A DNA stretch of 49,212 nucleotides from Piscinibacter sp. (GTDB taxonomy: Bacteria > Pseudomonadota > Gammaproteobacteria > Burkholderiales > Burkholderiaceae_C), in contig JAHBZL010000039.1 in NCBI GenBank assembly GCA_019635485.1, forward strand, positions 1 to 49,212. The letters run 5' to 3'. Shown in pieces: positions 1 to 49,212 of the stretch. Position numbers and translations under genes: made by a program. The notes under the pieces were generated by a model. That model saw only the letters and a list, made by a program, of their open reading frames with translations, had not been told where the DNA came from and ran no database searches. Every line of letters begins with the position of its first letter. The first letter of the stretch is position 1.

Positions 1-51
1 CCTAGGACAGGCCCGTGCCGCCGCACCGGCGGGATGGCAGCGCAGCCTGCG

Positions 52-474
52 TCAGGACTGCGGCGGCTCCAGCGTCATCTCGTTCTCGACGCTGGACACG
101 CCCTTCACGCCGGCGGCGATGCGGGTGGCGCGCTCGCGTGACGCGGCGTCGGGTGCCGTGCCGCGCAGCATCACGCGGCCTTCGGACGTGTCGACGTTGA
201 TCTTCAGCGCCGACAGCGTGTTGTCCTTGGCCAGCTCGGCGTTGATCTCGGTGGTGATCGCCGCGTCGCGCGCGACGGTTGCGACCTTGTCGCCGGCTTC
301 CGTGGCCGCCTGCTTGAGGTCCTGCGCCGCGGATTCGGACTTCTGCTCGACCTTGGCGATCGTCTCGTCGACCGCCTGGCCGGCCGTCTGCTCCTCCTTG
401 CCGCAGGCCGAGAGCATCAGTGCGCCGGCCAGCGCGGCAGCCAGCGGGGTCCAGAGTTGGGAGCGTGCGTTCAT
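52..474 (-). CDS. BON-domain lipoprotein
   Basis: A 140-residue envelope protein. The N-terminus is a lipoprotein signal peptide with a lipobox ending LSAC at about residue 24, so the mature protein should be lipid-anchored, probably at the outer membrane. A charged Lys/Glu/Ala-rich stretch (about 27-70) looks helical and resembles a stalk. Residues about 70-137 form one BON domain (ITTEINAELAKDNTLSALKI, then GRVMLRGTAPDAASRERA), a fold seen in OsmY and in periplasmic lipid-associated proteins. The start codon has a good AGGAG ribosome site six bases upstream. The family is often stress-induced, but nothing here shows its regulation. The role is only general: envelope integrity. Confidence 0.85.
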   Translation of the reverse strand: MNARSQLWTPLAAALAGALMLSACGKEEQTAGQAVDETIAKVEQKSESAAQDLKQAATEAGDKVATVARDAAITTEINAELAKDNTLSALKINVDTSEGRVMLRGTAPDAASRERATRIAAGVKGVSSVENEMTLEPPQS

Positions 475-524
475 GGATATCTCCTAGGTTGCAAGCGGCG
501 CCGGGTGGCGCCCGCGGAGCAAGA

Positions 525-1544
525 CTAGGTGGCCGCCGGGGTGCTTCCCATCGGCGGGTCGCCCGCCGCCGTGTCGGACTGCGCCGACACGCCGTCCCAG
601 CGCCCGGTCGCGGCCAGTTGCGATGCGTAACCGGGCGGTGACCAGCGCAGCGGCAACGCCCCGGGGGCCCAGACGCCGCGTTCGACGGTGACGTGCAGCA
701 GCCGCTGCGCGCCGGCGAACGCGGCCAGCTCCGGACCGTCCCAGACCAGCTCGGCGCGGCCGGCGACCTGCAGCCGGTCGCCGCGCTCCGGGTCGTAGAA
801 CAGCAGCCCCGCCGTCGGATGCGCGGCCAGGTTGCCCAGCGTGTTGAAGAGGTTGTTGCCGCGGAAGTCCGGCAGCGTCAGGCGGTGCCCACCCTGCGCG
901 AGGCGCTGCACGCGCACGAAGCCCGGCCGGCCGCCGCGGTGCGAGACGTCGACGCCCTGCGCGCCGCCGCGCCGCGGATGCGGGCCTGCCGAGGCGATGA
1001 AGAGCGTGTCGGCGCGCTGGACCAGCGCCACCGCCGCGGCCGGCAGCGCGTGGCCGAAGTGTTCGGCGGCGGACGGCGCGGCAGCGTCGACCACCCAGGT
1101 CGGCTCGCGCGTCTGGATGTACTGCGGGCAGTTGCCGAAGCTCTGCTCGACGGCGACGTCGAAGCCCGCCGCGTCCAGTGCGACGACGCGGCCGTTCATG
1201 CGGTTGCGGCGGCGGGTCGCCGGCTCCAGCCCGAGCAGTCCGATCGGCACGCCGACGGCGAGCTGGTCGGCCAGCGGGTCGTGCGGATCCGGGCGGGCGG
1301 CGATGCGCAGGCGCCGCGCGTCCGGGCTCGAGACGAAGCCCGGACGCCCGACCAGCATCGAGGCCCAGGGCTGGTCCTGGGCGTCGAGGCTGCCGACCAG
1401 CAGCGTCGGCAGCTTGCCGAACAGCTCGCGATGCTGGTCGGGCATGTGGTCGCGGATCAGCCGGGGACCGATCGATTCGACCTGCGCGCGCACCCCGGCA
1501 CGCTCCTGGACGGCGGTTTCGCCGGGGTGGAAGGGGCTGTCCAT
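525..1544 (-). CDS. Pyridoxamine 5'-phosphate oxidase-fold flavin-binding protein
   Basis: About 339 residues, resembling the two-part PNPOx-like proteins that bind FMN in a split barrel. The first half holds a barrel-like segment (TLLVGSLDAQDQPWASMLVG). The second half has the typical strand pattern LPDFRGNNLFNTLGNLAAHP followed by AGLLFYDPERGDRLQVAGRA. I chose the ATG at 1544 rather than the GTG six bases upstream because GAGGGG then sits at a normal ribosome-site distance. It lies nine bases after the GST stop and is probably translated from the same message. The substrate is unknown; a redox or detoxification role alongside the GST is inference. Confidence 0.75.
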   Translation of the reverse strand: MDSPFHPGETAVQERAGVRAQVESIGPRLIRDHMPDQHRELFGKLPTLLVGSLDAQDQPWASMLVGRPGFVSSPDARRLRIAARPDPHDPLADQLAVGVPIGLLGLEPATRRRNRMNGRVVALDAAGFDVAVEQSFGNCPQYIQTREPTWVVDAAAPSAAEHFGHALPAAAVALVQRADTLFIASAGPHPRRGGAQGVDVSHRGGRPGFVRVQRLAQGGHRLTLPDFRGNNLFNTLGNLAAHPTAGLLFYDPERGDRLQVAGRAELVWDGPELAAFAGAQRLLHVTVERGVWAPGALPLRWSPPGYASQLAATGRWDGVSAQSDTAAGDPPMGSTPAAT

Positions 1545-1553
1545 CGCCACCCC

Positions 1554-2213
1554 TCAGCCGAGCGCCGCGCGCAGCGCGGCCTGCAGCGCGGCGCCGCGCG
1601 GCAGGTCGATGAAACCCGGCAACGCCTCGATGCGCGCGAGCCAGGCCTGCACGGCCGGATAGGGCTCCAGCGCCACGCCGCCCTCCGGCACGTGCGCGGT
1701 GTAGCTGTACAGCGCCACGTCGGCGATGGTCGGTGAGGCGCCGACCAGCCAGTCGCGCCCGGCCAGGTGCGACTGCATCTGGCCCAGCAGGTCGCGGGCC
1801 GTGGCCTGCACGGCCGGCGCGACCGTCTTGCCGGTCAGTGTGTCCCAGCGGGCGGCGGCGGCGCCGTTGACCAGCGGGCCGGCCGACAGCGCCAGCCAGC
1901 GCTGCACCTCGGCCGCGCCGACCGGGTCGCTCGGCAGCCAGCGGGCGCCGGCGTCGTAGCGCTGCGCGAGGTAGACCAGGATCGCGTGGCTGTCGGCGAT
2001 CACGGTGCCGTCGTCGTCGATCACCGGCACCTTGCCGAACGGGTTCAGGGCCAGGAACTCCGGCTGCTTGTGGGCGCGCCGCACGAGGTCGACCTCGACG
2101 CGCTCGAACGGCAGTCCGAGCAGCGAGAGGAACAGCTCGGCCCGGTGGGCGTGGCCGGACAGCGGGAAGGTATAGACCCGGATCGGGCGTTGGGGTGCGG
2201 CGGTGCGCGTCAT
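1554..2213 (-). CDS. Glutathione S-transferase family protein
   Basis: 219 residues with the two GST parts. The N-terminal thioredoxin-like domain (about 11-88) carries the likely activating Ser19 in FPLSGHAHR, the cis-proline segment NPFGKVPVIDDDG, and the glutathione-contacting ADSHAILVYL. The helical C-terminal domain (about 95-215) contains the family signature SPTIADVALYSY. The start MTRTAAPQ was chosen because the conserved domain begins directly after it; the frame stays open far upstream only because of high GC. It is divergent from the LysR gene at 2319 and likely its target, and it precedes the flavin-binding protein. The conjugated substrate cannot be read from sequence. Confidence 0.88.
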   Translation of the reverse strand: MTRTAAPQRPIRVYTFPLSGHAHRAELFLSLLGLPFERVEVDLVRRAHKQPEFLALNPFGKVPVIDDDGTVIADSHAILVYLAQRYDAGARWLPSDPVGAAEVQRWLALSAGPLVNGAAAARWDTLTGKTVAPAVQATARDLLGQMQSHLAGRDWLVGASPTIADVALYSYTAHVPEGGVALEPYPAVQAWLARIEALPGFIDLPRGAALQAALRAALG

Positions 2214-2282
2214 GGCGGTCGGGGCGGTGGTTGGCGGTGCGCCCATGGTGGCCGGCGTCCGCGCGGCATGGAACGCCCGCGG

Positions 2283-2312
2283 TTGACAGTTCACTGTTGC
2301 GCCGCTTGCAAT
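2283..2312 (+). promoter_or_regulatory. Putative promoter and operator between GST and LysR genes
   Basis: TTGACA at 2283-2288 and TGCAAT at 2307-2312 are 18 bases apart and could drive the LysR gene. The predicted start of transcription would then fall almost on its ATG at 2319. Inside the spacer region is the inverted repeat ACAGT-TC-ACTGT (2286-2297), a plausible site for the LysR protein itself. The position, overlapping the -35 element, suits autorepression together with control of the divergent GST operon. This is inferred from sequence only. Confidence 0.4.
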
Positions 2313-2318
2313 GCCGCG

Positions 2319-3248
2319 ATGGACCGACTCGACACGATGAGGGTGTTCGCCGCCGTGGCCGACGCCCGTGGCTTCGCGCCGGCGGCACGGCAGCTGGGGC
2401 TCTCGCCGCCGGCGGTGACGCGGGCGGTGGTGGCCCTGGAGCGCCGCCTGGGCGCGCAGTTGCTGCGGCGCACCACGCGCAGCGTGACATTGACGGAGGC
2501 CGGCGAGCGATTCCACGCCGACTGCCGTCGCATCCTGGCCGAGGTGGCCGAGGCCGAATCCGCGGCCGGCGGGGCGCACCGTGAGCTGCAGGGCCAGCTG
2601 GCCGTCACCGCGCCGCTGATGTTCGGGAAGCTGCACGTCGCGCCCGTGGTGCTGGAATTCCTGCGCGCCCAGCCGCGCATCACGGTGCGCTGCCACTTCG
2701 TCGACCACATCGTGCACCTGCTCGACGAAGGCTTCGACGTGGCGGTGCGCATCGCCCAGCTGCCTGACTCGGGGCTGCATGCGCAGCGCGTCGGCGAACT
2801 GCGCCGCGTGCTCGTCGCCGCGCCGTCCTACCTGGCGGAGCACGGCACGCCGGCCGGCCCGCTTGCGCTGGCGGAGCATCAGGCGATCGGCTTCAGCGGC
2901 ACCGGCGCCGGTATGGGGCCGTGGCTGTTCTACCCGCCCGGGCGCAAGCAGCGCGGCGATGGCATGGCGGTGCAGCCGCGCTGGCGCATGCTCGCCAACA
3001 CCAGCGACACGCTGGTCGCAGCCGCGGTGGCGGGCCTCGGCCTGGCGCGCGCGCTGGCCTATCAGGTGGCGCCCGAGGTACGTGCCGGGCGCCTGCAGGT
3101 GCTGCTGGAGGACCACGAGCCGACGCCGGTGCCGGTGCAGCTCGTGCACGCCGAGGGCCGCCAGCCTTCGGCCAAGACCCGCGCCTTCATCGACCTGGCG
3201 GCCGAGCGGCTGCGCGAGCAGCCGGTGCTGAACGGGCGGTTCGAGTGA
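2319..3248 (+). CDS. LysR-family transcriptional regulator
   Basis: 309 residues. The winged helix-turn-helix occupies about residues 1-60 (MRVFAAVADARGFAPAARQL, then PPAVTRAVVALERRLGAQLL), with the typical RTTRSVTLTEAG wing. The remainder (about 90-295) is the periplasmic-binding-like effector domain. It belongs to the large subgroup starting MDRLDxMRVF, whose members usually sit divergent from the enzyme genes they control. Here those are the GST and flavin-binding protein genes on the minus strand. The effector is unknown. Confidence 0.88.
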   Translation: MDRLDTMRVFAAVADARGFAPAARQLGLSPPAVTRAVVALERRLGAQLLRRTTRSVTLTEAGERFHADCRRILAEVAEAESAAGGAHRELQGQLAVTAPLMFGKLHVAPVVLEFLRAQPRITVRCHFVDHIVHLLDEGFDVAVRIAQLPDSGLHAQRVGELRRVLVAAPSYLAEHGTPAGPLALAEHQAIGFSGTGAGMGPWLFYPPGRKQRGDGMAVQPRWRMLANTSDTLVAAAVAGLGLARALAYQVAPEVRAGRLQVLLEDHEPTPVPVQLVHAEGRQPSAKTRAFIDLAAERLREQPVLNGRFE

Positions 3249-3329
3249 TCGAGACCCGGGCCCGGCGCGCCCGGCGGCTGCTGCCCGATGGGAGGTGTCG
3301 GCGACTTGGCGCCGACAGGTGACGCGGGG

Positions 3330-3569
3330 TCAGCGCCGGTGCGACCCGGCGGGGCGCCGCGCCGGCGATGCCGGCCATTGCCACACCCGGCGCGCGGCCA
3401 CCACCAAGCCGACCCCCAGGGCGATCGGCAGCGTCGCCACGGCGGAAACCAGGGCAATCGGCAGCACGATGGCCAGCAGCAGCAGGGTTCCGGCCATCCG
3501 CCAAGGTGAGGCGGCGCGCAGGCGCTGCCGATCCGTCAGGCGGGAGAGGGTGACGATCGGTAGGCCCAT
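3330..3569 (-). CDS. Small membrane protein of unknown function
   Basis: 79 residues with one long or two short hydrophobic segments (about 25-60: MAGTLLLLAIVLPIALVSAV, then LPIALGVGLVVAARRVWQW) between Arg-rich ends. This is the only plausible gene in the 3249-3681 interval. It is on the same strand as icmF and starts 112 bases after its stop. No domain is recognised. The GC-rich context makes chance open frames common, but the clean hydrophobic pattern followed by a positively charged tail argues for a real inner-membrane peptide. Confidence 0.45.
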   Translation of the reverse strand: MGLPIVTLSRLTDRQRLRAASPWRMAGTLLLLAIVLPIALVSAVATLPIALGVGLVVAARRVWQWPASPARRPAGSHRR

Positions 3570-3681
3570 GGCTGGCGGCGATGTATTTGCTGCAAACCAT
3601 ATCGCCGACCGACCCCCGCAAACAAGGGGGCTCCGTCACCACTTTGTAACTTTACGTTCGTCAAGGGATCACGCCGGGCGC

Positions 3682-6600
3682 TCACATGCTGCGCCGGTAC
3701 TGGCCGCCCACCTCGAACAGCGCGGTCGTGATCTGGCCGAGCGAACAGACCCGCACGGCGTCCATCAGCACCTCGAACACGTTGCGGTTCTCGATCGCCG
3801 CCTGTTGCAGCTGCTGCAGCAGGGCGGGCGCCTCGCCGGCATGGCGGGCGTGGAAGTCCGCCAGGCGCTGCAGCTGGCTCTGCTTCTCGGCCTCGGTCGA
3901 GCGCGCCAGCTCCAGCGCGGCGGGGATCGGGTCGCCGTGCGGATTGCGGAACGTGTTCACGCCGACGATGGGGTACTCGCCGGTGTGCTTGAGCATCTCG
4001 TAGTGCAGGCTCTCTTCCTGGATCTTGCCGCGCTGGTAGCCGGTCTCCATCGCGCCGAGCACGCCGCCGCGCTCGGCGATCTTCTCGAACTCGGCCAGCA
4101 CCGCCTCCTCGACCAACTCGGTCAGCTCGTCGATCACGAAGGCGCCCTGGTTCGGGTTCTCGTTCTTCGCCAGGCCCCACTCGCGGTTGATGATCAGCTG
4201 GATCGCCATCGCGCGGCGCACGCTCTCCTCGGTCGGGGTGGTGATCGCCTCGTCGTAGGCGTTCGTGTGCAGGCTGTTGCAGTTGTCGTAGATCGCGATC
4301 AGCGCCTGCAGCGTGGTGCGGATGTCGTTGAACGCGATCTCCTGCGCGTGCAGGCTGCGGCCGCTGGTCTGCACGTGGTATTTCAGCTTCTGGCTGCGCT
4401 CGTTGGCGCCGTAGCGGTCGCGCATCGCCACCGACCAGATGCGCCGCGCCACGCGCCCGAGCACGGTGTACTCCGGGTCCATGCCGTTGCTGAAGAAGAA
4501 CGACAGGTTCGGCGCGAAGTCGTCGATGTGCATCCCGCGCGCGAGGTACGCCTCGACGAAGGTGAAGCCGTTGGACAGCGTGAACGCCAGCTGCGAGATC
4601 GGATTCGCGCCGGCTTCGGCGATGTGATAGCCGGAGATGCTCACCGAGTAGAAGTTGCGCACCTGGTGGTGCACGAAGTACTCGGCGATGTCGCCCATCA
4701 CCTTGAGGCTGAACTCGGTCGAGAAGATGCAGGTGTTCTGGCCCTGGTCCTCCTTCAGGATGTCCGCCTGCACCGTGCCGCGCACGTTGGCCAGCGCCCA
4801 GGCGCGGATCTTGGCCGCCTCGTCGTCGGTCGGCTGGCGGCCGTTGTCGGCCTCGAACTTCTCGATCTGCTGATCGATCGCGGCGTTCATGAACATCGCC
4901 AGGATCGTCGGCGCCGGGCCGTTGATCGTCATCGACACCGAGGTGCTCGGGCTGCACAGGTCGAAGCCCGAGTACAGCACCTTCAGGTCATCCAGCGTGG
5001 CGATGCTGACGCCGGAGTTGCCGACCTTGCCGTAGATGTCCGGGCGCGGATCGGGGTCGTGGCCGTACAGCGTGACCGAATCGAAGGCGGTCGACAGCCG
5101 CTTGGCCGGCATGCCCTCGCTGACCAGCTTGAAGCGGCGGTTGGTGCGGAACGCGTCGCCTTCGCCGGCGAACATGCGCGTCGGATCCTCGTTCTCGCGC
5201 TTGAACGCGAACGTGCCGGCGGTGTAGGGGAAGCTGCCCGGCACGTTGTCCAGCATCAACCACTGCAGGATCTCGCCGTGGTCCTCGTACTTCGGCAGCG
5301 CCACCTTGCGGATCCGGCTGCCCGACAGCGTGGTGTGCGTCAGCGCGGTGCGGATCTCCCGGTCGCGGATCTTCACGACGTATTCGTCGCCCGCGTAGGC
5401 CTGCTGCATCTGCGGCCACATCGCGAGCAGCTTGCGCGCGCGCGGGTCGAGCTTCGCCTCGCGGAGCTGCGCCTGTTCCTCCAGCGCGTCGCGGGCCTTG
5501 TGCTTGTCCGGGATCGCCTCGTGCAGCATGCGCGAGCTCTCGCGCAGCTGCTGGATCTCGCGCGCCAGCCGGGCCTGCGTGCGCGCGCCGCGCTTGTAGG
5601 CGCGCACCGTGTCGGCGATGTCGGCCAGGTAACGCACGCGCGCGCCTGGCACGATGGCGACCTGCTGCGTGCTGTGGCGTGTCGCCACCGGTGGCAGGCG
5701 GCTCTCGCCCGCGCGCAGGCCGAGTTCGACGAGCCGCGGCAGCAGTGCCTGGTACAGCGCGGTCACGCCGTCGTCGTTGAAGCGGCTGGCCATCGTGCCG
5801 AACACCGGCATCGCGTCGGGCCGGCTCGAGAACGCGGCGCGGTTGCGCTGCACCTGCTTGGCCACGTCGCGCAGCGCGTCGGCCGCGCCCTTGCGGTCGA
5901 ACTTGTTGATCGCGACGAACTCGGCAAAGTCCAGCATGTCGATCTTCTCGAGCTGGCTGGCGGCACCGAACTCCGGCGTCATCACGTACAGCGGCACGTC
6001 CACCAGCGGCACGATCGCGGCGTCGCCCTGGCCGATGCCCGAGGTCTCGACGATCACCAGGTCGAACCCGGCCGCGCGGCAGGCCGCGACGACGTCCGGC
6101 AGCGCCTGGCTGATCTCGCTGCCGAAGTCGCGCGTCGCGAGGCTGCGCAGGTAGACGCGCGCCCCCTGCGCCCAGGGCTGGATCGCGTTCATGCGGATGC
6201 GGTCGCCGAGCAGCGCGCCGCCGCTCTTGCGCCGCGACGGGTCGATGCTGATCACCGCGACGTGCAGCCGGTCGTCCTGGTCCAGGCGCAGGCGCCGGAT
6301 CAGCTCGTCGGTCAGCGAGCTCTTGCCGGCGCCGCCGGTCCCGGTGATGCCCAGCACCGGCACGCGCGCGGCGTTGGCCTGTTCATGCAGCGCCGCCTTC
6401 AGCGCCGCCGGCGCGCGGCCGTTCTCCAGCGCCGTGATCAGCTGCGCCAGCGCGCGCCAGGCCGCCTCGCCGTGCCCCTGCAGCGCGGCCACGCCGGCCG
6501 GCGCCTGCGCCGACAGGTCGTGGTCGCAACGCATCAGCATCTCGCCGATCATCCCGGCCAGCCCCATGCGCTGGCCGTCCTCCGGGCTGTAGATGCGCGC

Positions 6601-6975
6601 CACGCCGTAGGCCTGCAGATCGGCGATCTCGGCCGGCACGATCACGCCGCCGCCGCCGCCGAACACCTGGATGTGCGCCCCGCCGCGCTCGCGCAGCAGG
6701 TCGATCATGTACTTGAAGTACTCGACGTGGCCGCCCTGGTAGGAGCTGATCGCGATGCCCTGCACGTCCTCCTGCAGCGCCGCGGTGACCACCTCGTCGA
6801 CCGAGCGGTTGTGGCCCAGGTGGATGACCTCCGCGCCCATGCCCTGCAGCAGGCGCCGCATGATGTTGATCGCCGCGTCGTGGCCGTCGAACAGGCTGGC
6901 GGCGGTGACGAAGCGCACCTTGTTGGTCGGGCGGTAGTCGGCCAGCGCCTTGTACTCGGCGGAAAGGTCGGTCAC
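3682..6975 (-). CDS. icmF: Fused isobutyryl-CoA mutase IcmF
   Basis: 1097 residues, the usual size for IcmF. The enzyme interconverts isobutyryl-CoA and n-butyryl-CoA using adenosylcobalamin; family members also act slowly on isovaleryl-CoA/pivalyl-CoA. The order is: B12-binding domain (about 18-150, D30-G-H32 giving the axial His), a MeaI-type G-protein chaperone (about 205-420, Walker A GTGGAGKS at 212-219, NKFD at 357-360), then the mutase barrel. Phe602 in RMFAGEG and Gln746 in GQNTCIF are the pair that distinguishes isobutyryl-CoA mutases from methylmalonyl-CoA mutases (Tyr and Arg there). His784 lies in SGYHIAEAG. Translation starts at GTG with GGAG eight bases upstream. The start is 22 bases after the PPK2 stop, so the two are probably co-transcribed. 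Confidence 0.96.
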
Positions 6976-6997
6976 GGTTTGTCTCCGTTGTGTCGGC

Positions 6998-7840
6998 TCA
7001 CTCGACGCGCAGCGACGCCAGTTCGGGGCTGCCCGGCGGGTAGCGCAGCTTCAGCCCCTTCAGCGTCTCGACCACGGCGGTGCCGATCATCAGGTTGCGA
7101 TGGGTCTTCGAATCGGCCGGCACGACGGTCCACGGAGCCCAGGGCGTGCCGGTGGCGCCGATCGCGTCGGCGTAGGCCTGCTGGTACGCGTCCCACTGCT
7201 GGCGCACCTCCAGGTCGCCGGCGGCGAACTTCCAGTGCTTGTTCGGGTCGTCCAGGCGCGCCTGCAGGCGCAGGCGCTGTTCGTCCTTCGAGATGTGCAG
7301 CAGGAACTTGCAGATCACCGTGCCGTTCTCCGTCAGCATGCGCTCGAAGTCGTTGATCTGCACGTAGCGCTGCCGCACCTGCTCGGGCGTGATCCAGCCG
7401 TTCACCGCCGGCACCAGCACGTCCTCGTAGTGGCTGCGATTGAAGATCACGATCTCGCCGGCGGCCGGCATGCGCTGATGGATGCGCCACAGGTAGTCGT
7501 GCGCCTTCTCGTCGGCGGTGGGCGCCTTCCAGCCGACGGCGTGCACGCCCAGCGCGCTGGTCTGGCCGAACACGCCGCGGATCGTGCCGTCCTTGCCGCT
7601 GGTGTCGGTGCCCTGCAGCACGACCAGCAGCTTGAAGCGCCGGTCGGCATAGAACAGGTCCTGCAGCGCGTCGATCTCGGTGGCGAGCGCGGCCACGCGC
7701 GCCTTGTCGCGCGCCTTGCTGCCGGTCGAGAACGGCTTGGCGGCGGGGTCGAACCGCCCCAGGTCGAAGCGCCGGCCGGCGCGGCCGGTGCCGGCGCTGC
7801 GGTGCTGGAACTCGGCGAACGTTGCCTTGCTGCGGGCCAT
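6998..7840 (-). CDS. Polyphosphate kinase 2 family protein (polyphosphate:nucleotide phosphotransferase)
   Basis: 280 residues, a single PPK2 domain of the short class III type (polyP to AMP/ADP in characterised members). Walker A is G77-TDTSGKDG (77-85), the Walker B-like motif is FNRSHYED (133-140), and the typical end [15 protein letters not shown] follows. Class III assignment rests on resemblance to the Meiothermus/Deinococcus enzymes and is not certain. The ATG has GGAGG at normal spacing. A perfect palindrome lies 25 bases upstream, and icmF follows after 22 bases. The enzyme could regenerate nucleotides for CoA-thioester chemistry or for the IcmF G-protein domain; that link is inference. 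Confidence 0.92.
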
Positions 7841-7864
7841 GCCTGTCCTCCGGAAGCCGACGCA

Positions 7865-7882
7865 ATTGACGTATACGTCAAT
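7865..7882. promoter_or_regulatory. Predicted LiuR-type operator of the PPK2-icmF operon
   Basis: ATTGACGTATACGTCAAT is a perfect 18-base palindrome just upstream of the PPK2 start (ATG at 7840 on the minus strand). It has the same core, TTGACGTNNACGTCAA, as the site between the MerR-family regulator and the hydrolase at 30058-30073. The matching arms, the promoter-proximal position and the presence of a LiuR-like regulator in the same window support an operator role. Confidence 0.7.
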
Positions 7883-7971
7883 CTGCAAGTGTATCCGCAA
7901 GGGCTTGAGCCGGGGCGGTTTGGCCTCACAATGCGCGCCGTTGGGTTCCGCTGCGCCACGAACGCCGGAAC

Positions 7972-8634
7972 ATGGAGACCACCTTGCCACCGGGCAACGC
8001 ACCCATCAAGACCGCCGACGGGCTGGACGAGATCGCGACGCGCTCGCGCCGCCTCGGCCAGCGCCACCGCACGATGCTGCTGCTCGTCGACGGGCGGCGC
8101 AGCGTGGCCGAGGTGCAGCGCCTCGCGGCCCGGGCCGGCGTGCCCGCCAGCTGCTACGACGAGCTGATGGAGATGGGGCTCATCGCGCTGCCGCTGCCGA
8201 CGCTGCCGATCTCGGCGCTCGAGGCGATGCAGGCGGTGCCGCTGACGATCGACGTGCCGCTGCCGGAGGACGAGTCGGTGCTGCCCTCGTCGCAGTCGCT
8301 GGCCCCGGAATCGACGCTGAACGGCGCCCTCGGTCCGGCCGAGCCCTGGTCGGCGGTCGAGACCGGTCACGGCGACCTGGCCGACCTCGATCCCGCCCTC
8401 GAGGAAGCGCGCGACATGATGCTGCGCGCCGTGCGGGCCGAGGCGCCCGTGGCGGGTTCGCTCACCGTGATGCGCCTGCGCCGCGCACGCACCCGGGCCG
8501 ACCTGGCGGAACTGATCGACGAGGTCGAGGCGCGTGTGCGCAAGCCGCATCGCATGCTCGCCGCCACGCTGCTGATGCGGCGCGTGCAGGAACTGATCGG
8601 CGTCGCCGCCGACTCGTCGATGACCGCGGCCTGA
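7972..8634 (+). CDS. Unknown protein upstream of coaX
   Basis: 220 residues with no domain I can name. The N-terminal part (about 20-75) reads like a small helical, winged-helix-like module ([20 protein letters not shown], then [20 protein letters not shown]). A Pro/Ser/Glu-rich linker spans about 78-135. A helical C-terminal part (about 140-215: [15 protein letters not shown], then [18 protein letters not shown]) follows. There is no signal peptide or membrane segment, so it is probably cytoplasmic. It ends four bases before coaX, which suggests one transcript. The ATG at 7972 follows a weak purine stretch. Confidence 0.75.
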
Positions 8635-8638
8635 GCCG

Positions 8639-9409
8639 ATGACGTTTCTCGCGATCGATGTCGGCAACACGCGCCTGAAGTGGGCCCAGTACGCGTCGCC
8701 GCAGCCGGGCGCGGTGCCGCTGGCGCACGGCGCCGTGTTCCTGGAGACGATCGACGACCTGGCCGACGGGCCGTGGAAGGCGCTGCCGCCGCCGTCGAGC
8801 ATGCTCGGCTGCGTCGTGGCGGGCGAAGGCGTGAAGCGGCGCGTCGAGGAGCAGATCGAGGAGATCTGGGACCTCGAGCCGAGCTGGGTGGTCTCGACCC
8901 GCGAGGCCTGCGGGGTGATCAACGGCTATGACCACCCGAACCGCCTCGGCGTGGACCGCTGGGTCGCGATGATCGGCGCGCGGCACCGCGTGCTGGCGCA
9001 GGGGCGGCCGCGGCCGGCGCTGGTCGTGATGGTCGGCACGGCCGTCACGGTCGACGCGCTCGACGTGTCCGGCCGCTTCCTCGGCGGGCTGATCCTGCCC
9101 GGCTTCGGGCTGATGCTGCGCGCGCTCGAGATGGGCACCGCCGGGTTGAAGGCGCCCACCGGCGAGGCGGTCGATTTCCCGACCAACACCAGCGATGCGC
9201 TGATGAGCGGCGGCGCGGACGCGCTGGCCGGCGCCGTCGAGCGGATGACGCGGCGGCTGCAGGCCCACGCAGGCGAGCCGCCGGCGCTGATCATGAGCGG
9301 CGGCGCGGCCGTCAAGCTCGCGCCGATCACCGAGCTGCACTTCGAGACCGTCGACACGCTGGTCTTCGACGGGCTGCTGCAGCTGCAGTCGCACCGCCTG
9401 GCGCTCTGA
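8639..9409 (+). CDS. coaX: Type III pantothenate kinase
   Basis: 256 residues. It phosphorylates pantothenate in the first step of coenzyme A synthesis. The family's phosphate-binding motif is DVGNTRLK (residues 7-14). The strongly conserved block [20 protein letters not shown] and LPG lies near 130-157, and a second phosphate/adenosine motif, IMSGGAA, near 220. Type III enzymes resist CoA feedback and need a monovalent cation, as known for the family. Given the number of CoA-ester enzymes in this window the neighbourhood is suggestive, but coaX is a housekeeping gene. Confidence 0.95.
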
Positions 9410-9418
9410 TCGGGTCCA

Positions 9419-9498
9419 CCCCCGTAGCGCCTGCGGCGCTCCCCCTCGAGGGGGCAACACCAACTGCCGGCGGAGCCGGATCCGCGGTGTTCGCTGGG
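9419..9498. repeat. Intergenic double-hairpin repeat, copy A
   Basis: This contains the hairpin AGCGCC-TGC-GGCGCT (9426-9440), the adjoining palindrome CCCCCTCGAGGGGG (9441-9454), then a tail with GCCGGATCCGCGG. A second, clearly related copy lies at 25501-25583. It sits between the converging ends of coaX and hslU, where it could stop transcription in both directions. Such elements are common in Comamonadaceae-like genomes. Confidence 0.75.
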
Positions 9499-9546
9499 AT
9501 GCGGCCGATGGACGCGACGCGTGCTGCAGCGCCTGGCCAGGACCGC

Positions 9547-10890
9547 CTACAGGATGTAGCGCGACAGGTCCTCGTTCTTCACCAGCTCGGCGAGCTTCGC
9601 GTCGACCGTCGCGGCGTCGATGGTCACCGTGCGGCCCGACTGGTTCGGCGCGTCGAAGCTGATCTCGTCGAGCAGCCGCTCGAGCACGGTGGCCAGGCGC
9701 CGCGCGCCGATGTTCTCGGTGCGTTCGTTGACCTCGTAGGCGATCTGCGCGATGCGCCGGATCGCCTCCGGCGCGAGCTCCAGCGTGACGCCTTCGGTGG
9801 CCAGCAGCAGCTGGTACTGCTTGACCAGGCTGGCGTGCGTCTGCGTCAGGATCGCCTCGAAGTCCTGCACCGACAGCGAACCGAGCTCGACGCGGATCGG
9901 GAAGCGCCCCTGCAGCTCCGGGATCAGGTCGCTCGGCTTGGCAAGGTGGAAGGCGCCCGAGGCGATGAACAGGATGTGGTCGGTCCGGATCATGCCGAAC
10001 TTGGTGTTCACCGTCGTGCCCTCGACCAGCGGCAGCAGGTCGCGCTGCACGCCCTGGCGCGAGACATCGGCCCCCTGGTGCTCGGAGCGCGAGGCGACCT
10101 TGTCGATCTCGTCGATGAAGACGATGCCGTTCTGCTCCGCGTTGGCCACCGCGGCGGTCTTGATCTCCTCGTCGTTGACGAGCCTGGCGGCTTCCTCGTC
10201 GGCCAGCAGCTTCAGCGCCTCGGCGATCTTCAGCTTGCGGGTCTTGCGCTTGCTGGTGCCGAGGTTGGCGAACAGGCCCTTGAGCTGTTCGGCCATGTCC
10301 TCCATGCCCGCCGGCCCCATGATCTCGAGCGAGGGCTTGGGCTCGGCCAGCTCGATCTCGATCTCCTTGTCGGCCAGCAGCCCCTCGCGCAGCCGCTTGC
10401 GCATCACCTGGCGCGCGGTGTTGTCGGGCGCCGTGCCGCTGCCGAAACCGATCTCGCCGCCGGCGGCGCGCGGTCCCGGCACGAGGATGTCGAGCACGCG
10501 GTCCTCGGCGGCGTCCTCCGCGCGCGTGCGCTGGCGCCGCATGGCGGCCTCGCGCTCCTGCTTGACGGCCATGTCGACCAGGTCGCGCACGATCGAGTCG
10601 ACGTCCTTGCCGACGTAGCCCACCTCGGTGAACTTGGTCGCCTCCACCTTGATGAAGGGCGCGTCCGCGAGCCGCGCCAGGCGGCGCGCGATCTCGGTCT
10701 TGCCGACGCCGGTCGGCCCGATCATCAGGATGTTCTTCGGCGTGATCTCGCCGCGCATCTTCTCGTCGACCTGCTGGCGGCGCCAGCGGTTGCGCAGCGC
10801 GATCGCGACGGCCCGCTTGGCGCCGGACTGGCCGACGATGTGGCGGTCGAGTTCGGAGACGATCTCCTGGGGGGTCATCGCCGACTTCAT
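9547..10890 (-). CDS. hslU: ATP-dependent protease ATPase subunit HslU
   Basis: 447 residues from the chosen start. This AAA+ unfoldase feeds substrates to the HslV peptidase chamber. Walker A is GPTGVGKT (58-65) and Walker B is [11 protein letters not shown]; the sensor and C-terminal helices follow, ending in the DLSRYIL tail that docks into HslV. The intermediate I-domain is the variable stretch at about 120-220. I chose the ATG at 10890 because it overlaps the hslV stop as ATGA, which suggests translational coupling; the ATG four codons later (MTPQE) is also possible. An upstream start inside hslV would add residues not seen in the family. Confidence 0.95.
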
Positions 10891-11423
10891 CCGAGTGTCT
10901 CGATCGTGTGGTTCTGGTTCGTGTAGATGCACAGGTCGCCGGCGATCTCGAGCGATTGCTTGACGATGTCCTTCGGCGCCATCTCGGTGTGCTGCAGCAG
11001 CGCCCGCGCGGCGGCGTTGGCATAGGCGCCACCGGAGCCGATCGCGACGATGCCGTGCTCCGGCTCGAGCACGTCGCCGTTGCCGGTGATGATCAGCGAG
11101 GCCTCCTGGTCGGCCACCGCGAGCATCGCCTCGAGCCGGCGCAGCACGCGGTCGGTGCGCCAGTCGCGGGTCAGATCGATCGCCGCGCGCGCCAGGTGGC
11201 CCTGGTGCTTCTCCAGCTTGGCTTCGAAGCGCTCGAACAGCGTGAACGCGTCGGCCGTCGCGCCGGCGAAGCCGGCCAGCACCTGGTCGCGATGGAGCTT
11301 GCGCACCTTGCGCGCCGAGGCCTTGACGACGATGTTGCCGAGCGTGACCTGCCCGTCGCCGCCGAGCGCGACGATGCGGCCGCGCCGCACGCTGACGATG
11401 GTCGTGCCGTGATAGGGTTCCAT
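10887..11423 (-). CDS. hslV: ATP-dependent protease proteolytic subunit HslV
   Basis: 178 residues, the threonine peptidase of the HslVU complex. The family's mature N-terminus TTIVSVRRG is preceded by a six-residue leader (MEPYHG), so the catalytic Thr would be residue 7 after processing. Further conserved blocks are GGDGQVTLG, the [10 protein letters not shown] stretch and [14 protein letters not shown]. The next gene, hslU, starts inside its stop codon. The pair is normally heat-shock controlled; I do not see a convincing sigma-32 promoter upstream. Confidence 0.95.
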
Positions 11424-11459
11424 CGGGGAAACATGGCGCCGTCCGGCGCCGAAATCAAG

Positions 11460-13172
11460 TCAGACCGCGCGCACCTTCACGCGGGCGTGCTCGTTGATTC
11501 CCATCGCGCCGAAGAACAGCGCCACCAGCCGGTGCGCCTCGACGAAGCTGACGGTGCGGTTCTCGCCGCGGCGCGCCAGCACCCAGTTCAGCAGGTCGCC
11601 GGCGGCGATGAAGTCGACGCGGATCAGCTTCGCGCAGCTCACGTTGACGATGGTCGACGCGCCGAGCTGGCCTTCCAGATGCTTCAGGGTCTCGCCGATG
11701 TCGCCCACCAGCTGGCCGGACAGCTCGACGCTGGCCACCTGCACCTGGCCGGCGCTTTCGTCGGGCATGCGCGACTCGAGGAAGCTGGTCGACACTTCGC
11801 TGACCACCGACAGCGGCGGCGACTGCGTGCTGGTCTGCGTGCCGCTGATGCGCACCTCGCACTGTGCGGGCTCCCAGGACGGCGGCGACACCTCGTAGGT
11901 GACGCAGTAGTCGATCGCGCACTCGTCGAACTGGTCGGGCCGGTTCGTCATGCGCAACGCGTCCAGGCGCAGTTGCCAATAAGCAGGGTCGGCGTCCTTG
12001 ACGCCGGTCGGCGCCGCGTCCTGCAGCACCGCGAAGAGCTTCTCGCCGCCCAGCCAGCGCATGTCCAGCTTCTGGCGGATCCAGCTGCGGAACAGCTCCG
12101 ACAGTCTGGCGCAGGCCTCCGGCTCGATGCCCTTCAGCGCGCTCCAGTCGAACACCCAGGGCAGCGGCATCTGCAGGCTCTGCGACGAGAGCTTGGCGAC
12201 CGCGTCGGCATCGACGTAGTCCGGGCAGACCCAGCCGACCTGCCCGTCCAGGCGGGCAGAACCGCCGCGCGCCGGACGCTCCTCGCTGGCCGCCTCGGCG
12301 ACCATGCGCGGCATCGAGAACCATTGCGGCGCCGACCAGCCGAACTGCTGCGCATAGTCGAGTGCGAGGCTCTCGAACTTGTGCTGCTGCCCGATCGCGC
12401 GGTACAGGTCGAACAGCACCAGCCAGGTTTCGGCGTGGGCGTTGCGGCTGCCGCCCTGGCCGGTGAGGCCGGACAGCGCCTGCTCGCACTGCTCGAAATC
12501 GGCGTTGGCGAACGCGATCACCGCCTCGTCCAGATCCGGATCGTGCGCGACCTCGCTGACCTCGACCGCGAACGCCTGGCCGAAGTCGCCGGCGTTGCTG
12601 TCCAGCGTCAGCGGCGAGAGCGCGGCACTGGCCGGCGCCGCCGCGGGGGCGGCCACCGCGACGGCGGCGTTCGCCGGCACGCTCGCCTCGACCGGGCGCG
12701 GCGTCGACAGCGGCATGCGCGCGCTGGCGCGCGCCGCGCCATCCATCGGCGCCGGCTGGGTGGGAGCGTTGTAGAACTCGGGCCCGCGGCGCGGCGGCGG
12801 CGCGAAGCCGTCACCCACCATCTGCTGCTCGATCTCGTCGATCTTGGCCTTGACGCCGGCTTCCTGCTTGGCGCCGCTTTCGGCCACCAGCAGCTTGCCC
12901 TCGGAATCGTCGATCTTGGACGAGCCCCCCAGCGCGGCCAATTGCTCGCCGGACAGGCCCTCGCGGCGCACCTTGCGCAGCATGTCGAACTCGCGCTTGC
13001 GGACGAAGTCGTTGCGCCGCTTGCGCTCGATCATCGCCTTCAGCTCGGACTTGGCGAACTCGGTCTCGCGCGCCTCCTCGGACGGGGCAACGTCGGCCCA
13101 CTCCGTGGTCGGGTTGGCCACGAACTTGACGACCTTGCGAAAGAAGCTCGAGGTGTCTTTGGATTCCGCCAT
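11460..13172 (-). CDS. STAS-domain protein of unknown role
   Basis: 570 residues. The N-terminal third is charged and coiled-coil-like (about 35-115: Arg/Lys/Glu-rich), then Ala/Pro-rich linker to about 200. A helical, TPR-like central region spans about 210-400 (DEAVIAFANADFEQCEQALS, then AETWLVLFDLYRAIGQQHKF). The C-terminal about 100 residues look like a STAS domain, with a beta-strand/helix pattern around SVELSGQLVGDI and NVSCAKLIRVDFIAAGDLLN. STAS domains act in anti-anti-sigma switches and in lipid-transport systems; this one lacks an obvious phosphorylatable DSSG-type Ser. It lies between hslV and dksA on the same strand. Its function cannot be named. Confidence 0.8.
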   Translation of the reverse strand: MAESKDTSSFFRKVVKFVANPTTEWADVAPSEEARETEFAKSELKAMIERKRRNDFVRKREFDMLRKVRREGLSGEQLAALGGSSKIDDSEGKLLVAESGAKQEAGVKAKIDEIEQQMVGDGFAPPPRRGPEFYNAPTQPAPMDGAARASARMPLSTPRPVEASVPANAAVAVAAPAAAPASAALSPLTLDSNAGDFGQAFAVEVSEVAHDPDLDEAVIAFANADFEQCEQALSGLTGQGGSRNAHAETWLVLFDLYRAIGQQHKFESLALDYAQQFGWSAPQWFSMPRMVAEAASEERPARGGSARLDGQVGWVCPDYVDADAVAKLSSQSLQMPLPWVFDWSALKGIEPEACARLSELFRSWIRQKLDMRWLGGEKLFAVLQDAAPTGVKDADPAYWQLRLDALRMTNRPDQFDECAIDYCVTYEVSPPSWEPAQCEVRISGTQTSTQSPPLSVVSEVSTSFLESRMPDESAGQVQVASVELSGQLVGDIGETLKHLEGQLGASTIVNVSCAKLIRVDFIAAGDLLNWVLARRGENRTVSFVEAHRLVALFFGAMGINEHARVKVRAV

Positions 13173-13201
13173 GGATGGTGACGAGCCGCAGGGCGCCCGG
13201 C

Positions 13202-13987
13202 TCAGTCGCCGAACATCTTCTGCTTCAGCTCGCGCCGCTGCTGGGCTTCGAGGGACAGTGTAGCGGTGGGCCGGGCGATCAGGCGGCCCAGACCGATCGG
13301 CTCGCCGGTTTCGTCACAGAAACCGTAGTCGCCGGCGTCGATGCGGCCGAGCGACTGTGAAATCTTCTTCAGCAACTTGCGTTCGCGGTCGCGGGTGCGC
13401 AGCTCGAGGGCGTGCTCCTCCTCGATCGTCGCCCGGTCGGCCGGGTCCGGGACGATGGAGGTGTCCTCGCGCAGGTGCTCGGTGGTCTCGCCGGCGTTGG
13501 ACAGCAGGTCGTCCTTCAGCGTCTGCAGCTTGTGGCGGAAGAACTCCAGCTGCTTGTCGTTCATGTATTCCGAGTCCGGCATCGCCATCAGCTCGGCTTC
13601 GGTCAGGTCGCGGCCGGCCTTGGTCTTCCAGGCGTTGGCCAGCTTCGGGTCGGCCTTGTGGGTGGGCTTGGGGGTGTCGAGTCCGAGGTTGTTCATCTGG
13701 CGTGTCGGGGGCCGGGGCGGCGCGAAGCGGTCCGCGAAGCGAGAGGTCGCCGGCGGCAACGGGGCCTCGACCGGCTCCGGCGCGGCGCGGGACGCCTTGC
13801 CGCTCGTGCTGGCCTTGGGCGCGGGGGCCGGGCTGGTGGCGTGGACCGGGGCCTTGGCCGCAGGCGGCGCCGCGACGGCTTTCGCGGCCGGCGCCTTGGC
13901 GGCCGGCTTCTGCGGCGCCGGCGCCGCCTTGGTGGCAGCCGGCGTGGTCTTCTTCGCGCTGGTCTTGGTGGCCGGTGTCTTGCTCAC
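13202..13987 (-). CDS. dksA: RNA polymerase-binding transcription factor DksA, long N-terminal extension
   Basis: 261 residues against about 150 in E. coli. Residues 1-100 are a low-complexity Lys/Ala/Pro extension. The DksA core (about 115-261) has the coiled-coil tip DPADRA with Asp181, Asp184 and Ala186, the residues needed for action with ppGpp in the RNA polymerase secondary channel. The C-terminal globular part keeps only one of the four zinc cysteines (Cys224 in FCDETGEPIGLGRL; the others are Thr, Ser and Ala), as I recall for related alpha/betaproteobacterial versions. It is therefore probably a zinc-independent DksA. It is followed 29 bases on by the STAS gene. Confidence 0.92.
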   Translation of the reverse strand: MSKTPATKTSAKKTTPAATKAAPAPQKPAAKAPAAKAVAAPPAAKAPVHATSPAPAPKASTSGKASRAAPEPVEAPLPPATSRFADRFAPPRPPTRQMNNLGLDTPKPTHKADPKLANAWKTKAGRDLTEAELMAMPDSEYMNDKQLEFFRHKLQTLKDDLLSNAGETTEHLREDTSIVPDPADRATIEEEHALELRTRDRERKLLKKISQSLGRIDAGDYGFCDETGEPIGLGRLIARPTATLSLEAQQRRELKQKMFGD

Positions 13988-14092
13988 GGGAGTCTCCTCG
14001 CAACAGTGCTTATACCCTGTCCGGAAGGAGGGGCGGGCCCGATTTCAGGAAGCGGCGGATTGTAGCCATATCGCGCCGCCGGCCCGGGACGT

Positions 14093-15133
14093 TCAGACCA
14101 GGCACTGCTCCAGGCCCTGCAGGAACACGTCGCGCGGCAGGTCCAGCCCGATGAAAACCATCTTGCTGGTCTTCTTCTCGCCCGGTGCCCATTTCGGACC
14201 CAGGTCGCTGCCCATCAGCTGGTGCACGCCCTGGAAGATGACCTTGCGGTCGCTGCCCTTCATGTTCAGCACCCCCTTGTAGCGCAGCATCTTCGGGCCG
14301 TAGACCTGCACGATCGCGCCGAGAAAGTCCTCCAGCTTGGCGGGGTTGAAGGCCTTGTCGGAGCGGAACACGAACGACTTCACGTCGTCGTCGTGATGGT
14401 GGTGGTGCGGGTGGTCGCAGTGTTCCCCGTGCTCGTGGTCGTGGTCGTGGTCGTGATGATCGTGGTCGTGCGCGTCGGCATTCAGGAACTCGGGGTCGAT
14501 GTCGAGCTTGGCGTTCAGGTTGAAGCCGCGCAGGTCGAACACCTCGGAGATCGGCACCTCGCCGAAGTTGACCTTGCGCTGCGGCGCGCGCGGGTTCATG
14601 TGCTTGACGCGGTGGATCAGCGCCTCGACTGTCTCGGCATCGACCAGGTCGGTCTTGCTGATGAAGATCTGGTCCGCGAAGCCGATCTGGCGGCGCGCCT
14701 CCTGGCGCGTGTCGAGCTGGCCGTCGCCGTGCTTGGCGTCCACGAGGGTCAGGATCGAGTCGAGCAGGTAGCACTCGGCGATCTCGTCGTCCATGAAGAA
14801 GGTCTGGGCGACCGGGCCGGGGTCGGCCAGACCGGTCGTCTCGATGACCACACGCTCGAAGTCGAGCTCGCCCTTGCGCTTGCGCGCGGCGAGGTCGGAC
14901 AGGGTCGAGCGCAGGTCCTCGCGGATCGTGCAGCAGACGCAGCCGTTGTTCAGCTGGACGATCTGCTCCTTGCTGTCCTGGACCAGGATGTCGTTGTCGA
15001 TGTTCTCGTCGCCGAACTCGTTCTCGATCACCGCGATCTTCTGGCCGTGCGCTTCGGTCAGCACGCGCTTGAGCAGGGTCGTCTTGCCGGCGCCGAGGAA
15101 GCCGGTGAGGATGGTGGCGGGGATCAGGGCCAT
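14093..15133 (-). CDS. CobW/COG0523-family GTPase, putative metal chaperone
   Basis: 346 residues. The N-terminal GTPase has Walker A GFLGAGKTT (11-19), the switch segment ENEFGDENIDNDI, the metal-binding CVCC motif (65-68), ETTGLADPGP and the specificity motif SKTD. A His/Asp-rich loop (about 222-247, many HDHD repeats) precedes the CobW C-terminal domain. Both motifs bind zinc or similar metals, so a zinc-delivery role of the YjiA/ZigA type is likely; cobalamin-specific CobW is less likely because no cobalamin genes are adjacent. The start MALIPATILTG is placed directly before the GTPase fold. I see no Zur box upstream. Confidence 0.92.
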   Translation of the reverse strand: MALIPATILTGFLGAGKTTLLKRVLTEAHGQKIAVIENEFGDENIDNDILVQDSKEQIVQLNNGCVCCTIREDLRSTLSDLAARKRKGELDFERVVIETTGLADPGPVAQTFFMDDEIAECYLLDSILTLVDAKHGDGQLDTRQEARRQIGFADQIFISKTDLVDAETVEALIHRVKHMNPRAPQRKVNFGEVPISEVFDLRGFNLNAKLDIDPEFLNADAHDHDHHDHDHDHEHGEHCDHPHHHHHDDDVKSFVFRSDKAFNPAKLEDFLGAIVQVYGPKMLRYKGVLNMKGSDRKVIFQGVHQLMGSDLGPKWAPGEKKTSKMVFIGLDLPRDVFLQGLEQCLV

Positions 15134-15317
15134 GGTGGAAGTGTCCGTGAACGAGGCAGGCGCCCCAGGTGGGGGCGCAGGACTTTGGTTCAAGCCCGGC
15201 CGGGCTGTCAAGCCGGCGGCGTGGCGGCCCGGCCGACGCCCGGTGCGCGGTCGCCGTGGTGCCGGCATGGTCATCGGTTAAGCTCCGTCCTCCCGAGCAC
15301 CCCTTCGCGCCCGCGCG

Positions 15318-16199
15318 ATGTCCGATCCCCACCCAGGCCGTTCCCGCGAGCCCCACGCCGCCGAGAAGCGATCTCTGCTGCGCAAGCTGGTCGAGTTCGT
15401 CAATCCCGGCCCGGACTCGACCGACGAGCTGATCTCGACGCTCGCCGACGCCGAGAACCGCGAGCTGATCGCGCCCGAGTCGCGCATGATGCTCGAGGGC
15501 GTGATCCGCATGGCCGATCTGACCGCCGGCGACGTGATGGTGGCCGCGCCGCGCATGGACCTGCTGAACATCGACGCGCCCTACGACGAGGTGCTGCACA
15601 CGGTGATCGCGACGGCGCATTCGCGCTTCCCCGTCTACGAGGGCAGCCGCGAGAACGTCATCGGCATCCTGATGGCCAAGGACCTGCTGAAGCTGCAGCG
15701 GGCGCCCGAACTGAACCTGCGCACGCTGCTGCGGCCGGCGGTGTTCGTGCCGGAATCCAAGGGCCTGAACGAGCTGCTGCGCGACTTCCGCAGCAACCGC
15801 AACCACCTGGCGATCGTCATCGACGAGTTCGGCAACACCGCCGGGCTGATCACCATCGAGGACGTGCTCGAGGAGATCGTCGGCGAGATCGAGGACGAGT
15901 TCGACGAGAAGGACGGCGAATCCGGCGTCTACACGCTGGCCGACGGCAGCCAGCGGGTGGCTGGCGACGCGTCGATCGAGGCGGTCAACCGTGTCTTCGG
16001 CGCGCAGCTTCCGGAGGCCGAGTTCGACACCATCGGCGGGCTGGTCGCGCACGAGCTGGGTCACGTGCCGCGCCGCGGCGAATCGACGCGGGTCGGCGCC
16101 CTCCTGTTCACGGTGATGCTGACGCGCGGCGGCGCGGTGCGCTGGTTCAAGGTGACGCGCGCGCCCGACGAAACGGTCGACGACGACGCCACCGGCTGA
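15318..16199 (+). CDS. corC: CorC/HlyC-family CBS-domain protein
   Basis: 293 residues. Two CBS domains lie at about 70-190 ([20 protein letters not shown], and the second ending [20 protein letters not shown]). A CorC_HlyC domain follows at about 205-285. There are no membrane segments, so this is the soluble form. It is linked by the family to magnesium/cobalt efflux and, through synteny with lnt, to the envelope. The stop overlaps the lnt start as TGATG, so the two are coupled. Confidence 0.92.
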
Positions 16200-17707
16200 T
16201 GGCCGCCCGGCCCTGGCCCTGGCCCCTGGCCGCGCTCGGCCTCGGGGCGCTGCAGACACTGGCCTACGTGCACACCGCCGCCTGGTGGCTGCCGCTGCTG
16301 TGCACCGGGTTGCTCGCCGCGCGCGCGGCACGCTCGACCCCGCGCCAGGCCGCGCTGCTTGGCGCAGCCTACGGCACCGCCTGGGTGGCCACCGGCACCT
16401 GGTGGCTGTTCGTCAGCATGCACCGCTACGGCGGGCTGCCGGCCTGGATGGCGGCGCTGGCGGTGGCCGCCCTCGCGGCCTTCCTGTCGCTGTACCTGGC
16501 GGCGGCGCTGGCCGCGTTCGCGCGCTGGCGGTCCGGCCGGGCGTCGCTCGACGCGCCGCTGTTCGCCGCGGTGTGGCTGCTCGCCGAGCTGGCGCGCGGG
16601 GTGCTTTTCACGGGCTTTCCCTGGGTCGCCTCCGGCTACGCGCAGGTGGATGGGCCGCTGGCCGCCTGGGCACCGTGGATCGGCGTGTACGGCATCGGCG
16701 CGCTCGGCGCGCTGGTCGCCGCGCTGCCGGCGCTGCAGCCGGACCGCTCGGCGCGTGCGCTGGCGGCCGGCGTGGTGCTGCCGGTGCTGCTGCTGGCGGC
16801 GCCGGCCGCCGTCGGCGTGCCGGACTTCACGCGCCCGACCGGGACGCTCGCGGTCACGCTGCTGCAGGGCAACGTGCCGCAGGAGGAGAAGTTCGATGGC
16901 GAGCACCAGGCCGAGGCACTCGCCTGGCACCTGCAGGCGCTGCTGGCCGCCCGCTCCGACCTGGTGGTGGCGCCCGAGACCTCGATCCCGTTTCTGCCGC
17001 AGGACATGCCCGACGGCGTCTGGGATCGCCTGCAGCAGCACTTCGAGGCCGGCAGCACCGCGGCGCTGGTCGGCGTGCCGCTGGGCAACCTGGACACGGG
17101 CTACACCAACTCGGCCGTCGGCTTCGCGCCCGGGCGGCCGGGCTACCGCTACGACAAGCACCACCTGGTGCCGTTCGGCGAGTTCATTCCCTACGCGTTC
17201 AAGTGGTTCACGCGCATGATGGACATCCCGCTGGGCGATTTCGAGCGCGGTCCGGAGGCCGCCCCGTCGTTCGAGGTGCGCGGCGAACGCATCGCGCCGA
17301 ACATCTGCTACGAGGACCTGTTCGGCGAGGAGCTGGCCGCGCGCTTCGTCGATGCCGCGCAGGCGCCGACGCTGCTGGCCAACCTGAGCAACATCGGCTG
17401 GTTCGGCGACACGGTGGCGATCCCGCAGCACCTGCAGATCTCGCGCCTGCGCGCGCTCGAACTGCAGCGGCCGATGCTGCGCGCCACCAACACGGGCGCG
17501 ACCGTGGTCATCGACCATCTCGGCCGCGTCACCGCCGCGCTCGCACCGCACACCCGCGGCGTGCTGGAGGCACGCGTGCAGGGCCGCGACGGCCGCACGC
17601 CTTACGCACGCTGGGCCGGCCGCTTCGGCCTGTGGCCGCTGGCGCTGGCGGCGGCCCTGTGGCTCGGCGTCTGCGTGCTGCGCAGCCGCCGGCGGGCCGC
17701 CCCGTAA
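16199..17707 (+). CDS. lnt: Apolipoprotein N-acyltransferase
   Basis: 502 residues. An inner-membrane enzyme that adds the third acyl chain to lipoproteins such as the one at 52-474. Six or so hydrophobic segments fill residues 8-205. The carbon-nitrogen hydrolase domain (about 218-470) has the catalytic triad Glu260 (VVAPETSIP), Lys320 ([16 protein letters not shown]) and Cys370 (NICYEDLF). A last hydrophobic helix lies at about 480-495. Its ATG shares bases with the corC stop codon. Confidence 0.96.
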
Positions 17708-17751
17708 AATCGCCGGTCGCCTTCCGCGGCCACCCGGCGGCCGCCCGCTCC

Positions 17752-18675
17752 ATGCTCAGCTTCCAGCAAATCATCCTTCGCCTGCAAGACTACTGGGACC
17801 GCCAGGGCTGCGCGCTGCTGCAGCCCTACGACATGGAGGTCGGCGCCGGCACCAGCCACACCGCGACCTTCCTGCGCGCGCTCGGGCCGGAGCCGTGGAA
17901 GGCCGCCTACGTGCAGCCGAGCCGCCGGCCCAAGGACGGCCGTTACGGCCAGAACCCGAACCGGCTGCAGCACTACTACCAGTACCAGGTGGTGCTCAAG
18001 CCGGCGCCGCAGAACATCCTCGAGCTCTACCTCGGCTCGCTGGAGGCGCTCGGCTTCGACCTGAAGGTCAACGACATCCGCTTCGTCGAGGACGACTGGG
18101 AGAACCCCACGCTGGGCGCCTGGGGCCTGGGCTGGGAGGTCTGGCTGAACGGCATGGAGGTGACGCAGTTCACCTACTTCCAGCAGGTCGGCGGCATCGA
18201 CTGCAAGCCGATCACCGGCGAGATCACCTACGGGCTGGAGCGGCTCGCGATGTACCTGCAGGGCGTCGACAACGTCTACGACCTGGTCTGGACCGAGGGC
18301 CTGAAGTACGGCGACGTCTACCACCAGAACGAGGTCGAGCAGAGCACCTACAACTTCGAGCACAGCGACGTCGAGTTCCTGCTCGGCGCGTTCGCGGCGC
18401 ACGAGAAGCAGGCCCGGCACCTGATGGAGTCGCAGCTCGCGCTGCCGGCCTACGAGCAGGTGCTGAAGGCGGCGCACAGCTTCAACCTGCTGGATGCGCG
18501 CGGAGCGATCAGCGTGACCGAGCGCGCCGCCTACATCGGCCGCATCCGCAACCTGGCGCGCAGCGTCGCGCAGAGCTACCTCGACAGCCGGGCGCGGCTC
18601 GGGTTCCCGATGGCGCCGAAGGCCTGGGCCGACGAGGTGACCGCCCGGCTCGAAGAACAGAAGAAGGCGGCCTGA
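17752..18675 (+). CDS. glyQ: Glycyl-tRNA synthetase alpha subunit
   Basis: 307 residues, matching the bacterial tetrameric-type alpha subunit. It begins [20 protein letters not shown] and contains the family blocks [36 protein letters not shown] and [20 protein letters not shown]. It forms the aminoacylation site with GlyS, three bases downstream. The start is fixed by the near-invariant N-terminus, although no strong ribosome site is visible. Confidence 0.97.
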
Positions 18676-18678
18676 ACG

Positions 18679-20784
18679 ATGAGCGCGACCAAGAACCTGC
18701 TCGTCGAACTGTTCGTCGAGGAACTGCCGCCGAAGGCGCTGAAGAAGCTCGGCGAGGCGTTTGCCGAGGGGATCGCGAAGGGCCTGCGCGCGCAGGGGCT
18801 GGCCGACGAGCAGTCCGCCGCGACGCCGTTCGCCTCGCCGCGGCGCCTGGCCGTGCACGTCTCGCACGTCGCGACGCAGGCAGCCGATCGTGCGGTCTCG
18901 ACCAAGCTGATGCCGGTGGCCGTCGGCCTGGCGGCGGACGGCACGCCGACGCCCGCGCTGCTGAAGAAGCTGGCGGCCGTCGGTGCCGATGCGTCCGCGG
19001 TGCCGCGGCTGCAGCGCCGGCCGGACGGCAAGGCGGAAGTGCTGTTCCTGGACAGCACCGTGACGGGCGCGACGCTGGCCGAGGGCCTGCAGAAGGCGCT
19101 CGACGACGCGCTGGCCGCGCTGCCGATCCCGAAGGTGATGCAGTACCAGCTGGCGGACGGCTGGAGCAGCGTGAACTTCGTGCGCCCGGCGCACGGCCTG
19201 GTCGCGCTGCACGGCGCGGAGGTCGTGCCGGTGCGTGCGCTCGGGCTGGACGCGGGGCGGCAGACGCGCGGCCACCGCTTCGAGGCCCGGGTCGATCCGG
19301 TCGTGCTGCAGGACGCCGACCACTACGCGCGCCAGCTCGACGAGCAGGGCGCGGTGATCGCCAGCTTCGCCGCCCGGCGCAGCGAGATCGAGCGCCAGCT
19401 GCGCCACGCGGCCACGCTGCAGGGCCTGAGCCCGATCGAGGACGAGGCGCTGCTGGACGAGGTGACCGCGCTGGTCGAGCGACCCAACGTGCTGCTGGCG
19501 CGGTTCGAGCCCGAGTTCCTGGCCGTGCCGCAGGAATGCCTGATCCTGACGATGAAGGCGAACCAGAAGTACTTCCCGCTGCTCGACGCGGCGGGCCGGC
19601 TGACCAGCCAGTTCCTGGTCGTCAGCAACATCCGGCCGGACGACGCGAGCCGCGTGGTCGGCGGCAACGAGCGGGTCGTGCGGCCCCGCCTGGCGGACGC
19701 CAAGTTCTTCTTCGACCAGGACCGCAAGCGCCCGCTCGCGGCGCGCATCGACGGGCTCGGCAAGGTCGTCTACCACGCGAAGCTGGGCTCGATGGGCGAA
19801 CGTGTCGGGCGCGTGCGCGAGATCGCGCGCGAGATCGGCATGCTGCTCGGCGGCGCGGCGCTGGCCGCGAGCGCCGACCAGGCGGCGCACCTGGCCAAGG
19901 CCGACCTGCTGACCGACATGGTCGGCGAGTTCCCGGAGCTGCAGGGCATCATGGGCGGCTACTACGCGCGCCACGACGGCGAGAGCGAGGAGGTCGCGCT
20001 GGCCGTCGAGGACCACTACAAGCCGCGTTTCGCCGGCGATGCGCTGCCGCGCAACCCGACCGGGCTGGCCGTCGCGCTGGCCGACAAGCTCGAGACGCTG
20101 ACCGGCCTGTTCGGCATCGGCCAGGTGCCCACGGGCGACAAGGACCCGTTCGCGCTGCGCCGCCATGCGCTCGGGCTGATCCGCATGCTGATCGAGCGCG
20201 AGCTGCCGCTGGAGTTGCCGCACCTGGTGGCTGTCGCGTTCAAGGCCTTCGGTCCGCAGCATGGCCAGGCGCAGGCGGAGCTCGGCTATTTCCTGCGCGA
20301 GCGCCTGGTCGGATGGCTGCGCGAGGCGGGCTACCAGGCGCAGGAGGTCGACGCAGTGGTCGAGGCGCGCCCGGCACGCTGGGCCGAGATCCCGAAGCGG
20401 CTCGATGCCGTGCGCGCGTTCAGGGCGCTGCCGGAGTCGGCCTCCCTCGCGGCGGCCAACAAGCGTGTCGGCAACATCCTGAAGAAGAGCGAGGAGAAGG
20501 TGGCGCCGCAGGCCGACGCCGCGCTGCTGCAGGAAGACGCCGAACGCGCGCTGCACGCGGCGCTGCAGGCCGTGGCGCCGCGCTCCGATGCAGCCTTCGA
20601 ACGCGGCGACTACACGGCCTCGCTGCAGGCGCTGGCCGCGCTGAAGGCGCCGGTGGACGCCTTCTTCGACAGCGTGCTCGTCAACGCCGACGACCCGCGC
20701 CTGCGCGCCAACCGGCTCGGCCTGCTGGCGCAGTTGCATGCGGCGATGAACCGCGTGGCTGACCTGTCCCGCCTCGCGACATGA
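18679..20784 (+). CDS. glyS: Glycyl-tRNA synthetase beta subunit
   Basis: 701 residues, a normal length for GlyS. It starts NLLVELFVEELPPKALKKLG and carries the blocks FASPRRLAVHV, VPQECLILTMKANQKYFPL and GNERVVRPRLADAKFFFDQD. The HD-like region (about 370-420) and the C-terminal DALR anticodon-binding domain (about 590-690) follow. The start is three bases after the glyQ stop. A short GC palindrome, CCCCGCGGGG at 20811-20820, follows in the gap before gmhB and may partly terminate. Confidence 0.97.
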   Translation: MSATKNLLVELFVEELPPKALKKLGEAFAEGIAKGLRAQGLADEQSAATPFASPRRLAVHVSHVATQAADRAVSTKLMPVAVGLAADGTPTPALLKKLAAVGADASAVPRLQRRPDGKAEVLFLDSTVTGATLAEGLQKALDDALAALPIPKVMQYQLADGWSSVNFVRPAHGLVALHGAEVVPVRALGLDAGRQTRGHRFEARVDPVVLQDADHYARQLDEQGAVIASFAARRSEIERQLRHAATLQGLSPIEDEALLDEVTALVERPNVLLARFEPEFLAVPQECLILTMKANQKYFPLLDAAGRLTSQFLVVSNIRPDDASRVVGGNERVVRPRLADAKFFFDQDRKRPLAARIDGLGKVVYHAKLGSMGERVGRVREIAREIGMLLGGAALAASADQAAHLAKADLLTDMVGEFPELQGIMGGYYARHDGESEEVALAVEDHYKPRFAGDALPRNPTGLAVALADKLETLTGLFGIGQVPTGDKDPFALRRHALGLIRMLIERELPLELPHLVAVAFKAFGPQHGQAQAELGYFLRERLVGWLREAGYQAQEVDAVVEARPARWAEIPKRLDAVRAFRALPESASLAAANKRVGNILKKSEEKVAPQADAALLQEDAERALHAALQAVAPRSDAAFERGDYTASLQALAALKAPVDAFFDSVLVNADDPRLRANRLGLLAQLHAAMNRVADLSRLAT

Positions 20785-20841
20785 CGGCCCCTCGCCGACT
20801 CGCATCCGTCCCCCGCGGGGATGTCCGGCCGGAGCGCTGAC

Positions 20842-21465
20842 ATGCATACCGCCATGAAGCTCGTCATCCTGGACCGCGACGGCACGATCAACGAGGACCG
20901 CGACGACTACGTCAAGGGTCCCGACGAGTGGGTGCCGATCCCGGGCGCGCTGGAGGCCATCGCGCGGCTGAACCACGCCGGCTGGCACACGGTGGTGGCG
21001 AGCAACCAGTCCGGCATCGGCCGCGGCCTGTTCGACATGGCGACGCTGAACGCGATGCACCTGAAGATGCACCAGCTGCTGGCCAAACAGGGCGGGCGCA
21101 TCGACGCCGTGTTCTTCTGCCCGCACACGCCCGAGGACGGCTGCGACTGCCGCAAGCCGCTGCCCGGCCTGTTCCGGCAGATCGGCGAGCGCTACGGAGT
21201 CGACCTGTCGCAGGTGCCGGTGGTCGGCGACGTGCTGCGCGACCTGCAGGCCGGCAGCGCGGTCGGCTGCATGCCGCACCTGGTGCGCACCGGCAAGGCC
21301 GCGCGCATGGGCCCCGGCGAGATCGAGCGGCTGTGCGCCCAGGTGCCGGGCACGCAGGTGCACGACGACCTGGAGGCCTTCGCCGAGTGGCTGATCGCGC
21401 ACGACCGCGAGCAGCGTGGCCTGCCGGTGGACGCCGACGCGGGCACCCGCAAGCGCGACGCATGA
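20842..21465 (+). CDS. gmhB: D-glycero-beta-D-manno-heptose 1,7-bisphosphate 7-phosphatase
   Basis: 207 residues from the ATG at 20842, chosen because GGAG sits seven bases upstream; an in-frame ATG at 20854 would also fit. It is a HAD-family phosphatase in ADP-heptose synthesis for the lipopolysaccharide core. The nucleophile motif is DRDGTIN (Asp11, Asp13). The GmhB zinc loop is C93-P-H95...C101-D-C103. The SNQSGIGRG motif follows the family. The stop overlaps the plsC start as ATGA. Confidence 0.93.
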   Translation: MHTAMKLVILDRDGTINEDRDDYVKGPDEWVPIPGALEAIARLNHAGWHTVVASNQSGIGRGLFDMATLNAMHLKMHQLLAKQGGRIDAVFFCPHTPEDGCDCRKPLPGLFRQIGERYGVDLSQVPVVGDVLRDLQAGSAVGCMPHLVRTGKAARMGPGEIERLCAQVPGTQVHDDLEAFAEWLIAHDREQRGLPVDADAGTRKRDA

Positions 21466-22208
21466 ACGCGCTGCGCTCCGGCCTGTTCGTGCTGTGGATG
21501 GTGGTGACGGTGATCCCGTACGCCGTCGCCGTGCTGCTGCTGTCGATCTTCGTGCGCGGCGACCGCCTGTACTGGTTCACCGTCGTCTGGCTGCGCCTGG
21601 CGATCTGGGGCGCGCGCGTCATCTGCGGCGTGCATGCGCGGGTGCAGGGCCGCGACAACCTGCCCGACGGGCCGGCGATCCTGTGCCCGAAACACCAGTC
21701 GACCTGGGAGACCTTCGCCTTCCCGACGCTGATGCCGCGCCCGCTGTGCTACGTGTTCAAGCGCGAGCTGCTGATGATCCCGTTCTTCGGCTGGGCGATG
21801 GGGCGGCTGGACATGATCCACATCGACCGCAGCAAGCGCACCGAGGCGTGGAACAAGGTCGCCGAGCAGGGCCGGCGCTTCATGGCCGAAGGCCACTGGG
21901 TGATCATGTTCCCGGAAGGCACGCGAACGCCGCGCGGCGGCCAGGGCACCTACAAGAGCGGCGCCGCGCGGCTCGCGGTGGCCACCGACGTGCCGCTGGT
22001 GCCGATCGCCGTCACCTCGGGGCGCTGCTGGCCGCGCAAGCGCTTCACGCTGCGCCCGGGTCTCGTCGACATCTCGATCGGCCCGCCGATCCCCGTCGAC
22101 GGGCGCGATCCGGACGCGCTGATGCGCGAGGTCGAGGCCTGGATCGAAGCCGAGATGCGCCGGCTCGATCCGCAGGCCTACACCAGCGGCGCGCCGCCGG
22201 CGCCGTAG
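21462..22208 (+). CDS. plsC: 1-acyl-sn-glycerol-3-phosphate acyltransferase
   Basis: 248 residues, inner membrane. One or two N-terminal hydrophobic segments (about 8-52) precede the acyltransferase domain (about 60-220). Instead of the textbook HX4D, the active-site motif reads H78-QSTW-E83, within CPKHQSTWET. FPEGTRT is present, and IDRSKR matches the glycerol-phosphate motif. It makes phosphatidic acid. Overlap with gmhB indicates translational coupling. Confidence 0.92.
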   Translation: MNALRSGLFVLWMVVTVIPYAVAVLLLSIFVRGDRLYWFTVVWLRLAIWGARVICGVHARVQGRDNLPDGPAILCPKHQSTWETFAFPTLMPRPLCYVFKRELLMIPFFGWAMGRLDMIHIDRSKRTEAWNKVAEQGRRFMAEGHWVIMFPEGTRTPRGGQGTYKSGAARLAVATDVPLVPIAVTSGRCWPRKRFTLRPGLVDISIGPPIPVDGRDPDALMREVEAWIEAEMRRLDPQAYTSGAPPAP

Positions 22209-22219
22209 ACTTCGATTCC

Positions 22220-23119
22220 ATGCCGCGCCCGCCCGCCCGCACCGACGCCCCGCAGCTTTCGCTGTTCGACGACGGCGCGCCGGCGGAGACGACCGCGGCG
22301 CCGCTGGTGCCGCCGCGCGAGACGGCCGCCCCCGCTGCGCCGCGGCCGCCGCTGCCGGCCGGCGAGTTCCGCCATCCGCAGGCGGACCGCGAGATCCGCC
22401 TGCAGCAGCACCTGGTGGCCTACGCGCTGACGCGGGTGCGCCGGCGCAGCATCGGCTTCGTGGTCGGCACCGAGGGCCTGTCGGTGAAGGCGCCGCGCTG
22501 GGTCGGCATCGCGGACATCGAGACGGCGCTGCGCGAGAAGGCGGGCTGGATCCTGCGCAAGCTGCGCGAGCAGCAGGAGCGTGGCGCGCGCCTGCAGGCG
22601 GCGCGGGTCGAATGGCGCGACGGCGCCACGGTGCCCTTCCTCGGCGAGACGGTGATCGTCGTGCTCGACGCCCGGGCGACTGGCGCGATCCTGAACAGCG
22701 ACGCGGACGCGCTGCCCGGCGTGCCGCGGCTGACCCTGCACGTGGGGCTGCCGCACACCGCCGCGCCGGAGCAGATCCGCGACGCGGTGCAGAGCTGGCT
22801 GCAGCGCCAGGCGCGCCGCGTCTTCGAAGAGCGCGTGCAGCACTTCGCGGCGCGGCTCGGCGTGCGCTGCACGCGACTCTCGCTGTCCTCGGCGCAGACC
22901 CGCTGGGGCAGCGCCAGCGCCGACGGTTCGGTGCGCCTGAACTGGCGCCTGATCCACTTCGCGCTGCCGACCATCGACTACGTGGTCACGCACGAGCTGG
23001 CGCACCTGCGCGAGATGAACCACAGCCCGCGCTTCTGGGACGTGGTGCGCTCGGTGCTGCCCGACTACGAGCAGCACCGCGGAACGCTGAAGGACGACGT
23101 GCTGCCGGTGTTCGACTGA
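22220..23119 (+). CDS. YgjP-like zinc metallopeptidase domain protein (DUF45)
   Basis: 299 residues. A Pro/Ala-rich N-terminus (1-60) is followed by the DUF45/YgjP domain, which ends in HELAHLREMNHSPRFW with the zinc ligands His258, His262 and probably His268, and Glu259 as catalytic base. No signal peptide is visible, so it is probably cytoplasmic, as in other SprT/YgjP-like proteins. It begins 11 bases after plsC and closes this operon; a hairpin follows at 23120-23136. The substrate is unknown. Confidence 0.9.
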   Translation: MPRPPARTDAPQLSLFDDGAPAETTAAPLVPPRETAAPAAPRPPLPAGEFRHPQADREIRLQQHLVAYALTRVRRRSIGFVVGTEGLSVKAPRWVGIADIETALREKAGWILRKLREQQERGARLQAARVEWRDGATVPFLGETVIVVLDARATGAILNSDADALPGVPRLTLHVGLPHTAAPEQIRDAVQSWLQRQARRVFEERVQHFAARLGVRCTRLSLSSAQTRWGSASADGSVRLNWRLIHFALPTIDYVVTHELAHLREMNHSPRFWDVVRSVLPDYEQHRGTLKDDVLPVFD

Positions 23120-23136
23120 ACGCCCCGTTTCGGGGC
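23120..23136 (+). terminator. Hairpin after the YgjP-like gene
   Basis: CGCCCCG-TTT-CGGGGCG starts at the base after the stop codon. The stem is perfect with a three-base loop but no T-run, so it may be a weak or factor-assisted terminator. Confidence 0.5.
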
Positions 23137-23142
23137 GATCAT

Positions 23143-23157
23143 GGCACCATAATGGTG
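23143..23157. promoter_or_regulatory. Predicted NtrC binding site
   Basis: GCACCATAATGGTGC fits the NtrC enhancer consensus GCACY-N5-RGTGC exactly, with arms GCACCAT and ATGGTGC around one central base. Its centre is about 64 bases upstream of the start point expected from the sigma-54 element at 23188-23202. It lies between the hairpin after the YgjP-like gene and the importer operon. Confidence 0.6.
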
Positions 23158-23187
23158 CGCCATGAGAACCGGCCGGCAGACCCCGCG

Positions 23188-23202
23188 TGGCACATCGCTT
23201 GC
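23188..23202 (+). promoter_or_regulatory. Predicted sigma-54 (-24/-12) promoter
   Basis: TGGCAC-ATCGC-TTGC matches the core of the sigma-54 consensus TGGCAC-N5-TTGC at all ten fixed positions, with GG and GC ten bases apart. Transcription would begin near 23214, only about three bases before the ATG at 23217, so the message would be almost leaderless. That short leader is the weak point of the prediction. The NtrC-like site upstream supports it. Confidence 0.6.
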
Positions 23203-23216
23203 GTAAGGCCGCGGCC

Positions 23217-24212
23217 ATGTCCGTCGACTCCCGGCTCGAGCTGGTCCACCTCACCAAGCGCTACGGCACGACCACCGCCGTCGACCGCATCGACCTGAAG
23301 ATCGCCCCCGGCAGCTACTGCTGCCTGCTCGGGCCCTCGGGCTGCGGCAAGACCACGACGCTGCGCATGATCGCCGGCCACGAGATCGCGACCGAGGGCG
23401 ACATCCTGCTCGGCGGGCGCAACATCACCGCGCTGCCGGCGGCGGCGCGAGGCACGGCGATGATGTTCCAGAGCTACGCGCTGTTCCCGCACCTGTCGGC
23501 GCAGGAGAACGTCGCCTTCAGCCTGAAGATGCGCGGGGTCGACAAGGGCACGCGGCTGAAGAAGGCGGCCGAGCTGCTCGAGCGCGTCTCGCTCGGGCAC
23601 CTCGCGCACCGCAAGCCGGCCGAGCTGTCCGGCGGTCAGCAGCAGCGCGTGGCGCTGGCGCGCGCGCTGATCACCGAGCCGAAGGCGCTGCTGCTGGACG
23701 AGCCGCTCTCGGCGCTCGACCCGTTCCTGCGCATCAAGATGCGCGCCGAGCTGAAGGACTGGCAGAAGTCGCTCGGCATGACCTTCGTGCACGTCACGCA
23801 CTCCCAGGAGGAGGCGATGGCGCTGGCGGACCAGGTGGTCGTGATGAGCAACGGCCGCATCGAGCAGGACGCCACGCCGCACGAGCTGTTCAATGCGCCG
23901 CGCAGCGAGTTCGTCGCGCGCTTCATCGGCGGGCACAACGTGATCCCGTCGTCGCGCGGGCTGCTCGCGGTGCGCGCCGACCGCACGAAGCTCTCGCGCA
24001 CGCCGCTGCCCGACGGCGATGCCGCCGTGGCCGGCACGGTGCGCGAGGTCGAGTACCAGGGCACGCACGTGCTGCTGACGCTGACCAGCCCGCGCGTGCC
24101 CGAGCTCACCGTGATGCTGCCCGAATCCGAGTTCGACGCTTCGCCCTGGGCCCGGGGCGACAGCGCCTGCGCCCACTGGGACCTGGAGCGCGCCCACGTG
24201 CTCGCGGCCTGA
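23217..24212 (+). CDS. ABC transporter ATP-binding protein, PotA-like
   Basis: 331 residues. The nucleotide-binding domain has Walker A GPSGCGKTT, the Q-loop MMFQSYALFPHL, the signature LSGGQQQRVALARAL, Walker B ALLLDEP and the H-loop VTHSQEEAMAL. The C-terminal part (about 245-330) is a TOBE-like regulatory domain. The ATG at 23217 was preferred to a GTG at 23187, because the latter lies in front of the predicted transcription start. It is the first gene of a five-gene unit (ATPase, binding protein, two permeases, deacetylase-like protein). Named PotA-like by similarity; the substrate is not proven to be a polyamine. Confidence 0.93.
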   Translation: MSVDSRLELVHLTKRYGTTTAVDRIDLKIAPGSYCCLLGPSGCGKTTTLRMIAGHEIATEGDILLGGRNITALPAAARGTAMMFQSYALFPHLSAQENVAFSLKMRGVDKGTRLKKAAELLERVSLGHLAHRKPAELSGGQQQRVALARALITEPKALLLDEPLSALDPFLRIKMRAELKDWQKSLGMTFVHVTHSQEEAMALADQVVVMSNGRIEQDATPHELFNAPRSEFVARFIGGHNVIPSSRGLLAVRADRTKLSRTPLPDGDAAVAGTVREVEYQGTHVLLTLTSPRVPELTVMLPESEFDASPWARGDSACAHWDLERAHVLAA

Positions 24213-24245
24213 ACGGCCGCCCCCATTCAACGAGAGGAGAAGACC

Positions 24246-25493
24246 ATGACCGACACGTCCCGCCGCAGCCTGCTCAAGGGCACCGCCGGCATCCTGGCCA
24301 CCGGCATGTTCCCGGCCGTTCACGCGCAGGAGAAGCCCGTGCTGCGCTACCTGGGCACCGCGGTGAACCAGGACAAGGCGATCGCCGAGAAGTTCAAGGC
24401 CGACACCGGCATCACGATCCAGTACGTCGCCGTCAACACCGACGAGGTGACCAAGCGCGCGGTGACCTCGCCGAACAGCTTCGACCTGATCGACACCGAG
24501 TACTTCTCGCTGAAGAAGATCATCCCGACCGGCAACCTGCTGGGCATCGACACCAAGCGCATCAAGAACGCCGACAAGATCACGACGCTCTTCACCAAGG
24601 GCGAGGTGGGTGGCAAGAAGGTCGGCGACCAGGGCACCGCGCCGAAGAAGGTGATGTACCTGACCAAGCCGGACGCCAAGACCTTCAGCGCCGAGCCGAC
24701 GCAGTACATGACGCTGATCCCGACCGTCTACAACGCCGACACGCTGGGCATCCGCCCGGACCTGATCAAGCGCCCGATCGAGAGCTGGAAGGAGCTGCTG
24801 AACCCCGAGTTCAAGGGCAAGGCCTCGATCCTGAACATCCCCTCGATCGGCATCATGGACGCGGCGATGGTGGTCGAGGCGATGGGCCTGTACAAGTACC
24901 CCGACAAGGGGAACATGACGAAGAAGGAGATCGACCTCACGATCAAGACGCTGATCGAGGCCAAGAAGGCCGGCCAGTTCCGCTCGCTGTGGAAGGACTT
25001 CAACGAGTCGGTCAACCTGATGGCCTCCGGCGAGGTGGTGATCCAGTCGATGTGGAGCCCGGCGGTGACCGCGGTGCGCACCAAGGGCATCGCCTGCACC
25101 TACCAGCCGCTGAAGGAGGGGTACCGCGCCTGGGCCGCCGGCTTCGGCGTGCCGAAGACGCTGGCCGGCAAGAAGGCCGACGCCGCCTACGAGTTCATCA
25201 ACTGGTTCCTCGACGGCTGGGCCGGCGCCTACCTGAACCGCCAAGGCTACTACAGCGCCGTGCTCGAGACCGCCAAGGCCAAGATGGAGGCCTACGAGTG
25301 GGCCTACTGGATGGAAGGCAAGGCGGCCGAGAAGGACATCAAGAGCCCGAACGGCCAGCTGCTCGCCAAGGCCGGCGAGAAGCGCGACGGCGGCTCCTAC
25401 GAGGACCGCATGGGCGGCATCGCCTGCTGGAACGCCGTGATGGACGAGAACGTCTACATGGTCCAGAAGTGGAACGAATTCGTCGCCGCGTGA
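24246..25493 (+). CDS. Periplasmic substrate-binding protein of a PotD-like importer
   Basis: 415 residues. A Tat-type signal (twin Arg in SRRSLLKG, residues 6-7, cleavage near VHAQ) sends a folded protein to the periplasm. The rest is a spermidine/putrescine-type binding fold (IPTVYNADTLGIRPD, SWKELLNPEFKGKASILNIP, EFINWFLDGWAGAYLNRQGY). The polyamine-binding acidic residues cannot be confirmed by eye. Strong AGAGGAG ribosome site. It lies 33 bases after the ATPase gene, and a repeat element separates it from the permease genes. Confidence 0.92.
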   Translation: MTDTSRRSLLKGTAGILATGMFPAVHAQEKPVLRYLGTAVNQDKAIAEKFKADTGITIQYVAVNTDEVTKRAVTSPNSFDLIDTEYFSLKKIIPTGNLLGIDTKRIKNADKITTLFTKGEVGGKKVGDQGTAPKKVMYLTKPDAKTFSAEPTQYMTLIPTVYNADTLGIRPDLIKRPIESWKELLNPEFKGKASILNIPSIGIMDAAMVVEAMGLYKYPDKGNMTKKEIDLTIKTLIEAKKAGQFRSLWKDFNESVNLMASGEVVIQSMWSPAVTAVRTKGIACTYQPLKEGYRAWAAGFGVPKTLAGKKADAAYEFINWFLDGWAGAYLNRQGYYSAVLETAKAKMEAYEWAYWMEGKAAEKDIKSPNGQLLAKAGEKRDGGSYEDRMGGIACWNAVMDENVYMVQKWNEFVAA

Positions 25494-25500
25494 CGTGACT

Positions 25501-25583
25501 CCCCCCCGAAGCGCCTCCGGCGCTCCCCCCCGGGGGGGCGCCGCCAGCGGACCGGCAAAGCCGGATCCGCGGCGGCCGCTTGA
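25501..25583. repeat. Intergenic double-hairpin repeat, copy B
   Basis: This is related to 9419-9498: hairpin AGCGCC-TCC-GGCGCT (25510-25524), palindrome of seven C and seven G (25525-25538), and the shared tail GCCGGATCCGCGG. It lies inside the importer operon, between the binding-protein and first permease genes. There it could stabilise the upstream message or reduce read-through, giving more binding protein than permease. Confidence 0.75.
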
Positions 25584-25619
25584 GGGCGGCTTCGCTGCGC
25601 TCGCCGTTTCGTCGATGGG

Positions 25620-26510
25620 GTGCGCGTGAGTCCGGGCGGGCTGAAGGGCGGGCCGCCGGCCTGGCTGCAGGCGCTGCCTTTCGGGGCGGTGTTTGCGTTC
25701 TTCTTCGTCGCGCCGCTGCTGATGATCGTGGCGGTCAGCTTCTGGCCGACCAGCGACTACGCGCTGGTGCCCGGGTTCACCGGGGAGAACTACGTCTCGA
25801 TCTTCTCGGGCTGCAGCGACCTCGCCGACCCCTGCGTGACGCTGAAGACCTACTGGTCGACGCTGCGCTTCTCGTTCTTCACCTGGCTCGCCTCGCTGCT
25901 GCTGGGTTTCACGATCGCCTACTTCCTCGCCTTCCACGTGCGCAGCGTGGCGGTGCAGACGGTGCTGTTCGTGCTGTGCACGATCCCGTTCTGGACCAGC
26001 AACGTGATCCGCATGATCTCGTGGATCCCGCTGCTCGGCCGCAACGGGCTGGTCAACCAGGGGCTGGTCGGCCTCGGCATCGTGGACCAGCCGCAGGAGT
26101 GGCTGCTGTTCTCCGAGTTCTCGGTCGTGCTCGCCTTCGTGCACCTGTACACGATGTTCATGCTGGTGCCGATCTTCAACTCGATGATGCGCATCGACCG
26201 CGCGCTGCTGGAGGCCGCCGAGGACGCCGGCGCGTCGGCGTGGCAGACGCTGTGGAACGTGATCGTGCCGCTGTCGCGCACCGGCATCGTGATCGGCTCG
26301 ATCTTCGTCATCACGATCGTGATGGGCGACTTCGTCACCGTCGGCGTGATGGGCGGCCAGCAGATCGCGTCGGTCGGCAAGGTGATCCAGGTGCAGACCA
26401 GCTACCTGCAGTTCCCGCTCGCCGCGGCCAACGCGGTGGTGCTGCTCGCGGTGGTGCTGATGATCATCGTCGCGCTGACGCGCATGGTCGATCTCAGGAA
26501 GGAGCTCTGA
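25620..26510 (+). CDS. ABC transporter permease, PotB-like
   Basis: 296 residues from a GTG start; a second GTG two codons later is possible. About six membrane segments. The cytoplasmic EAA loop, EAAEDAGASAWQTLWNVIVP, contacts the ATPase. The large periplasmic loop between the first two segments (about 48-80) is typical of PotB relatives. It is separated from the binding protein by the repeat at 25501-25583. The next permease starts with GTG just after its stop. Confidence 0.92.
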   Translation: MRVSPGGLKGGPPAWLQALPFGAVFAFFFVAPLLMIVAVSFWPTSDYALVPGFTGENYVSIFSGCSDLADPCVTLKTYWSTLRFSFFTWLASLLLGFTIAYFLAFHVRSVAVQTVLFVLCTIPFWTSNVIRMISWIPLLGRNGLVNQGLVGLGIVDQPQEWLLFSEFSVVLAFVHLYTMFMLVPIFNSMMRIDRALLEAAEDAGASAWQTLWNVIVPLSRTGIVIGSIFVITIVMGDFVTVGVMGGQQIASVGKVIQVQTSYLQFPLAAANAVVLLAVVLMIIVALTRMVDLRKEL

Positions 26511-26512
26511 AC

Positions 26513-27394
26513 GTGGCACGCGAGGGGCGGCAGAAGGGCTTCTGGCCGCTGGCGTTCGTCTTCGGCCTGTTCGTGCTGTTCCTCTACGGCCCGGTGATCA
26601 CGATCTTCGTGCTCAGCTTCCAGGGGCCGGACGGCGGGCTGACCTTCCCGATGCGCGGCTGGTCGCTGCACTGGTACGCCGAACTGTGGAAGGGGCTGGG
26701 CGTCGTCGACATCGGCGCGGCGCTGCGCCGCTCGCTGGCGCTGGGGCTGGTCGTGATGGGGCTGACGGTGCTGCTGTCGCTGCTGGCGGGCCTTGCGTTC
26801 CGCAAGAAGCTGACCGGTGCGAACCTGCTGTTCTACGTGACGGTGGCCAGCCTGATCATGCCGTCGATCATCGTCTCGCTGGGCATCGGTCTGCAGTTCC
26901 GGCTGCTGGACGGCGCCATCAAGTGGCTGCTCGAACTGGTCGGCGCGACCGGCCTGCTCGAGAGCTACACGACCGTGCTGGGCATGTTCACCTCCGGCCT
27001 CGGCGCGCACCTGACCTGGACGCTGCCCTTCGGCCTGCTGATCATGTTCGCGGTCTTCAACCGCTTCAACCCGGCCTACGAGGAGGCTGCGCGCGACCAA
27101 GGCGCGACACCGTGGCAGACCTTCTGGCACGTGGTGCTGCCGCTGATCGGCCCGTCGGTGGTCGGCATCGGCATGTTCGGCTTCACGCTGAGCTGGGACG
27201 AGATCGCCCGCTCGTCGCAGGCGATCGGCGACCTGAACACCCTGCCGCTCGAGCTGCAGGGCCTGACGACCACGGTGACGACGCCGGCCATCTACGCGCT
27301 GGGCACGCTGACCACGGCGATCTCGCTGCTGGTGATCGTGCTGGCGCTGGGCAGCGCGGCCTGGCTCGGCCGGCGCCGGCGCGGCGGCCGATGA
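26513..27394 (+). CDS. ABC transporter permease, PotC-like
   Basis: 293 residues, starting at GTG with GGAG eight bases upstream (GGAG at 26501-26504, inside the previous gene). Six membrane segments; the EAA loop is EEAARDQGATPWQTFWHVVLP. It completes the transmembrane pair with the upstream permease. Its stop overlaps the next gene as ATGA, so the deacetylase-like protein is made together with the importer. Confidence 0.92.
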   Translation: MAREGRQKGFWPLAFVFGLFVLFLYGPVITIFVLSFQGPDGGLTFPMRGWSLHWYAELWKGLGVVDIGAALRRSLALGLVVMGLTVLLSLLAGLAFRKKLTGANLLFYVTVASLIMPSIIVSLGIGLQFRLLDGAIKWLLELVGATGLLESYTTVLGMFTSGLGAHLTWTLPFGLLIMFAVFNRFNPAYEEAARDQGATPWQTFWHVVLPLIGPSVVGIGMFGFTLSWDEIARSSQAIGDLNTLPLELQGLTTTVTTPAIYALGTLTTAISLLVIVLALGSAAWLGRRRRGGR

Positions 27395-28326
27395 GCGACG
27401 CGGGCGCCGGTGCCCCCGCCGGGCGGTTCGGTCCTCTCGCTGGCCACGGCCGCTTCGACTACCGCGGCATCCACGACCGGCCGGCGCTGCGCTGGCCGGG
27501 CGGCGCGAAGCTGGCCTTCTACGTCGGCTTCAACCTCGAGCACTTCGAGTTCGGCGGCGGCCTCGGCGCGAACCTCGGGCCGGCCTCGCCGGCGCCCGAC
27601 GTGCTGAACTTCGCCTGGCGCGAATACGGCAACCGGGTCGGCGCCTGGCGCTGCCTGGAACTGTTCGACGAACTCGCGCTGCCGGTCGCGACGCTGGTCA
27701 ACACCTCGCTGTACGACCACTGCCCCGAACTCGTCGCGGCCTGCGCGGCGCGCGGCGACGAGCTGGTCGCGCACGGCCACACCAATGCCGAGCGCCAGGG
27801 CGGCTGGCCGGAGGACGAGGAGCGCGCGCTGCTCGTGCACTGCCGCGCGCGCATGGCCGAGGCGCACGGGCGCGCGCCGGACGGCTGGCTCTCGCCATGG
27901 ATCGCCGAGAGCCCGCTGACGCCGGACCTGCTGGCCGAGGCCGGCTACCGCTACTCGCTGAACTGGTGCCACGACGACCAGCCGACCCGCCTGCGCACGC
28001 GCGGCGGCGGCACGCTGTGGTCCGTACCCTACCCGCAGGAGCTGAACGACATCCCGATGCTCGTCGCGCGCCAGCTCGACGCGAAGGACTTCGCGCAGAT
28101 GATCGTCGACCAGTTCGACGAGATGCTCGCCCAGGTGCAGCGCACGCCGGACGCGCCGGCGCTGGTGATGGGCCTCGCGCTGCATCCGTACCTCGTGGGC
28201 CAGCCGTACCGGCTGCGCCACCTGCGGCGCGCGCTGCAGCACGTGCTGGGGCATCGCGGCGGCGACCTGTGGGTGACGACACCGGGCGCGATCGTCAACG
28301 CGATGCCGGCCGACTGGCCCGTGTGA
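27391..28326 (+). CDS. Polysaccharide deacetylase/PuuE-like protein
   Basis: 311 residues in the NodB-homology TIM-barrel family, closest in style to the PuuE-type allantoinases and related amidohydrolase-like members: it opens with RFDYRGIHDRPALRWPGGAKLAFYV and has GDELVAHGHTNAE and GWLSPWIAESPLTPDLLAEAGY. There is no signal peptide, so it acts in the cytoplasm, which argues against a cell-wall polysaccharide substrate. Coupling to the importer suggests it processes the imported compound, possibly a ureide or cyclic amide. Which metal residues remain needs alignment. Confidence 0.8.
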   Translation: MSDAGAGAPAGRFGPLAGHGRFDYRGIHDRPALRWPGGAKLAFYVGFNLEHFEFGGGLGANLGPASPAPDVLNFAWREYGNRVGAWRCLELFDELALPVATLVNTSLYDHCPELVAACAARGDELVAHGHTNAERQGGWPEDEERALLVHCRARMAEAHGRAPDGWLSPWIAESPLTPDLLAEAGYRYSLNWCHDDQPTRLRTRGGGTLWSVPYPQELNDIPMLVARQLDAKDFAQMIVDQFDEMLAQVQRTPDAPALVMGLALHPYLVGQPYRLRHLRRALQHVLGHRGGDLWVTTPGAIVNAMPADWPV

Positions 28327-28442
28327 CGGGCCGCTCCGACTGGCCGCTCTGATCCCGTGCCCGGGCCGCGCGCCGGCTTGAACTTCCGCCCGGCGCCGCG
28401 ATCTGCCGGGGGTCGGGCGCGGTGCCCGATGGGAGGTGGCGC

Positions 28443-28991
28443 ATGGGGGAAACGGTCGCGGTGGTGTCGGCCAGTCCGTGGTGGTGGCTGCTGGCGATCG
28501 GCCTGATGGCGGTCGGTGTCGTCGGTTCCGTGTTGCCCGTCCTGCCCGGAACCGTGCTGGTGCTGGCCGGCGTGGTGCTCGGCGCCTGGATCGACGACTT
28601 CACGAAGGTGTCGGGCTGGGCCGTCGGCTTCATCGCCGTGCTGGCCGCGCTGGCCTGGGCGACCGACTACGTGGCGGCGATGCTCGGCGCGAAGCGGGCC
28701 GGCGCGAGCCGGCTGGCCGTGATCGGGGCGGCCGTCGGCACCGTGCTGGGGGTGCTGACCGGGCTGGTCGGGCTGATCTTCATGCCGCTGCTGGGTGCGC
28801 TGGCCGGCGAGTACTGGGCGCAGCGCGGCAAGCTGGGCGGTTTCGCGAACGCCGACGACCACGCCGCCGCCGGCCGCCAGGCGGCGAGGGTGGGTGTCGC
28901 CACCTGGATCGGCATGCTGCTGGGCACCGTGGTCAAGCTCGTGCTGACCTTCCTGATGATCGGCAGCTTCGCGGTCGCCTACCTGGTCTGA
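28443..28991 (+). CDS. DUF456 family membrane protein
   Basis: 182 residues with four or five hydrophobic segments (about 12-32, 36-52, 60-80, 95-125, 155-180) and the glycine-rich GLIFMPLLGALAGEYW signature of DUF456. The ATG at 28443 has GGGAGG seven bases upstream. The role of the family is unknown. It converges with the hydrolase gene; their ends overlap by 13 bases. Nothing recognisable lies in the 116 bases before it. Confidence 0.88.
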   Translation: MGETVAVVSASPWWWLLAIGLMAVGVVGSVLPVLPGTVLVLAGVVLGAWIDDFTKVSGWAVGFIAVLAALAWATDYVAAMLGAKRAGASRLAVIGAAVGTVLGVLTGLVGLIFMPLLGALAGEYWAQRGKLGGFANADDHAAAGRQAARVGVATWIGMLLGTVVKLVLTFLMIGSFAVAYLV

Positions 28992-30037
28992 AACCGGTCG
29001 ACGCCGTCCGCGCCGGTCGCGCGCGCCAGGCGGCCGTCCAGCCACAGCGCATGCAGGTGGGCGATCGACTCGCCCATCGCGAAGGTGGTCTGGTGCAGGT
29101 CCAGCGGGCGCTTGAACAGCACCGGCAGCAGGCTGGCCGCGGTCTGCGGCGCACGGCCGCAGGCTTCCATCACATCGGCCAGGCGCGCGTCGTGGTGTGC
29201 CTTCAGCTGGTCGATGCGCGCATGCAGGCCGCGGAACGGCTTGCCGTGCGAGGGCAGCACGAGGGTGTCCGCGGGCAGCGCGCGCAGGCGTTCGATCGAC
29301 GCCAGGTACAGCGGCAGCGGGTTGGCCTCCGGTTCGAGGTCGATCACGCTGACGTTGGTCGAGATGCGCGGCAGCACCATGTCGCCGCTGATCAGCGTCG
29401 CCAGGCTGCGGCTGTACAGGCTGATGTGCTCGGGCGCGTGGCCGTAGCCGGCCAGGCAGGTCCAGTCGTGCGTGCCGATGCGCAGCGTGTCGCCGTCCAT
29501 CAGGCGGCGGAACTGCGCCGGCACCTGCGGCACCATGCTCGCGTAGTAGTTCGAGCGCGCCTTGATCTTCTCCACCGCGGCCGGATCGGTCAGTCCCTGG
29601 CGGGCCATGAAGGCGGCCGCGCTCGCGCCGCCAAAGCCCGTGGTGGCCTGGCTGGCCATGCGCGCCGCGTTCCAGTCGGTCGCGCTGATCCACAGCCGCA
29701 CGCCCCAGCGTTCGGTCAGCCAGTGCGCCAGGCCGATGTGGTCCGGGTGCATGTGGGTCACGATCACGCGCAGCACCGGCAGCCCCTGCAGTTCGGTCGC
29801 GAACACCTGTTCCCAGGCGGCGCGCGTGGCCTCGTTCGCGATGCCGCAGTCGACGATGGCCCAGCCCTCGCGGCCGGCTTCGTCGCGATCGCGCAGCAGC
29901 CACAGGTTGATGTGGTCGAGCGCGAACGGCAGCGCCATGCGCAGCCAGCGCACACCGGGCGCGAGTTCGATGGTCCGGCCGCTGACCGGCAGGGTGTCGC
30001 CCCAGGGGTAGTGCAACTCGTGTTCGAGGTCGTTCAT
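28979..30037 (-). CDS. Metallo-beta-lactamase-fold hydrolase
   Basis: 352 residues. The metal site HMHPDH (His95, His97, Asp99, His100) is followed by GHAPEHI, GDMVLPRI and HGKPF further on. The long C-terminal helical part (about 270-350) resembles the winged-helix tail of many MBL hydrolases. The ATG at 30037 was chosen because a longer start would run through the operator at 30058-30073. It is divergent from the LiuR-like gene. Thioester or lactone hydrolysis in acyl-CoA catabolism is a guess from context. Confidence 0.88.
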   Translation of the reverse strand: MNDLEHELHYPWGDTLPVSGRTIELAPGVRWLRMALPFALDHINLWLLRDRDEAGREGWAIVDCGIANEATRAAWEQVFATELQGLPVLRVIVTHMHPDHIGLAHWLTERWGVRLWISATDWNAARMASQATTGFGGASAAAFMARQGLTDPAAVEKIKARSNYYASMVPQVPAQFRRLMDGDTLRIGTHDWTCLAGYGHAPEHISLYSRSLATLISGDMVLPRISTNVSVIDLEPEANPLPLYLASIERLRALPADTLVLPSHGKPFRGLHARIDQLKAHHDARLADVMEACGRAPQTAASLLPVLFKRPLDLHQTTFAMGESIAHLHALWLDGRLARATGADGVDRFQTR

Positions 30038-30057
30038 CGGCAGGCGCTTGGCTACAC

Positions 30058-30073
30058 TTGACGTAAACGTCAA
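30058..30073. promoter_or_regulatory. Predicted LiuR operator in the divergent promoter
   Basis: TTGACGTAAACGTCAA has matching seven-base arms around two central bases. It sits in the 62-base gap between the hydrolase start (30037, minus) and the MerR-family gene start (30100, plus). One dimer bound here could control both genes, including autoregulation. The same core occurs at 7865-7882 and, doubled, at 30980-30999. Confidence 0.7.
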
Positions 30074-30099
30074 TTCCTGCACCGCAGTGTAAGAGCGCC

Positions 30100-30579
30100 A
30101 TGCCTGCCCCCACTGTCGCCGAGGCGTCGCCGGCCGGCCCGACCTTCACGATCGGCGAGCTGGCGCGCGAGTTCGACCTCACCACGCGGGCGATCCGCTT
30201 CTACGAGGATTGCGGGCTGATCACCCCGCAGCGGCGCGGCCGCACGCGCATCTACACCGCGCGCGACCGCACCCGGCTCAAGCTGACGCTGCGCGGCAAG
30301 CGGCTCGGGCTCACGCTGGCGGAGGTCAAGGAGATCGTCGACATGTACGAGTCTCCGCGCGACACGCAGGCGCAGCTGCGCCGCTTCCTCGTCGTGCTGG
30401 GCGCGCACCGGCAGCAGCTCGAGCAGCAGCTGGCCGACCTGAACGCGACGCTCGACGAGGTGCGCACCCACGAGAAGGAGGCGCGGCGCCTGCTCGCCGA
30501 AGGCGAGCGGCGTGGGGGCGGCGCCGACACCGGAGCGTCCCCGACACCGGTCGCACCGGCCCGGGCCCGCCGGGGCTGA
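30100..30579 (+). CDS. liuR: LiuR-like MerR-family transcriptional regulator
   Basis: 159 residues. The MerR DNA-binding head is [20 protein letters not shown], then [20 protein letters not shown]. The block [20 protein letters not shown] is characteristic of the LiuR group, regulators of leucine/isovalerate degradation. A dimerising helix follows (about 95-135), with a short Pro/Ala-rich tail. There are no metal-binding cysteines as in the metal-sensing MerR proteins. The operator at 30058-30073 lies 27 bases upstream. Targets suggested by shared sites are the hydrolase, the thioesterase-ivd operon and PPK2-icmF. The effector is unknown; an acyl-CoA is likely by family. Confidence 0.85.
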
Positions 30580-30587
30580 CGACTCGG

Positions 30588-30833
30588 CTACTGCGACGCC
30601 GCGGGCGCCGCGCCCATCATCGCGCCGCAGGCTCCGTGCGGCGAATCCGTGCCGTCGTGGTGTTCCATGTGCATGCCGCCCATGCCCATGCCGTGGCCGT
30701 GGCCGTCGGCCATCGCAAGGGTCGGCGGCGACCCGTGGGCAGCCTCGTGGCGATGCCACGTCCCGCAGCCGGCCAGCGTCGCGGCGGCCAGCACGGCTAC
30801 CGCCAGCGTCACGAAACGAGGCAGGTTCTTCAT
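30588..30833 (-). CDS. Small His/Met-rich lipoprotein
   Basis: 81 residues. It starts [20 protein letters not shown] with a lipobox ending LAGC at about residue 22, so it is a lipoprotein. The mature part is rich in His, Met and Gly ([15 protein letters not shown]), a pattern that binds copper or other soft metals. GGAGAG precedes the ATG. The frame stays open much further upstream, but that extension would cross the operator at 30980-30999, and the signal peptide fixes the start. It lies tail-to-tail with the LiuR-like gene, eight bases apart. Confidence 0.7.
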
Positions 30834-30973
30834 CGCTCTCTCCAATGCACAGGCCGCGGCGGGTCGCAACGGTCCGCGGTCACTGTAGGCGAGCCCCCCG
30901 CGCGTCGGATTGAGGGGCGGCAACGGGGGGCGCGGAACTTTCGCGGGCCGGCTGGCCAGGTCATGGGCATGTC

Positions 30974-30979
30974 TATAAT
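30974..30979 (+). promoter_or_regulatory. -10 element of the thioesterase-ivd operon
   Basis: A perfect TATAAT, directly followed by the double palindrome at 30980-30999. No good -35 element is visible about 17 bases upstream. Transcription would start near 30986, inside the operator. Confidence 0.55.
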
Positions 30980-30999
30980 TGACGTTTACGTAAACGTCA
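30980..30999. promoter_or_regulatory. Double LiuR-type operator at the start site of thioesterase-ivd
   Basis: TGACGTTTACGTAAACGTCA is a perfect 20-base palindrome. It can be read as two overlapping 16-base operators offset by six bases (30979-30994 and 30985-31000), with one and two mismatches to TTGACGTNNACGTCAA. It covers the expected transcription start just after TATAAT, which suits repression. Confidence 0.7.
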
Positions 31000-31017
31000 T
31001 ATGCCGGGAGCCCCAGG

Positions 31018-31470
31018 ATGACGCCCCACGACGCCGGCTTCGAGCAGCGCACGCGAGACTCCTTCGCCCGCCAGGCCGCGATGGCCACGCTGGGCGCCAC
31101 GCTCGAGCGCATCGAGCCCGGCCGGGTGGTGCTCGCGATGGCGCACCGCGACACATTGACGCAGCAGCACGGCTTCGTGCATGCCGGCATGCTGGCCGCG
31201 GCACTCGATTCGGCCTGCGGCTATGCGGCGTTTTCACTGATGCCCGACGACACGGCGGTGCTGACCATCGAGTTCAAGATCAACCTGCTGGCACCCGCGC
31301 GCGGGCCGCTGTTCCGCTTCGAGGGCCGTGTCGTGAAGCCCGGGCGCACGATCACCGTGGTCGACGGGCGGGCGACGCAGCACGAGCCGGGCGGCGGCGA
31401 AGACAAGCTGATCGCGACGATGACCGCGACCGTGATGACCGTGCGGGGCCGCGAGGCCCTGAAACACTGA
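31018..31470 (+). CDS. PaaI-type thioesterase, hotdog fold
   Basis: 150 residues. The hotdog helix motif [20 protein letters not shown] (about 51-70) is typical of PaaI/YbgC-like acyl-CoA thioesterases, followed by strands [14 protein letters not shown] and [21 protein letters not shown] lies upstream of the ATG. It is the first gene after the double operator and ends 14 bases before ivd. Role by context: releasing CoA from stalled branched or short acyl-CoAs. Confidence 0.88.
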
Positions 31471-31484
31471 GGAGACGACCGACC

Positions 31485-32663
31485 ATGAACCTGCCGGGCC
31501 TGAACTTCCAGCTGGGTGAGGACATCGATGCGCTGCGCGATGCCGTGCGCGCCTTCGCGGAGGCCGAGATCGCGCCGCGTGCGGCCGAGATCGACCGCAG
31601 CGACCAGTTCCCGATGGACCTGTGGCGCAAGATGGGCGAGCTCGGCGTGCTCGGCATCACGGTGCCGGAGGCGTACGGCGGCGCCGAGATGGGCTACCTC
31701 GCGCACATGATCGCGATGGAGGAGATCAGCCGCGCCTCGGCGTCCATCGGCCTGTCCTACGGCGCGCACAGCAACCTGTGCGTGAACCAGATCAAGCGCA
31801 ACGGCAGCGAGGCGCAGCGGAAGAAGTACCTGCCCAAGCTGATCAGCGGCGAACATGTCGGCGCGCTGGCGATGAGCGAGCCCGGCGCCGGTTCGGACGT
31901 GATCTCGATGAAGCTGCGCGCCCAGGAGCGCAGCGGCGTCTACGTGCTCAACGGCAGCAAGATGTGGATCACCAACGGTCCGGACGCCGACACCATGGTG
32001 GTCTACGCGAAGACCGAGCCGGAACTCGGCGCACGCGGCGTCACCGCGTTCATCGTCGAGAAGGGCATGCCGGGCTTCGGCACCGCGCAGAAGCTGGACA
32101 AGCTCGGCATGCGCGGCAGCCACACCGGCGAGATGGTGTTCCAGAACGTCGAGGTGCCGGCCGAGAACGTGCTCGGCGCCGTCAACGGCGGCGCGAAGGT
32201 GCTGATGTCCGGGCTGGACTACGAACGCGCCGTGCTGGCCGCCGGGCCGATCGGCATCATGCAGGCGGTGCTGGACAACGTGGTGCCCTACATCCACGAC
32301 CGCAAGCAGTTCGGCCAGAGCATCGGCGAGTTCCAGCTCATCCAGGGCAAGGTGGCCGACATGTACACCGTGCTGCAGGCCGCGCGGGCGTTCTGCTACA
32401 CGGTCGGCAAGAACCTGGACCTGCTGGGCAGCGAGCACGTGCGTCAGGTCCGCAAGGACTGCGCGAGCGTGATCCTCTGGTGCGCCGAGAAGGCCACCTG
32501 GATGGCCGGCGAGGGCATCCAGATCTTCGGCGGCAACGGCTACATCAACGAGTACCCGCTCGGCCGCCTCTGGCGCGACGCCAAGCTGTACGAAATCGGG
32601 GCCGGTACGTCGGAGATCCGCCGCATGCTGATCGGCCGCGAGCTGTTCGCCGAGACGATGTGA
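31485..32663 (+). CDS. liuA: Isovaleryl-CoA dehydrogenase
   Basis: 392 residues. A flavin enzyme oxidising isovaleryl-CoA to 3-methylcrotonyl-CoA in leucine breakdown. It has the three acyl-CoA dehydrogenase domains. The catalytic base is shifted as in known isovaleryl-CoA dehydrogenases: Glu247 in [10 protein letters not shown], while the usual site near the C-terminus reads YEIGAGTSE with Ala in place of Glu. [10 protein letters not shown] and [10 protein letters not shown] are typical flavin-contact blocks. GGAG precedes the ATG. It is co-transcribed with the thioesterase. The electron acceptor ETF is not in the window. Confidence 0.93.
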
Positions 32664-32706
32664 GGCCCGCGACACGCAGCCGGCCTTGAATGCGGAATTG
32701 TTCCTA

Positions 32707-32716
32707 GGGTTAACCC
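32707..32716. promoter_or_regulatory. Palindrome upstream of a binding-protein gene
   Basis: GGGTTAACCC, within the wider imperfect inverted repeat CTAGGGTTAACCCCGAG, lies about 60 bases before the ATG at 32774. It is one of the few AT-containing islands here, so it may be an operator. The regulator is unknown. Confidence 0.35.
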
Positions 32717-32773
32717 CGAGTCATCCTATGATGTGCGCCCATCAGCGCCACAAGCGCATTCAGGGAAGGGCTC

Positions 32774-33895
32774 ATGAAGCATTGGAAACAGGCGCTCGCC
32801 GCGATCGCGGCGGGCCTCGGCATGGCGTTGCCCGCAGCGGCCGCCGACCCCATCGTCATCGGACAGGTGGCCCCGTTCAGCGGGCCGCAGGCGATCACCG
32901 GCAAGGCGATCCACGCCGGCGCGAAGCTCTACTTCGATGCCGTCAATGCACGCGGCGGCGTGCGCGGCCGGCCGATCAAGCTGGTGACCCGGGACGACGC
33001 GCAGAAGCCCGAGGAGAGCGTGCGCCTGACGCGCGAGCTGATCGCGGCCGAGGCGCCGCTGGCGCTGATCGGGACGGTCGGCACAGCCAACCTCGAGGCG
33101 CTGGCCAAGGACGGCGTGCTCGCCCAGCAACGCGTCTCGATGGTCGGCGCCGTCTCCGGCGCCGCCTCGGTGGTGCAGGCACCGGGCATGCACATCGTCA
33201 AGGCCAGCTACCACGACGAGGTGGGGCGGCTGTTCAGCCAGCTGGCCGGCGTCGGCGTGAAGCGGGTCGGCCTGGTGATCCAGGAGGACGGGCTCGGCCG
33301 CGACGTGCTCGCCGGGGCCGAGGCAGCCGCGCAGCGGCACGGCATCGACCTCGCGGTGCGCACCAGCTACCCGCGCAACACCGTCGCGGTCGAGAAGGCG
33401 GTCAGCGAGATCGTCGCCTCGAAGGTGCAGGTGGTGTTCCTCGGCGCCACCACGGCGGCCGGGATCGAGTTCGTGCGGCAGTACGCGGCCGCCGGCGGCA
33501 CGGCCACGCTGTACGGCCTGTCCATCATCGATACCGACGCGCTCTTCAAGGCGCTCGGCCCGGAGCGTGCGCGCGGTTATGCGTTCTCGGTGGTGCTGCC
33601 GCTGGCGCACCAGACCAACCGCCCGGTGGTGCGCGAGTACCTGCAGCTGCGCCAGGCCTCGTCGGACCCGGCGCTCTCGGCGCGTTCGATCGAGGGCTTC
33701 GTCGCGGCCAAGGCGCTGGTCAAGGTGCTGGAGGGGACGACCAACCTGACGCCGGCCGGCGTCACCGCCGCGCTGGCGACGGCGCGCGCGGTCGACGTCG
33801 GCGGCTACCTGCTCGACTTCAGCGCCAACGACCGGCCCGGGTCGCGCTACGTCGACTTCGCGATGTTCGGCGCCCAGGGGCGCATCCTGCAGTAG
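32774..33895 (+). CDS. ABC transporter substrate-binding protein, branched-chain amino acid type
   Basis: 373 residues. A Sec signal peptide with cleavage near AAAADP (about residue 24) precedes a type I periplasmic binding fold of the LivJ/Peripla_BP_6 kind (IVIGQVAPFSGPQAITGKAI, RGGVRGRPIKLVTRDDAQ, GLVIQEDGLGRDVLAG). GGGAAGG precedes the ATG. No permease or ATPase genes are next to it, so it is an orphan binding protein: it may serve a distant Liv-type importer or a sensor. The ligand cannot be predicted. Confidence 0.9.
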   Translation: MKHWKQALAAIAAGLGMALPAAAADPIVIGQVAPFSGPQAITGKAIHAGAKLYFDAVNARGGVRGRPIKLVTRDDAQKPEESVRLTRELIAAEAPLALIGTVGTANLEALAKDGVLAQQRVSMVGAVSGAASVVQAPGMHIVKASYHDEVGRLFSQLAGVGVKRVGLVIQEDGLGRDVLAGAEAAAQRHGIDLAVRTSYPRNTVAVEKAVSEIVASKVQVVFLGATTAAGIEFVRQYAAAGGTATLYGLSIIDTDALFKALGPERARGYAFSVVLPLAHQTNRPVVREYLQLRQASSDPALSARSIEGFVAAKALVKVLEGTTNLTPAGVTAALATARAVDVGGYLLDFSANDRPGSRYVDFAMFGAQGRILQ

Positions 33896-33920
33896 GGGAT
33901 CCGCCCACGGCCGATACACT

Positions 33921-33950
33921 GGCGGCGCCACGATTCCACGCGGCGCCGCC
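33921..33950 (+). other. Hairpin directly before the carbonic anhydrase start codon
   Basis: GGCGGCGCC (33921-33929) and GGCGCCGCC (33942-33950) form a perfect nine-base stem with a 12-base loop, ending at the base before ATG. No Shine-Dalgarno sequence is visible. TACACT at 33915-33920 could be a -10 element; transcription would then start inside the stem, so the structure may form only in messages from further upstream. Confidence 0.4.
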
Positions 33951-34634
33951 ATGAGCACCAACCTCGACGAACTCTTCGAAAGCAACCGCCGCTGGGCCGA
34001 CGCCACGGAGCGGCGCTCGCCGGGTTTCTTCACCAGCCTGCTGGCCCAGCAGGCGCCGCAGTACCTGTGGATCGGCTGCGCCGACAGCCGCGTGCCCGCC
34101 AACGAGATCCTCGGGCTGCTGCCGGGCGAGGTGTTCGTGCACCGCAACGTCGCCAACGTCGTCGTGCACTCGGACCTGAACGCGCTGTCGGTCATGCAGT
34201 TCGCGATCGACATGCTGCAGGTCCGCCACATCATGGTGGTCGGGCACTACGGCTGCGGCGGTGTGCGCGCCGCGCTGGAGGGCCTGCGCATCGGCATCGC
34301 GGACAACTGGATCCGCCACGTGCAGGACGTGCGCAACAAGCACCGCACCTGGCTGGACGGTGTCGGCGACGACGAGCTGCGCCTGAAGGCGCTGTGCGAG
34401 CTGAACGTGCTCGAGCAGGCCCTCAACGTCTGCGAGACGACCGTCGTGCAGGACGCGTGGCAGCGCGGCCAGACGGTCGTCGTGCACGGCTGGGTGTACG
34501 GCCTGCACAACGGGCTGCTGCAGGACCTGAAGATGACGGTCGCCGGCGCCGGCGACGTGGCGGCCGCCTACGGCCTGGCGCTCGGGGCGCTGAAGACCCG
34601 CTTCGACGCCATCCGCAAGAACGGCCGTCCCTGA
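33951..34634 (+). CDS. can: Beta-class carbonic anhydrase
   Basis: 227 residues, a normal size for the E. coli Can type. It interconverts CO2 and bicarbonate in the cytoplasm. Zinc ligands are Cys43, His99 and Cys102, with the Asp45-Arg47 pair in [10 protein letters not shown], and GHYGCGGV. Bicarbonate is needed by biotin carboxylases such as the one encoded at 46449, though the gene is housekeeping. aceK follows after 29 bases. Confidence 0.95.
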
Positions 34635-34663
34635 GGCGGACCGGCCCGCCGCGCAGAGCTGCC

Positions 34664-36448
34664 ATGCCAAACTTCCCGCAACGCCTGACCGATGCGCGCG
34701 GCTTCGACATCGCGCAGGCGATGCTGGACGGCTTCAACCGCCACTACCGGCTGTTCCGCGAGACCAGCGCGGCCGCGAAGCGGCGCTTCGAGCAGGCCGA
34801 CTGGCACGGCCAGCAGCGCGCGCAGCGCGAGCGCATCGAGTTCTACGACAAGCGCGTCGACGAGGCGGCCGAGCGCCTGCAGAACGAGTTCCAGGCCGCC
34901 ACGCTGCCGATGGACGTCTGGCAGCAGGTCAAGCTTCACTACATCGGCCTGCTGGTGAACCACCACCAGCCGGAGCTCGCCGAGACCTTCTTCAACTCGG
35001 TGACGACCAAGATCCTGCACCGCAGCTACTTCCACAACGACTTCATCTTCGTGCGCCCGGCGGTCTCGACCGAGTACATCGAAAACGACGAGCCCGCGTC
35101 GTTGCCGACCTACCGCGCCTACTACCCGACCAAGGACACGCTGCGCGAGACGCTGCTGCGCGTGATCGACAACTTCCAGCTCGAGCGCGAGTTCGAGGAC
35201 CTGGGCCGGGACGTGGACTTCGTGCTCGCGGCGATGATCTCGCGGCTGGGCGAGTTCCGCATGCGCGCGAACTTCCAGCTGCAGGTGCTGTCGTCCCTCT
35301 TCTACCGCAACAAGGGAGCCTACGCGGTCGGCAAGATCATCAACGGCTTCAACGAGCTGCCGTTCGCGCTGCCGATCCTGCACACCGGGCGCGGCCAGCT
35401 GGTGATCGACGCGGCGCTGTTCGGCGAGGACGACCTGCTGATGCTGTTCAGCTTCGCGCGCGCCTACTTCATGGTCGACATGGAGGTGCCGTCGGCCTGC
35501 GTGCAGTTCCTGCGTTCGATGATGCCGCGCAAGCCGCGCTCCGAGCTGTACAGCGCGATCGGCCTGCAGAAGCAGGGCAAGAACATCTTCTACCGCGACT
35601 TCCTCTACCACCTGCGCCACAGCAGCGACCGCTTCCGCATCGCACCCGGCATCAAGGGCATGGTGATGCTGGTGTTCGACCTGCCGAGCTTCCCGTACGT
35701 CTTCAAGGTCATCAAGGACTTCTACCCGGCACCCAAGGAGACCACGCGCGAGCACATCAAGAGCCGCTACCTGCTGGTCAAGCAGCATGACCGCGTCGGC
35801 CGCATGGCCGACACGCTGGAGTACAGCAACGTCGCGTTTCCGCGCGCACGCTTCGACCCCGAACTGGTCGAGGAGCTGAAGCACCACTGCCCGAGCCTCG
35901 TCGAGGAGGACGGTGAGGCGCTGGTGATCCGCCACCTGTACATCGAGCGCCGCATGATCCCGCTGAACATCTACCTGCAGGAGGCGACGCCGCGCCAGAT
36001 GGAGCATGCCGTCGTCGAATACGGCAACGCGATCAAGGACCTGGTGCGCGCCAACATCTTCCCCGGCGACATGCTGTGGAAGAACTTCGGCGTCACGCGC
36101 CACGGCAAGGTGGTGTTCTACGACTACGACGAGATCGAGTACCTGACCGACTGCCAGTTCCGCCGCGTGCCGACGCCGCGCACCGAGGAGGAGGAGATGT
36201 CCGGCGAGGTCTGGTACCACGTCGGTCCGCGCGACGTCTTCCCGGAGACCTTCGGCCCGTTCCTGCTCGGCAACACCGCGGTGCGCGAGGTGTTCATGAA
36301 GCACCACGCCGACCTGCTCGACGTGGCGTTCTGGCAGGGCCACAAGGAGCGCATACAGGCCGGCCACGTGCACGACGTGTTCCCCTACGAGCAGGACAAG
36401 CGCTTCCGGCGCCGCCGCCGCGACGCGTCCGAGGCGGTCGGGGTGTAA
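34664..36448 (+). CDS. aceK: Isocitrate dehydrogenase kinase/phosphatase
   Basis: 594 residues (about 578 in E. coli). A bifunctional enzyme that switches isocitrate dehydrogenase off and on, directing carbon to the glyoxylate shunt during growth on acetate or fatty acids. Family blocks seen: the regulatory helical N-terminal half (to about 310), [20 protein letters not shown] around the nucleotide-binding lysine, and the catalytic part with [20 protein letters not shown] and [13 protein letters not shown]. No aceA/aceB lies beside it. This fits an organism that lives on acyl-CoA-derived acetyl-CoA. Confidence 0.97.
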
Positions 36449-36458
36449 GGCGGCGGCG

Positions 36459-36950
36459 GTGGGCTGGAAGGATGCATTCGAGTTCGCGAGCTACGTGGTC
36501 ACGGTCATCGGCCTGCCGTTCGCCGTCTGGGTGTACTTCGGCCAGGAGCGCAAGGAACGCGAGAACGAGGAGGAGGAGGCCTACCAGCACCTCTCCGACG
36601 CCTACAACGAATTCCTGCGGACCGTGCTGGCGCATGCCGACCTGCAACTGCGCACCAACGCCGCGCTACCCAACCCCTCCGCCGAGCAGAACGAGCGCAT
36701 GCTGGTCATCTTCGACATGCTGATCTCGCTGTTCGAGCGCGCCTACCTGGTCGCGTTCAAGGCCGAGATGTCGCCCACCGAGCAGCGCCGCTGGAACTCG
36801 TGGGACGACTACATGCGCGAGTGGTGCCGCCGCGACGATTTCTTCAACGCTCTGCCGCTGCTGCTGCGCGGCGAGGATCCCGAGTTCCAGCACTACATCA
36901 AGCGTGTCGCGCAGGAGGAGCGCGGCAGCCCTGTCCTCACCGCTTCCTGA
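36459..36950 (+). CDS. Membrane-anchored protein of unknown function
   Basis: 163 residues from a GTG start ten bases after aceK. One N-terminal membrane helix (about 9-29: FASYVVTVIGLPFAVWVYFG) is followed by an acidic, helical cytoplasmic domain (QERKERENEEEEAYQHLSDA, MREWCRRDDFF, LLLRGEDPEFQHYIKRVAQE). I do not recognise the domain; the pattern resembles small DUF4760-like membrane-anchored helical proteins. Spacing suggests co-expression with aceK. Confidence 0.7.
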   Translation: MGWKDAFEFASYVVTVIGLPFAVWVYFGQERKERENEEEEAYQHLSDAYNEFLRTVLAHADLQLRTNAALPNPSAEQNERMLVIFDMLISLFERAYLVAFKAEMSPTEQRRWNSWDDYMREWCRRDDFFNALPLLLRGEDPEFQHYIKRVAQEERGSPVLTAS

Positions 36951-36961
36951 AGGAGAACGCC

Positions 36962-38140
36962 ATGTCCGAATCCATCGTCATCGCCTCCGCCGCCCGTACG
37001 CCGATCGGCGGCCTGCTGGGCGACTTCTCGTCGCTCGCCGCGTGGGAACTCGGCGCCGTCGCGATCAAGGCGGCCGTCGAGCGTGCCGGGGTGCCCGGCG
37101 ACGCCATCGACGAAGTGCTGCTCGGCAACTGCCTGATGGCAGGCCAGGGCCAGGCCCCGGCGCGCCAGGCGTTGCGCAAGGCCGGCCTGCCGGACTCGAC
37201 CGGCGCCGTCACGCTCTCGAAGATGTGCGGCTCCGGCATGCGCGCGATGATGTTCGCGCACGACATGCTGGCCGCCGGCACGGCGAACGTCATGCTCGCC
37301 GGCGGCATGGAGAGCATGACCAACGCGCCGCACCTGATGTTCGCGCGCAAGGGCGTCAAGTACGGTGCGAGCGCCGTCTACGACCACATGGCGCTGGACG
37401 GCCTGGAAGACGCCTACGAACGCGGCAAGGCGATGGGCGTGTTCGCGGAGCAGTGCGTCGGCAAGTACAGCTTCACGCGCGAGGCGATGGACCAGTTCGC
37501 GATTGCCTCGACGCAGCGCTCCAAACAGGCCAACGAGGACGGCAGCTTCGGCTGGGAGATCGCCCCGGTCACGCTGCCCGGCAAGGGCGGCGAGACGCTG
37601 GTCAAGTTCGACGAGCAGCCCTTCAAGGCCAAGCTGGACAAGATCCCCGGCCTCAAGCCGGCGTTCAAGAAGGACGGCGCGATCACCGCCGCCACCTCGT
37701 CGAGCATCTCCGACGGAGCGGCCGCGCTGGTGCTGATGCGCGAATCGACCGCGAAGCAGATGGGCGCCAAGCCGCTCGCGCGCATCGTGGCGCATGCCGT
37801 GCACGCCCAGGCGCCGGAGTGGTTCACCACCGCGCCGGTCGGGGCGATCGAGAAGGTGCTGAAGAAGAGCGGCTGGGCGGTCAAGGACGTGGACCTGTGG
37901 GAGGTCAACGAGGCCTTCGCCGCGGTGACGATGGCGGCGATGGCCGAGTTCAAGCTGCCGCACGAGATCGTCAACGTGCACGGCGGCGCCTGCGCGCTCG
38001 GGCATCCGATCGGCGCCAGCGGCGCGCGCATCGTCGTCACGCTGCTCGGCGCGCTGCGCAAGCAGGGCAAGAAGAAGGGCGTTGCGGCGCTGTGCATCGG
38101 CGGCGGCGAAGCCACGGCGCTCGCGCTGGAACTGCTGTGA
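36962..38140 (+). CDS. Acetyl-CoA C-acyltransferase (thiolase)
   Basis: 392 residues. It has the thiolase triad: Cys89 (LSKMCGSGM), His348 (GHPIGASG) and Cys378 (CIGGGEA). It is of the biosynthetic/degradative acetoacetyl-CoA type by size and by NVHGGACALGHPIGASGARI. AAGGAG precedes the ATG, and an SDR and an acyl-CoA dehydrogenase follow on the same strand. Probable role: cleaving acetoacetyl-CoA or 2-methylacetoacetyl-CoA. Exact chain preference cannot be read. Confidence 0.93.
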   Translation: MSESIVIASAARTPIGGLLGDFSSLAAWELGAVAIKAAVERAGVPGDAIDEVLLGNCLMAGQGQAPARQALRKAGLPDSTGAVTLSKMCGSGMRAMMFAHDMLAAGTANVMLAGGMESMTNAPHLMFARKGVKYGASAVYDHMALDGLEDAYERGKAMGVFAEQCVGKYSFTREAMDQFAIASTQRSKQANEDGSFGWEIAPVTLPGKGGETLVKFDEQPFKAKLDKIPGLKPAFKKDGAITAATSSSISDGAAALVLMRESTAKQMGAKPLARIVAHAVHAQAPEWFTTAPVGAIEKVLKKSGWAVKDVDLWEVNEAFAAVTMAAMAEFKLPHEIVNVHGGACALGHPIGASGARIVVTLLGALRKQGKKKGVAALCIGGGEATALALELL

Positions 38141-38165
38141 CGCCGCGGGGCCGGGCGCGCGCCGG

Positions 38166-38831
38166 ATGAGCCACGCGCTGATCATCGGCGCGTCGCGCGG
38201 CATCGGCGCGGAGTTCGTGCGCCAGTACCGCGCGGACGGCTGGCAGGTCAGCGCCACCGCGCGCGGCCCGGAGGCGCTGGCGGCGCTGCGCGCACTCGGC
38301 GCGACCGCGATCGAGCTGGACGTGACCAGTGCCGAGAGCGCCTCGCGCCTGGCCTGGCAGCTCGACGGTGCGGCGTTCGACGTGGTCGTGCACGTGGCCG
38401 GCGTGCTGCTGCGCACGGCCGGTCTCGAGCCGCCGACCGACGCGCAGTTCGACGCCACCATGCATGCCAACGTGCTCGGGCCGATGCGCGTGCTGCCGCA
38501 GCTCGAGGACCTGCTCGCGCCGGGCGCGAAGCTGGCGCTGCTGTCCTCGCGCATGGGCTCGATCGGCACGCGCGGGGCCACCGGCAGCTGGCTGTACCGC
38601 GCCTCCAAGGCGGCGGCCAACTCGGTGCTGAAGGACCTGTCGCTCGCCTGGGCCGGGCGCGCGGTCTGCGTGGCCTTCCACCCCGGCTGGGTGCGCACGT
38701 CGATGGGCGGCGCAGGCGCCGACCTGACGCCCGAACAGAGCGTGGCCGACATGCGCCGCGTGATCGCCGGCCTCGGCCCGGCGGACAACGGCCGCTTCCT
38801 GAATCACGATGGCACGGCCATCGACTGGTGA
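38166..38831 (+). CDS. Short-chain dehydrogenase/reductase
   Basis: 221 residues. The Rossmann motif GASRGIG lies at about residues 8-14, followed by the SDR strand HVAGVLL (in place of NAG) and the catalytic pair Tyr-x3-Lys in WLYRASKAAAN, with Ser in LLSSRMGSIG. It is of the short CsgA/YciK-like type. It starts 25 bases after the thiolase and ends 20 bases before the acyl-CoA dehydrogenase. A hydroxyacyl substrate is possible from context only. Confidence 0.9.
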   Translation: MSHALIIGASRGIGAEFVRQYRADGWQVSATARGPEALAALRALGATAIELDVTSAESASRLAWQLDGAAFDVVVHVAGVLLRTAGLEPPTDAQFDATMHANVLGPMRVLPQLEDLLAPGAKLALLSSRMGSIGTRGATGSWLYRASKAAANSVLKDLSLAWAGRAVCVAFHPGWVRTSMGGAGADLTPEQSVADMRRVIAGLGPADNGRFLNHDGTAIDW

Positions 38832-38851
38832 GATCCCCTGGAGTCCCCGAC

Positions 38852-39982
38852 ATGCTGCTGAGCGAAGACCACCGTGCCGTGCAGGACGCCGTGCGCGCCT
38901 ACGTGCAGGACTGCATCGCGCCGCATGCCGCGCGCTGGGACAAGGAGCATCACTTCCCGGCCGCCGAGCTGCGCGGTCTGGCCGAGTTGGGCTGCTACGG
39001 TGTGGCCGTGCCGCACGAGTGGGACGGCGCCGGGCTGGACTATCTCGCACTGGCCGTCATCCTCGAGGAGATTGCCGCCGGCGACGGCGGAACGTCGACC
39101 GTCGTCAGCGTCAACAACTGCCCGGTCTGCTCGATCCTGATGGCCTGGGCCGACGACGCGCAGAAGGAGCGCTGGCTGAAGCCGCTCGCGCGCGGCGAGA
39201 TGCTCGGCGCGTTCTGCCTCACCGAGCCGCATGTCGGCTCGCAGGCCGACGGGCTGCGCACCACCGCTCGGCGCGACGGCGACCACTACGTGATCGACGG
39301 CGTCAAGCAGTTCATCACCAGCGGCAAGCACGGCGACATCGCGATCGTGATGGCGGTCACCGACAAGGCGGCCGGCAAGAAGGGCATCAGCGCGTTCGTC
39401 GTGCCCACCGACACGCCGGGCTACACGGTCGCGCGGCTCGAGGACAAGATGGGCCAGCACAGCAGCGACACCGCGCAGATCCTGTTCGAAGGCTGCCGCG
39501 TGCCGGCCGCGAACCGGCTCGGCGACGAGGGCCAGGGCCTGAAGATCGCGCTCTCCGGCCTGGAAGGCGGTCGCATCGGCATCGCCGCGCAGAGCGTGGG
39601 CATGGCCCGCGCCGCCTTCGAGGCGGCGCTGGCCTACGCGAAGGAGCGGGTCGCCTTCGGCCAGCCGATCTATGAGCACCAGGCGGTGCAGTTCCGGCTC
39701 GGCGAGATGGCCACGCAGATCGAGGCGGCGCGCCAGCTGATCCACCACGCCGCCAGCCTGAAGGACGCCGGCCGGCCCTGCCTGAAGGAGGCGGCGATGG
39801 CCAAGCTGTTCGCCAGCGAGATGGCCGAGCGGGTCTGCAGCGCCGCGATCCAGGTGCACGGCGGCTACGGCTACGTGAGCGACTTCCCGGTCGAGCGCAT
39901 CTACCGCGACGTGCGCGTCTGCCAGATCTACGAAGGCACGTCGGACGTGCAGAAGATCCTGATCGGCCGCGCGCTGGCCTGA
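38852..39982 (+). CDS. Acyl-CoA dehydrogenase, short/branched-chain type
   Basis: 376 residues. All three acyl-CoA dehydrogenase domains are present. Unlike the isovaleryl-CoA enzyme at 31485, the catalytic Glu is at the usual place: Glu361 in YEGTSDVQK. FCLTEPHVGSQAD and KQFITSGKHGD are the flavin-contact blocks. GGAG precedes the ATG (38852). The unit with thiolase and SDR suggests a beta-oxidation-like set for a short or 2-methyl-branched acyl-CoA; butyryl-CoA made by IcmF would be a candidate substrate. Confidence 0.93.
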   Translation: MLLSEDHRAVQDAVRAYVQDCIAPHAARWDKEHHFPAAELRGLAELGCYGVAVPHEWDGAGLDYLALAVILEEIAAGDGGTSTVVSVNNCPVCSILMAWADDAQKERWLKPLARGEMLGAFCLTEPHVGSQADGLRTTARRDGDHYVIDGVKQFITSGKHGDIAIVMAVTDKAAGKKGISAFVVPTDTPGYTVARLEDKMGQHSSDTAQILFEGCRVPAANRLGDEGQGLKIALSGLEGGRIGIAAQSVGMARAAFEAALAYAKERVAFGQPIYEHQAVQFRLGEMATQIEAARQLIHHAASLKDAGRPCLKEAAMAKLFASEMAERVCSAAIQVHGGYGYVSDFPVERIYRDVRVCQIYEGTSDVQKILIGRALA

Positions 39983-40027
39983 ACGGCCGGGGAAGAAGTG
40001 ATCGCCCGGCGCTAAGATCTTCGGCGC

Positions 40028-41443
40028 ATGAACATCATCATCCTCGGCGCGGGCCGGGTGGGCGAGAGCGTCGCGGAGAACCTGGTGTCGGAGAAGAACG
40101 ACATCACGGTGATCGACACCAACCCGCAGCGCCTGGCCGAGCTGCAGGACCGGCTCGACCTGCGCGGCGTCACCGGCAACGGCATCCAGCCGTCCGTGCT
40201 CGAGGCCGCCGGGGCGCGCGACGCCGACATGCTGATCGCCTGCGCGCCGCTGGACGAGACCAACCTCGTCGTCTGCAAGGTGGCGCACGACGTGTTCAAC
40301 ATCCCGACCACGATCGCGCGCATCCGCTCGCCGGAGTATCCGGACGGCAGCCCGCTGATGGCGCGCGAGGCCTTCGCGGTCGACCACGTGATCTGCCCCG
40401 AGGAGTCGGTCACCAGCTACATCCGCAAGCTGATCGAGTACCCGGAGGCGCTGCAGGTGCTGGAGTTCGCCGACGGCGAGGTCAGCCTGATCGCGGTGCG
40501 CGCGGTCAGCGGCGGGCCGATGGTGCGGCACGTGATCAGCGAGCTGCCCGAGCTGGTGCCCAACGTCGAGATGCGCTTCGTCGCGATCTACCGCACCGAC
40601 GAGCTGGGGCTGGACTACCAGGTCGTCTGCGACGGCACGACGCGCATCGAGCCCGGCGACGAGGTGTTCGTGCTCGCTGCGACACGCGACATCCGGCGCG
40701 TGCTGGACGCGCTGCGCCGGCGCGACCAGCCGGTGCGCCGCGTGATGATCGCCGGCGGCGGCAAGGTCGGCCTGCGCCTGGCGCGCGAGGTGCAGGCGAG
40801 CTGCCGCGTCAAGGTGATCGAGGCCAGCGCGCCGCGCTGCGAGTACCTGACGACGCAGCTGCAGAGCGGCTCGCTGGTGCTGCACGGCGACAGCACCGAC
40901 GAGGACCTGCTCGAGGAAGAGAACGTGCAGGACACCGACCTCTTCCTCGCGCTGACCAGCGACGACGAGGACAACATCATGGCCTGCCTGCTCGCCAAGC
41001 GCATGGGCGCGCGGCGGGTGCTGGCGCTGATCAACCGCCGCGCGTACGCGGACCTGGTGCAGGGCACGCAGATCGACATCGCGCTGTCGCCGGCGCAGAC
41101 GGTGATCGGCGAGCTGCTCGCGCACGTGCGGCGCGGCGACGTCGAGGCCGTCTACAGCCTGCGCCGCGGCGCCGCCGAGGCGCTCGAGGCGGTGGCGCAC
41201 GGGGACCGCAAGTCCTCGCGCGTCGTGGGTCGCCGCATCGACGAGCTGCCGCTGCCGGCCGGCGCGCAGATCGGCGCGATCGTGCGCACCTTCAACGACA
41301 CCGAGGTCTACCGCCGCGTGATCATCCCGCACCACGACACGGTGATCGAGCGCGACGACCACGTGATCGTGTTCGTGCCGCACAAGCGCCTGGTGCGCGA
41401 GATCGAGAAGCTGTTCCAGGTCGGCGCGACCTTCCTGTTCTGA
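40028..41443 (+). CDS. trkA: Trk potassium uptake regulatory protein TrkA
   Basis: 471 residues. Peripheral NAD-binding gate of the Trk potassium channel. Two RCK units: Rossmann motif GAGRVGESVA at the N-terminus and AGGGKVGLRLAREV near residue 240, each followed by a TrkA-C domain. The stop overlaps the trkH start as TGATG. TAAGAT at 40013-40018 may be a -10 element, which would give a very short leader. Confidence 0.96.
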   Translation: MNIIILGAGRVGESVAENLVSEKNDITVIDTNPQRLAELQDRLDLRGVTGNGIQPSVLEAAGARDADMLIACAPLDETNLVVCKVAHDVFNIPTTIARIRSPEYPDGSPLMAREAFAVDHVICPEESVTSYIRKLIEYPEALQVLEFADGEVSLIAVRAVSGGPMVRHVISELPELVPNVEMRFVAIYRTDELGLDYQVVCDGTTRIEPGDEVFVLAATRDIRRVLDALRRRDQPVRRVMIAGGGKVGLRLAREVQASCRVKVIEASAPRCEYLTTQLQSGSLVLHGDSTDEDLLEEENVQDTDLFLALTSDDEDNIMACLLAKRMGARRVLALINRRAYADLVQGTQIDIALSPAQTVIGELLAHVRRGDVEAVYSLRRGAAEALEAVAHGDRKSSRVVGRRIDELPLPAGAQIGAIVRTFNDTEVYRRVIIPHHDTVIERDDHVIVFVPHKRLVREIEKLFQVGATFLF

Positions 41444-42900
41444 TGTCCGCCCCGCTCGCCGTCGTCGCGCTGGTCGGTCGCATGGTCGTGCTGTTCGGCC
41501 TGCTGATGCTGGTGCCGCTGGCGTTCGCGGTGGGCCGCCACGACGAGGCCGAGCGGGCCTTCCTGACCGGCACCGGCATCACCTTCGCCGCGGGGCTGGC
41601 GATGAGCCTGGCCACGCGGCGCTTCCGGCGCGAACTGCAGGCGCGCGACGGCTTCGTGCTGGTGGCGCTGACCTGGCTGCTGCTGCCCGCGTTCGGCGCG
41701 CTGCCGCTGCTGCTCGCGGTGCCGGGGCTGTCGGTGACGGACGCCTACTTCGAGGCGATGTCGGGCTTCACGGCCACCGGGGCGACCGCGCTGTCGGGCC
41801 TGGACGGCCTGCCGCTGTCGGTCAACGTCTGGCGCTGCTTCATGATGCTGATCGGCGGGCTGGGCATCATCGTGCTGGCGGTGGCGATCCTGCCGCTGCT
41901 CGGCGTCGGCGGCACGCAGCTCTTCAAGGCCGAGACGCCCGGCCCGATGAAGGACACCAAGCTGACGCCGCGCATCGCCGAGACCGCGCGCGGGCTGTGG
42001 GCCGTCTACTTCATCGTCTCGACGCTGTGCTTCTTCGCCTACCGCGCGGCCGGCATGGACTGGGCGGACGCCTTCATGCACATGTGCACGACGATGGGGC
42101 TGGGCGGCTTCTCGTCGCACGACCTGAGCTTCGGCTACTGGAACTCGCCGGCCATCGAGGCGGTGGCGATCGTGTTCATGATGATCTCCGGCGTCAGCTT
42201 CGCGCTGTACTTCGTGGCCTGGCGCCAGCGCTCGCTGCGCGTGCTGTGGCGCGACGTCGAGGTGCGCGCGTTCTACGCCGCGGTGATCGGCACCATCGTG
42301 CTGATCGCCGGCTACCTGCTCGTGCACCGCGTCTACGACGACCCGTTCGAGGCGCTGCGCCACACCGCGTTCCACGTCGTCTCGATCGCCACCACCACCG
42401 GCTACGCCTCGCACGACTATGCGCAGTGGCCGCTGTTCGCGCCGCTGCTGATGATCCTGCTCGGCTGCTTCGCCACCTGCGCCGGCTCGACCGGCGGGGG
42501 CATCAAGATGGTCCGCATGCTTCTGCTGCTGAAGCAGTCCTCGCGCGAGCTGGTGCGCATCGTGCACCCGAGCGTCGTCAACCCGGTCGTGATCGGCGGC
42601 GCGGCGGTCGGGCCCCGCGTGCTGCAGAGCGTGATCGCCTACATGATGGTCTACGGCGCCTCGCTGGTGGCACTGACGATGGTGCTGCTGTTCAGCGGGC
42701 TGGACGTGGTGACGGCGTTCACCGCCGTGATCGCCTGCGTCAACAACATCGGCCCGGGGCTGGGCGAGGTCGGCCCGGCGGTGAACTACGGCGGGCTGAG
42801 CGACTTCCAGACCTGGGTCTGCACCTTCGGCATGCTGCTGGGGCGGCTCGAACTGCTCGCGGTGCTGGTGCTCTTCACGCCGGGCTTCTGGCGGTCATGA
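41443..42900 (+). CDS. trkH: Trk potassium transporter membrane subunit
   Basis: 485 residues, eight to ten membrane segments with four pore loops: the selectivity loops include SGFTATGATALSGLD, MCTTMGLGGFSSHDL, IATTTGYASHDYAQW and ACVNNIGPGLGEVGP. The helix-turn with GSTGGGIKMVR is typical. It pairs with TrkA, encoded directly upstream with a shared stop/start. A hairpin follows at 42903-42944. Confidence 0.95.
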   Translation: MSAPLAVVALVGRMVVLFGLLMLVPLAFAVGRHDEAERAFLTGTGITFAAGLAMSLATRRFRRELQARDGFVLVALTWLLLPAFGALPLLLAVPGLSVTDAYFEAMSGFTATGATALSGLDGLPLSVNVWRCFMMLIGGLGIIVLAVAILPLLGVGGTQLFKAETPGPMKDTKLTPRIAETARGLWAVYFIVSTLCFFAYRAAGMDWADAFMHMCTTMGLGGFSSHDLSFGYWNSPAIEAVAIVFMMISGVSFALYFVAWRQRSLRVLWRDVEVRAFYAAVIGTIVLIAGYLLVHRVYDDPFEALRHTAFHVVSIATTTGYASHDYAQWPLFAPLLMILLGCFATCAGSTGGGIKMVRMLLLLKQSSRELVRIVHPSVVNPVVIGGAAVGPRVLQSVIAYMMVYGASLVALTMVLLFSGLDVVTAFTAVIACVNNIGPGLGEVGPAVNYGGLSDFQTWVCTFGMLLGRLELLAVLVLFTPGFWRS

Positions 42901-42902
42901 CG

Positions 42903-42944
42903 GCCCCTCGTCCGACGAGTACATCGGACGATCCCCTGAGGGGC
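42903..42944. terminator. Nested hairpin between converging genes
   Basis: Outer arms GCCCCTC (42903-42909) and GAGGGGC (42938-42944) enclose inner arms CGTCCGA (42909-42915) and TCGGACG (42924-42930). It starts two bases after the trkH stop and faces the end of the CbiM-like gene, so it can serve both strands. Confidence 0.5.
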
Positions 42945-42988
42945 TGCGGGCCGGCTGGGGACCGCCCCGCGATCGGCCCGCGCGCGCC

Positions 42989-43606
42989 TCACCCCGGCGG
43001 CAGGTAGCGCGCGTCGGACCAACTCGCGAGCCACTGCGGGCGGAACGCGACGAAGATGGCCGTCAGCATGCCGGTGGCGAAGGCCTCGCCCCAGGCCATC
43101 AGCCAGTGGCCGACCAGCAGCGTGCCGAGTTCGGTGCCCGGCGGCAGCGGCAGTGCGAACGAGGCGAGCGCGCCGGCCGCCATCATCGCCAGCGCGGTGA
43201 CGATGAAGCCGCGCCCGAGGATGAAGACGAACGGATGGTGCGGCAGCCAGCGCCGCGTCGCGAGGCCGAGCGCGAGCGAGAGGGTCGCGACCGCAATGCC
43301 GTTCCAGGCCAGCTGCCCCAGTGCCTGCGGCCAGGCCAGGCCGGCGAACCAGCCGCCGGCCAGTGCGATCGGCACCAGGCTCAGCACCGCGAGCGGCCAG
43401 CCGAACATCAGCACCAGCAGGCTGGCGCCCGACAGCTGCAGCGCCACGCCGCCCGGCAGCCCGCGCTGCGAGGCCCACAGCCAGGGCATCAGCACCAGGC
43501 AGCCCAGCCACGCATGCAGCGGGAAGGTGCCGCCGAACAGACGCCACGGCCGCAGCGCCAGTGCCACGGCGACGGCCAGGATCACCAGCACCAGTTCCAG
43601 TCCCAT
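42989..43606 (-). CDS. CbiM-like integral membrane protein
   Basis: 205 residues, six or so membrane segments (ELVLVILAVAVALAL, LLVLMFGWPLAVLSLVPIAL, GIAVATLSLALGLA and others). The end GEAFATGMLTAIFVAFRPQW resembles the stand-alone CbiM/energy-coupling-factor family proteins of Betaproteobacteria. The usual CbiM N-terminal metal-binding MHIPDG is absent. No ECF ATPase or T-component is adjacent. Its transported substrate, if any, is unknown. Confidence 0.75.
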   Translation of the reverse strand: MGLELVLVILAVAVALALRPWRLFGGTFPLHAWLGCLVLMPWLWASQRGLPGGVALQLSGASLLVLMFGWPLAVLSLVPIALAGGWFAGLAWPQALGQLAWNGIAVATLSLALGLATRRWLPHHPFVFILGRGFIVTALAMMAAGALASFALPLPPGTELGTLLVGHWLMAWGEAFATGMLTAIFVAFRPQWLASWSDARYLPPG

Positions 43607-43718
43607 GGACGCATGCTAGGCGCGCGCTGCGCGGCGCGGAATGATCTGCGCCAAGGCGTCGGCGGCGATGCGGGAAAGCGCCCGGGCGGGCACCGGCCAT
43701 GCGGGGTACGCTACGACC

Positions 43719-44330
43719 ATGAACCTGCCGGCGCGCGCGATCGACTTCTACTTCGACTTCTCGTCGCCGTATTCGTACATCGCGTCCGAATGGATCGAGG
43801 CGCTCGCGGCGCGCCATGGCCGCACGGTGCACTGGCGGGCGATCCTGCTCGGCGCGACCTTCCAGGCCGCGGAGCTGAAGAGCCCGGTGTCGCACCCGAT
43901 CAAGCGCGAGTATTCGCTGCACGACTTCGAGCGCTCGGCGCGCTTCGCCGGCGTGCCGCTGACGGTGCCGGAGAAGTTCCCGATCCCGACCCAGAACGCG
44001 GCGCGGGTGTTCTGGTGGTTGCACGACCAGGACCCGGTGCGTGCCACCGCCTGGGCGCGGACCTGCCTGCGCGCCTACTTCACGCGCGGCGTCGACCTGA
44101 GCGACCGGGCCGCGCTGCGCGGCCTGGCCGAGGAGTTCGGCGCCGGCGCCGACGCGGCCGAGGCGGTGTGGAACGATCCGGCCTGGAAGCAGCGCCTGAA
44201 GGTCGAGAACGAGGCCGCGATCGCGGCCGGCGTGTTCGGCGCGCCATACTTCGTGGTCGACGGCGAGGGTTTCTGGGGCAACGACCGCCGGCCCCAGATC
44301 GAACGCTGGCTGGAGAAGGGGCCGTTCTGA
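43719..44330 (+). CDS. DsbA-fold 2-hydroxychromene-2-carboxylate isomerase family protein
   Basis: 203 residues. The thioredoxin-like start IDFYFDFSSPYSYIASEWIE has Ser in place of the DsbA cysteines, typical of the glutathione-dependent NahD/kappa-GST isomerases. GVFGAPYFVVDGEGFWGNDR is the cis-Pro region. There is no signal peptide, so it is cytoplasmic. It leads a compact unit with the rhodanese and DinB genes. The real substrate is unknown; naphthalene genes are absent here. Confidence 0.9.
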   Translation: MNLPARAIDFYFDFSSPYSYIASEWIEALAARHGRTVHWRAILLGATFQAAELKSPVSHPIKREYSLHDFERSARFAGVPLTVPEKFPIPTQNAARVFWWLHDQDPVRATAWARTCLRAYFTRGVDLSDRAALRGLAEEFGAGADAAEAVWNDPAWKQRLKVENEAAIAAGVFGAPYFVVDGEGFWGNDRRPQIERWLEKGPF

Positions 44331-44346
44331 GGAGCACGCCAAGCCC

Positions 44347-44760
44347 ATGAAGAAGACCGCTGCCGCCCTCGTCGAGGAGGCGATGGCCCAGGTGACGACC
44401 TACACCGTCGAGCAGGCGCGTGCGCTGCACGGCCACCCCGGCGTGCAGTTCGTCGACGTGCGCGACGTGCGCGAGCTCGAGCACGAAGGCGTGATTCCGG
44501 GCGCGGTGCACGCGCCGCGCGGCATGCTCGAGTTCTGGGTCGATCCCGGCTCGCCCTACCACCGCGACGTGTTCGCGCAGGACAAGGAGTACGTGCTGTT
44601 CTGTGCCGCCGGCTGGCGCTCGGCGCTCGCGACGAAGACGCTGATGGACATGGGCCTCGAGCGGGTGGCGCATGTCGGCGGTGGATTCAAGGCCTGGAAG
44701 GAGTCCGGCGGACCGGTCGACGCGAAGCCGGCCTCCAAACCGAAACCCAAGGACGCCTGA
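44347..44760 (+). CDS. Single-domain rhodanese
   Basis: 137 residues. One rhodanese domain (about 18-125) with VQFVDVRDVRELEHEGVIPG and the active-site loop LFCAAGWRSALA, Cys86 as the persulfide carrier. A short Lys/Pro tail follows. Cytoplasmic sulfurtransferase. GGAG precedes the start. The stop shares bases with the DinB gene's ATG (TGATG), so they are coupled. Confidence 0.92.
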   Translation: MKKTAAALVEEAMAQVTTYTVEQARALHGHPGVQFVDVRDVRELEHEGVIPGAVHAPRGMLEFWVDPGSPYHRDVFAQDKEYVLFCAAGWRSALATKTLMDMGLERVAHVGGGFKAWKESGGPVDAKPASKPKPKDA

Positions 44761-45317
44761 TGCGCCTGCCCGACCAGCTGCGCATCCAGGCGCACGCGAA
44801 CCGGCTCGCGAACCACCGGCTGCATGCGGCGATGGCCGCGCTGCCCGAGGCCGACTTCCACGCGCCGCGCACCAGCTTCTTCCCGAGCCTCGCGGCAACG
44901 CTGAACCACATCCTGGCCGTCGACCTGTACTACGTCGGCGCGCTGCACGGCGATGCCGAACTGCCGCAGCGCTATGCGGCTTTCGTGCCGTGCGCGACGC
45001 TGACCGAGCTCGCCGCGCGCCAGCGCGCCTGCGACGAGCGGCTGCTGCGCTTCTGCGCCGCGCTCGACGAGGCCGGCTGCGATGCGATGGTCGACATGGA
45101 CCGCGGCACCCACGTGCAGCGCGACCGGGCCGGCCACGTGCTGGCCCATGTCTTCATGCACCAGACGCACCACCGCGGCCAGGTGCACGCGATGCTCGCC
45201 GGCACGGGCGTCGCTCCCCCGCAGCTGGACGAGTTCCTGATGCCCAGCGATGCGGGCTTCCGCGCCGCCGACATGGCGGCGCTCGGCTGGCGCGAAGCCG
45301 ACGTCTACGGTGCCTGA
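44760..45317 (+). CDS. DinB-family metalloprotein
   Basis: 185 residues, four-helix bundle. Likely metal histidines: LNHILAVDLYYVGAL (first) and HVFMHQTHHRGQVHAML (second and third). DinB/YfiT-like proteins bind a divalent metal, and some act as bacillithiol, mycothiol or glutathione-dependent transferases. Coupling to a rhodanese and a glutathione-type isomerase hints at thiol chemistry. Its 3' end overlaps that of the AraC gene by 13 bases. Confidence 0.9.
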   Translation: MRLPDQLRIQAHANRLANHRLHAAMAALPEADFHAPRTSFFPSLAATLNHILAVDLYYVGALHGDAELPQRYAAFVPCATLTELAARQRACDERLLRFCAALDEAGCDAMVDMDRGTHVQRDRAGHVLAHVFMHQTHHRGQVHAMLAGTGVAPPQLDEFLMPSDAGFRAADMAALGWREADVYGA

Positions 45318-46315
45318 GCGGCGCGGCGCCACTGCTCCGGCGTCTGCCCGGTCCACTGGCGGAACGCGCGTGCGAAGCTCTTCGCGTTGCGGAAGCCGGA
45401 CAGCGCGGCCACCTGCTTGACCGGCCGCTCGCTGCGCGCCAGCAGCGCCAGCGCGGCGTCGCGCCGCACCTCGTCCTTCAGCGCCTGGAGCGAACTGCCT
45501 TCGTCGTGCAGCTGGCGATGCAGCGTGCGCACCGAGACGTGCAGCGCCTCGGCGAGCACGGCCGCGTTGGCGGCGCCGGCGCGCAGCTGCTCGCGCACGC
45601 GCTGCGCCAGCAGCCGGTCGCGCCGGTAGGGGCGCACCGTCAGCGGCAGAGCGCGCTGCAGCATCGTGCGCAGCGCCGGCTCGTCGCGGCGCAGCGGCAG
45701 CGCCAGGTAGGCGGCGTCGAACACCAGGCCGGCACGCGCCGCGCCGAAGCGCACCGGGCCCGGGAACATCGCCGGGTACGCGTCGGCATGAGGCGGCGCC
45801 GCGAACGGGAAGGCCGCCTCGCGCAGCGGGATGCGCGAATCGATCGCCCAGCAGGCGAAGCCGTGCACGGAGCGCAGCAGCGTGACCAGCGCGATCTCGC
45901 GGAACTCGCCGAGCGGTACCGCCTCGGCGATGGCCAGCGTCGCGGCCGGGCCGTCCGTCGACAGCGACAGCCGCACGTCCTCGACCAGCAGCCGGTGGTG
46001 GCGGCACCAGCGCTTCAGCGCGACGCCGAGATCCGGCGCGCCGATCGACGCGCGGCACAGCATGCCGTAGCTGCCCCAGGGCAGGCGGCGCGAGAACCAG
46101 CCGAGCGCCTCGTCGTCGAGCTCCTGCATCGCGCGGGCGGAGACGGTCTCCATCTGCAGCGCATCGATGCGCGCGTCCGGCCGTCGCAGCTGGGCCGGCG
46201 TGATCCGCGCCTCGCGCAGCGCCTCCGCGGGGTCCTGGCCGTATTTGCGGTAGGCCGCCACCATCGCGCGCACGAACGCCATGGGTGTGAGCGCGGGCAG
46301 CGGGCGGTTCGGCAT
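45305..46315 (-). CDS. AraC-family transcriptional regulator
   Basis: 336 residues. The N-terminal about 200 residues fit the Arabinose_bd-type (OruR/ArgR-like) ligand domain ([20 protein letters not shown]). The C-terminal AraC double helix-turn-helix (about 230-330) has [20 protein letters not shown] and [20 protein letters not shown]. It is divergent from the carboxylase-subunit gene at 46449 across 133 bases, so it probably controls that operon. The effector is unknown. Confidence 0.92.
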
Positions 46316-46448
46316 GGCGCAGTCTCGCCGGTCATGGCACGATTTGCAACCTCACTGGCGCCCACGCCGCCCGCCGCGCGCCTATGCTGCCCCCTCGTGC
46401 GCGCCCCGATGGCGCGGCGCGCGCGCTTCGCCCACACTCGATCGCACC

Positions 46449-48071
46449 ATGCCCGTCATCGCCTCCCAGCTCAACCCGCGCGCCGAGGACTTCAAGGCCA
46501 ACGCCGCGGCCATGCGTTCCCTGGTCGACGACCTGAACTCGCGGCTCGCGCAGATCGCCCAGGGCGGTGGCGAGGCCGCGCGCGCCAAGCACACGGGGCG
46601 CGGCAAGCTGCTGCCGCGCGAGCGCGTCGAGATGCTGCTCGACCCGGACACGCCCTTCCTCGAGATCGCGCCGCTGGCCGCGCTCGGCATGTACAAGGAG
46701 AAGGGCGGGCAGGATGCGGCGCCGGGCGCCGGCATGATCGCCGGCATCGGCCGCGTGGCCGGTGTCGAGTGCCTGATCGTCTGCAACGACGCGACGGTCA
46801 AGGGCGGCACCTACTTCCCGATGACGGTCAAGAAGCACCTGCGCGCGCAGGAGATCGCGCAGCAGAACCGCCTGCCCTGCATCTACCTGGTCGACTCCGG
46901 CGGCGCCAACTTGCCGAACCAGGACGACGTGTTCCCCGACCGCGAGCACTTCGGCCGCATCTTCTTCAACCAGGCCAACATGAGCGCCCAGGGCATTCCG
47001 CAGATCGCGGTGGTGATGGGCTCGTGCACCGCGGGCGGCGCCTACGTGCCGGCGATGAGCGACGAGTCGATCATCGTGAAGAACCAGGGCACGATCTTCC
47101 TCGGCGGCCCGCCGCTGGTGAAGGCGGCGATCGGCGAGGTGGTCAGCGCCGAGGACCTGGGCGGCGGCGACGTGCACACGCGCCTGTCGGGCGTCGCGGA
47201 CCACCTGGCGCAGGACGACACCCATGCGCTCGCGCTGGCGCGCCGCGCGGTGGCGAACTTGAACTGGCGCAAGCCGCAGCCGATGCGGCTGGTGCCCCCC
47301 CGGCCGCCGGCCTTCGACCCCGGCGAGCTGCACGGCGTGATCCCGACCGACCCCCGCAAGCCCTACGACGTGCGCGAGATCATCGCGCGCATCGTCGACG
47401 CCAGCGAGTTCGACGAGTTCAAGGCGCGCTACGGCACCACGCTGGTGACCGGCTTTGCGCACATCGAAGGCATGCCGGTGGGCATCGTCGCCAACAACGG
47501 CGTGCTGTTCAGCGAGAGCGCGATGAAAGGGGCGCACTTCATCGAGCTGTGCGCGCAGCGCAAGGTGCCGCTCGTCTTCCTGCAGAACATCACCGGCTTC
47601 ATGGTCGGCCGCAAGTACGAGAGCGAAGGCATCGCCAAGCACGGCGCGAAGATGGTCACCGCCGTCTCAACCGCCAACGTGCCCAAGTTCACGGTGATCA
47701 TCGGCGGCAGCTTCGGCGCCGGCAACTACGGCATGTGCGGCCGCGCCTTTGCGCCGCGCTTCCTGTGGATGTGGCCGAACGCGCGCATCTCGGTGATGGG
47801 CGGCGAGCAGGCCGCCAGCGTGCTCGCCACCGTGCGGCGCGACGGCATCGAGGCCAAGGGCGGCAGCTGGTCGGCCGACGAGGAGGCGGCGTTCAAGAAG
47901 CCGATCCTCGAGCAGTTCGAGCACCAGGCGCACCCGTACTACGCCAGTGCGCGGCTGTGGGACGACGGCGTGATCGACCCGGCCGACACGCGCCGCGTGC
48001 TGGCGCTCGGCCTCAGCGCCAGCCTGAACGCGCCGATCCCGGACGCGAAGTTCGGCGTGTTCCGCATGTGA
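46449..48071 (+). CDS. liuB: Methylcrotonyl-CoA carboxylase-type carboxyltransferase (beta) subunit
   Basis: 540 residues, the usual size for the beta subunit. It transfers CO2 from biotin to 3-methylcrotonyl-CoA in leucine breakdown. Blocks: [58 protein letters not shown] and [20 protein letters not shown]. The start [10 protein letters not shown] is common in the family. The biotin-bearing alpha subunit is not in the window. A geranyl-CoA carboxylase (AtuC) is an alternative: the two subfamilies are close. The promoter region holds no LiuR-type palindrome. Confidence 0.88.
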
Positions 48072-48083
48072 CGCGCGCGGCCA

Positions 48084-49212
48084 TGGACAACGTCTACCTC
48101 ACGCCCGAACACGAGCTGCTGCGCGATCAGGTGGCGCGCTTCCTCGCGCGCGAGGTCGAGCCGCACGGCGAGCGCTGGGAACGCGAGGGCTGCGTGCCGC
48201 GCGAGGTGCTGCGCCGGATGGGCGATGCCGGGCTGTTCGGGCTGATGTTTTCGTCGCGCTTCGGCGGTGCCGAGGCCGATGCGCTGACCAATCTGGTGTT
48301 CGCCGAGGCGCTCTCGCAGTCGACCTTCGCCGGCTTCGTGATCACCGTGCTCGTGCACACCGACATGGCGAGCCCGCACCTGCACCATGCCGGCAGCGAG
48401 GCGCAGCTCGCGCGCTGGATGCCGGGCGTGACCTCGGGGCGCGTCATCACCGCGGTGGCGATCACCGAGCCGGGCGCAGGCTCGGACGTCGCCGGCCTGC
48501 AGACCCGCGCACGCCGCGACGGCGACAGCTGGGTGCTGGACGGCAGCAAGCTCTTCATCACCAACGGCGTGCACGCCGACCTGGTTTTCGTCGCCGCGCG
48601 CACCGGTCCCGGCCGGCACGACATCTCGATGTTCATCGTCGAGAAGGGCACGCCCGGCTTCACGGTCGGGCGCCAGCTCGAGAAGACCGGCTGGCTGTCG
48701 TCGGACACCGCCGAGCTGGTGTTCGACGGCTGCCGCATTCCGGCGGAGAACCTGCTCGGCGTCGAGCACCAGGGCTTCCGGTCGGTGATGAAGAACTTCC
48801 AGACCGAGCGCATCGCGCTGGCCGCGATGGCGGTGGGGCACTGCACGCAGGCGCTCGCGCTGACGCTCGCGCATGTGCGCGACCGCCGCGCGTTTGGCGC
48901 GACGCTGTTCGACAAGCAGGTGGTGCGGCAGCGCCTGGCGATGCTGGACGCGAAGGTGCGCGCCGCGCGCCAGTACCTGTACCACTGCGGCTGGCTGGTC
49001 ACGCAGGGACGCGATGTCGTGCAGGACGTCTCGCTGCTGAAGGCGCTCACCGGCGAGCTGGTCAACGAGGTCGTGCAGGCCTGCCAGCAGTTCCACGGCG
49101 GCATGGGCTACATGCGCGGCACGGCGATCGAGCGCCTGTGGCGCGACGCGCGCATCCTCGCGATCGGCGGCGGCGCCAGCGAGGTGATGCTCGACGAGGC
49201 CGCGAAGCGGTA
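48084..49212 (+). CDS. Acyl-CoA dehydrogenase (cut by the window end)
   Basis: At least 376 residues; the frame is open to the last base, so probably only a few residues are missing. It begins 12 bases after liu[16 protein letters not shown] and LFITNGVHADL are flavin-contact blocks. The common C-terminal catalytic Glu is absent (AIGGGASEVM), while Glu242 in NFQTERIALA lines up with the alternative base used by isovaleryl- and long-chain acyl-CoA dehydrogenases. A branched substrate such as isovaleryl- or citronellyl-CoA is likely. Confidence 0.9.

What the first reader, a model, noticed from the sequence alone, without database searches (positions are those of the whole stretch)
30058..30999. 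Shared palindrome suggests a compact LiuR regulon in this window
The core TTGACGTNNACGTCAA appears at 30058-30073 (between a LiuR-like MerR gene and an MBL hydrolase), in overlapping double form at 30980-30999 (on the predicted start site of the thioesterase-ivd operon, right after TATAAT), and at 7865-7882. All three are promoter-proximal in a genome of about 70% GC, where such AT-rich palindromes are rare. LiuR proteins are known regulators of branched-chain amino acid catabolism and bind palindromes rich in ACGT. The double operator may allow tighter or cooperative control of ivd than of the regulator itself.
Basis: partly seen in the sequence, partly recalled or inferred. Interest (0 to 1): 0.75.

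Follow-up and report, generated by a model that had tools for sequence, protein, structure and literature searches.

The report
LiuR operators controlling branched-chain acyl-CoA genes
Three near-identical DNA palindromes here are very probably the binding sites of one neighbouring repressor (LiuR) that switches genes for breaking down branched-chain amino acids, and comparison with relatives suggests that a vitamin-B12 enzyme gene, icmF, belongs to the same switch.

Summary
TTGACGTNNACGTCAA occurs exactly at 7866-7881 and 30058-30073; an overlapping double lies at 30979-31000, abutting a TATAAT. The two exact copies are the only ones in the 5.0-Mb draft genome. The LiuR reading is supported: the 159-aa MerR protein is 43% identical to Vibrio campbellii LiuR (best own-genome paralogue 29%), sits beside ivd, and in 150 family genomes a close orthologue and the motif co-occur (motif in 121 of 123 with it, 4 of 27 without). 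A tree recovers a LiuR group but without firm support (58/99). The operator precedes icmF in 79 of 85 family genomes with LiuR and 1 of 10 without; outside the family, 17 of 21 with and 1 of 7 without. PPK2 is an occasional rider (20 of 95). The layout suggests repression over the start site. The LiuR regulon is known; icmF as a member was not found in the papers searched, but RegPrecise and Kazakov 2009 could not be read. No binding is shown.

The parts
30058..30073 (.). single LiuR operator between the divergent MBL and liuR genes
   Evidence: exact match; a site (up to 2 mismatches) within 250 bp upstream of the MerR match in 51 of 62 related loci
30053..30058 (+). TACACT, -10-like box abutting the operator (liuR direction)
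   Evidence: sequence; the TACACT-TTGACGT junction is also seen in genus-mates
30100..30579 (+). liuR, MerR-family regulator, 159 aa
   Evidence: Pfam MerR_1, MerR, MerR-DNA-bind; 43% identical to V. campbellii LiuR over 121 aa
28979..30037 (-). MBL-fold hydrolase, divergent from liuR
   Evidence: Pfam Lactamase_B and B_lactamase-like_C; an MBL match lies upstream of MerR in 57 of 62 related loci
30979..31000 (.). overlapping double LiuR operator (two 16-mers offset by 6 bp)
   Evidence: such a site precedes TE/IVD in the genus-mate loci read
30974..30979 (+). TATAAT, -10-like box abutting the double operator
   Evidence: sequence
31018..31470 (+). hotdog-fold thioesterase
   Evidence: Pfam 4HBT; TIGR00369
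31485..32663 (+). isovaleryl-CoA dehydrogenase (ivd/liuA), 392 aa
   Evidence: Pfam acyl-CoA dehydrogenase domains; the 5 PDB sequences under 1e-90 are all isovaleryl-CoA dehydrogenases
32774..33895 (+). periplasmic binding protein, branched-chain amino acid transporter type; operon membership inferred from order and spacing
   Evidence: Pfam Peripla_BP_6
33951..34634 (+). carbonic anhydrase
   Evidence: NF007756 258.4 bits, cutoff 251
34664..36448 (+). AceK, isocitrate dehydrogenase kinase/phosphatase
   Evidence: Pfam AceK domains; NF002804 (longer frame)
36962..38140 (+). acetyl-CoA C-acyltransferase (thiolase)
   Evidence: Pfam Thiolase_N/C; TIGR01930 396.4 bits, cutoff 240.55
7866..7881 (.). 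single LiuR operator upstream of ppk2-icmF (18-bp palindrome 7865-7882)
   Evidence: exact match; a TATA-centred exact site in 8 of 8 genomes of the genus, shown to precede ppk2-icmF in the 2 read
7888..7893 (-). TACACT, -10-like box 6 bp upstream of the operator (icmF direction)
   Evidence: sequence; same box in several relatives
6998..7840 (-). PPK2-family polyphosphate kinase
   Evidence: Pfam PPK2; TIGR03709 329.1 bits
3682..6975 (-). icmF, fused isobutyryl-CoA mutase/GTPase, 1097 aa
   Evidence: NF045497 1950.5 bits, cutoff 1500; PDB 4xc6

Best explanation
The palindromes are operators of LiuR, the MerR-family protein encoded at 30100-30579. Most likely (inferred) a LiuR dimer sits on each 16-bp palindrome over the transcription start and blocks RNA polymerase at three promoters: liuR/MBL, thioesterase-ivd and ppk2-icmF. 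An acyl-CoA or other intermediate made from leucine or valine would release it. The metabolite that makes sense of the set is isovaleryl-CoA, substrate of IVD and one of the IcmF substrates; IcmF also turns valine-derived isobutyryl-CoA into n-butyryl-CoA. In the 22-bp doubles, two overlapping sites 6 bp apart share a central ACGT and could take two dimers on opposite faces of the helix (inferred). Shown here: the sites, their recurrence at the same genes, co-occurrence with LiuR, and an excess of -10-like boxes just upstream of icmF operators. Not shown: binding, repression and the ligand.
For: Two exact sites in 5.0 Mb, 0 for the control. Of 150 family genomes, 125 have TTKACGTNNACGTMAA against 15 with one hit of the reversed control. 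By presence of the MerR orthologue: motif in 121 of 123 with it, 4 of 27 without it, p 6.7e-21; 2 of the 4 exceptions have a diverged homologue with a palindrome in its own locus. Operator upstream of icmF: 79 of 85 with LiuR, 1 of 10 without, p 4e-8. Order-wide loci: 19 of 23 with LiuR (17 of 21 outside the family), 1 of 7 without, p 0.002. Other operators in relatives lie beside etfBA, ETF-QO, SDR, carboxyltransferase, thiolase and acyl-CoA synthetase genes. The V. campbellii liuR locus has ivd, the carboxyltransferase and two variants of the motif. TANNNT just upstream of 43 of 80 icmF operators, shuffle mean 8.4, maximum 17 in 1000 runs; stricter TATAAT test 12 hits, mean 2.7, maximum 8 in 200 runs.
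Against: No binding or expression data. P-values ignore relatedness among genomes. With rows corrected, the tree puts the window protein and LiuR on one side but with support only 58/99; an earlier tree (96/95) held two wrongly extracted rows, another one. The -10 box test was designed after seeing the sequences. G016 and G114 have LiuR but no motif hit; G023 and G087 have hits but no close LiuR. Of genomes with LiuR, icmF lacks the operator in 6 of 85 in the family and 4 of 21 outside it. In L079 a LiuR homologue is divergent from icmF but the gap holds no such palindrome. 11 of 55 loci lack a site between MerR and TE/IVD, 8 of them with gaps of at most 53 bp. The window's own carboxyltransferase gene lacks an operator.
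Confidence: 0.86

Rival explanations
1. Another regulator whose distribution parallels LiuR (for example a TetR protein such as LiuQ or FadP, names from PMC5343134) binds these palindromes, and LiuR is a passenger.
For: Only sequence evidence links LiuR to the motif; four family genomes without a close MerR orthologue have motif hits.
Against: The motif lies upstream of the liuR gene itself in 51 of 62 loci; two of the four exceptions have a diverged homologue with a palindrome in its locus; the V. campbellii liuR locus carries motif variants.
Confidence: 0.06
2. LiuR acts as a classical MerR activator that untwists an over-long promoter spacer.
For: MerR-family membership. At some icmF promoters the operator lies upstream of a TAGAAT-like box instead, 19 of 80 with a downstream TANNNT against a mean of 7.4.
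Against: In the window the operators lie downstream of the -10-like boxes, and this layout is the commoner one at icmF (43 of 80). LiuR is called a repressor in PMC3223726 (passages).
Confidence: 0.05
3. The 7866 site controls the divergent hypothetical gene (7972-8634) or PPK2, not icmF.
For: The site lies between those genes.
Against: PPK2 was found in only 20 of 95 icmF upstream regions; in the other 60 regions with a site it lies within about 220 bp before icmF.
Confidence: 0.05
4. Chance palindromes.
For: Sites with two mismatches are no more frequent than the control.
Against: Exact sites, their recurrence and the controls.
Confidence: 0.005

Closest known systems
LiuR regulon of Proteobacteria (Kazakov et al. 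2009, recalled, not read; RegPrecise; Shewanella in PMC3223726, passages)
   Same: MerR-family regulator beside ivd/liu genes; targets for branched-chain amino acid use; a link to the glyoxylate branch (aceBA in Shewanella, aceK downstream of ivd here).
   Different: icmF (sometimes behind ppk2) as a recurring target in Burkholderiales was not found in the papers searched; liuR is paired with a divergent MBL hydrolase; the carboxylase gene is some 14 kb from ivd in this window and lacks the operator.
Vibrio campbellii LiuR (PMC3858670, passages; locus L230 from another record of the species)
   Same: 43% identity over 121 aa to the window MerR, next to ivd and carboxyltransferase homologues, with motif variants upstream.
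   Different: There it lies between liuABCDE and ivdABCDEFG; no icmF match in the 16-kb stretch.
IcmF of Cupriavidus metallidurans (PDB 4xc6; PMC10481361, passages)
   Same: Same fused mutase/GTPase architecture, E-value 0 over residues 9-1097.
   Different: Its regulation is not treated in the passages read ('operon' occurs 0 times).
CueR/SoxR-type MerR activators
   Same: Same DNA-binding family.
   Different: Operator position over the predicted start site; solved relatives are only weakly similar (best E 1.6e-10).

Membership tests
LiuR | MerR-family protein without a large effector domain | tested here: met
   Pfam MerR_1, MerR and MerR-DNA-bind only, 159 aa
LiuR | Groups with published LiuR rather than with other MerR proteins | tested here: inconclusive
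   The 15-row group is one side of a branch in the corrected tree, support 58/99, not firm. Similarity favours it: V. campbellii LiuR 43% over 121 aa, best own paralogue 29%, E 3.6e-7
LiuR | Gene beside ivd/liu catabolic genes | tested here: met
   synteny in relatives
LiuR | ACGT palindrome upstream of its own gene and of branched-chain catabolic genes | tested here: met
   the published motif itself was not read, only the sites in L230
LiuR | Binds these sites and represses | not testable with these tools
   promoter geometry only
LiuR | Released by a branched-chain catabolic intermediate | not testable with these tools
   none
IcmF | Fused B12-binding, GTPase and mutase domains above the curated cutoff | tested here: met
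   Pfam domains; NF045497 1950.5 bits, cutoff 1500; PDB 4xc6
Isovaleryl-CoA dehydrogenase | Closest solved relatives are IVDs | tested here: met
   5 of 5 PDB sequences under 1e-90
MerR activator with 19-20 bp spacer | Operator centred between -35 and -10 | tested here: inconclusive
   In the window operators follow the -10-like boxes, but start sites are predicted, not mapped

The most novel reading that the evidence does not exclude
icmF is a core member of the LiuR regulon across much of Burkholderiales. B12-dependent skeletal rearrangement (isobutyryl-CoA to butyryl-CoA, isovaleryl-CoA and pivalyl-CoA) would then be a normal, co-regulated branch of valine and leucine breakdown, which would give IcmF a physiological role.
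Probability: 0.75. Interest if true: 0.5.

Novelty: new member of a known kind. Interest (0 to 1): 0.4.

Why it matters
It turns a small set of palindromes into a testable regulon and ties IcmF, treated as structure and enzymology in the passages I read, to branched-chain amino acid catabolism. It predicts that icmF is induced together with ivd on leucine or valine, and that valine carbon may pass through butyryl-CoA in these bacteria.

Tried and rejected
PPK2 as the recurring target: rejected, PPK2 in 20 of 95 icmF upstream regions. "Double operator special to ivd": not supported. The L079 neighbourhood (LiuR homologue divergent from icmF) looked like independent proof, but its gap holds no palindrome. 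Plasmid records gave 9 relatives of the regulator; the two regions opened carried no annotation, so genes there were identified by tblastn. First frames for PPK2 and ivd were wrong and corrected. The first tree gave a LiuR clade at 96/95 but two rows (L086, L237) were not the intended proteins; a second had L235 in antisense; the corrected one gives 58/99. Because of this I lowered confidence from 0.88 to 0.86 and the tree feature to inconclusive. Kazakov 2009, PMC3281689 and PMC4646380 are not held, and supplementary files could not be read, so whether RegPrecise already lists icmF is unknown. No structure prediction was run.

Rows dropped or not tested: of 101 family genomes with icmF, 6 were not tested for an upstream operator (G026, where only 124 bases would remain; G071, G079, G124, G134, G137, where the gene start is missing), leaving 95; for a few the start was estimated from a partial match. 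Of 42 order-level genomes with icmF, the 30 with loci were tested; two of the seven without LiuR had shortened upstream sequence (615 and 963 bases). Absence of MerR was read by name for 20 of 27 family genomes and inferred for 7 from the match list; likewise for some order genomes. Of 67 MerR loci, L079-L082 were left out of the betaproteobacterial counts and one more has too little upstream sequence (62 tested). The 20 stretches were picked by me from the capped listing, from nine genomes, and not every neighbouring gene was scanned.

Full report
What was checked. TTGACGTATACGTCAA lies at 7866-7881, TTGACGTAAACGTCAA at 30058-30073, and the overlapping double TTGACGTTTACGTAAACGTCAT at 30979-31000. 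In the window, 9 matches with up to 3 mismatches were found against a shuffle mean of 0.58, and 0 of 100 shuffles reached 9. The window is a whole contig (C33) of a 5.0-Mb draft genome of 81 contigs, 84% complete. That genome holds 2 exact sites, both in the window, and none of the reversed control pattern. With two mismatches allowed the count is 28 against 26 for the control.

Genes. The regulator at 30100-30579 has MerR domains only. Divergent from it is an MBL-fold hydrolase. Downstream lie a hotdog thioesterase, isovaleryl-CoA dehydrogenase (its 5 PDB matches under 1e-90 are all IVDs), a periplasmic binding protein, carbonic anhydrase, AceK, a thiolase, an SDR protein and a second acyl-CoA dehydrogenase. 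The third site lies upstream of a PPK2-family kinase followed after 22 bp by icmF. IcmF matches NF045497 at 1950.5 bits (cutoff 1500) and the solved Cupriavidus enzyme. [quoted passage not shown]

Is the regulator LiuR? PMC3858670 (passages read) places liuR of V. campbellii between liuABCDE and ivdABCDEFG. The V. campbellii locus fetched here, from another record of that species, holds a MerR gene 43% identical over 121 aa, next to an ivd homologue (69%) and a carboxyltransferase homologue (64%) on one side and a thiolase homologue on the other, with two variants of the palindrome (2 mismatches each) upstream. The best MerR paralogue in the window's own genome is 29% identical, E 3.6e-7. A 22-row tree with corrected rows puts the window protein, this LiuR and 13 relatives on one side of a branch, apart from four own-genome paralogues and three others, but with support 58/99, which is not firm. 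An earlier tree with 96/95 contained two wrong rows and is withdrawn. PMC3223726 (passages read) calls LiuR a MerR-family repressor of branched-chain amino acid use, with aceBA among its Shewanella targets.

Conservation. In the regulator loci fetched (67), the order MBL, MerR, thioesterase or IVD, carbonic anhydrase, AceK, thiolase recurs with gaps and variants. A site with up to two mismatches lies upstream of MerR in 51 of 62 loci tested, and between MerR and TE/IVD in 44 of 55; 8 of the 11 without one have gaps of at most 53 bp and may be transcribed with liuR. In the genus, 8 of 8 genomes including the own one have exactly two exact sites, one with a TATA centre and one with a TTT/AAA centre.

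Co-occurrence. Of 150 family genomes, 123 have a close MerR orthologue (E up to 1e-30), 125 have the motif TTKACGTNNACGTMAA (the reversed control has one hit in 15) and 101 have icmF. The motif is present in 121 of 123 genomes with the orthologue and 4 of 27 without it (Fisher p 6.7e-21). Two of the four exceptions, G094 and G064, have a diverged homologue (38% and 35%) with a palindrome in its own locus; G023 and G087 do not. G016 and G114 have the orthologue but no motif hit; within 1.5 kb of their liuR the best match has 5 mismatches. I fetched up to 1.3 kb upstream of icmF in 95 of the 101 genomes. An operator with up to two mismatches is there in 79 of 85 with the orthologue and 1 of 10 without it, the one being G094 (p 4e-8). 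In 20 of the 95 a PPK2 gene lies upstream of icmF; in 19 of these the operator precedes PPK2 and in one it lies between PPK2 and icmF. In a second sample at the level of the order, 42 of 150 genomes have icmF and 54 of 150 a MerR relative at E up to 1e-12. Of the 30 icmF loci given, the operator is present in 19 of 23 with LiuR (17 of 21 outside the own family, in nine families) and 1 of 7 without, the one being an 84%-complete assembly (p 0.002). Two of the 30 are from the own family and are also in the first sample. The p-values treat genomes as independent, which they are not.

Wider targets. Twenty further stretches around sites in nine family genomes show operators beside IVD, carboxyltransferase, thiolase, ETF beta/alpha, ETF-ubiquinone oxidoreductase, SDR and acyl-CoA synthetase genes. 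Some sites lie beside genes that gave no Pfam match in the frame tested, and some neighbours were not scanned. In genus-mates G001 and G004 a further double operator directly precedes the carboxyltransferase gene. In the window an AraC-family gene (45305-46315) sits at that place and the best match in 46251-46500 has 5 mismatches.

Mechanism. In the window TATAAT (30974-30979) and TACACT (30053-30058) abut the operators, and TACACT on the minus strand (7893-7888) lies 6 bp before the third. Around 80 icmF operators, a TANNNT box just upstream is found in 43, against a shuffle mean of 8.4 and a maximum of 17 in 1000 runs; downstream in 19, mean 7.4, maximum 16. A stricter TATAAT test gave 12 against 2.7, maximum 8 in 200 runs. 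The TANNNT test was set up after reading the sequences. The layout suits a repressor that covers the start site or, at some promoters, the core promoter; start sites are predicted, not mapped. Doubles are the commoner form at icmF (62 of 80); two or more sites occur at TE/IVD in 28 of 44 and at the regulator in 22 of 51 loci with a site (p 0.064). Two dimers on opposite faces, offset by 6 bp, is my inference.

Novelty. LiuR regulons are known (PMC5343134 and PMC3223726, passages read; Kazakov 2009 not held, recalled). A search for LiuR with isobutyryl-CoA mutase gave 1 paper, on Rhodospirillum rubrum, which concludes that such a mutase is unlikely there (passages). A search for LiuR with methylmalonyl-CoA mutase gave 3: that one, PMC9802188 (no LiuR in the main text) and PMC9636800 (liuR named once as part of a liu cluster). 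None reports icmF under LiuR in what I saw. RegPrecise could not be consulted. I file this as a new member of a known kind.

Noticed in passing
45305-46449: An AraC-family gene lies divergent from the carboxyltransferase gene where genus-mates G001 and G004 have a double LiuR operator; no operator is found here (best match 5 mismatches). Possible change of regulator for this operon.
   Followed up: partly
3682-7840: A PPK2-family polyphosphate kinase stands in front of icmF in 20 of 95 family genomes; whether it supplies nucleotides for the GTPase or adenosyltransferase step is unknown.
   Followed up: partly
L079:685-4462: In a gammaproteobacterial MAG a LiuR homologue (about 47%) is divergent from icmF (about 65%), but the gap has no ACGT palindrome.
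   Followed up: partly
48127-49104: The minus-strand frame here may be the antisense of an acyl-CoA dehydrogenase gene on the plus strand behind the carboxyltransferase (it matches IVD genes on their opposite strand).
   Followed up: no
30588-30833: Small minus-strand frame between liuR and the thioesterase, by eye a possible lipoprotein; no Pfam match in the frame given.
   Followed up: no
G016 and G114 (family genomes; L232, L233): Both have a close LiuR orthologue but no hit of TTKACGTNNACGTMAA in assemblies 89% and 85% complete; the operator may have changed there.
   Followed up: partly
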